DNA from: Chloroflexi bacterium OHK40
GTDB taxonomy: Bacteria > Chloroflexota > Chloroflexia > Chloroflexales > Chloroflexaceae
Direction of reading: 5' to 3'
Assembly (NCBI GenBank): GCA_004367505.1
Contig: SFCB01000289.1
Span: forward strand, 1-35,732
DNA length: 35,732 nt
The notes under the pieces are model-generated. The model had not been told where the DNA came from, did not search any database, and worked only from the letters and a program-made list of their open reading frames with translations. This document shows positions 1-35,732 of the stretch, piece after piece; the first letter of the stretch is position 1; every line of letters begins with the position of its first letter. The position numbers and the translations under genes were made by a program.

Positions 1-1551
1 CCCGCCACCCCCGCGCCCCGCCGCAGCCCCAACAACCTGGTAGTGATCGGCATCGCCCTCGGCGTGGCAGCCCTGGCCTGTGTGGCCCTGATGGTAGTGG
101 GGGCCAGCCAGGGCAGAACCACCCCCTCCACGTCTCCCACCGCCGTAGCTCAGAATGAAGAGGTGGCTGCCCTGCTCGACGCCGGTGACGCCGCGCTGGC
201 TGAGGCGGGCGGCCTGCCCGAGGCCCTCGCCAGCTATCAGCAGGCGCGAGAGCAGGCCCCAGGCGACCCGGCGCCCATCGAGCGGCTTGCCCTCGCCGCC
301 AGCGCCGGTGGGCGCTGGGCGAGCGCTGAGGAGTACGCCAACGAGTTGATCGACACCACCGCCAGCAGCGATTCCCAGGTGGCACTCGGCTACGCCATCC
401 TTGCCGACGCGCTGCACTCCCAGGGCGACATCGTGGCCGCCGAGCGGGAGATCGCCACGGCGCTCAGCACCGACCCGGACCTCGCCTTCGCCCACGCCGT
501 CCAGTCCAACATCCAGGCCGCTCGCGCCGCCGCCGCGCGGAGCACCCCTGAGATGGACGCCGCACTCGACACTCTCGGCATCGCTGAGGATGCGCTCGGC
601 GATGAGACGCCCCTGCTGCAAGCCCTCACCTATAACGCGCTCGGCTATACCTTCGCCCAGGAGTACATGCTCAGCGGCAACGAAGCCTACCTGGAGCAGA
701 GCCTCGACAGCTACGAGCGGGCGATCGACCTGCAGCCCGCCATGCCCCTCTTCCACGCCAACCTTGCCGCCCTGCGGAGCATCGAGGGTGACTACACCGA
801 GGCCCGCGAGCTCTACGCCGAGGCCCTGGAACTGGACCCCGGCTACGCCGCCGCGCAGGCCGGGATTGGCTGGAGCTACTACCAGGAGGATGATCGCGAG
901 GCGGCCGCCGAGGCCTTCGATACCGCCATCGCTCTCGACGAGGGGTATTTCGAGGGGTACTACGGCAAGGGCCGGCTCGCCTTCGACGCCGCCGCCGACC
1001 CCGAGGCCTACGCCGCCGCCGCAGAACTCCTGCGCGAGGCCGCCGCCCGCAATCCCCATAGCGCCGAGGTACAGGCATACCTGGGCGAGGCGCTGCTCTT
1101 CCAGGGCTTCGGCAGCGAGGACAATAGCGACGCGCAAAAAGCCGCCTACGCCGAGTCTGAGCGAGCCTACCGCGAGGCCATCGCCCGCAACGACCGCTAC
1201 CCCTTCGCCCTCAGTGGGCTCGGGTGGATCCTGCAGTACCAGGAGCGCTACGACGAATCGATCGCTACCTTTGAGCAGGCCCTCGCCCTCGACGACCGCA
1301 ACGACGAGATCTACGCCGGCCTCGGATGGAGCCTCTACTGGACCGGCGCCTACGCCGAGGCCGAGGCCAACTTCCGCAACGCCATCGCCCACGACGAGGC
1401 CGGCACCTACGCATCGGCGCACTACGGCCTCGGCCGCGCCCTCCAAGAGCTTGGCCGCCTCGATGAGGCCCGGGCCGCCTACGAGTCTGCCCTCGCCATC
1501 GACCCGGACTACCGCTCGGCCCAGGAGGCCCTCGCCGAGCTCGGCAGCTGA
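1..1551 (+). CDS. Membrane-anchored tetratricopeptide-repeat protein, 5' end outside window
   Basis: The frame is open from base 1, so the true start is probably upstream. The GTG at 43 is a possible start but has no ribosome binding site and would cut into the hydrophobic segment. The visible protein begins with a Pro/Arg-rich stretch, then one membrane segment (about residues 13-37 of the visible part), an acidic linker and about ten TPR units of roughly 34 residues. The repeats show the usual Tyr/Ala/Gly/Asp pattern, for example units ending in ALELDPGYAAAQAGIGWSYY and ALAIDPDYRSAQEALAEL. TPR domains bind other proteins; the topology suggests a cytoplasmic or surface scaffold on a single anchor. 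No enzyme domain is visible, so the partner is unknown. A GC-rich hairpin follows the stop. The TPR assignment is certain; the role is not. Confidence 0.85.
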   Translation, partial: PATPAPRRSPNNLVVIGIALGVAALACVALMVVGASQGRTTPSTSPTAVAQNEEVAALLDAGDAALAEAGGLPEALASYQQAREQAPGDPAPIERLALAASAGGRWASAEEYANELIDTTASSDSQVALGYAILADALHSQGDIVAAEREIATALSTDPDLAFAHAVQSNIQAARAAAARSTPEMDAALDTLGIAEDALGDETPLLQALTYNALGYTFAQEYMLSGNEAYLEQSLDSYERAIDLQPAMPLFHANLAALRSIEGDYTEARELYAEALELDPGYAAAQAGIGWSYYQEDDREAAAEAFDTAIALDEGYFEGYYGKGRLAFDAAADPEAYAAAAELLREAAARNPHSAEVQAYLGEALLFQGFGSEDNSDAQKAAYAESERAYREAIARNDRYPFALSGLGWILQYQERYDESIATFEQALALDDRNDEIYAGLGWSLYWTGAYAEAEANFRNAIAHDEAGTYASAHYGLGRALQELGRLDEARAAYESALAIDPDYRSAQEALAELGS

Positions 1552-1593
1552 CCTGGCCCCGCTTGTATCACGTCCGGCTTGATAGTGTAGATC

Positions 1594-1614
1594 GGCGGGG
1601 CCGCAGGCCCCGCC
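1594..1614 (+). terminator. GC-rich hairpin after the TPR gene
   Basis: A perfect 9-bp inverted repeat (GGCGGGGCC / GGCCCCGCC) with a 3-base loop lies 43 bases after the TPR stop and about 100 bases before the next start. There is no T-tract, so it is a terminator-like structure rather than a textbook intrinsic terminator. Confidence 0.5.
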
Positions 1615-1713
1615 ACAGAACCGCAGTTTGCTTTCCCACCACCAGTTCTATCCGCCCTTGAACTCTCCGCAGGGAACGCCGTTTCATAGTTCAGCAACCG
1701 AGCAAATTGCGCT

Positions 1714-2802
1714 ATGCGCAGCTTCGTCCACGAGAGCGCGGCGGTGCGGGTTGTTTTTGGTGCGGGCACGCTGGCGGCCCTGGCCGAGGAGGCCGCTCGC
1801 CTCGGCCTCGACCGCCTGCTGGTTGTCTCCTCGCCGGGCCAGCGCACCCTGGCGGAGCGGGCCGCCGCCATCCTCGGCCCCCGTGCCGCCGCTGTCCACG
1901 CTGGCGCGGTGATGCACGTGCCGCGCGAGAGCGTGGGCCCGGCCCTGGACGCGGCCAGCGCGGTGGGGGCGGATGGTTATGTGGCGATCGGCGGCGGCTC
2001 GGCGATCGGGCTCGCCAAGGCCCTCGCCCGCGCCACCGGGAGACCGATCATCGCCGTGCCTACCACCTACGCCGGCTCGGAGATGACACCGATCTGGGGG
2101 CAGACCGAAGGGGGGGTGAAGGCCACCGGGCGCGACGAGCGCGTGCGGCCCCGGGCGGTGATCTACGATCCGGAGCTGACCGTGAGCCTGCCGCCCCGGG
2201 TGGCCGGGCCGAGTGGGATCAACGCCCTGGCCCACTGTGTCGAGGCCCTGTACGCCTTCGACGCCAGCCCGATCACCATGCTGATCGCCGAGGAGGGCAT
2301 CCGCGCCCTGGCCGCCGGGTTGCCTGCGGTGATCGCCGAGCCAGAGAGCGTGGAAGCGCGCGGCCGGGCGCTCTATGGCGCCTGGCTGGCCGGCTCCGCG
2401 CTCGCGTCCGCCACCCTGGGGCTGCACCACAAGCTCTGCCACACCCTCGGCGGTAGCTTCAACCTGCCGCACGCCGAGGTGCATACCGTGATCCTGCCCC
2501 ACGCGGCCGCCTATAACGCACCCGCCGCGCCCGAGGCGCTGGCCCGTGCCGCCCGCGCCCTCGGCGCCCCCTCCGCGCCAGCCGGAATCTTTGACCTGGC
2601 CGTGGCCCTCGGCGCGCCTACCTCGCTCGCGGCACTCGGCATGGTCGAGGCCGATCTGGACCGGGCCGCCGAGCTTGCCACCCGCAGCCCCTACCCCAAC
2701 CCGGCCCCCCTCACCCGCGAGGGCATCCGGCGCCTGATGGACGACGCCTTCCATGGGCGCAGGCCGGACCAGGCAGATACCGAACTACGAGCGCGATCCT
2801 GA
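1714..2802 (+). CDS. Maleylacetate reductase (iron-ADH superfamily)
   Basis: This 362-residue protein matches the maleylacetate reductase group of the iron-type alcohol dehydrogenase superfamily. It has an N-terminal Rossmann-like half with GGGSAIGLAKALA, the PTTYAGSEMTPIWG segment typical of this group, and the signature GLHHKLCHTLGGSFNLPHAE followed by HTVILPHAAAYN. The family reduces maleylacetate to 3-oxoadipate with NAD(P)H, in hydroxyquinol, resorcinol and chlorocatechol degradation. The downstream thiolase acts on 3-oxoadipyl-CoA, which fits. No strong ribosome binding site is seen before the ATG at 1714, but the homology starts there (SFVHESAAVRVVFGAG). The C-terminus runs past the usual GRRP ending for about 11 residues and overlaps the next reading frame by 50 bases. 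No ring-cleavage dioxygenase or CoA transferase is in the window. Confidence 0.9.
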   Translation: MRSFVHESAAVRVVFGAGTLAALAEEAARLGLDRLLVVSSPGQRTLAERAAAILGPRAAAVHAGAVMHVPRESVGPALDAASAVGADGYVAIGGGSAIGLAKALARATGRPIIAVPTTYAGSEMTPIWGQTEGGVKATGRDERVRPRAVIYDPELTVSLPPRVAGPSGINALAHCVEALYAFDASPITMLIAEEGIRALAAGLPAVIAEPESVEARGRALYGAWLAGSALASATLGLHHKLCHTLGGSFNLPHAEVHTVILPHAAAYNAPAAPEALARAARALGAPSAPAGIFDLAVALGAPTSLAALGMVEADLDRAAELATRSPYPNPAPLTREGIRRLMDDAFHGRRPDQADTELRARS

Positions 2803-3187
2803 GTTATACTATCACCCGACCACCTGGCCCGGCGCCCGCCTGCCCCACTGCTGGCTGGAGCACGGCGGCAGGAAAGTGAGCACGCTGGATCTCGCCGGTA
2901 AAGGGCGCTTTGTGCTCTTCACTGGCATGGGCGGCGAGGCCTGGCACGAGGCGGCCACGCGCGTCAGCGCCGAGACCGGGGTGGCGATCGTCTGCTACAC
3001 GATCGGGCCCGGTCGCGAGGTGCTCGACACCTACGACGACTGGGCGCGGCTGCGCGAGGTAGACGAAGATGGCTGCATCCTCGTGCGGCCCGATGCCCAC
3101 GTCGCCTGGCGCTGCCACACTGTACCGGGCGACGCCGTGAGCGCGCTGGGCGACGCGATGCGGCAGATCCTTGGCACAACAGCCTGA
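2753..3187 (+). CDS. Orphan C-terminal (thioredoxin-like) domain of a TfdB/phenol-hydroxylase-type flavoprotein monooxygenase
   Basis: The 144-residue product resembles only the last quarter of class A flavoprotein aromatic hydroxylases of the 2,4-dichlorophenol 6-monooxygenase type. Matching stretches are ERDPELYYHPTTWPGARLPH, the FVLFTGMGGEAWHEAA core and the CILVRPDAHVAWRCH ending. The FAD- and substrate-binding domains (about 400 residues) are absent. In the full enzymes this domain is structural and not catalytic. The first about 11 residues look unrelated and are read from DNA that also encodes the end of maleylacetate reductase in another frame. The ATG at 2753 has no ribosome binding site, so translation probably relies on coupling to the upstream gene. 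The stop is 15 bases before the thiolase start. It may be the remnant of a hydroxylase after an internal deletion, or a stand-alone accessory protein. Domain identity is good; function is open. Confidence 0.75.
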   Translation: MGAGRTRQIPNYERDPELYYHPTTWPGARLPHCWLEHGGRKVSTLDLAGKGRFVLFTGMGGEAWHEAATRVSAETGVAIVCYTIGPGREVLDTYDDWARLREVDEDGCILVRPDAHVAWRCHTVPGDAVSALGDAMRQILGTTA

Positions 3188-3202
3188 GATGAGGCCCCGA
3201 CC

Positions 3203-4408
3203 ATGAACGAGGTGTATATCGCCGCCGCACTGCGCACACCGATCGGCCGCTACGGGGGGGCGCTGCGCGCCGTGCGCCCCGACGACCTCGCCGCCGATCT
3301 GCTGCGCACGCTCGTCGAACGGACCGGGGTTGACCCGGCGGCCATCGCCGATGTCTACCTGGGCTGCACGAACCAGGCCGGCGAGGATAACCGAGACGTT
3401 GCGCGGATGGCGGCGCTGCTCGCCGGGATGCCCGTCAGCGTGCCTGGCGTGACGGTGAACCGGCTCTGCGGGAGCGGGCTTGAGGCGGTGAATCAGGCCT
3501 GGCGGGCGGCCCGCCTCGGCGACGGCGAACTGCTGATCGCCGGCGGCGTCGAGAGCATGACCCGTGCCCCCTTCGTCTTCGCCAAGAGCAGCGGCGCCTT
3601 CGACCGGACGCCGCCGCAGGTCTATGATACGACGATCGGCTGGCGCTTCACTAACCCGCGGATGGAGGCCATGGGCCACACGATGGCCCTCGGTGTGACG
3701 GCGGAGATTGTGGCTGAGCGCCACGGGGTGCGCCGCGAGGCCCAGGATGCCTTCGCGCTGGAGAGCCAGCGACGGGCGGCAGCGGCCCAGGCCGCCGGTC
3801 GCTTCGCCGATGAGCTCGTGCCCGTGAGCGTGCCAGCGGCCCGCAAGGGCCAGCCGCCCACGATCTTCGCCGCTGATGAGCACCCCCGCCCTGAGACGAC
3901 GCTTGAGGCACTGGCTGGCCTGCGACCGGCATTCGTCGAGGGCGGCACCGTGACGGCGGGTAACTCCAGCGGGGTGAACGATGGCGCTGCGGCCCTGCTC
4001 CTGGCCACCGATGCGGGCCTGGCGCGCCACGGGCTCCGACCGCTGGCCCGCATCGTGAGCGCGGCGGCGGTGGGGGTGGAGCCGGCGGTGATGGGCCTCG
4101 GCCCCGTCCCAGCCACGCGCCTGGCCCTCGCCCGGGCCGGCCTGACGATCGACCAGCTTGACCTTGTGGAGCTGAACGAGGCCTTCGCCTCACAGGCCCT
4201 CGCCTGTATCGCCGAGCTCCGGCTCGACCCGGAGCTCGTCAACGTCAATGGCGGGGCGATCGCGCTCGGCCACCCGCTCGGGGCGAGCGGCGCGCGGATC
4301 CTTGTGACGCTCGTCCACGAGCTGCGTCGCCGAGGTGGCCGCTATGGCCTCGCGACGATGTGCATCGGCGTGGGCCAGGGCGTCGCGACGGTGATCGAGG
4401 CGGTGTAG
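3203..4408 (+). CDS. pcaF: 3-oxoadipyl-CoA thiolase
   Basis: This 401-residue thiolase is the usual family length. Catalytic residues are visible: Cys89 in NRLCGSGL, His357 in [11 protein letters not shown] and Cys387 in CIGVGQG. Several segments are close to the PaaJ/PcaF subgroup and not to general acetoacetyl-CoA thiolases, notably [38 protein letters not shown] and [12 protein letters not shown]. The reaction is cleavage of 3-oxoadipyl-CoA to succinyl-CoA and acetyl-CoA, the last step of the beta-ketoadipate and phenylacetate routes. Position after maleylacetate reductase, 15 bases beyond the monooxygenase fragment, supports an operon that feeds aromatic carbon into the TCA cycle. The gene for activating 3-oxoadipate to its CoA ester is not in the window. 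Confidence 0.9.
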
Positions 4409-4452
4409 CCGCGCGCCAGCGGGGCCGCCTCGTCACGACACCCGGTGCGCGC

Positions 4453-4554
4453 CTAGCGCTTGAGCAGCGGTAGAAACAGCATGGGGCGCGTCGGAGATGG
4501 GATCACGCTGCTCGTATGGGGCGAGCGGCGTGCTTCTGCGCAGCCCTCGCGCAT
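4453..4554 (-). CDS. Possible small ORF coupled to the dehydrogenase, ending in an LPLL-type tail
   Basis: A 33-codon frame starts with an ATG that overlaps the dehydrogenase stop in the arrangement TGATG, typical of translational coupling. It ends in MLFLPLLKR followed by TAG. That tail resembles the ends of exported proteins elsewhere in the window (HLPLLR at 26410, VWLPAVRG at 11693). The remainder is Arg/Ser/Pro-rich with no signal peptide. It may be the degenerate 3' remnant of a lost exported-protein gene that now lies behind the dehydrogenase, or chance. No family is recognised. Confidence 0.3.
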   Translation of the reverse strand: MREGCAEARRSPHTSSVIPSPTRPMLFLPLLKR

Positions 4555-5501
4555 CACGCCGCGATCCGCAGAAGTACCTTGAGGCGCCCCCGGGCGGCCT
4601 CGAAAGCCTCCAGGGCCTCGCGCAGGGGATAGGTAGCGCTGATCAGCGGCGCCGTCTCCACCAGACCCCGCTCAAGCAGGCGCAGGGCCGGCCCGAAGGG
4701 GCCACAGCGCGAGCCCACCAGCGTCACCTCATCGACGACGAGCAGCGACAGGTTTAGCTCGGAAGGGGCGTGGAAGGTGCTCTTGAGCACCAGGCGGCCA
4801 CGGGGCCGCACCAGGCGGCGAGCCGTGGCCAGACCGGCGGGCTGGCCGGTGCAGTCCACCACCACGTCGAACTGCTCATCGAGCTCCTCGGCGTGCAGAC
4901 AGCGCACGCCCTGGCGCTGGTAGAGCGACCAGCGCTCGGGGTGGCGGCCCACGAGCGTCACCGCGCAGCCGGGCAGCCGCAGCACCTGAACGATCATCGC
5001 GCCGAGCTTACCATCGCCCACCACCGCCACCCGGTCGGTCGGGCGCACATGGCACTGCTCCAGGATCTCGAGCGCGGCAGCGAGGGGCTCCACAAAGACG
5101 GCCGCCGCATCGGGCACCGCGTCGGGCACGGGGTGCAGGCACGCCACCGGCAGGCTGAACAGCTCGGCCATACAGCCGTCGCGGCGGTCGATCCCGAGGG
5201 TCGTGCGATTGGGGCAATGGGTATAATCGCCGCGCGTGCAGGTGGCGCAGCGCAGACAGGCGGCGTTGATCTCGCCCACCACGCGCCGGCCCACCCACGC
5301 ACCGTCCTCACAGGCCACCACGGTGCCGACGAACTCGTGGCCGAGGACGCCGCGGAAGCTCATGTAGCCACGGGTGATCTCGATGTCGGTATTGCAGATG
5401 CCGGCCAGGTGAGGGCGAATCAGGGCCTCACCGGGAACGAGCGGTGGAGCGGGGTAGCTACGGTCGAAGCGTAGGGTACCATCGAAGTGCAGAGCGTCCA
5501 T
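4554..5501 (-). CDS. Zinc-dependent medium-chain alcohol dehydrogenase-like protein
   Basis: This 315-residue medium-chain dehydrogenase has the catalytic zinc ligands Cys36 and His55-Glu56 (in GHEFVG), and a structural-zinc lobe with Cys82, Cys85, Cys88 and Cys96. The conserved VEPLAAALE helix is present, as is a nucleotide-binding motif GDGKLG near residue 177. It is short compared with the usual 340-350 residues, mainly through compact loops. Family members oxidise alcohols or sugars with NAD(P)+; the substrate cannot be read from the sequence. The gene converges on the aromatic-degradation block, with its own promoter at 5513-5542. The -10 box lies 8 bases before the ATG and no ribosome binding site exists, so the message is probably leaderless. 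Confidence 0.85.
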   Translation of the reverse strand: MDALHFDGTLRFDRSYPAPPLVPGEALIRPHLAGICNTDIEITRGYMSFRGVLGHEFVGTVVACEDGAWVGRRVVGEINAACLRCATCTRGDYTHCPNRTTLGIDRRDGCMAELFSLPVACLHPVPDAVPDAAAVFVEPLAAALEILEQCHVRPTDRVAVVGDGKLGAMIVQVLRLPGCAVTLVGRHPERWSLYQRQGVRCLHAEELDEQFDVVVDCTGQPAGLATARRLVRPRGRLVLKSTFHAPSELNLSLLVVDEVTLVGSRCGPFGPALRLLERGLVETAPLISATYPLREALEAFEAARGRLKVLLRIAA

Positions 5502-5509
5502 GGAGTGCG

Positions 5510-5539
5510 ATTATACTATAGTGCCTCGGCCACCAGCAA
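5510..5539 (-). promoter_or_regulatory. Sigma70-type promoter for the dehydrogenase, predicted leaderless
   Basis: Read on the minus strand, TTGCTG is followed by an 18-base spacer and a perfect TATAAT. Eight bases (CGCACTCC) then lead directly into the ATG at 5501. A normal start site 6-7 bases after the -10 box would fall within about two bases of the start codon. Confidence 0.65.
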
Positions 5540-5744
5540 GCCAGTAGGCTATGTGTGTGACCAGGCTGTGCGCTCCGTCCTTTGGCCCCCGGGGCCTGGT
5601 GTGGGCTTAACCCCCACCTGTGTCTACAGGCAGACAGCCCTCCGGTTCAGAGCCGGACTACCCGCCCTTTGAACCCCGCGCCTGTGGGTGCCACGGAGCT
5701 GAACAGGCACACACATGCGATAAACCTCAGCCGAAAGGCCACCC

Positions 5745-6689
5745 ATGCGCATGATCTTTCTGGGGAGCCCTGCCTTCGCGGTCTACCCGCTCGAAGCCCT
5801 CGTGGACGCCGGTCACACCATCGCCGCCGTCATCACCCAGCCTGACCGGCCGGCGGGGCGCGAGCGACGCCCCACTCCGCCACCCGTCAAGCTCGCCGCC
5901 CAGGCCCTTGGGCTCCCAGTGCTCCAGCCCGAGACCCTGCGCGATCCGGTTGTGGTAGAGCAACTGGCCGCGCTACAGCCCGACGTAGGGGTTGTCGCCG
6001 CCTACGGCGAGATCTTGCGCAAGAACGTCCTGGCGATCCCGCCACTCGGCTACCTGAATATTCACCCCTCGCTGCTCCCACTCCACCGTGGGCCCACCCC
6101 GGTTGCGGGCGCGATTCTCGCCGGCGATACCGAAACGGGCGTCAGCATTATGCGGCTCGATCCCGGTATGGACAGCGGTCCGATCCTCGCCCAGGCTGTG
6201 GTGCCACTGCCACCCGATGCACGGGCCGGCCCCTTCACCCACGAACTCTTCCACCTCGGGGCACGCCTGCTGGTCGAGGTGCTGGCCCCTTACGCGGCCG
6301 GCGCGCTGATCCCCCGCCCACAGGATCACAGCCAGGCGACACTCACCCGGCTGCTGAGGAAGGAGGATGGACAGGTGGACTGGAGCGCGCCGGCGCTGCA
6401 TATCGAGCGCATGCTGCGAGCCTACGATCCCTGGCCAGGCGCCTTTACGACCTGGCACGGCCAGAGCCTGCGCCTCCTGGCTGCGGCGGTGCACCCCGAT
6501 CGGGCCGAATCCGAGGCGCCGGGCACGCTGCTCGGGCGCGGGCCCTCCGGAGGCCCCCTCGTCGCTACCGGCTCAGGCGCTCTGGAACTGCTGGAACTTC
6601 AGCCAGCGGGGCGGAGGGCCCTGCGCGGCGCCGACTGGCTGAACGGCCTGCGCGAGCGCCAGGGGCGCTTCGGCCCGGCTCCGGCATAG
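5745..6689 (+). CDS. fmt: Methionyl-tRNA formyltransferase
   Basis: This 314-residue protein matches the length and order of Fmt. The N-terminal formyltransferase domain starts with MRMIFLGSPAFAVYPLEAL and carries NIHPSLLPLHRGPTP, then TGVSIMRLDPGMDSGPIL. The catalytic triad corresponds to Asn105, His107 and Asp143. The C-terminal half (about residues 205-310) is the tRNA-binding OB-like domain with WLNGLRER near its end. It transfers the formyl group from 10-formyl-THF to Met-tRNAfMet in the cytoplasm for translation initiation. It is often next to def, but no deformylase gene is adjacent here. The ATG at 5745 follows an AAAGG stretch and aligns with the family start. Confidence 0.95.
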   Translation: MRMIFLGSPAFAVYPLEALVDAGHTIAAVITQPDRPAGRERRPTPPPVKLAAQALGLPVLQPETLRDPVVVEQLAALQPDVGVVAAYGEILRKNVLAIPPLGYLNIHPSLLPLHRGPTPVAGAILAGDTETGVSIMRLDPGMDSGPILAQAVVPLPPDARAGPFTHELFHLGARLLVEVLAPYAAGALIPRPQDHSQATLTRLLRKEDGQVDWSAPALHIERMLRAYDPWPGAFTTWHGQSLRLLAAAVHPDRAESEAPGTLLGRGPSGGPLVATGSGALELLELQPAGRRALRGADWLNGLRERQGRFGPAPA

Positions 6690-6713
6690 TAACGCAGCGC
6701 GTCAGGCAGCACC

Positions 6714-6742
6714 TTGCGCGGGGGCGAATTTGCCCGTATAAT
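6714..6742 (+). promoter_or_regulatory. Sigma70-type promoter for the SCP2-domain gene
   Basis: TTGCGC (6714-6719), a 17-base spacer and a perfect TATAAT (6737-6742) lie just after fmt. They predict a transcript starting near 6749, with a short leader of about 28 bases that contains the GGGAGAAGG ribosome binding site of the next gene. Confidence 0.75.
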
Positions 6743-6776
6743 CGCCCTACGAGCTACACGACGCAGGGAGAAGGCC

Positions 6777-7208
6777 ATGGCCTACTTCAAAGACGAAGCC
6801 GAGCTGCAGCAGATCCTGGGGCAGCTCTACGATCGCGTGAAGAGCGACGCCCAGATCGCGCCGCGGATCTGCGAAGGCAAGATCGTCATCCAGTTCCGCT
6901 ACGACGACCCGAAGGGCATCGTCACGATCGACGCCGCCCACCCGCCCACGCAGCCCGGCGCCTACTGCGATGTCACTTGGGGTGAGACGAGCCTCAAGCC
7001 CGATGTCGAGATGAGCATGAAGGCCGATGTTGCCCACCAGTTCTGGCACGGCAAGGTGAATCTGATGGCCGCGCTCACCCGACGCCAGATCATCGCCAAA
7101 GGCCCTATCCCGAAGATCCTCAAGCTCCTGCCCGCCGTCGAGCCCGTGTACACGATGTATCCCAAGCTGCTGCGCGAGATCGGTCGCGAAGATCTGGCCC
7201 TCACATAA
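6777..7208 (+). CDS. SCP2 sterol-binding-domain protein
   Basis: The 143-residue product is a single SCP2-like lipid-binding domain. Visible features are the FKDEAELQQILGQLYDRV helix, a KIVIQFRYDDPKGIVTIDAA strand pair, the WGETSLKPDVEMSMKADVAHQFWHGKVN segment and a C-terminal PKILKLLPAVEPVYTMYPKLLREIG helix. SCP2 domains bind hydrophobic ligands such as fatty acyl-CoA or isoprenoids; the ligand is unknown here. The start at 6777 is chosen over an upstream in-frame start at 6714 because a good ribosome binding site (GGGAGAAGG) precedes it and the earlier codons overlap the promoter. It is probably a monocistronic cytoplasmic protein. Confidence 0.85.
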   Translation: MAYFKDEAELQQILGQLYDRVKSDAQIAPRICEGKIVIQFRYDDPKGIVTIDAAHPPTQPGAYCDVTWGETSLKPDVEMSMKADVAHQFWHGKVNLMAALTRRQIIAKGPIPKILKLLPAVEPVYTMYPKLLREIGREDLALT

Positions 7209-7275
7209 ACTGCTCTGTCGCTGTTCTCACCTGTGCCGGCGTCACTCCCCGCATGATGCCGGCGAACCCCCGGAT

Positions 7276-7860
7276 ATGCCGAGCAACAGCGAGATGTATG
7301 ATCGTGGCGCCCAGGATGCCGAGCAAGATGACCTCAATCCCTTCTACTACCAGCACTACTACTACTACCGGCGGGGCTACGACGATACACGCCGCAGCAT
7401 GCGCGCCGGTCCGGGCGGGCGCCGCTTGCTCAGGCTGGCCCCCCTTGCCCTGGTGCTGCTCGTAGCCTTTGGGGGAGGATTCTGGCTCCTGGGGCGCAGC
7501 CGCGTCACACCGGATGAGCCAGTCGTGGCCGCAGTCTCCTCGCCACAGCCCACCAGGGCCATCCCACCAACCCCCACGACGGCCCCGACGGCCACCCTGG
7601 CTCCGACGGCTGCGCCAGCCCTCGGCATCGGCGGGCGGGCGCGCATCGCCAATCTCGGCGGCGCGCCGCTGCGCGCCCGTGAGACGCCCGGGCTGAGCCC
7701 GATCGTCGCCCGTATTCCTGAGGGGAGCGAGGTGACGATCCGCGAGGGTCCGGTCGAGGCCGACGGCTACACCTGGTGGCGGGTGGAGGCCGGGGAAGTT
7801 AGCGGCTGGGTGGCCGAACGCTCGCCCGAGGGCACTCCGTTCCTGGAGCCAGTCCCCTGA
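7276..7860 (+). CDS. Membrane-anchored bacterial SH3-domain protein
   Basis: The 194-residue protein has an N-terminal cytoplasmic stretch rich in tyrosine (FYYQHYYYYRRGYDD, residues 23-37) and one membrane segment (about residues 50-72). A Thr/Pro/Ala-rich extracellular linker (PTPTTAPTATLAPTAAP) follows, then a C-terminal SH3b-type domain (about residues 118-185) with GAPLRARETPGLSPIVARIPEGS and TWWRVEAGEVSGWV. Bacterial SH3 domains of this type commonly bind cell-wall peptides or act as targeting modules. No catalytic domain is present. The start follows a weak ribosome binding site, and other starts cannot be excluded. It is 67 bases downstream of the SCP2 gene. Confidence 0.75.
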   Translation: MPSNSEMYDRGAQDAEQDDLNPFYYQHYYYYRRGYDDTRRSMRAGPGGRRLLRLAPLALVLLVAFGGGFWLLGRSRVTPDEPVVAAVSSPQPTRAIPPTPTTAPTATLAPTAAPALGIGGRARIANLGGAPLRARETPGLSPIVARIPEGSEVTIREGPVEADGYTWWRVEAGEVSGWVAERSPEGTPFLEPVP

Positions 7861-7924
7861 AAGCGCCTCACCCGGTGGGTTGTTACCCCCTGGCGGGCTC
7901 CGCTACCACCCACGCCGGGTCTGC

Positions 7925-8240
7925 CCCCGGGTCAGCAAGGACGCTGGGGTCCCACGTGCGCTGGGGTCCCGCGTGCGCGGGAACGACACCCTGGCGCACT
8001 TGTGGCACGCCCGCGCCGGCGGGCGTCCAGGGCGGGAGGCCAGACCTGCCCCGGGGCAGCAAGGGCGCTGGGGTCCCGCGTGCGCTGGGGTCCCGCTTTC
8101 GCGGGAACGACACCCTGGCGCACTTGTGGCACGCCCGCGCCGGCGGGCGTCCAGGGCGGGGCGCCGGGAGCGCTCTGGCGCCTCCCTCGCCCACTAACGA
8201 CACCCCGGCGCGCTTGTGGCACGCCCGCGCAAGCGAAGGG
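7925..8240 (+). repeat. Tandem block of dispersed repeat R1 (three units)
   Basis: The 400-base gene-free stretch 7861-8260 is filled by this block. Two near-identical units lie 124 bases apart: the segment starting GAACGACACCCTGG is at 7981 and again at 8105. A diverged third copy begins near 8196. Each unit joins a GGGTCCCGCnnnCGCGGGAAC hairpin, a conserved CTGGCGCACTTGTGGCACGCC block and a CGCCCGCGCCGGCGGGCGTCC hairpin. The same units occur inverted at 32398-32560 and as a decayed copy near 26510. Several long ORFs across the block exist only because the repeat is GC-rich. Confidence 0.85.
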
Positions 8241-8260
8241 GAGCGGCTTTCGAGGGAACC

Positions 8261-8980
8261 TCAGCCTGGATGCAGTGAGCCCCCGGCAGATGCGCGCATC
8301 GGCACCGTAGGCTGGCCGTCCGGGGCTGGCAGCTGAGCATAGGAGCCACGCCGCTCGGGGGGGAGCAGGGCGGCAATACGCAACATCATATCGGTCGTCA
8401 GCTGCTCCATGCGGTCCGGGGGGATCTTGCCATCGGGCGTTGGCGCTACCATGTAGGGTTCGCCGATCCGCAGCAGCACCGGGCGCCGGGTGAGCGTTCC
8501 TTTGAGGCCATGCTCGGTGCCCACCACCGCCATCGGCACAATCGGGACACCCGCCTGCATCGCCATGCGCACGGCACCGCCCCGGCCCTGTTGCAGCACT
8601 CCGGTGCGGCTCCGGTGCCCCTCGGGGTAGACGAGCAGCACGGCGCCGGCGCGCAGCGCCTCAACCGCCGTCTCCAGGGCGGCCACATCGCGCTTGCCAC
8701 GCCGGATGGGGATCACATTCATCGTGCGAAAGAAGCGGTCCGCGATCGGGTTCTGGAAGATCTCGCTCTTGGCGAGCCAGGAGAGGCGGTAGTCAAAAGG
8801 GAGCATGGCTCCGACCACCGGGATGTCCATCCAGTGGATGTGGTTCATCGCGACGATCATCCCGCCCGCCTTGCGGGGTGGCAGGTTGGCGATGCCCTCG
8901 ACCGACCAGCGGAACCAGCCCACCAGCCGCAGCGTGTGGAGTCCAACGTAGAGCAGCCAGTAGATCAGTGTGCCGAGCAT
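8261..8980 (-). CDS. plsC: 1-acyl-sn-glycerol-3-phosphate acyltransferase family protein (PlsC-like)
   Basis: From the ATG at 8980 the product is 239 residues; a TTG at 9004 would add eight. It has the family's NHxxxxD motif (NHIHWMD) and, about 75 residues later, the PEGHRS motif. A membrane-associated N-terminus (MLGTLIYWLLYVGLHTLRLVGWF) and the IVPMAVVGTEHG strand are also present. PlsC acylates lysophosphatidate to phosphatidate at the inner face of the membrane; related proteins acylate other lipids. The ending is proline- and glycine-rich and reads into the edge of the repeat block, so it may have been extended recently. The start choice rests on an AAGG stretch 8 bases before the ATG. 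Confidence 0.85.
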   Translation of the reverse strand: MLGTLIYWLLYVGLHTLRLVGWFRWSVEGIANLPPRKAGGMIVAMNHIHWMDIPVVGAMLPFDYRLSWLAKSEIFQNPIADRFFRTMNVIPIRRGKRDVAALETAVEALRAGAVLLVYPEGHRSRTGVLQQGRGGAVRMAMQAGVPIVPMAVVGTEHGLKGTLTRRPVLLRIGEPYMVAPTPDGKIPPDRMEQLTTDMMLRIAALLPPERRGSYAQLPAPDGQPTVPMRASAGGSLHPG

Positions 8981-9025
8981 TGTGGTGGCCTTGATGCTGC
9001 GCAAATGGTTCGCGGATGGGGGTCC

Positions 9026-9463
9026 TCAGCGTCCGAGCCCCAGGCCGTACACCAGGTGGCCGCCGAGCCAGCCGCCGACGATCAGCAGCACGGCACCCGC
9101 CCCGTGGAGCCAGAGGTAGCCGCGCCGCGCCGCCGGGTCGGCCAGGATCTGGGGCTGCCGGCGCCGCCGTAGCAGGGCCTGCCCGTAGAGCGCCATGGCC
9201 GCGATGTTGGCGAAGGCGTGGGCGTTGATCCAGCTGATCACACCGTTCGCCCGGGGCGCCTCGGAGCCGAACAGCTGGCGCCAGGCGTCGACGGCACCGC
9301 TGAGGATCGCCACGACGCCGGCCAGCCAGCCGACAATCAAGCAGTGGTAGGCGCTCGTATCCCATGTGGCCTCGCCGCGCCGCAACGCCACCACGGTGAA
9401 GAACCCGCTCACCAGCAGCAGAGCGATCGGGAAGTGCACGGTAAAGGGGTGGAGCGCGTACAT
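9026..9463 (-). CDS. DUF2231-type four-helix membrane protein
   Basis: From the ATG at 9463 the product is 145 residues, with four hydrophobic segments and the family opening MYALHPFTVHFPIALLLVSGFF, in which the HPxxVHFPIAL pattern is characteristic. DUF2231 proteins are small integral membrane proteins of unknown role, some thought to carry haem because of their conserved histidines (here His5, His9 and others in later helices). The longer reading frame back to 9568 is rejected because a promoter -10 box lies 9 bases before this ATG. The gene ends just before the plsC-like start (46 bases) and may be cotranscribed with it. Confidence 0.75.
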   Translation of the reverse strand: MYALHPFTVHFPIALLLVSGFFTVVALRRGEATWDTSAYHCLIVGWLAGVVAILSGAVDAWRQLFGSEAPRANGVISWINAHAFANIAAMALYGQALLRRRRQPQILADPAARRGYLWLHGAGAVLLIVGGWLGGHLVYGLGLGR

Positions 9464-9472
9464 GACGCGGAG

Positions 9473-9481
9473 ATTATAGCA
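9473..9481 (-). promoter_or_regulatory. Extended -10 promoter element for the DUF2231 gene
   Basis: On the minus strand the sequence TGCTATAAT (extended -10 form) ends 9 bases before the ATG at 9463, leaving room for almost no leader. There is no clear -35 box and no ribosome binding site. This again points to a leaderless or nearly leaderless transcript. Confidence 0.55.
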
Positions 9482-9596
9482 TAGCGCTCGGGGCCGAAGC
9501 ACGCCTGCTCCGGAGCAGCCTTCGCCCGCGTTAGGCGGGGGTGATCCGTACGGAAGCACGTGGCCCACCTGATGCCCCGGGTGTTACGCGCCACGC

Positions 9597-10724
9597 TTAG
9601 CCCAGGGGCAGATCGGAGCGGCGTGGGTCGCCCGAAGCACGGCCATCCAGCCCCCGTCGCGGGGCGGGCTCCTCACCGGCTGGCTGGGCCGTCTGGAGCG
9701 CCCGGGCGCTCTCACGGCGGCTCAGCACGCGCTCGGCAAGCGCCTGCACCACCGCAACCGCCGGCACACCAAAGGCGATCCCGGTGATCCCGCCGAGTTT
9801 CCAGCCCACCAGCACAACGAACAGAACCAGGCCCGGCGAGAGACTCAGCACCCGCCCGAGCAGCCGTGGCTCGACCACGTAGCCCATCACGTTCTGGCCG
9901 ATGATTACCAGGGCCGCCGGAAGGAGCGACTGGGGCCAGGGCAGGCTCAGGAGCAGCACCAGCACCGTGAGCGTCCCGCCGAGGATGCCCCCGAGGTAGG
10001 GCAGCAGCCGCACCACCGCCAGCGGACCCACCCAGAGCACCCAGCCGGGCGTCTGGAAGAGCACCAGGACCCCCAGGCTAAGGGCCATACCAAGGGCCCA
10101 GATGGCCAACTGGCCACGGATCGCCGCCGAGTAGGTGCGTCGCACGTCGTCGTAGAGCCAGTGCACATCGTCGGACCAACGCTCGGGGAGCAAAGCCCGG
10201 ATAATCGCCCGCAGCGAGTCGTCGCCGGCGGACATCGCGGCGGCCACACCGATCACGAGCAAGAACTGCCCACCCACGCTGAGGATGGCCAGCGACCAGT
10301 TCAGCACCGTGGGGCCCACCTGCTCGGTGAGCAGGCCCGTTTCGAGCACCCGGTTGGTGGAGGGCGGCACAGCGATGCGGTGATCGCGCAGCCAGGCGAG
10401 GAAGCCGTCGATCTGCCGGGTAGCCTGCTCGATCGCGCCGGGGAGGGTGCCCGGCAGGGCGCTAGCCTGTGCCGCCACCGGGGCGCTCATCGCCGCCAGA
10501 AAGAGCAGCAGCCCCAGGTAGCCCAGGCCCCACGCCAGGGGCCGGCTGATCCGCCGACTCATCTGCTCCACCATGGGCTCCAGCAAGAGGTTGAGCATCC
10601 AGGCGAAGCCGAAGATTGCCAGAACGTCGGCGAAGCTGCCGAGAAGGCCGATCAGCTGGCTCAGCAGCCACCAGGCTGACGCGACACCCACCAGGATCAC
10701 GACGCTGTTCTGCAGCTTTGTCAT
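9597..10724 (-). CDS. AI-2E transporter family (PerM-like) membrane protein
   Basis: From the ATG at 10724 the protein is 375 residues, near the usual 340-380, with seven to eight hydrophobic segments. It carries the family's central soluble part and the C-terminal half with LPYLGGILGG, then VVEPRLLGRVLSLSPGLVLFVVLVGWKLGGITGIAFGVPAVAVVQAL. Family members have been described as AI-2 exporters (TqsA), sodium/proton antiporters or uncharacterised permeases, so the substrate is not assigned. The start is chosen because GGAGGAGGT lies 8 bases upstream. An extended -10 box (TGGTACAAT, minus strand, about 10767-10775) lies about 43 bases ahead. Confidence 0.85.
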   Translation of the reverse strand: MTKLQNSVVILVGVASAWWLLSQLIGLLGSFADVLAIFGFAWMLNLLLEPMVEQMSRRISRPLAWGLGYLGLLLFLAAMSAPVAAQASALPGTLPGAIEQATRQIDGFLAWLRDHRIAVPPSTNRVLETGLLTEQVGPTVLNWSLAILSVGGQFLLVIGVAAAMSAGDDSLRAIIRALLPERWSDDVHWLYDDVRRTYSAAIRGQLAIWALGMALSLGVLVLFQTPGWVLWVGPLAVVRLLPYLGGILGGTLTVLVLLLSLPWPQSLLPAALVIIGQNVMGYVVEPRLLGRVLSLSPGLVLFVVLVGWKLGGITGIAFGVPAVAVVQALAERVLSRRESARALQTAQPAGEEPAPRRGLDGRASGDPRRSDLPLG

Positions 10725-10766
10725 CAGTGTGACCTCCTCCGCCACAGCGCGCCGAATACCGTCGCT

Positions 10767-10775
10767 ATTGTACCA
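10767..10775 (-). promoter_or_regulatory. Candidate extended -10 promoter for the AI-2E family gene
   Basis: TGGTACAAT on the minus strand matches the TGnTAnnnT extended -10 form and precedes the ribosome binding site and ATG by a short leader. No convincing -35 box is present. Confidence 0.4.
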
Positions 10776-10976
10776 GATTGCCCTGCGCCAGGGGTACAGA
10801 TTGTATGCTCAAGTCATCCTGGTGCTGGCCGGCAGGCGTCCGCGAGAAGGGAAGGTGCTGTGGCAGCGGAAGCACCCCGCCCATCGCCAGGGTGCGGGCC
10901 ACAGGCCAGGCCACGCTCGGGCTGCGGCCACATAGGCAGCGGTGCTTGCCGGGCCCTGTTCCAGGCGCCAGGCTCC

Positions 10977-11585
10977 TCACCGCACGTCCACCTGCGCCTG
11001 CCCTCCGGTGGCCTCGTCGAGGGCCGCCACCGCCTGCGCAAGCTGATCGGCGGGCACGCTCACTACCATGCGCACGTCGGCGGCGAACGCCTCATCCGTG
11101 ATCGTGCCACCGCTCGTCTCCAGGGCACGCCGCGCCGCCGCGTAGACCCCATAGCTCACTGTCACCGCGAGCGTGCGGCGCTCCACCCGCTCAGTACGTG
11201 GGAGCACCTCCAGCACTGCCTTCGTCGCGTCGCCATAGGCCCGCACCAGTCCTCCGGTGCCCAGCAGCGTGCCGCCGAAGTAGCGCGTCACCACGACGGC
11301 CACATCGCCCAGGTTGGCACCACGAAGCACAGCTAGCATCGGCCGGCCCGCCGTACCGGCTGGTTCGCCATCGTCGCTCATGCCAGCCGTGACGCTCGCG
11401 CCATAGCCAACCAGGTAGGCGTAGCAGTGATGACTGGCGTCGGGCATCTCGGCGCGCACGGCGGCGATCAGCGCCCGCGCCACCTCCACGCTCGGCGCCG
11501 GGCCCGCCGTAGCCAGGAAGCGCGAGTTGGCGACCGTGAGCGTGGCACGGGCCTGGCCCGCCGGGATGGGGTAGCGTGTGGTCAT
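10977..11585 (-). CDS. YigZ/IMPACT family protein
   Basis: This 202-residue protein has the UPF0029/IMPACT N-terminal domain with the characteristic HHCYAYLVG, SDDGEPAGTAGRPML and VVVTRYFGGTLLGTGGLVRAYGDA segments. A C-terminal DUF1949-type domain (about residues 135-195, VTVSYGVYAAARRALE) follows. Length and order match bacterial YigZ. The family is linked to translation control in eukaryotes (IMPACT/GCN1); its bacterial role is unclear. It lies 107 bases downstream of the LVIVP propeller gene, separated by a strong nested hairpin, so it is probably a separate transcript. Confidence 0.9.
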   Translation of the reverse strand: MTTRYPIPAGQARATLTVANSRFLATAGPAPSVEVARALIAAVRAEMPDASHHCYAYLVGYGASVTAGMSDDGEPAGTAGRPMLAVLRGANLGDVAVVVTRYFGGTLLGTGGLVRAYGDATKAVLEVLPRTERVERRTLAVTVSYGVYAAARRALETSGGTITDEAFAADVRMVVSVPADQLAQAVAALDEATGGQAQVDVR

Positions 11586-11652
11586 ACAGGCGCCTCGGCC
11601 GTTCGGGCTTCTCCCTCAGGTGATACGAAGATCGAGGTGGCCACGGCGCCAC

Positions 11653-11697
11653 GCTGAAATGCGGCCACAGATCGCCTATAGGCTCTGTGATTTCAGC
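11653..11697 (-). terminator. Nested hairpin at the end of the fur operon
   Basis: Three concentric inverted repeats occupy 45 bases: GCTGAAAT/ATTTCAGC outside, CACAGA/TCTGTG inside it, and the perfect palindrome GCCTATAGGC at the tip. The only bulges are five bases and two bases, both on one side. The outer arm contains the stop codon of the propeller gene. There is no T-tract. It probably ends the three-gene operon or protects its 3' end. Confidence 0.55.
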
Positions 11698-13579
11698 CTC
11701 GCACTGCCGGAAGCCACACCCGCTCCGGGAGTTCCAGCAGCCGTAACGCTAGCAGGCCGCCCTCGCTGTCCGCTACGTAGATCAGCCCGTTCCCTGCGGC
11801 CAGGTCGAGCGCCGTGCCGGGGGTGTCGTAGGCGCCGACCAGCCGAGGCGCTCCGGGGGTGGCTACGTCGAAGACGAGCAGCCCCCGGGTGCCAGCCGCC
11901 ACGAGCGCGCGCGATCCCTCGGTGAGTACGGCGTACCCGCTGAAGCCCGGATAACTCCCTTGCAACGTAGGCGAGGTTTCGTCGGTTATGTCAATCACAA
12001 TCAGCCCACCCGTGCCCACCGCTACGGCCACCGTCCCACCGAGCAACGCCACGTCCTCCAGGCCGGCACCAGGCAGCCCGAGGGTCCCGAGCGGCGCGCG
12101 CGCCGCCAGGTCGATCGTATGCAGCGCCTCGCCATCCGCCACTACGGCCAGGTCTCCGGCGACAGCCAGGGCGCGGGCGAGGCCGGGTATGGGGACGGTG
12201 GCCTCCAGCACCGGGCTGAGCGGGTTAGTGAGCCCGATGATCTGAAGGCCGGCGCTGCCCGCGGCGAGGTAGGCCCGCTCGTCCAGCAGTTGCAGGTCGC
12301 CGACGCTCCCGGGGATGGGAACGGGGCCGTAGCGCTCATTGGCCGCGGCGGTATTGGCCAGCGCCAGGCCCGCAGCTCCCGTGGCGCCGTAGAGCACCGC
12401 GCCGCTGGCAGCCAGACGCCGTGGTGCCGCGCCCAGCGCCAGGCCGGCGCCAGCCTGAACGCCAGCGGCCAGGTCAACCGGGGTGGCCACCTCGCCCACG
12501 GCGGCATAGGGCTGCCCACCGGCGAGGCCCACGGCCCGCGCCGCGCCGAGCGAGGCCCCGGCGAAGGCGGGATCGAGCCGAGCTGCGGCCAGATTGAGCA
12601 GGAAGAGTTCACGCTCAGTAGCGGCATAGGCGGTGGTGCCGCTGACGGCCAGGGTTCCCACGGCGCCACCGAGGCTAGCCCCATCACGCAGCGCGGGCAG
12701 GCCGCTGCCGAGCGTGTAAGCCCGCACCTCGCTCCCGGCGGCCACATAGGCCAGACCACCAGCCGCCTGCACGGCACGGGCTGCGCCGCCCGTATCTACG
12801 GCGCCAAGCAACCGTGGCAGGGCCGGGTCGCTCAGGTCGACAACCTGGAGGCCGCAGCGGTCACCCGCCACCAGGGCGCGGCTACCACTGAGGGCGAGAC
12901 CGACAGCAGCACCAGGCAAAGCCAGACGCGCTCGCGACACAGGCGCAGCAGGGTCGCTCAGGTCGAAGATCTCGAGGCCGCCGAAGAGCCCGCCAGCCAC
13001 ATAGGCGCTGCTGCCAGCCACCACAAGATCGGCCGGCGACCCGTAGGTCGCGGCGCGACCGATCAGGCGCGGCCTGGTCGGGTCGGCCACATCGATCACG
13101 GAGAGGCCGGCGCCAGCGCCAGTAGTGCCGAGCACAGCACGCCCACCGGCCACCGCCACGCTGGCGGCGATCTCGCCGGCCCGCAGCGTACCCAGGAGGC
13201 GCGGCGCCGCCGGATTGCGTACGTCCACGACGACCAGACCGGCGGGCCCGGCAGCCACGTAGGCCAGGCCGCCGGACAGGGCGACATCATGCACCGGGCC
13301 GCCGAGGATGAGCCGGGCGCGGCGGGGGCGGCCCACCTCGCCGAGCACCAGGCTCGGGCCCTCGCCGTGGGCCAGGGTCGCGCCGCTGATCGCGGTTGCC
13401 GTCACGGCGCCGCCCGCCGCACCCTCCAGCCGCAGGGCAACCTCGCCGCTGGGAGCCAGGGCACCGGAAATCGCTGGCTCGATCGAGGCGGCCGAACCAG
13501 CGCAGCCCGTCTGCGCGGCGGTGGGCCAGGGCAGTGCAAGCGATCCCAGGAGCACGATAGCGGCGACGAGGTAGCGCAT
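11693..13579 (-). CDS. Exported LVIVP-repeat beta-propeller protein
   Basis: The 628-residue protein starts with a signal peptide (MRYLVAAIVLLGSLALPWPTAAQ). After about 80 residues it carries roughly eleven LVIVP-type repeats of about 43 residues. These have the pattern AYVAAGxxGLxVVDVxxPAxPRLLG, for example around residues 105-145 and again near the C-terminus (GTRGLLVFDVATPGAPRLVG). Several central repeats have lost the consensus. It ends in LPERVWLPAVRG, the short tail seen on other exported proteins here. LVIVP repeats form surface-exposed beta-propellers of unknown ligand; binding or scaffolding outside the cell is likely. Its ATG directly abuts the stop of the MBL/rhodanese gene, so it is the third gene of the fur operon and may respond to the same metal signal. 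Confidence 0.85.
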   Translation of the reverse strand: MRYLVAAIVLLGSLALPWPTAAQTGCAGSAASIEPAISGALAPSGEVALRLEGAAGGAVTATAISGATLAHGEGPSLVLGEVGRPRRARLILGGPVHDVALSGGLAYVAAGPAGLVVVDVRNPAAPRLLGTLRAGEIAASVAVAGGRAVLGTTGAGAGLSVIDVADPTRPRLIGRAATYGSPADLVVAGSSAYVAGGLFGGLEIFDLSDPAAPVSRARLALPGAAVGLALSGSRALVAGDRCGLQVVDLSDPALPRLLGAVDTGGAARAVQAAGGLAYVAAGSEVRAYTLGSGLPALRDGASLGGAVGTLAVSGTTAYAATERELFLLNLAAARLDPAFAGASLGAARAVGLAGGQPYAAVGEVATPVDLAAGVQAGAGLALGAAPRRLAASGAVLYGATGAAGLALANTAAANERYGPVPIPGSVGDLQLLDERAYLAAGSAGLQIIGLTNPLSPVLEATVPIPGLARALAVAGDLAVVADGEALHTIDLAARAPLGTLGLPGAGLEDVALLGGTVAVAVGTGGLIVIDITDETSPTLQGSYPGFSGYAVLTEGSRALVAAGTRGLLVFDVATPGAPRLVGAYDTPGTALDLAAGNGLIYVADSEGGLLALRLLELPERVWLPAVRG

Positions 13580-14986
13580 CTAGCTCAGCCGCACCGTCGC
13601 AAAACGAGCGGCGTAATCGCTCATGCCCTCGGGGGCCACCACTGTTACCGCGCGGCGACCCTGGCGGAGCAGCAGACTCGCGGCGATCGTCGCGCGGGTG
13701 CCACTCTCACAGATCACCGCCAGGGGGCCACGGGGGAGCTCCGGCACGTGCTCGCGTAGCAGCGTGTGGGCGATCAGGCGGGCGCCGGGGATCACGCCCC
13801 TGGCCCACTCAAAGGGTTCGCGCACATCGATCACGGTAGTGGCGCCAGCAACCACCCGCCGTGCCAACTCCTCGACACTGATTTGTTCGAGCGTGGCCAG
13901 GGGCAACCCGAGACCGGCCAATGCTGCGTAGGGAGCGTCCAGATAGCCACGCACCGGGTTCCGGCCCACGCCAGCGAGGATGGCGGCAGCCTCAGCGGCC
14001 ACGGCGGCATCCTCGGCAACAACGAGCACTGGCTCGCCAGGCGCGACAACCGCAGCGGCACGGCTTGGCAGGGCATCCCGGCTAAAAGGCACGGCGAGAG
14101 CGCCCACCAGATGGCCCGCCGCGAAGCGGTCGCGGGGGCGCAGATCGAGCAGCGCCACACCAGTGCTCAGGGCGGCCGCCACCTCAGCCGGGCTGAGTGC
14201 AGGAGCGGCGCCCCGTGGCGCACCGGATGGCCGGGCCGAGCCCTCCGGCAGGGGGAGTAACCCCTGGTTCGTGTGGCGGTGCAGCAGCACACCTTCAACG
14301 GCGGCGCGAGGCACCTCACTCACCCACGCAGCGAACGTGGCGACATCAGGGGCCTGCAACGCCAGGTTGAAGCGTCGCTCAAAGCCGATGGTGCTAGCGA
14401 CCTTGCCGCTCATTGCTCGACCGCCGCATGCCGACCCGCCGAAATGGCCCGGGTAGACCTCAACATCGTCGGGGAGTGCCAGCAAGCGCTCGAAGAGGCT
14501 GCGGTAGAGCGGCTCCGGGCCCGTATCGGGCAGATCCACCAGGTCGGCCCGGCCAACATCGCCTACGAACAGACAATCGCCGGTGAGCACGAACCAGGGC
14601 CGGGCGGCGCGCGGTGGATCGGCCACGAGGTAGCAGGTATGCTCCGGCGTATGGCCGGGAGTATGCAGCGCGGTGACAACCAGGTTGCCCACCCGGAGCT
14701 CGTCGCCATCATCGAGCGGTCGATGGGGGAAGCGCGCCTCAGCGCGGCGCGGCAGGGCGATCGTAGCACCAGTGAGGGCCGCGAGCGCGCGCCCCGTAGA
14801 GATGTAATCGGCGTGGAGGTGCGTCTCCAGCACGATGGTAATGCGCAGCCCGCGATCGGCGGCAAGCAGAGCGTACTGCTCTGCGGGCAGGCTCGGATCA
14901 ACCACCGCCGCCTCGCCGCTGGCGGCGCAGCCAAGGAGGTAGGAGGCAGCCGCAAGCGATTCGTTGAGGAGCTGGCGAAAGATCAT
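13580..14986 (-). CDS. Metallo-beta-lactamase fold / double rhodanese protein (persulfide dioxygenase-like)
   Basis: The 468-residue protein has an N-terminal metallo-beta-lactamase domain (about 1-250) with THLHADY (His56, His58, Asp60), GHTPEH (His112), GDCLFVGD (Asp137) and PGHFGGSACG (His181). The usual fourth His of HxHxDH is Tyr61, which is common in the ETHE1/rhodanese-linked branch, where one iron is bound by the first His, the GHT His and the Asp. Two rhodanese domains follow. The first (about 270-350) has no active-site cysteine; the second has Cys426 in ICESGTRA. The family oxidises or moves persulfide sulfur. The gene starts 17 bases after the Fur-family gene with a GGGAG site and abuts the propeller gene, so the three form one operon. 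Sulfur handling is inferred from the family. Confidence 0.88.
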   Translation of the reverse strand: MIFRQLLNESLAAASYLLGCAASGEAAVVDPSLPAEQYALLAADRGLRITIVLETHLHADYISTGRALAALTGATIALPRRAEARFPHRPLDDGDELRVGNLVVTALHTPGHTPEHTCYLVADPPRAARPWFVLTGDCLFVGDVGRADLVDLPDTGPEPLYRSLFERLLALPDDVEVYPGHFGGSACGGRAMSGKVASTIGFERRFNLALQAPDVATFAAWVSEVPRAAVEGVLLHRHTNQGLLPLPEGSARPSGAPRGAAPALSPAEVAAALSTGVALLDLRPRDRFAAGHLVGALAVPFSRDALPSRAAAVVAPGEPVLVVAEDAAVAAEAAAILAGVGRNPVRGYLDAPYAALAGLGLPLATLEQISVEELARRVVAGATTVIDVREPFEWARGVIPGARLIAHTLLREHVPELPRGPLAVICESGTRATIAASLLLRQGRRAVTVVAPEGMSDYAARFATVRLS

Positions 14987-15003
14987 CGGCGGTCTCCCTG
15001 GTG

Positions 15004-15432
15004 CTACCCCTGACAGCCGGCACAGAGCCCGAAGATCGAGAGGTGGGCGAGGCGGGCATCGAAACGGTAGCGCTGCAGCAACTCACGCCGCAGCGGCTCG
15101 AGCAGGCCCGGATCGGCCTCGATCACCTCGCCGCATCCCTCACAGACGAGGTGATGGTGGTGATGGCGGCTGAGCAGCGCGTAGACCATATGGCTCTGGC
15201 CGAGGCTCGTCTCGCTCACGAGGCCGGCGTCGCGCAGCCAGCGCAGCGTACGGTAGACCGTCGTATGGTCGATGCGCAGGCTCGGGTAGCGCTCCGCGAT
15301 CGCGCGGCTGATCTCCTCAGCGCTCATGTGGTGCTCGTTGCCTTGCAACGCCTCAAGCACCAGACGACGCTGTGGGGTGAGCCGGTGGCCCCCGGCTCGC
15401 AACTGCTCAATCAGGCTGACATGCTCGTCCAT
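15004..15432 (-). CDS. Fur-family metalloregulator
   Basis: From the ATG at 15432 the protein is 142 residues. The N-terminal winged helix contains HRLTPQRRLVLEAL and DHTTVYRTLRWLRDAGLVSE, the family recognition region. The dimerisation domain has HHHHH (90-94) followed by LVCEGCGEVIE. Two CxxC pairs (Cys97/Cys100 and Cys137/Cys140) would hold the structural zinc. The cognate metal (Fe, Zn, Ni or Mn) cannot be read from this alone. It heads an operon with the MBL/rhodanese and propeller genes and diverges from a cobalt/nickel transporter. An inverted repeat covers its own transcription start region and shares a core with one at the transporter promoter. This favours a nickel/cobalt- or zinc-sensing role with autoregulation. 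The upstream in-frame start at 15510 is rejected because the promoter lies in between. Confidence 0.92.
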   Translation of the reverse strand: MDEHVSLIEQLRAGGHRLTPQRRLVLEALQGNEHHMSAEEISRAIAERYPSLRIDHTTVYRTLRWLRDAGLVSETSLGQSHMVYALLSRHHHHHLVCEGCGEVIEADPGLLEPLRRELLQRYRFDARLAHLSIFGLCAGCQG

Positions 15433-15438
15433 GGGTGT

Positions 15439-15465
15439 ACCTGTATGATGTTGCAGGTGATTATA
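15439..15465 (-). promoter_or_regulatory. fur-operon -10 box with overlapping operator
   Basis: On the minus strand TATAAT (15465-15460) is followed after one base by the inverted repeat ACCTG-N10-CAGGT (15458-15439). The repeat contains the core TGCAAC-N6-CAGGTA and covers the predicted start site. The same core occurs at the cbiM promoter in the same relative place. No convincing -35 box was identified. Confidence 0.6.
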
Positions 15466-15533
15466 GGCAGCGCTGCCACCCGCGTCAATGGAGAGGCCCG
15501 GCGAGGGCATATCCGATGGTCCTGCATCAGCGT

Positions 15534-15712
15534 ACCGTGGCGCTGAAGCGCGCGGCTACAGGGCGGCGAAGCCCGCCCGCGCGGGCTCCCGAGGTGGTTG
15601 TCACGCCCGTAGACGCGGGCGTCCAGGGGCAACGCCGGACGCCCTGCTCGGAGCTCGGCTCCCCATCCAAGCGGGGACCGGCCCCTTGCCCGCGCGCGCT
15701 CCCATACGGCGG
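15534..15712 (+). repeat. Dispersed repeat R2, copy between fur and cbiM
   Basis: This element fills most of the 438-base gap between the divergent fur and cbiM operons (15433-15870). It starts CCGTGGCGCTGAAGCGCGCG and contains the palindromic GAAGCCCGCCCGCGCGGGCT and CACGCCCGTAGACGCGGGCG hairpins. A copy of more than 150 bases lies inverted at about 19465-19624, and its first 45 bases recur at 32350-32392. It leaves both flanking promoters intact. Confidence 0.8.
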
Positions 15713-15793
15713 GGCCACGTGCGGGGCTGCACAGCGGGCGATTCTCGCAAGAAGCATGCCCGAACATCCAGCACACTCCCGCCATCCGCACTA

Positions 15794-15845
15794 TTGTTCA
15801 GGAAAGTACTCTGGCGTATAATGCCGAATGCAACCATGTGCAGAT
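15794..15845 (+). promoter_or_regulatory. cbiM promoter with putative Fur-family operator
   Basis: TTGTTC (15794-15799), a 17-base spacer and a perfect TATAAT (15817-15822) form a near-consensus promoter. Six bases later comes TGCAAC-N6-CAGATA (15829-15846), matching the core at the divergent fur promoter in sequence, spacing and orientation. The leader to the ATG at 15871 is only about 42 bases, too short for a cobalamin or NiCo riboswitch. Confidence 0.7.
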
Positions 15846-15870
15846 AGCATACATAGTAGGGGAGCGCGCG

Positions 15871-16872
15871 ATGCTCTTCGAGAATCTGGCCCAGCAGATC
15901 CTGCTCGGGCTCCACATCCCGGACGGCTTCCTTTCGGTGCCGGTCTCGGCGCTCTGGTGGATTTTGACGATCGCAGCCCTCGCTGTGGCAGTGCGGCAGG
16001 TAGACGGCCTGAGTGAGCGTCAGATCCCGCTGATGGGTGTGATGGCGGCCTTCATCTTTGCTGGCCAGATGCTCAACTTCCCCATTCCAGGCGGCACCTC
16101 GGGCCACCTGCTCGGCGGTGCCCTCGCCGCGCTCCTGCTAGGCCCCTGGGCCGCATCGCTGGTGATGGCCTGCGTGGTGGCATTGCAGGCGCTGCTGTTC
16201 CAGGACGGCGGGCTGCTCGTTCTGGGGGCCAACATCTTTAACATGGGCATCGCCACGGCCTTCGTGGGCTGGTGGGTGGGCACCGCACTGCTACGCGCCT
16301 TCGGTGGCCAGCGGTGGGGCCTCGTGGCCGCAGGCTTTGTGGCCGGGTGGGTCTCGCTGATGGTGGCGGCCATCCTCACCAGCGTGCAACTGGTGCTCTC
16401 CGGGCTCTCGGCGGCCATAGTCTTCCCGGCGATGCTCGGCGTCCACGCCGTGATCGGCATCGGCGAGGGCCTGATCACCGCAGCTGCCCTGGCCTTTGTA
16501 GTCGCGACCCGCCCCGACCTGGCCAGCACGCTCACCGGCTCCCTGGGCACTGACGCGGCCCGCCGTGGCGTGGGCCGTGGCGCCCTGGCCGGCATCACCG
16601 GGGTTGGCCTCGCCATCGCCGCCGGCCTGGCCCTGCTCTCGCCACTCGCCTCTGGCGACCCGGACGGGCTCGAGCGCGTCGCGGAGGATCAGGGGTTCCT
16701 GGAGCGAGCCCAGGACCCGGCCTACAACGTGTTGCCCGACTATACCATCCCCGGGCTCGATGGCCCGATCTCGACGATCGTGGCGGGCATCGTCGGGCTG
16801 CTGATCGTCTTTGCAATCGCCTACGGAGTCACGCTGCTCCTGCGCGGCAATAAGGCTGAAACGCCCCGATGA
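15871..16872 (+). CDS. cbiM: Cobalt/nickel ECF transporter substrate-binding subunit, CbiM-PDGLE (CbiMN) fusion
   Basis: The 333-residue membrane protein has the CbiM/NikM core with LHIPDGFLSVPVSALWW, whose His normally lies at position 2 after the initiator Met and helps bind the metal. Other family segments are NFPIPGGTSGHLLGGALAALLLGPWAA and HAVIGIGEGLITAAAL. Near residue 265 comes PDGLERVAEDQGFLERA, the PDGLE (CbiN-like) domain, which ends in one more membrane helix. The ATG at 15871 follows a GGGGAG site; it adds 14 residues before the His, unlike the usual MHIPDGF start, so N-terminal processing or a flexible extension is possible. It captures Co2+ or Ni2+ for CbiQ/CbiO. Its stop overlaps the cbiQ start (ATGA). 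Which metal is carried is not decided by the sequence. Confidence 0.92.
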   Translation: MLFENLAQQILLGLHIPDGFLSVPVSALWWILTIAALAVAVRQVDGLSERQIPLMGVMAAFIFAGQMLNFPIPGGTSGHLLGGALAALLLGPWAASLVMACVVALQALLFQDGGLLVLGANIFNMGIATAFVGWWVGTALLRAFGGQRWGLVAAGFVAGWVSLMVAAILTSVQLVLSGLSAAIVFPAMLGVHAVIGIGEGLITAAALAFVVATRPDLASTLTGSLGTDAARRGVGRGALAGITGVGLAIAAGLALLSPLASGDPDGLERVAEDQGFLERAQDPAYNVLPDYTIPGLDGPISTIVAGIVGLLIVFAIAYGVTLLLRGNKAETPR

Positions 16873-17684
16873 CGCTCGCACCCTCGGCACTCGACCGCTA
16901 TATCGACAGCAAGAGCCCGGTCCACGCGCTCGACGCGCGGGTGAAGCTCCTGCTTACGCTGGCCTGCATCCTGGCGCTAGGCCTGTTACCACCCGGCGCG
17001 TGGGCCGGCATCGCCACAATCGCCACGATCCTGTGGTGGGCCGTGCTACGCGCCCGGATCGGGCTGGGCCTGGTGATGCGCCGGGCGTTTGTGGCGCTGC
17101 CCTTTGCGCTGGTGGCGCTCACGCTCGTCTTCAGCCGCCCGGGGGTCCCGCTCCTTCGCCTGCCGCTCGGCCCACTCACCCTCACCGCCACCGACGCGGG
17201 ACTGATCGCCTTTGCCAGCGTGCTCGTGAAGTCGTGGCTCTCGGTGCAGGCCGCCCTGCTCCTCACCGCCACCACGCACTTCACCGACGTGCTCCACGCG
17301 CTCCGGGCCCTGCGCCTTCCGGCTGTGCTGGTGGCCATCCTCTCCTTCGCCTACCGCTACCTCTTCGTGCTGGTGGATGAAGCCCAGCGCATGCTCCGGG
17401 CTCGCGAGTGCCGCTCAGCCGAGCTCCCCGGCCAGCGCCCAGGTGGCAGCATCGTCTGGCGCGCCACTGTGGTGGGCCAGATGGTCGGCACGCTGTTTCT
17501 GCGCTCCTACGAGCGCAGCGAGCGCATCTACGTGGCAATGCTCTCCCGAGGCTACAGCGGCGAACTGCGCGCGCTTCACCACCGCCCCCTCAGCCGTCGC
17601 GAGCAGGGCCTGCTCTTCGTTGGCGGGGGCATCCTCGCGGCGATCGTCTTCCTGACCTATGTGGCCGGTGGGGGGCCACGCTAA
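16869..17684 (+). CDS. cbiQ: ECF transporter transmembrane subunit CbiQ
   Basis: The 271-residue protein has an N-terminal soluble start (YIDSKSPVHALDARVKLLLTLACI, with the conserved HxxDxRxKL pattern), five to six membrane segments and two cytoplasmic coupling helices. The coupling helices carry AQRMLRARECRS (about residue 175) and SERIYVAMLSRGYSGE (about 215); the conserved Ala-Arg/Ser-Arg groups dock on the ATPase. It is the T component that links CbiM to CbiO. The start overlaps the cbiM stop by four bases, so the pair is translationally coupled. A conserved hydrophobic helix at the end is followed by 42 bases before cbiO. Confidence 0.92.
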   Translation: MTLAPSALDRYIDSKSPVHALDARVKLLLTLACILALGLLPPGAWAGIATIATILWWAVLRARIGLGLVMRRAFVALPFALVALTLVFSRPGVPLLRLPLGPLTLTATDAGLIAFASVLVKSWLSVQAALLLTATTHFTDVLHALRALRLPAVLVAILSFAYRYLFVLVDEAQRMLRARECRSAELPGQRPGGSIVWRATVVGQMVGTLFLRSYERSERIYVAMLSRGYSGELRALHHRPLSRREQGLLFVGGGILAAIVFLTYVAGGGPR

Positions 17685-17726
17685 CAAGGACCATCCCACC
17701 GGGTCCGACCTGTCGAGGGGATCTCC

Positions 17727-18482
17727 GTGCTCGATCTCGCTGAGCCACATACGGACCAGCCAGCGCCCACCGTCGCCATGCTCGAACTGCGCGGCCTGCA
17801 CTACACCTATCCTGACGGCACCCCGGCACTCCGGGGCGTTTCGCTGCGCGTGTGCGCTGGCGAGAAGGTGGCGCTCGTCGGCCCGAACGGCGCCGGCAAG
17901 AGCACGCTGCTCCTGCACCTGAACGGCGTGCTGCGCGCGCCCGAGGGGGCCGTGCTGGTGGATGGCGCCCCGGTCGCCGATACGACGATCCGCCAGGTGC
18001 GCGCGCGCGTCGGTCTGGTCTTCCAGGACCCCGATGACCAACTCTTCTCGCCGACGGTCTTCGACGATGTGGCTTTTGGGCCCTTGCATATGGGCCTCGG
18101 TGAAGCCGAGGTGCGCGAGCGCGTGGCCCGGGCCCTGGCCCAGGTAGGCATGGCGGGGTTCGAGCGGCGCATGCCACACCACATGAGCCTCGGCCAGCGC
18201 AAGCGCGTCGCCATCGCCACCGTGCTCGCGATGGATCCGGCGCTGCTGGCGCTCGACGAGCCCTCGGCCGGGCTCGATCCGCGAGCGCGGCGTGGGCTTG
18301 TGCAACTGCTGCGCGATCTGCCCCAGGCGATGATCGTCTCCACCCATGATATGCGCCTCGTCGCCGAGGTCTTCCCCCGTATGGTCGTCCTTGCGGAAGG
18401 CCAGGTCGCCTACGACGGACCCAGCGCGCCGTTTCTCGCCGACAGCGCCCTGCTGGAGCGCTACGGGCTAGAGCGGCCCTGA
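17727..18482 (+). CDS. cbiO: ECF transporter ATPase CbiO
   Basis: The 251-residue ABC ATPase has Walker A at 52-60 (GPNGAGKST), a Q-loop in VFQDPDDQLFSPTVFDDVAFGP, a signature region MSLGQRKRVAIA in which LGQRKR replaces LSGGQ (common in CbiO), Walker B LLALDEPSAGLD and the switch His in STHDM. It powers Co/Ni uptake with CbiMN and CbiQ. The GTG start at 17727 is preferred because GAGGGGAT lies just upstream; an ATG 17 codons later (17778) has no ribosome site. It is the last gene of the transporter operon, and no cobalamin or nickel-enzyme gene follows. Confidence 0.92.
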   Translation: MLDLAEPHTDQPAPTVAMLELRGLHYTYPDGTPALRGVSLRVCAGEKVALVGPNGAGKSTLLLHLNGVLRAPEGAVLVDGAPVADTTIRQVRARVGLVFQDPDDQLFSPTVFDDVAFGPLHMGLGEAEVRERVARALAQVGMAGFERRMPHHMSLGQRKRVAIATVLAMDPALLALDEPSAGLDPRARRGLVQLLRDLPQAMIVSTHDMRLVAEVFPRMVVLAEGQVAYDGPSAPFLADSALLERYGLERP

Positions 18483-18567
18483 CGAACGGCGACTTGCTGC
18501 TACGCTCCGCCCGATCTCCCAGGAGCGCCGCGCTAACCAATTCCACACCTGACCAAGGACCAGACTG

Positions 18568-19305
18568 ATGACGTCTCTGGCCGGCCCGATCGTCCTGGTA
18601 GGCTCGGGCGAGTACACCCCCGCGATGGAGAGCACGGACCGGCTGCTTCTGGGGTCCCTGGGCCGCCCACGTGCGCGCGTGGCGCTCATCCCGGCCGCCA
18701 GCGGCCTGGAGCCTGGCAGTCCCGAGCGCTGGAACACCATGGGCGCGATCCACTTCGCCGCCCTCGGCGCCGAGCCGGTGCCGCTTCCACTCCTCACCCG
18801 CGAGGATGCCTACGCCCCCGCCATACTGAATGGCCTGCATGGCGCTGATCTCTACTACTTTTCAGGCGGCAACCCGGAGCACCTGGTGGAAACACTGCGC
18901 GAGACACCGGCCTGGGCGATCATCGCGGCAGCCCACACGGCCGGGGCGGGCGTGGCCGGTTGCAGCGCCGGTGCGATGATGCTTGGCGCTCACACGCTGC
19001 GCGTGCGCGCCGTGGCGGCTGGCCACCCCCCGAACTGGATCCCGGCGCTCGGCCTGGCGGCCCCCCTGGTGGTCTTGCCCCACTTCGACCGTATGGCGAG
19101 CTACGTGAGCCAGGAGGTTTTCCGCACGGTCATCGCATCGGCGCCAGCTGGCGATCAACTCATCGGTATCGATGAGGACACCGCCCTGTTGCGGCTCGCC
19201 CCTGGCCAGCCCTGGCGTGTCAGCGGACGGCAGGGTGTCACTCTGTTCGGCGCTGGTGGCGCAACGACGGTCTACCGGGCGGGCGATCTGGTATCGCTAC
19301 CATAA
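18568..19305 (+). CDS. Peptidase S51 / cyanophycinase-like protein
   Basis: The 245-residue protein belongs to the class I glutamine-amidotransferase-like fold of the S51 peptidases (PepE, cyanophycinase). It opens with GPIVLVGSGEYTP, has the GGNPEHLVETL turn, the nucleophile elbow GCSAGAM (Ser133) and LPHFDRM (His172) as the likely catalytic His. These enzymes cleave aspartyl dipeptides or beta-aspartyl links. Here the substrate is unknown; the sequence is too short and diverged to call cyanophycinase. It lies 85 bases after cbiO, with an AAGGA site before the ATG, and could be read through from the transporter operon. Confidence 0.8.
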   Translation: MTSLAGPIVLVGSGEYTPAMESTDRLLLGSLGRPRARVALIPAASGLEPGSPERWNTMGAIHFAALGAEPVPLPLLTREDAYAPAILNGLHGADLYYFSGGNPEHLVETLRETPAWAIIAAAHTAGAGVAGCSAGAMMLGAHTLRVRAVAAGHPPNWIPALGLAAPLVVLPHFDRMASYVSQEVFRTVIASAPAGDQLIGIDEDTALLRLAPGQPWRVSGRQGVTLFGAGGATTVYRAGDLVSLP

Positions 19306-19334
19306 ACCTGCCCCGACCGGCGCAAGCCGCGGGC

Positions 19335-19640
19335 ACTCGGACGGCGCAAGCGCGCTTCAGCGCCACGGTATGCGAGGGGACAGCGGTGCAGGCCCATCCG
19401 GTACACCCTGAACCAGAGAGGGTGCCGGATCATGCTGCCCACCAGGCCGTCAGCCCGCCACACCAGCAGCCTCGGGAGCCCACGCAGGCCAGGGGCCGCT
19501 CCCCGCTGGCATGGGGAACTGGCACCGACCAGGGCATCCGGCGTCGCCCCTGGACGCCCGCAGCCTCGGGAGCTCGCGCGGGCGGGCTTCGCCGCCCCGT
19601 AGCCGCGCGCTTCAGCGCCACGGCATCTGGCCCGTGCAGA
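19335..19640 (-). repeat. Dispersed repeat R2, inverted copies
   Basis: The 450-base gene-free stretch 19306-19756 is mostly repeat. On the minus strand from 19624 to about 19465 it matches the R2 element at 15534 over more than 150 bases, including CGTGGCGCTGAAGCGCGCGG, the paired GGGCG hairpins and the CCCC-rich end. A short second piece (GCGCGCTTCAGCGCCACGGT, plus strand) lies at about 19351-19370. No gene is seen here; frames across it are repeat artefacts. Confidence 0.75.
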
Positions 19641-19694
19641 TACATCCGGCACTCCCGTTCGCCACACCCGGCGTGGGGCAGTGGCAGGAACCCG

Positions 19695-19703
19695 TGCTAT
19701 ACT
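19695..19703 (+). promoter_or_regulatory. Candidate extended -10 promoter for the alpha/beta hydrolase
   Basis: TGCTATACT matches the extended -10 form 53 bases before the ATG at 19757; there is no good -35 box. It lies just downstream of the R2 repeat. Confidence 0.4.
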
Positions 19704-19756
19704 CGTGGCGCCCCCGATCACGATCGCCGGTTTGCATGTATGCTGGAGGCTGTGTC

Positions 19757-20581
19757 ATGACGACTGCTGCCCCTGGGACCTACCTGGAAGTCGCCCCGGG
19801 CGTGGAGCTCTACTACGAGGAGCACGGCGCCGGCCAGCCCCTCGTCTTTGTCCCGGGCTGGACGTTTACCACCGAGGTGTTCCAGCACCAGGTGGCCCAC
19901 TTTGCGCAGACCTACCGGGTGATCGTCGTAGACCCACGGAGCCAGGGCCGCTCCTCCAAGACAGTCCACGGCAATGACTACGCCACTCACGGCGCCGACC
20001 TCGCCAGGCTCTTCGCCGCCCTCGATCTGCGCGACGCAGTGCTGATCGGCTGGTCAACCGGAACCCTGGATATGCTCGGCTACGTGCAGCACGCCGGGAC
20101 CGGGGCGCTCCGCGCCGCCGTCGGGATCGATATGTCGCCCAGGCCGCTCTCCGTCAATGCCGACGATTGGGTTGAGGGCCCGCTTGAGGAGATCGCCGGG
20201 GCGTGGCGCTCCTTCCTGCGCTCACCCCAGGGCCAGCGCGACTTCATCACCTACTACGCGACCGAGGTGATGGTGCAGCGAGAGCTCAGCCCGGCCGAGC
20301 TCGATTGGATCGTACGCCAGTCCCTGACGACGCCCCACTACCTGGCGAGCGCCCTCTTTGCCGACGCGATGTTCTGCGACTACTCGGCTGAACTACAGGC
20401 CCTCTCGGAGGCAGTTCCCACGCTCTATGTGCTCGCTGAACACTGGGCAGGGACCGCCACCGCGTTCCTCGGGCGCGCCTTCCCCCGGGTGCAGACGGCG
20501 GTGCTGGGCGGCCACATGATGTTCTGGGAACACCCGGAGCGCTTTAACGCGACGATCGAGGCCTTCCTCGCACAGCGCTGA
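19757..20581 (+). CDS. Alpha/beta-fold hydrolase
   Basis: From the ATG at 19757, preceded by GGAGG at a 7-base spacing, the product is 274 residues. It shows the standard fold: the LVFVPGW oxyanion loop near residue 32, RVIVVDPRSQGRS, the nucleophile elbow GWSTG (Ser100) and a late His in LGGHMMFWEHPERF. The expected acidic residue after strand 6 lies in YVLAEHW, where Glu would take the place of Asp. The family includes esterases, haloperoxidase-like and lactonase enzymes, so the substrate is not assigned. A longer upstream frame runs into the repeat and is rejected. Confidence 0.88.
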   Translation: MTTAAPGTYLEVAPGVELYYEEHGAGQPLVFVPGWTFTTEVFQHQVAHFAQTYRVIVVDPRSQGRSSKTVHGNDYATHGADLARLFAALDLRDAVLIGWSTGTLDMLGYVQHAGTGALRAAVGIDMSPRPLSVNADDWVEGPLEEIAGAWRSFLRSPQGQRDFITYYATEVMVQRELSPAELDWIVRQSLTTPHYLASALFADAMFCDYSAELQALSEAVPTLYVLAEHWAGTATAFLGRAFPRVQTAVLGGHMMFWEHPERFNATIEAFLAQR

Positions 20582-20703
20582 AGACGGCTCCACCCACGCT
20601 CTCACAGCGCTCAGGGGCGAACAGATCAGGTGTGCACCTGGTGGTGTGCCGCGTCCTGGTGGGCCTTACGTAGTGAGGGCTTGATTGCGCTTTCGCGAAG
20701 GTA

Positions 20704-20728
20704 CAGGCCCTGGGCGCCCCTGAGCCTG
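20704..20728. terminator. Possible hairpin between convergent genes
   Basis: CAGGC and GCCTG enclose the perfect palindrome GGGCGCCC in the gap between two convergent genes (20582-20766). This could end either transcript. The stem is interrupted and no T-tract follows on either strand. Confidence 0.3.
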
Positions 20729-20766
20729 GCTCCCATATACGCCCACCTGTGGTACCACCCTTGAAC

Positions 20767-21876
20767 TTATGGGCCGGGGGGACCCGTAGGCGTCACCGTG
20801 GGCGCGGGGAGCTGGCGAAAGAGCTGGCTCAGGCGCCGAACATCGCCCCAGTTGGTCTCGGCCTCTTGAGGGGCCAGAGGCGTATAGAGCGTGTCAAGGG
20901 CGAAGACCTGCACGGCATAGCGCTGGCCACCCACACTTACGATGCGGCTCTCGTCCAGCGGCGCACCGAGCGGGCGCCCGGCGCGGGCCTCGCTCAATAG
21001 GTAGGTGTGAAAGGCCCAGGTAGGGTGGAACTCCAGCGAGGAGGCCAGAAAGGTCTCCGTGATCAGGGCCTGGTCGAGCGAGCTATCGTAGGCGCGCAAC
21101 GTCGGGTCGCCAGCGGCGCGCCCGGACCAGGCCGCCACCTGGCGCCGGATAGCGCTGATATAGGCGGTAGGCACGTTGCCGTCGCTCCCGGGTGCGTATA
21201 CCGGCACCGCCGCTTCGACAGTGTCCATCCCACGACCAATGTACCCCAGCATGAGCTCGCACCAGTCGCGCACGCCGTCCTGCCAGGAGCTGTAGCGCAC
21301 AAAGCCGCTGCCGGAGCCGCTGCTGCGGCCAGGCTTGATCGCGCGCCGGAGCATCCCCCAGTTGCGCAGATCGCCCCGAGCACAGGCGCCAGTTGTGCAA
21401 TACTGGGACTCGTGCTGGAAAAAGGCCAGGGCCACCGCCGGATCCAGCCCGTAGGACACGATAATGCTGTAGAGCTCATCGCCGTGGGGTGCAGCGGGTG
21501 ATCCGGCGTTCGTGAGGATGCGTGTGAAGCTCGCCTGTGAGATGCGCGGGGACGCCTTGAAGGTGAGGCTGCTCTGGGCGCTAACCGGGCGGGGCCATAG
21601 CGTGCCTACGGCCACAACCAGCCCGGCCACGCCCAGTAACACCAGGGCAGCCACACGACGACCTTCGGGGCGTAGTAGGCCGGGTAGGCGCAGCAGCAGC
21701 AGGCAGGCGGCGGCCCAGGCCAGCAGCGAGGCGGCCTGGCCGGCCTGACGCGCCGTGATCAGCTCGAAGAGCAGCAGAGGCGGCAGATTCACGGCAACCA
21801 GGGCCAGGGCGGTGAGGGCACGAGGCTCGATCTGCTCGCGCCAGCGCTGGCGCAGGGCGGGCGGGGTCGGCGGCAT
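20767..21876 (-). CDS. Membrane-anchored putative peptidoglycan hydrolase (glucosaminidase-like)
   Basis: From the ATG at 21876, with GGAGG just upstream, the protein is 369 residues. Three hydrophobic segments (about 20-40, 47-68 and 75-95) are followed by an extracellular part. This starts ASPRISQASFTRILTNAGSPAAPHGDELYSIIVSYGLDPAVALAFFQHESQY, which resembles bacterial glucosaminidase / lysozyme-like domains; Glu156 in FFQHESQY is the likely catalytic acid. Later RNWGMLRR and YSSWQDGVRDWCELMLGYI match the same family. A Pro/Thr-rich tail ends it. The likely job is trimming cell-wall glycan near the membrane. No partner gene is adjacent. Confidence 0.75.
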   Translation of the reverse strand: MPPTPPALRQRWREQIEPRALTALALVAVNLPPLLLFELITARQAGQAASLLAWAAACLLLLRLPGLLRPEGRRVAALVLLGVAGLVVAVGTLWPRPVSAQSSLTFKASPRISQASFTRILTNAGSPAAPHGDELYSIIVSYGLDPAVALAFFQHESQYCTTGACARGDLRNWGMLRRAIKPGRSSGSGSGFVRYSSWQDGVRDWCELMLGYIGRGMDTVEAAVPVYAPGSDGNVPTAYISAIRRQVAAWSGRAAGDPTLRAYDSSLDQALITETFLASSLEFHPTWAFHTYLLSEARAGRPLGAPLDESRIVSVGGQRYAVQVFALDTLYTPLAPQEAETNWGDVRRLSQLFRQLPAPTVTPTGPPGP

Positions 21877-21978
21877 AATACCTCCAGTCCGTCGGTCTCC
21901 TCTGCGGCGGAAGTATACGCATACCGCACGCCGTTCGCCAGCGTGACAACGATCATAGAGCCCCCGCTGGCCTCGGGC

Positions 21979-21984
21979 TATAAT
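21979..21984 (+). promoter_or_regulatory. -10 box upstream of the CRP/FNR-type gene
   Basis: A perfect TATAAT lies 101 bases before the ATG at 22086, with a weak -35 region. It predicts a leader of about 95 bases with no visible regulatory fold. Confidence 0.45.
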
Positions 21985-22085
21985 CACCACATCGCAAGGA
22001 GCTGCCAGCCCGGACCAACTTACCCGCCGGCCCTACCCAACCCTGAGCGTCTCAGGGCGTCGCCCTGGCCGTGCAGGAGGCCACG

Positions 22086-22775
22086 ATGAATAACCTCGAC
22101 TTGCTCCGCAGCGTCCCGATCTTCGCCCGCCTCGAGACCGATCAGCTGCGCCTGCTCAGCGCCAGCCTCGGCACCTGCACTCACGCTCGCGGAGCTACGA
22201 TCTTCCACCAGGGCAGCAGCGGCGATGTGCTCCACCTGATCGTCCGGGGCCAGGTGCGGATCTACACGACCAGCCAGCTCGGCCAGGAGCTCTCCGTGAA
22301 GATCTTCCGCGACGGCGACTTCTTCGGCGAGTTGGCCCTGCTCGACGGCCAGCCCCGCTCGGCGAGCGCCGTGGCCATGCGCCCGACGACCACGCTTACA
22401 CTGCACCGCGACGCCTTCCGCCAGGCAATCGGCACCATGCCCGACATCGCCGTGACCGTGCTTGAAGAGCTCTCGGCCCGTCTGCGCCACACCAATATCT
22501 ACATCGAGTACCTCGCCAGCCAGTCGGCCCCTCAACGTGTGGTGCGCACGCTGCTCGACCTGGCCGATCAGCACGGGGTGAGTGAACGTGGCGCCACCCG
22601 GATCGATCTGCACCTCACCCAGGACGACCTGGCTAGCCTTGCTGGCACCACTCGTGAGACCGTGAACCGGGTGCTCAGCGGTCTACGCGATCAGGGGCTC
22701 ATCCAGGTGGAGCGTGGGCGGCTCAGTATGCTCAACCTGCCCGAGCTGACGCGGAGCTTCGAGCTCGGGGCCTGA
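22086..22775 (+). CDS. CRP/FNR-family transcription regulator
   Basis: From the ATG at 22086, preceded by AGGAGG, the protein is 229 residues. The N-terminal cyclic-nucleotide-binding-type domain (about 8-125) has IFHQGSSGDVLHLIVRGQVRI and DGDFFGELALLDGQPRSASAVA. This includes the Gly-Glu and Arg-Ser pattern found in cAMP-binding members. A dimer helix follows, then a winged helix (about 170-220) with LTQDDLASLAGTTRETVNRVLSGLRDQGLI. No N-terminal cysteine cluster for an iron-sulfur centre is present, so it is not a classical oxygen-sensing FNR. Ligand and targets are unknown. Confidence 0.92.
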   Translation: MNNLDLLRSVPIFARLETDQLRLLSASLGTCTHARGATIFHQGSSGDVLHLIVRGQVRIYTTSQLGQELSVKIFRDGDFFGELALLDGQPRSASAVAMRPTTTLTLHRDAFRQAIGTMPDIAVTVLEELSARLRHTNIYIEYLASQSAPQRVVRTLLDLADQHGVSERGATRIDLHLTQDDLASLAGTTRETVNRVLSGLRDQGLIQVERGRLSMLNLPELTRSFELGA

Positions 22776-22912
22776 GCAAGCTCTGGCTGGCGCTCGCGTC
22801 GAAGCCCCCTTCCCCACCTGCCAGAAGCCGCGTGAGCCACACGAGCATCCGCGCCTGGTACGGGTAGCCCAACGCGCTATTCCTCCTTCATACGCGACAG
22901 GAGACCCACGCC

Positions 22913-23587
22913 ATGTTCTACCTGTTCCTGCTTGCTCACCTGGTGGCTGACTTCGCGCTTCAACCGCTCTGGCTGGTGCGTCGCAAGCGACAGTGGTCGG
23001 GGCTCTGCATCCACGTTGCCATTGTGCTGGCGTGTATGCTCGCGCTCACGCTGCTAGATCCGGCAGCCTGGCATCTGTGGCCCGCCATGCTCGCCATCGC
23101 CGTGGTGCACCTGGCCGCCGATCGCTGGAAGGTGTGTTACGCCGATCGGGTTCTGCGCCCGCCACTCCTGCCCTTCCTGCTCGACCAGGTGATCCACGTG
23201 GCCACTCTGGCGGTGGCGCTGATGCTCACCCTACCCGGCGACGCGGTGTGGTCGCTCGACGCCTCGCCGCTGGCACTTCCGGCGCTCTACGCGAGCGGCT
23301 ACATCGTGGCGGCGCTGGCCACCCCGATCGCGCTGATTGTCCTGCTCGATCCCGGTTTTGCCCACGCGGGCAGTGCCGCCCGGGCCCGCGTCCGCAGCCT
23401 GGTGGCCGGGGCCGGGGTACTCACCATCGCGCTGGTGGCAGGGCCGCTCGCTCTCCCGCTGGCCCTGGCGGGCCTGGCCCTCGCGGCCCGCCGATCCCCC
23501 TCCGAGCATCCGCTCGACACGCCCACCGGGCTGATGCTGGTGGCTTTCGCTGCCTCGGCCACGGGGGTGGCCCTCGGGATGCTCTGA
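22913..23587 (+). CDS. DUF3307 integral membrane protein
   Basis: The 224-residue protein has six to seven hydrophobic segments and starts with FYLFLLAHLVADFALQPLWLVRRKR, the family pattern HLxADFxLQ. It continues with AVVHLAADRWK and DQVIHVATL, each with the conserved His/Asp in a helix. DUF3307 proteins have no known function; the conserved histidines suggest a metal or lipid site. The ATG follows AGGAG at a 9-base spacing. Arrangement after the CRP-type gene (137 bases) is compatible with, but does not prove, cotranscription. Confidence 0.8.
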   Translation: MFYLFLLAHLVADFALQPLWLVRRKRQWSGLCIHVAIVLACMLALTLLDPAAWHLWPAMLAIAVVHLAADRWKVCYADRVLRPPLLPFLLDQVIHVATLAVALMLTLPGDAVWSLDASPLALPALYASGYIVAALATPIALIVLLDPGFAHAGSAARARVRSLVAGAGVLTIALVAGPLALPLALAGLALAARRSPSEHPLDTPTGLMLVAFAASATGVALGML

Positions 23588-23716
23588 CGGCAACCACGCC
23601 GAACCCTCCCACGGGGGTCCCGGGGGCACCAATTCCCCACATCCTCGCGCAGGGAACCCGAGAACGCAACGTGCTGCGTCCCTACGATCGCCGCATCCCC
23701 ACGATCCCTATCGATT

Positions 23717-23749
23717 CTTCACAACCTCTTCATACCTGGCGCCTACACT
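23717..23749 (+). promoter_or_regulatory. Possible direct-repeat activator site before the large exported protein gene
   Basis: Two 11-base units, CTTCACAACCT and CTTCATACCTG (7 of 11 identical), lie side by side. They end 5 bases before a -10-like TACACT. The layout resembles Pho-box promoters built on 11-base direct repeats, but no phosphate gene is nearby. Weak evidence. Confidence 0.25.
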
Positions 23750-23803
23750 CGCCGCCGTAGGGCCCTGCACTAACCCCCGTGCATTCACCCGAAGGAGGCC
23801 AGT

Positions 23804-26410
23804 GTGACCTACCGACCGACCCGCCCACTCACTGCCGTCCGGACACTCGCCCTGCTCGTCTTCATCGTCACCATCGCCGCCTGGCTACCCACCCCCGCAG
23901 CAGGCCAATCGCTCAGTAGCATCAGTGGCACTGTCACCCTCACCGGCGCCGGTGTGCCCGACGCCCGGGTGATCGCCGCTGGAAGTGTCGTGCGCGGCGC
24001 CACAACTTCCACCGACGGTAACTTCAATCTCGCTGGACTGCCAGCCGGCACCTACAGCCTGAGCGTTGAACCCGCCGCGATCAGCACCACCTCGCCGGAC
24101 TGGGTCTTTACTGCCGAACCCACCACCGTTCCTGTGCCCCCTTCCGCCTCCGGCCTGAGCCTGACCGTCACCCCCGCCACCGTCACGCTCACGGGCACCG
24201 TGCTCCCTCCAGACGGCGAAAGCTTCGGTGATGGCAGCCGGGTCTGGGTACGGGCCGAGAATCAGGAGGGCCAGGGCAACCGTGTCCTTGTCGATGCGAG
24301 CGGTCACTTTACCGTGAAGGCTCTGCCTGGCGCCATCCTCATCCGGGTGATCACCGAGAACCCGAGTTGGGACGACCCGACTGAGCTCAGTGGTCTGATC
24401 TTCTACGCCGAGGACGGCGAGACAGTGGTGGTGGATGGCGATCCAGCCACCCCCGGCACCGATCCCATTCAGCTGGTGCTCAAGAGCGCCCGGATCAGCG
24501 GAGCTGTGACGGTCGCTGGCAGTGGCACCCCCGCCATCGGCATTCCCGTGCGCGCCTGGCGCCTGGACGGCGCCGAGTTCGAAACGACCCTCACCGATAC
24601 CCAGGGGCGCTACACGCTCCCAGTAATCCCCGGCGTCTGGATGCTGCGCGCCGTGCCTCTTGAGGCCCAGCCCTACGTGCCCGCCCATCCGCCTGTGCGG
24701 ATTGTCGTAGCCGAAGGCGCCACCGCCACCCGTGACATGCAGGTCGCCGCCGCCGATATGGTTGTTCAGGGCCAGGCCGTGGACAGCGCCACGGGCGAGC
24801 CGGTAGCGGACCTTGTCGGGCGCGCCTACAGCACCTATCGCGGTCCAGCGGGGGTGCCCCTGGCTGGCCCCACGGCGCCGCTGGCCAATGGCCGATTCAC
24901 CCTCAAGCTCGCCTCCAGTGTCGCCACGACCTACACCATCGGGCTCTACCTTCCGCCCGAGGCCGGTTACAGCGCCCAGAGCACCGTCGTGATCAGCGTG
25001 GCCGACGTGCCCGACGAGCTTGCCATCCCGGTGGCGGCCAGCAACGCCTCCATCAGCGGCACCCTCCGCGACCGATCGGGCCAGCCGCTCGACGGCGTGG
25101 CCGGTGCGATCTACGGCGTGGGAGAGGGTGGCGGCTGGGCTCGCACCCGCATCAATCCGGCCAACGGCACCTACCAGTTGCCTGTCACCACCAGTGACCG
25201 GGATGGCGAAGGCGGCACCAGCTGGTTCCTGCGGGCCTTCGTCGACCCGACCAGCGGCTACCTGGTGCAGCGCCCCCGCAGCCAGGGTGTGTTCGTGCCC
25301 CACGATGGCGGCAGCGGCAGCGCTGTCACCGGGGTGGACTTTACCGCGGTGGCTCTGGCAGAGTTCGGCGCCGTGCGCGGGCAGGTGCTTGCCCCGGGCC
25401 TGCAGGGCCAACTCCTGCCCCTGGCCGGCGTGCGCGTGAGCGCCTGGCCGGTGGACGGCAGCGGTGCCGGCTCGCTCCGTTGGGATTACACCAACGCCCG
25501 CGGCGAATACGAACTCCGCCTTCCCGCTGGCAGCTACCGCATCACCGCCCACAACCCGCCCCTCCGTCTGCCTGGCAATCAGCTGGTTGAGCCCGCAGCA
25601 CGCCTGGTAACCCTGGCGCCGCGCCAGCAGCTGGGCGGCCAGGATCTGCGCTTCCGACGCAGCGACGCAACCGTGCCGGGCACGCTCAGCTACGAGGGGC
25701 TGCCGGCGGCGGGGATCGTGCGGGCCCGCTCAGGTGACGGCGCGGTCCTCCATGTGCGGGCCGGCGAAGACGGCACCTTCACCCTGCCGCTGCTGAGCGG
25801 CCAGACCTGGACCATCCAGGCCGCCGGCTCGGATGAGAACCTCTTCCTGCTGAGCGCGAAGATCAACCTCACCCCGACGGCGGGCCAGAACCCGCCCCTG
25901 GCCATTGCCCTCGAGCTGCAAGACGAACTGCCGGAGAGCCAGGCCTTCGCCTTTGACGCCGCTGCCGACCAACTCTTCACCATGGGCGATGGCTCGCGGG
26001 TGGAGGCTCCGGCGGGCGCCTTCGCCGAGGACGGCCAGGCGCTCCTCACCGTGCGCCCTCTCCCCGATCTGGCGAGTGCTGCGGGGGCCGAGCCGGTGCG
26101 CTTCGGCTACAGGCTCCACGCCTTCCGCCTGGGCGATGACGGCCCCCAGCCGATCACCCGCTTTCATCGGCCGGTGACCCTGGTGATCCCCTTCACCGCT
26201 GAGCAACTCGCGGCGCTGGGCATCGGCCCCGAGCAACTCATCCCAGCCTACTGGGACGAGGCGAGCGCTAGCTGGAAGCCCGTGGAGACGGTTGCGGTTG
26301 TCGTCGACGATACAGGCGGGGGTGAGGTGCTCGTCAGCGTGGAGCACTTCACCGACTATGCCCTGGTGACGAGCGCCGAGCGGCGCGTGCATCTGCCACT
26401 TCTGCGGTAG
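23804..26410 (+). CDS. Large exported protein with carboxypeptidase-regulatory-like domains
   Basis: The 868-residue product starts at a GTG, five bases after AGGAGG, with a signal peptide (about 1-34, cleavage near AAG-Q). It then carries repeated carboxypeptidase-regulatory-like beta-sandwich domains. Units are visible at about 40-90 (ISGTVTLTGAGVPDARV...TDGNFNLAGLPAGTYSLSV), 110-180, 225-290 (ISGAVTVAGSGTPAIGIPVRAW...TDTQGRYTLPVIPGVW), 310-390, 405-480, 520-600 and 610-690. A different ending domain (about 700-855) has a ZU5-like pattern with EAPAGAFAEDGQALLTV and SVEHFTDYAL. The final residues are RRVHLPLLR. Domains of this kind are extracellular spacers or carbohydrate-binding scaffolds; no catalytic site was found. 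It is transcribed toward a hairpin that ends the gene. Confidence 0.85.
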   Translation: MTYRPTRPLTAVRTLALLVFIVTIAAWLPTPAAGQSLSSISGTVTLTGAGVPDARVIAAGSVVRGATTSTDGNFNLAGLPAGTYSLSVEPAAISTTSPDWVFTAEPTTVPVPPSASGLSLTVTPATVTLTGTVLPPDGESFGDGSRVWVRAENQEGQGNRVLVDASGHFTVKALPGAILIRVITENPSWDDPTELSGLIFYAEDGETVVVDGDPATPGTDPIQLVLKSARISGAVTVAGSGTPAIGIPVRAWRLDGAEFETTLTDTQGRYTLPVIPGVWMLRAVPLEAQPYVPAHPPVRIVVAEGATATRDMQVAAADMVVQGQAVDSATGEPVADLVGRAYSTYRGPAGVPLAGPTAPLANGRFTLKLASSVATTYTIGLYLPPEAGYSAQSTVVISVADVPDELAIPVAASNASISGTLRDRSGQPLDGVAGAIYGVGEGGGWARTRINPANGTYQLPVTTSDRDGEGGTSWFLRAFVDPTSGYLVQRPRSQGVFVPHDGGSGSAVTGVDFTAVALAEFGAVRGQVLAPGLQGQLLPLAGVRVSAWPVDGSGAGSLRWDYTNARGEYELRLPAGSYRITAHNPPLRLPGNQLVEPAARLVTLAPRQQLGGQDLRFRRSDATVPGTLSYEGLPAAGIVRARSGDGAVLHVRAGEDGTFTLPLLSGQTWTIQAAGSDENLFLLSAKINLTPTAGQNPPLAIALELQDELPESQAFAFDAAADQLFTMGDGSRVEAPAGAFAEDGQALLTVRPLPDLASAAGAEPVRFGYRLHAFRLGDDGPQPITRFHRPVTLVIPFTAEQLAALGIGPEQLIPAYWDEASASWKPVETVAVVVDDTGGGEVLVSVEHFTDYALVTSAERRVHLPLLR

Positions 26411-26465
26411 GGCAGGAGGGTGGGAGCAGGGTGCTGCCCACACGCGCCGCCCTTCCATACATCCC

Positions 26466-26501
26466 GCGCGGGCGGAAATAGGACCGGGTTTCCGCCCGCG
26501 C
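26466..26501. terminator. Perfect 13-bp stem hairpin between convergent genes
   Basis: GCGCGGGCGGAAA and TTTCCGCCCGCGC form a perfect 13-bp inverted repeat with a 10-base loop. It lies between the exported-protein gene (ends 26410) and the convergent kinase-like gene (ends 26600). It is symmetrical, so it can act on both strands. Confidence 0.6.
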
Positions 26502-26508
26502 TGGTGAC

Positions 26509-26568
26509 CGGCGCTGGGGTCCCGCTCGCACGGGAGCCGCACCCTGTTGGCACCCGCGCGAAGGCGAG
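26509..26568 (+). repeat. Decayed copy of dispersed repeat R1
   Basis: GCGCTGGGGTCCCGCTCGCA, followed by a GGGAGCCGCACCCTG-type stretch and GGCACCCGCGCGAAGG, aligns with the R1 units at 7961-8160 with several changes and a short deletion. It lies immediately after the terminator hairpin. Confidence 0.6.
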
Positions 26569-26599
26569 CTAGCGGCGATGGGCCAGCGGCTACGGCACA

Positions 26600-27967
26600 T
26601 CAGCGCCCAACCCGCACGGCCATCTTCAAATAGAAGGGCAGCATCAGCTCCAGCTCCCACTGAACCTCAAGATTGGGAAGTACACGGGTGTGGTAGGCGA
26701 GGGCGTGGTGCAGCGCCGCGAGGGGCTGAGCGAGCTCGAAGGCCCGAACGAGATCATCGCCAAAACCGGCTGCGGCCCAGGGCGCCAGGTAGGCATCGCG
26801 CAGGCGCTCACGCACCCCGGGCACGCGGGGGAAATAGTCTTCGATCTCGACGAGGAAGAGCAGCAGGCTAAAAAAGGGGTGGGCGATCGAGCTGTCCGAC
26901 CAGTCGAGGAAGCCAAAGCCTTCGGCGCCCACAACCACCTGTCCGGCCCAGAAATCGCCGTGCTCCAGGGCCGCTGGCAGCCCGAAGGCGGCCAGTTCGG
27001 CGGCCATCGCCTGGAGCCGGGGGCCCAGGGCGCGCAACTGGCCCCGCTCCTCAGGCGTCAGCCCGGCGGGGCTCGCCGGAGTAGCAGCGGCCATGGCCCC
27101 CAGGAGGGGCCCGAGGCGGGCGGCCAGCGCCTCAAGGGGGCGCTCGGGAACACCGAGGGCGCGCAACTGGGGAACGCGAGCCACGCTGGCGATCTGCAAC
27201 TCGGCGAAGCTGGCCAGCGCCCGCTCCCAGATAGCCACATCGTCCCGCTGCGCATTCAGGAGCGGGCCGGGCAACTCGCGCATAAGTAGCCAGCCACGAT
27301 CCGGGTCGAACGCGATCACCCGGGGGAAGCTGGTGGGATGTGCGGCGGCCAGGGCGGCCGTAAGGGCTGGCTCGTGGCCGAAGATCGGGGGCACAGCCTT
27401 GAGATAAGCGGCCCCCGCAACCGTGGGCAGGCGCAGGATGGTGGAACGCTGCCAGGCGCGCAGCTGCTCGGCGGGGCCAGTGGGCGCCAGGCCGGCATCG
27501 CCAAGCCGTTCGGCGGCCCAGGCCAGCGCGTCCTCGTGCCAGCCCGGCAGGTACCATGGCGCCCGGAGGCGAGTCTGGGGCGCGCTACCATACCAGGCGA
27601 ACCACTCGCTGAGCGGCGCGCGGTGGGCCTCGGTGGCGAGCGGCAAGCCGGCAAGCTCCGCGCGGCCTACCCAGCGAGCGCCGGGTGGCAGCGCCCAACT
27701 CGCGTCGCGGAGCACTGCTGCATAAACGGTAGAGACAAGCTCCTGGTCGCGGCGGTAGTCGAGGGCCAGGCAGCGTAAGGTAAGCGCCTCGGCCCCGAAG
27801 TGCTCGCGCAGGCCACGGTTCACGTGGGCCACATCCTGCCAGAAGCGCCGCTCGCTGCCACCGAAGCCAGGCAGCCGCCAGCCGTCGGGGCTCGGCAGCA
27901 ACAGAACCCGGGCCTCGCCCCGGCGCGCCAGGGCCACGTGATAGACGTAGCGCAGGGCAGTGCTCAT
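26600..27967 (-). CDS. Nudix-like domain fused to an aminoglycoside-phosphotransferase-like domain
   Basis: The 455-residue protein has two parts. The N-terminal about 130 residues look like a Nudix fold (VYHVALARRGEARVLLLPSPDGWRLPGFGG...REHFGAE). However, the Nudix box GX5EX7REUXEEXGU is largely lost, so hydrolase activity is doubtful. From about 165 the protein resembles the APH/choline-kinase family: YLKAVPPIFGHEP, WLLMRELPGP, the catalytic-loop motif HGDFWAGQ (336-343) and DWSD (355-358). The loop Asn of HGDxxxxN is Gln343. Substrate is unknown; antibiotic resistance is not implied. Its ATG overlaps the stop of the molybdopterin-binding gene (ATGA), so the two are coupled. Confidence 0.78.
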   Translation of the reverse strand: MSTALRYVYHVALARRGEARVLLLPSPDGWRLPGFGGSERRFWQDVAHVNRGLREHFGAEALTLRCLALDYRRDQELVSTVYAAVLRDASWALPPGARWVGRAELAGLPLATEAHRAPLSEWFAWYGSAPQTRLRAPWYLPGWHEDALAWAAERLGDAGLAPTGPAEQLRAWQRSTILRLPTVAGAAYLKAVPPIFGHEPALTAALAAAHPTSFPRVIAFDPDRGWLLMRELPGPLLNAQRDDVAIWERALASFAELQIASVARVPQLRALGVPERPLEALAARLGPLLGAMAAATPASPAGLTPEERGQLRALGPRLQAMAAELAAFGLPAALEHGDFWAGQVVVGAEGFGFLDWSDSSIAHPFFSLLLFLVEIEDYFPRVPGVRERLRDAYLAPWAAAGFGDDLVRAFELAQPLAALHHALAYHTRVLPNLEVQWELELMLPFYLKMAVRVGR

Positions 27968-28956
27968 CCGAGGAAACCCCCGTGGCCCAGGGCGATAATG
28001 TCGCGGCGGCGCAGCTGCTCGCCGGCCATCAGCCGCGGCAGCAGCAGGTCGACGATGTTCGTATCGCGGGAGCGCACGCAGCCAGGGGCCCCGAGTACCG
28101 GCAGGGGCGCCGCGTCGCCAGTGGGCAGCAAATAGGCAAGTAGCAGCAGATTGCCGGGCTCAACCGGGGCGCCATAGTGCTCGATGCGGCCACCGGCCAG
28201 GCGAATCGCCCGTGGCGTCACGTCGTCCAGATCCACTACCGAGGTCTCGCCAGCAACGATCAGCAGGCCGGCGCCGGCCGCGCGCAACTCGGCCAGCGCA
28301 TCAGCCACGGCCACCTCATCGGGCGGCACATGGCGCACCGCGAGCACGGCGCCTCCGAGCTCAACCACGCGGGCCTCGATCGCGGGATAGACGCCACGCT
28401 CCACGCGCAGGCGCGCGGCCGGGCTGCTCACCAGCACAACCCCGACCCCGCGCACCACCAGCGGGCGCACCCGCAGCACCCCACCCGCCGCGTGGCCGGC
28501 CGCTTCGGCGGCCCGCAGCGCCTGATCCGGCACCGCAAAGGGGATCACTTTGATCGTCGCCAGAGCCTGCCCGGGGCGCACCAGGGTGTGGGCCGGCAGG
28601 GTGGCAACCGTCAGCCCGTCGAGCTCGTTGATCGCCAGCAATGCCTCGGCGTCAACCTCAAGCGGGCCGGCGTAATCGGCGCGGAGGTTCACCCGGCCGG
28701 TGTGGGGCGTTGTGGCGCTCACCCCGGGGCCGGCCACGGCGAAGCCCAGCCGGGCCGCCGCCTCGTTCTCAGGCACATCGCCGGGGTCGAGAACGGCCAC
28801 GCGCACCGCCTCGAAGCCGAGCTCGCGCAGGCGCGGCACATCTTCCGCGCGCACGACCCGACCCTTGGGGAAGGCCTTCCGGCCCTGGGCATCGGCGAGA
28901 TTGTGACAGAGAATGTGGCCGAGGGCCTCTTCCGGGGAGAGGATCTGCAGGCGCAT
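27964..28956 (-). CDS. Molybdopterin-binding (MoCF-type) domain protein
   Basis: From the ATG at 28956 the protein is 330 residues. The N-terminal about 130 residues (MRLQILSPEEALGHILCHNLADAQGRKAFPKGRVVRAEDVPRL) resemble the opening of MoeA-like and related cofactor-handling proteins. The central part matches the MoaB/MogA/MoeA-type molybdopterin-binding fold (VLVSSPAA, GLLIVAGETSVVDLDDVTPRAI). The end, GAPGCVRSRDTNIVDLLLPRLMAGE, is typical of stand-alone MoCF-domain proteins linked to molybdenum hydroxylases. No molybdoenzyme gene is in the window. No clear ribosome binding site precedes 28956, and an upstream in-frame start exists at 29067, but those codons do not look conserved. It is the first gene of a coupled pair. 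Confidence 0.78.
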   Translation of the reverse strand: MRLQILSPEEALGHILCHNLADAQGRKAFPKGRVVRAEDVPRLRELGFEAVRVAVLDPGDVPENEAAARLGFAVAGPGVSATTPHTGRVNLRADYAGPLEVDAEALLAINELDGLTVATLPAHTLVRPGQALATIKVIPFAVPDQALRAAEAAGHAAGGVLRVRPLVVRGVGVVLVSSPAARLRVERGVYPAIEARVVELGGAVLAVRHVPPDEVAVADALAELRAAGAGLLIVAGETSVVDLDDVTPRAIRLAGGRIEHYGAPVEPGNLLLLAYLLPTGDAAPLPVLGAPGCVRSRDTNIVDLLLPRLMAGEQLRRRDIIALGHGGFLG

Positions 28957-29056
28957 AGAGACTCGAAGCAGATGAAGGCGCCCTGCCTGCGCGGGCACCG
29001 TGGCCCTTGGCCTCTTGCAGAACCAGGGCTCACACCCAACCGTGGCAACTCGCAGG

Positions 29057-29068
29057 CATGGTACCATG
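29057..29068. promoter_or_regulatory. 12-base perfect palindrome between divergent genes
   Basis: CATGGTACCATG lies in the 191-base space between the MoCF-domain gene (minus) and the DUF3352 gene (plus). It contains TGGTACCAT, which fits an extended -10 form on both strands. It may be a small operator or a chance palindrome. Confidence 0.3.
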
Positions 29069-29147
29069 AAACCGGCCAGCCTGACCGGCGACCTACCGCA
29101 TTGCGAAGCGGGCGACCGTTGGGGCCGCCCGCCTGAGAGGTTGAGCT

Positions 29148-29957
29148 ATGTCCACACAGACAATCGGCAGCCCGGCCCGCCGTGAGCGCGGCCTGGGCTA
29201 TGCGCTTGCTGGCGGCCTCGCCGTCACGTTGATCGCCATCCTCATCGGCGGCGCGCTCTTCACATGGTTGCTGCTCGCAGCCAGGGGACCCGCCGCGCCC
29301 GAGTTACTACCAGCCGATACGCAGTTCTACGCGGCCCTGGCGCCCAACGCGGGTGGTGTCGTGGAGGTGCAGCAACTCCAGGCAGCCCTGCGCGAGAACT
29401 TCGGCGTGAGCGACCCGGCGGCGCTCCTGGCGCCGATCGAGCGCCGCCTCGGCGTGAGCATCGGCGATCATGTGGTCACCTGGCTCGGCAGCGAGATGAT
29501 CGTGGCAGTGCGCGGTTTCGCGCCGCCGGCCGGCGCCTCCCCCGATGCGACGGCACTCCTGCGCGACGGGGAGGTGATCTGGCTCTTCGGTTCGAAGAAC
29601 GACCCCCAGGCGGAGGGCTTTCTCCAGGAGCATCGGGCGGCCCGCGAGGCCGCCGGTGAGCGGATCGTCACCAGGGAAGTTGGGGAAACGACGATCTACA
29701 TCGCCGAGGGCGAGGACCCGGGCCCGCTCACCGCCTTCGCGCTGATCGACCACTACGTCGTCTTTAGCAACCGTCCCGAGGCCCTCGTCGCGATGACGCT
29801 GGCCGAGGGGGGCGCGGGCAGCCTGGCTACCGTTCCTGGCTTTGAGCGCTTCCGCGAGCAACTCGTTCCCGGCCGCCCCGGCGCCGTGTACACCGATGGC
29901 AGCGCCGCCGCCGAGGCCGCCCGCGCCGCGCTTCGGGAGCTGCTGCAAGGGCTATAG
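29148..29957 (+). CDS. DUF3352-type single-pass membrane protein
   Basis: The 269-residue protein has a short basic N-terminus and one membrane segment (about residues 19-46). An extracellular domain follows, starting ELLPADTQFYAALAPNAGG, the typical DUF3352 opening in which proteins begin with a PADTxxYxxL pattern. Later AFALIDHYVVFSNRPEAL and an acidic VPGFERFREQL segment match the same family. DUF3352 has no known function and is common in Chloroflexota, cyanobacteria and actinobacteria. The ATG follows AGAGG. It diverges from the MoCF-domain gene. Confidence 0.75.
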   Translation: MSTQTIGSPARRERGLGYALAGGLAVTLIAILIGGALFTWLLLAARGPAAPELLPADTQFYAALAPNAGGVVEVQQLQAALRENFGVSDPAALLAPIERRLGVSIGDHVVTWLGSEMIVAVRGFAPPAGASPDATALLRDGEVIWLFGSKNDPQAEGFLQEHRAAREAAGERIVTREVGETTIYIAEGEDPGPLTAFALIDHYVVFSNRPEALVAMTLAEGGAGSLATVPGFERFREQLVPGRPGAVYTDGSAAAEAARAALRELLQGL

Positions 29958-30133
29958 GCTCACACCCCGTTGAGGGCGCGCACGACGTGGTGTCGCCAAA
30001 GGGTCTGCAACCCCTCCGCGCCCCCCGCCGATGCAGGCTATCTAGCCCGGCGTGATAGAAGACCGGAGACCAGTACCAGCGCATACAGGTGCCGCCCAGC
30101 GGGCAGTGACGCCGTGGCGCGGAGGCACAAGGG

Positions 30134-30415
30134 TCACGCGCCCCCGGTTTGCTCGCCATGTCCGCTCGCGGCCGCGACGATTTGCTGCAGGTAGGCCTGC
30201 CAGTGGCGCTGGTTGGCGCGGGTGATCCGGCGCACGGCCTCGATATCGCCGGCCTCACCGGCCTCGTAGGCCGCCGCCAGCGACTCCTGGAAGGTCCGGG
30301 CCAACTCGGCCACCGCCTTGCGCAACTCGGCGTTGATCGCCCGCTGGCGCTCTAGCTGGGCCTCAAGCCAGGCGATCAGCCGCTGCTGCTCGGCGATCTG
30401 CTCTTCTGGCGACAT
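30134..30415 (-). CDS. Small coiled-coil protein of unknown function
   Basis: The ATG at 30415 gives 93 residues; a TTG two codons upstream is also possible. The product is highly charged and helical. Its coiled coil covers about residues 1-60 (EEQIAEQQRLIAWLEAQLERQRAINAELRKAV) and a shorter helix (VRRITRANQRHWQAYLQQIVAAA) follows. No signal peptide or membrane segment. No family recognised. Codon use is like its neighbours and the frame has few competing features, so it is probably real. It lies downstream of the tRNA-Ser gene on the same strand. Confidence 0.5.
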   Translation of the reverse strand: MSPEEQIAEQQRLIAWLEAQLERQRAINAELRKAVAELARTFQESLAAAYEAGEAGDIEAVRRITRANQRHWQAYLQQIVAAASGHGEQTGGA

Positions 30416-30641
30416 GTGCAACCCTCTCGCGCGTTTGCGGCGTGTAGATCGGCTCAGGCGACACTTATCCGGAAGCGGCCGGCGCCTGCGGCGGAGGCCT
30501 CGAAGATCCGCGCGCCGGACAGCGCAGGCAGTTGTGGTGGGGCTCGCGCCGATGATCCGGCGCGGCCCCGGACCCGCGTGGCCGGAGAGGAGAATCGGCG
30601 GCGCCCGACCTGGCCGTGCAGGTGGGCGCCATGTGTGGTAT

Positions 30642-30732
30642 TGGCGGGGAGGGCGAGATTCGAACTCGCGAGGGCTTTTTACACCCTACTCGTTTTCGAG
30701 ACGAGCACGTTCAACCGCTCCGTCACCTCCCC
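30642..30732 (-). tRNA. tRNA-Ser (anticodon CGA)
   Basis: The acceptor stem pairs GGGGAGG (5' end at 30732) with CCTCCCC, followed by G and an encoded CCA (30644-30642). The anticodon arm CTCGT-CTCGAAA-ACGAG places CGA at 30698-30696, reading UCG. A long variable arm (GGGTGTAAAAAGCCC) and a T-arm with GTTCGAATC complete a class II tRNA, as expected for serine. Confidence 0.95.
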
Positions 30733-30745
30733 GCGCAACGGCGTC

Positions 30746-30773
30746 ATTATACGCCGTTGGCGGAGGGCGTCAA
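30746..30773 (-). promoter_or_regulatory. Near-consensus sigma70 promoter of tRNA-Ser
   Basis: On the minus strand TTGACG (30773-30768), a 16-base spacer and TATAAT (30751-30746) precede the tRNA 5' end by about 14 bases. This is the strongest promoter match in the window and supports a housekeeping sigma factor with ordinary -35/-10 preference. Confidence 0.85.
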
Positions 30774-30782
30774 GTAACCGCG

Positions 30783-31829
30783 CTAGGGGTTGACTGGCGC
30801 GGGCTCAACTGGCGCGGGCTCAACCGGCGCGGGCTGAGCCGGGGCCACCGGCTGGGCCGTCGTCGGGGGCACCACCCGCGTACCACCAGCCTGCTGGTCG
30901 AGCAGCAGCGTCAGGTCGGTGTTCGGATCGATGAACCAGAGGTTACCATTATCGAGCATCTGTACCATCAGCTCACGCTTGCGCAGCTCGAAGAGCTCGG
31001 GGTTCTCGCGCCAGTAGCGCCCCTCGATCGCGCGCACCTGGGCGTCGCGGTTGGCGGCTTCGAGCGCGGCGGCCGTCTGACCCTTCTCGCGAGTCAGAGC
31101 CACGGCGGCCTCCTGCTCGGCCTGGAAGAGGTTATTCGACTGCTGAGCCTCAATCTGCTCACGGCGCTTCTGCTCCGTCTCGATCTGCACTTCGAGATTG
31201 GCCTTCTCGGCCAGCAGCTGGGCGTACTGCTCGCCCACCTTGATATCCAGCACCTTCACCGCCTCCAGCCGCACGTAGAGCTGATCCACCGGCGAGCGCT
31301 GCCCGTCGGCCGCGCTGGTCAGGAACTGGCTGATCCGGTCGGCGAAACCACCCCGGTCGGAGAGGGCCTGATCAAGGGTGAACTGGGTCGAGGCGCTCTT
31401 GAGCGCGTCGTTGATGAAACCATCGAGGAAGGCGTTCAGCTGCTCGTCGCTCACGCCAATCTCGCCATAGCTGGCCCGCAGCGCCTCGGGCGCCGGGATG
31501 CGCGTATAGTCCACCTGGATGTCGATATCGTAGAGCTGCTTGTCGCTGCTCGCGACATTCTGCGAGATCGTGCGCGTCTGCCGGCGCACATTCACCGTCT
31601 CAATCGTCGTGAAGGGCGCGAAGGGGCGGAAGAAGATCCCCGGCTCCTGGATGCCCTCGACACGGCCCTGAGTGACGATGATGCCGCGCTCGCCCTCGTT
31701 GATCTGGGCGAACTTCATGGTGGAGAGGCCAATACCGACTACGATCAGCACCAGGAACAGGCCGCCGATTATGCCCAGCCGCGACCCAAGCCCCCCACCC
31801 GTACCACGCCCTCGCGGTGTCGTCGTCAT
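30783..31829 (-). CDS. SPFH/prohibitin-family membrane protein
   Basis: From the ATG at 31829, preceded by GAGG, the protein is 348 residues. A glycine-rich start and one membrane segment (about 16-38) lead into an SPFH domain (about 40-210) with INEGERGIIVTQGRVEGIQEPGIFFRPFAPFTTIETVNVRRQT. A long coiled-coil region rich in Glu, Gln and Ala (about 215-285, AEKANLEVQIETEQKRREQIEAQQ) follows, then a segment ending NGNLWFIDPNTDLTLLL. The tail is Pro-rich, with a 15-base repeat giving PAPVE units. Such proteins form membrane microdomain or chaperone scaffolds around proteases. No FtsH or NfeD partner is adjacent. The in-frame upstream start at 31862 is less likely. Confidence 0.88.
   Translation of the reverse strand: MTTTPRGRGTGGGLGSRLGIIGGLFLVLIVVGIGLSTMKFAQINEGERGIIVTQGRVEGIQEPGIFFRPFAPFTTIETVNVRRQTRTISQNVASSDKQLYDIDIQVDYTRIPAPEALRASYGEIGVSDEQLNAFLDGFINDALKSASTQFTLDQALSDRGGFADRISQFLTSAADGQRSPVDQLYVRLEAVKVLDIKVGEQYAQLLAEKANLEVQIETEQKRREQIEAQQSNNLFQAEQEAAVALTREKGQTAAALEAANRDAQVRAIEGRYWRENPELFELRKRELMVQMLDNGNLWFIDPNTDLTLLLDQQAGGTRVVPPTTAQPVAPAQPAPVEPAPVEPAPVNP
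30791..30835 (-). repeat. 15-base tandem repeat in the SPFH gene tail
   Basis: Three tandem 15-base units with core CTGGCGCGGGCT (the third starts CC) encode the PAPVE/PAPVN tail of the SPFH protein. Copy number may vary between strains. Confidence 0.7.
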
Positions 31830-31913
31830 AGTTGCCTCGTTGCTAGGGGCGAAACGTGCCACACTGCCTTACCGGTGACGCGCTGCACCCGTCGATCCTG
31901 CCTGCCGAACCTC

Positions 31914-31919
31914 AGTATA
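31914..31919 (-). promoter_or_regulatory. Weak -10 candidate for the SPFH gene
   Basis: TATACT on the minus strand lies about 85 bases before the ATG at 31829, giving a leader of about 78 bases. No -35 match. Included because this stretch otherwise shows nothing to start the gene. Confidence 0.25.
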
Positions 31920-31989
31920 CGGGCCAGTTGCTACTGAAGCGCTGCTCACTCCCCCACTGATACGGGTGAGTGGCTGCTTCGTTACACGC

Positions 31990-32160
31990 CCTGTACGGAA
32001 CCACTGAGCTGCGTCCGTTCCACGCGCCCGAACTGTGGCTGTAAGGTTTGCCCGATCAAACGCAGCGGCGCCGCGATCTTCGTCTGCCGGCACCGCCTGG
32101 CCCGTGGTAAGGCTCGCCCACACCACACACGTCCGGCACGCCTGTCGCGTACCACGGCGG
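31990..32160 (-). pseudogene. Possible decayed coding remnant
   Basis: In the gene-poor stretch 31830-32788 a minus-strand frame reads KIAAPLRLIGQTLQPQF, ending SVQGV and a stop. Another minus frame close by (about 32170-32230) reads IINPPWYATGVPDVCG. Codon choice in parts looks coding-like, but the pieces are in different frames and no family is recognised. They may be fragments of a lost gene or chance. No start or ribosome site is seen. Confidence 0.2.
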
Positions 32161-32349
32161 GTTGATGATGCGCTGCGCGAGTCGTGCCTTTCCCGCGTGG
32201 GAGAGCTGAGCCGGGGATGAGGACCGGTGGGCCACCACGGTGATGTCGCTGGATCACGATCCCGGTGAGACGCCCCGGTGGGCCGCCCAGATGGGTGTGA
32301 CGGATGTTCCTGCCCACCCGCGTGCCGTGGCGCGAAAGCGTGCGTGTGC

Positions 32350-32590
32350 CGTGGCGCTGAAGCGCGCGGCTAGCGGAAGCGAAGCCCGCCGGCGCGGGCG
32401 TGCCACAAGTGCGCCAGGGTGTCGTTCCCGCGAAAGCGGGAACCCAGCCTCCTCGCTGCCCCGGGGCAGGTCCGGCCTCCCACCCTGGACGCCCGCCTGC
32501 GCGGGCGTGCCACAAGTGCGCCAGGGTGTCGTTCCCGCGAAAGCGGGAACCCAGCCCCCCGCCTGCGCGGGGGCTGGCGGGGGAACCCAG
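32350..32590 (-). repeat. Dispersed repeats R1 (inverted, two units) and R2 fragment
   Basis: About 45 bases matching the start of R2 (GTGGCGCTGAAGCGCGCGGC) run directly into R1. The block GTGCCACAAGTGCGCCAGGG, followed by the hairpin GTTCCCGCGAAAGCGGGAAC, is found at 32400 and again at 32507 (period 107), in the opposite orientation to the copies at 7981 and 8105. A partly duplicated GGGAACCCAGCCCCCCG follows to about 32590. Bases 32591-32788 show no gene. Confidence 0.85.
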
Positions 32591-32788
32591 CCCCCCGACT
32601 GCCCGGAGGCAGGCGAGTGTGGCCGTGATGCCCATGGCGTCCATGATGGTACGCCACACCCCCCGCTGAGCCGACCCAGTGAGCCGTCCCAGTCGGGCGC
32701 CCCGGTGAGCCGTGGCACGATCAGGATGGTCGGGCGCTCGTGCGATCCATCCTTCTCCGACAGCCCGAGGACTTCACCCTGGATGCGG

Positions 32789-33823
32789 TTAGCGGCGCTC
32801 CCAGCGCTCGGCCCTGGCCCGCTGGGCCTCGTCGTAGCCAAGGGCCTCGGCCACAATGTAGAGCGGCCGGCCCTTTACCTCATCGTAGATCCGGCCCACA
32901 TACTCGCCGATGATACCGATCGAGACGAGCTGTACGGCGCCGATGAAGAGTACGCTCGCGAGCGTGGATGCCTGGCCGTAGAAGGCGGCCTCCGAGCCCG
33001 GGTTGGCCAGGCGCATCACAAAGACGACGATAATGAAGAGCAGGCTGAGGGCAGCGACGATGAAGCCCATGTAGGTGGCCAGCTGGAGCGGCAGATAGGA
33101 GAAGCTGGTAATCCCATCGAGGGCGAACTTGAGCATCTTCCGCAGCGGGTACTTCGTGCTGCCTGCCTTGCGGGCGTGGCGGCGATAGGGCACTCCGGTG
33201 CTGTTGAAGCCCACCCACACCGATAGGCCGCGCATAAAGCGGTGGTGCTCGCGGATGCGGGCGAGGGCATCCACCACCTTGCGGTCCATCAGCCGGAAGT
33301 CGCCCGCATCGACCGGGATCTCCACGCTCGTGATGCGTGTGATCAGGCGGTAGAAGAAGGCGGCGGTGGCGGTTTTGAACCAGCTTTCGCCCTCGCGCTC
33401 GGCACGCACGGCATAGACCACCTCGTAGCCCTCGCGCCACCGTGCTACGAGGTCGGGGATCACCTCCGGCGGGTCCTGGAGATCGGAGTCGATCACCACC
33501 ACGGCGCGGCCCTGGGCGTAGTCGGTACCGGCGGTAATGGCCAGCTGGTGGCCGAAGTTGCGCGAGAAGCTCAGCACCTTCACGCGGGGATCGCGCTCGT
33601 GGATGGCGCGCATCAGGCGGGCTGAGCCGTCGCGGCTCCCGTCGTTCACCAGGACGATCTCGAATGGCTCGCCCAGGGACTCGAGCGCGGCCGCGGTACG
33701 GTGGCAGAACTCCTCGATCAATGCCTCTTCGTTGAACACCGGAGCTACCACGGAGATCACCGGCTGGCCCGGCTCATCCAGCGTACGGCGCGCCGCGTCC
33801 GCTTCGATCTGGGTAATGTTCAT
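32789..33823 (-). CDS. Glycosyltransferase family 2 (polyprenyl-phosphate glycosyltransferase type)
   Basis: The 344-residue protein opens its GT2 domain at about residue 22 ([17 protein letters not shown]). It has [12 protein letters not shown], the metal-binding DSDLQDPP (about 113-120) and the [14 protein letters not shown] acceptor region, then [13 protein letters not shown] just before two C-terminal membrane segments (about 248-272 and 285-310). This layout matches DPM1/GtrB/ArnC-type enzymes that move a sugar onto undecaprenyl phosphate on the cytoplasmic face. The start lies 10 bases after the polA stop, with GAGGATG as ribosome site, so both genes are probably cotranscribed. The sugar is not known. 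Confidence 0.9.
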
Positions 33824-33833
33824 GGCTGCATCC

Positions 33834-35732
33834 TCACCCCACCGCGCCGCGCTCCACGTGGATCGGCTTCATCTCTTCCCAGTTGGTGCCGCTCTCCACG
33901 TCCACCCCCAGGGGCACGCTAAAATCGGGGTAGACCTGCTCCATCACCGAGCAGACGAGGGCGGCCACGGCATCGACCTCGGGCTCGGGGGCCTCGAGGA
34001 TGAGTTCATCGTGCACCTGGAGCAGCATGCGGGTGGCCATCCCCCGTTCCTGGAGCGCCCGGTACACATTGATCATGGCGATCTTCATCAGGTCGGCAGC
34101 GGTGCCCTGGATGGGCGCATTGATCGCCTCGCGCATCGCCGCCTGGGCCTGCGGACCCTTATCGCCGCCGGCGAGCCCGGGGAAGTGGCGCCGCCGCCCG
34201 AAGAGCGTGCTCACGTAGCCCGTCTCGCGCACCGTCCGCTGCACCTCATCGATGTAGGCCTTGATCCCCGGGAAGCTGGCGAAGACCCCGTTGATCAACT
34301 CCTGGGCAGTGGCCCGATCCAGGCCGAGGCGCTGGGCGAGGCCAAAGGAGCTGATGCCGTACACGATGCCGAATACTGTCATCTTCGCAATCCGGCGCTG
34401 GTTCTTGTCCACCTGGTCCTGGGGCACGCCGAAAAGGCGCGCGGCGGTGGCGGCGTGGATGTCGCGGCCTTCACGGAAAGTCGCGAGCAAGGCCGGGTCC
34501 TGGGTGATGTGGGCCAGCACGCGCAGCTCGATCTGCGAGTAGTCGGCGGCGACAAAGCGGTGGCCGGGCGCCGCCACGAAGCCACGGCGGATCTCGCGGC
34601 CCTCTTCGGTGCGTACCGGGATGTTCTGGAGGTTCGGGCTATCGGACGACAGCCGTCCTGTGGCGGAGCCGAGCTGGCTATAGCTCGTATGGACGCGCCC
34701 GGTCGCCGGGTTGATCATCGCGGGCAGGGCATCAACATAGGTGCTCTTGAGCTTGGTGAGCTGACGGTAGCGCAGGATCAGCTCGGCGATCGGCGCGAGG
34801 GGGGCCATCTGCTCCAGCACCTCGGCGGTGATCGAGTAGCCACCCGTTTTCAGGCGGCTGAGGCCGAGGGCCTTTGGATCGAGGCCGAATTTGCCGCTCT
34901 CGAAGAGCACGGCGTTGAGTTGGGCGCCGGAGTTGATATTGAAGGCCCCACCGGCGGCAGCGTGAATCTCGGACTCGAGCTCGGCGATGCGAGCGCCGAG
35001 GCGCTCACCGAGGGCGACGATATAGTCACGGTCGAGAGTGATCCCGGCCCGCTCCATCGCCACGAGCACCTCGACGAGCGGCATCTCCAGGCGGGTGAAG
35101 AGGCTGGCGATACGATCGTGCGCGGCGAGCTGAGGCTCCAGCGCCAGCTTGAGCCGCATGGTCATATCGGCGTCGGAGGCGGCGTAGGGTGTGGCGCGCT
35201 CGATCGGCACTTCGGCAAAGGAGACCTGCTTGCTCCCACGGCCGATCAGGTCTTCGATCGGCGTCAGCGGCTCGGGGAGGCGCAGCTCATAGAATGCGAG
35301 TTCCTTGAGGCCCACCCGCTGCTTCCCGAGCAGCCCGGCGGCGATCATCGTATCGAAGGCGAGCCCACGCAGCTCGATCCCGGCGGTGGTAAGCATCTCG
35401 ATATCGAACTTCGCATTGTGGGCGTACTTAGGCAGCGCCGCATCCTCGAAGAAGGGGCGCAGCGCCTGGATCACCCGCTCCTGGGGGAGCTGCTCGCCAC
35501 TGGTATGCCCGACCGGGATGTAGTAGGCGCTGCCGGGGGCTACCGCCAGCGAGATCCCCACCAGGTTGCTCTCGAAGGGGCGCAGGCCGCTGCTCTCGGT
35601 GTCGAAGGCCAGGCCAGGCGCGGCGTTCAGGCGCGTCACCAACTCGGCGAGCTGCGCCTCAGTGGTGATGGCCCGGTAGTCGCCGTGAGCGATGGGCGGA
35701 GGTGGGGCAAGAACGGCGGGCGGGTCGAAGAG
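33834..35732 (-). CDS. polA: DNA polymerase I, N-terminal part outside window
   Basis: The visible 632 residues include the 3'-5' exonuclease and polymerase domains; the frame is open to the right edge, so the 5' nuclease domain lies beyond it. The exonuclease residues appear intact: FDTESSGL (exo I), NAKFD (exo II) and YAASDADM (exo III), so proofreading is likely. Polymerase motif A is [13 protein letters not shown], motif [15 protein letters not shown] with the fingers helix residues, and motif [13 protein letters not shown]. It repairs DNA and removes Okazaki primers in the cytoplasm. The ending [10 protein letters not shown] is short. It is followed by a glycosyltransferase gene 10 bases away. 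Confidence 0.95.

Follow-up and report, generated by a model that had tools for sequence, protein, structure and literature searches.

To our knowledge, Nur, a nickel-responsive repressor of the Fur family, has been characterised mainly in Streptomyces. Its targets are nikABCDE and sodF (PMC7055735), and the sequence that it recognizes, the Nur box, is tTGCaa-N5-ttGCAA (PMC3919588). A survey of nickel and cobalt utilization counted seven nickel-using Chloroflexi genomes, with no nickel-specific Cbi/NikMNQO system assigned to Chloroflexi and three left unassigned (PMC2667541). The locus described here, from Chloroflexi bacterium OHK40 (contig SFCB01000289.1), offers a specific assignment for Chloroflexota, in which a predicted Nur-clade repressor, a putative operator and a transporter are found together. 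It lies within a stretch of 35,732 nucleotides that was analysed as a whole and is referred to as the window. Judging from sequence comparison, it is quite likely that the protein, when loaded with metal, represses a NikMN/CbiM-type ECF transporter by way of a palindrome placed just past the promoter.

The features of the locus are collected in Table 1. The -35 hexamer of the cbiM promoter (TTGTTC) matches the consensus at 3/6 positions, and the promoter was missed by the promoter scan. The cbiMQO cluster gave no CbiN match with Pfam, and the CbiN-named NCBIfam models match it, but below cut-off. In CbiM of the window type, about 13 residues precede the His of the Met-His-Ile-Pro motif (MLFENLAQQILLGLHIPDGFL; window 15871-15930, L098 12147-12200), which is the usual N-terminal metal motif of CbiM. 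Synteny places the S51-peptidase gene at an equivalent position in L092, L093 and L095. On the other side of the locus, a metallo-beta-lactamase/rhodanese (persulfide-dioxygenase-like) gene (13580-14986) starts 17 bases past nur and is probably co-transcribed with it. This gene is not adjacent to nur in relatives, where genes for an LVIVD-repeat protein and a YigZ-like protein are found instead; both of these are also present in the window, farther along from nur.

Table 1. Coordinates of the regulator and transporter genes, their promoters and the candidate operators (positions are those of the window).
Feature	Position	Strand	Remarks
nur-like fur gene	15004..15432	(-)	142 aa, ATG at 15432; Fur-family metalloregulator
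nur promoter TTGACG-N17-TATAAT	15460..15488	(-)	11/12 consensus positions (promoter scan)
candidate operator at nur promoter, TGCAACATCATACA	15442..15455	(-)	8/10 to TGCAA-N4-TTGCA
inverted repeat ACCTG-N10-CAGGT	15439-15458		encloses nur-promoter operator
cbiM promoter TTGTTC-N17-TATAAT	15794..15822	(+)	weak -35; TATAAT kept in relatives
candidate operator at cbiM promoter, TGCAACCATGTGCA	15829..15842	(+)	9/10 to TGCAA-N4-TTGCA
cbiM/nikMN-type S-component gene, fused C-terminal PDGLE domain	15871..16872	(+)	PF01891 221 bits, PF13190 60 bits
cbiQ, ECF transmembrane T component	16869..17684	(+)	TIGR02454 above cut-off
cbiO, ECF ATPase	17727..18482	(+)	TIGR01166 above cut-off
S51-peptidase (cyanophycinase-like) gene	18568..19305	(+)	PF03575; final gene of the cluster

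The regulator matches PF01475 with 96 bits (cut-off 23), and it has the features of the Fur superfamily, namely a winged helix and a dimerisation domain in its AlphaFold model and four invariant cysteines in CxxC pairs. Among PDB sequences, S. coelicolor Nur (3EYY) matches it best (99 bits vs 78 for the next entry), and of the full-length experimental structures Nur is likewise the closest to the model (Z 14.9, 41% identity), a modelled Fur entry, 9a4a, tying with it (Z 15.3 vs 14.9). In a phylogenetic tree that took in one experimentally studied Nur only, the window protein, its Chloroflexota relatives and Nur form a single 20-row clade (support 98/97) that excludes Fur, PerR and Zur-like proteins. 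The M-site of Nur, which we take to be His33, His86, His88 and His90 (checked against the chain numbering of 3EYY), has all four histidines in the window protein, those at 33, 88 and 90 being invariant and that at 86 variable among relatives. In the Ni-site, taken likewise to be His70, His72 and His126, only the equivalent of His126 is conserved, and the other two positions carry Glu and Ser. The Ni-site of Nur is possibly a crystallisation artefact (PMC7055735). The half-sites of the palindrome agree with those of the Nur box, but the spacing is N4, not N5. Because the Ni-site and the box spacing were both tested and neither corresponds to Nur, the name Nur-clade regulator is preferred; the protein is best regarded as a member of the clade that is predicted to work like Nur, and not as Nur proper.

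A sequence-only reading of the window had drawn attention to an element, TGCAAC-N6-CAGRTA, following TATAAT at both promoters, and had likened its first half to Nur half-sites. Exact copies do occur there, separated from the -10 box by 4 bases at fur (minus strand) and 6 bases at cbiM, and they are the only two in the window (TGCAACATCATACAGGTA, 15455-15438, minus strand; TGCAACCATGTGCAGATA, 15829-15846, plus strand). The inverted repeat ACCTG-N10-CAGGT that it described at the fur site is likewise present. Alignment of 19 sites upheld the TGCAA half, with Nur-like half-sites in the conserved core, but the CAGRTA half turned out to be mostly incidental. The conserved core is the palindrome TGCAA-N4-TTGCA, both halves of which are conserved and followed by A or G; besides the window, only two Oscillochloris-type genomes, both close relatives, have CAGATAG 3' of the core.

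Counts of the original motif need to be read with care. Across the whole 6.93-Mb genome it has three exact matches, a figure that is partly circular because the motif was derived from the two sites in the window, and the independent support for the putative element is the comparative evidence. With two mismatches allowed, the full motif was found at 494 places vs 309 for the reversed control and was rejected as too loose for a genome-wide element, and TGCAA-N4-TTGCA with one mismatch allowed is not enriched alone (49 vs 61 in the control). Specificity arises only from the palindrome and the -10 box combined. TATAATN{3,7}TGCAA occurs at three places in the genome, two of them being the nur and cbiM promoters and the third lying in front of a GreA-like gene, and is thus not a frequent sequence without a link to metal genes. 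The site at the GreA-like gene, with a poor second half (palindrome 7/10), was judged to be due to chance.

For the comparative evidence, relatives of the regulator and of CbiM, together with surrounding DNA, were drawn from 41 genomes of the window's family. The search upstream of cbiM in related genomes, which the sequence-only reading had proposed, found the palindrome in regulator-bearing relatives. In six regulator-bearing genomes, that of the window included (G000, G033, G034, G029, G030 and G017), it lies 5-6 bases past a perfect TATAAT at cbiM, and it scores 9/10 in the window and G017 and 10/10 in G033, G034, G029 and G030. These scores were matched by shuffled upstream regions in 0-1.1% of trials (p 0.006 for the window). 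In G017 and G030 the regulator and the transporter are on separate contigs, and the operator is nonetheless at cbiM. The exact pattern TATAATN{3,8}TGCAANNNNTTGCA was found at four places in the 41 family genomes, all of them cbiM promoters (reversed control, 0), and at five places in 158 genomes of the class, four being at cbiM promoters. The fifth, before a CaiB-like gene in G068, was judged to be a chance match because the best match to the regulator in that genome is only 34% identical. Of the genomes with the regulator, 8/9 carry the operator at cbiM, vs 1/11 of those without the regulator (Fisher p 0.0009, kinship uncorrected), and the 10 operator-less genomes of the latter 11 include Chloroflexus-type ones. 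There are two exceptions: G032 has a cbiM operator (9/10; L110 7316-7329) with no regulator and Zur only, the regulator being either gone from the genome, it would seem, or missing from the assembly, and G021 has the regulator without an operator at its cbiM.

At the fur promoters, the search of related genomes went against expectation, as comparison of upstream regions found that in the nearest relatives (G033, G034, G036 and G037) the nur promoter has no operator. The earlier proposal that the regulator represses both operons therefore fares differently at its two ends: at cbiM it is supported by the specificity of the site, co-occurrence, phylogeny and the absence of a riboswitch, while for fur itself the case is weaker, since the closest relatives do not share the site. 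Autorepression of nur may well be a local feature of the window's genome, and is considered fairly likely there. Sites resembling TGCAA-N4-TTGCA, either clustered or perfect, were also seen elsewhere, in G027 before a gene of the SBP_bac_5 family (NikA/OppA-type; L104 3754-3812) and in G021 upstream of a disrupted lipoprotein gene that diverges from nur (L099 1945-1958), and these two genes are possible further targets. In G029, a gene for a His-rich cation-efflux (CDF) protein (L098 10253-11392, minus strand) is directly upstream of nur, between nur and cbiM.

The operator has been preserved while transporter genes were replaced. In G036 and G037, cbiMQO has been replaced in situ by a non-orthologous cbiMQO, 33-35% identical (L091 10311-13500; L095 2117-6147), but the sequence of the promoter has been retained along with an operator that is weaker (8/10), and nur is on one side; in G037 (L095) the S51 gene is retained on the other flank. 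The replacement CbiM in L091 and L095 begins MHIPDGY, unlike CbiM of the window type. Among more distant Chloroflexota, the regulator heads an uptake operon with cbiM genes in L100, L102, L103 and L150 and an operon with a NicO-family transporter in L152, the palindrome lying before the regulator in all five. In L153 (5960-9351), from Dehalococcoidia, a Nur-clade regulator preceded by CGCAATTAATTGCA is followed by genes for ZnuA, an ABC ATPase and an ABC-3 permease, and the metal specificity of this regulator may have shifted. It could tentatively be speculated that the Nur-clade regulator of Chloroflexota, sensing metal through the M-site only, kept one operator as transporters were swapped repeatedly, its specificity shifting with the transporter. 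On the same tentative reading, the exchanged transporters would be CbiMN-QO, the non-orthologous CbiMQO that took its place, NicO and a ZnuABC-type system.

If the window is taken by itself, the shared element might be a promoter feature or a chance likeness rather than an operator: there are two sites only, the motif was derived from those same sites, and the one at fur is imperfect (8/10). Such an origin is extremely improbable in view of the conservation of the palindrome across genera at a fixed distance from the -10 box, the genome-wide exclusivity of the two in combination, the retention of the site when the operon was replaced in situ, and the lack of the site where the regulator is absent. 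The preference for a protein regulator over a riboswitch, voiced in the sequence-only reading, is borne out in that no Rfam riboswitch was found at gathering level in the window or near orthologues of window-type cbiM, and the leader from the expected start site to the ATG of cbiM at 15871 is only about 40 nt.

An operator for a metal-loaded repressor thus remains the preferred reading, and the metal that it answers to had been given as Ni, Co or Zn. Nickel is rather likely to be the main signal. It is probably favoured by the Nur clade, the [NiFe]-hydrogenase encoded in the window's genome (urease, as another nickel demand, is absent from that genome), the PDGLE-type N domain, the NicO transporter of one relative and the placement of the family's remaining cbiM paralogs in cobalamin operons that have RF00174 riboswitches close by, as against none near orthologues of window-type cbiM. 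The same circuit might instead have cobalt, or cobalt and nickel, as co-repressor and transported metal and feed B12 synthesis. The transporter is CbiM-type, and as the genome has this one CbiM only, it might serve cobalt too; a cobalamin riboswitch elsewhere in the genome implies that B12 is in use. Cobalt is nevertheless unlikely, as the regulator groups with nickel-specific Nur, window-type cbiM has no adjacent cobalamin riboswitch, the N domain is PDGLE and not of the classical CbiN family, and the second cbiM of relatives stays in B12 operons. The zinc part of the earlier claim is unlikely to hold, because the genome has a separate Zur (C203), which sits divergently beside znuABC and falls in a different clade; for this reason the window regulator was rejected as a Zur. 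The CbiM family is known to carry Co and Ni. A zinc sensor with a transporter that imports zinc or several metals finds some encouragement in the distant L153, with its ZnuA and ABC-3 genes beneath a similar site, which means that the metal may differ within the clade, but for the window it is very unlikely.

With nickel as the most likely metal, the circuit would work as follows. When metal is sufficient, the metal-loaded dimer would bind the TGCAA-N4-TTGCA palindromes, which begin 4-6 bases past the -10 box and so would cover the expected transcription start of both promoters. The bound dimer would block RNA polymerase, and the NikMN-type cbiMQO operon for uptake would be switched off, as would probably, in the window's genome, nur. 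When metal is scarce, the apo-protein would leave and uptake would be switched on.

Several known systems resemble parts of this arrangement. NikR-controlled nikMNQO and nikABCDE also have a metal-loaded repressor adjoining a nickel uptake operon (PMC2667541), but NikR is a ribbon-helix-helix protein, and both its family and its operator are unrelated to those described here. In cobalamin-riboswitch-controlled cbiMQO the operon under control is alike, and this arrangement occurs near the other cbiM paralog of relatives, but the control element is an RNA, absent at window-type cbiM. Zur with znuABC shares the Fur family and the divergent layout of regulator and transporter, and is a different protein and locus within the window's genome. 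The nickel transporter NikMNQO is marked by a NikM-type S component with NikN in place of CbiN; CbiM of the window, a candidate for such a component, is fused to PDGLE and gives no Pfam match to CbiN, and CbiN-named NCBIfam models match below cut-off. The closest parallel is Nur of S. coelicolor. The two differ in the operator (tTGCaa-N5-ttGCAA vs TGCAA-N4-TTGCA), in the Ni-site, where His70/His72 become Glu/Ser in the window protein, and in the target, since the window has cbiMQO, an operon for an ECF transporter, and a sod target was not seen. They are alike in belonging to one supported clade of the Fur family, in the M-site histidines, in a palindromic operator of the TGCAA type over promoters and in a probable nickel-uptake target, and a Nur-type system, known from actinobacteria, would thereby be extended to the phylum Chloroflexota.
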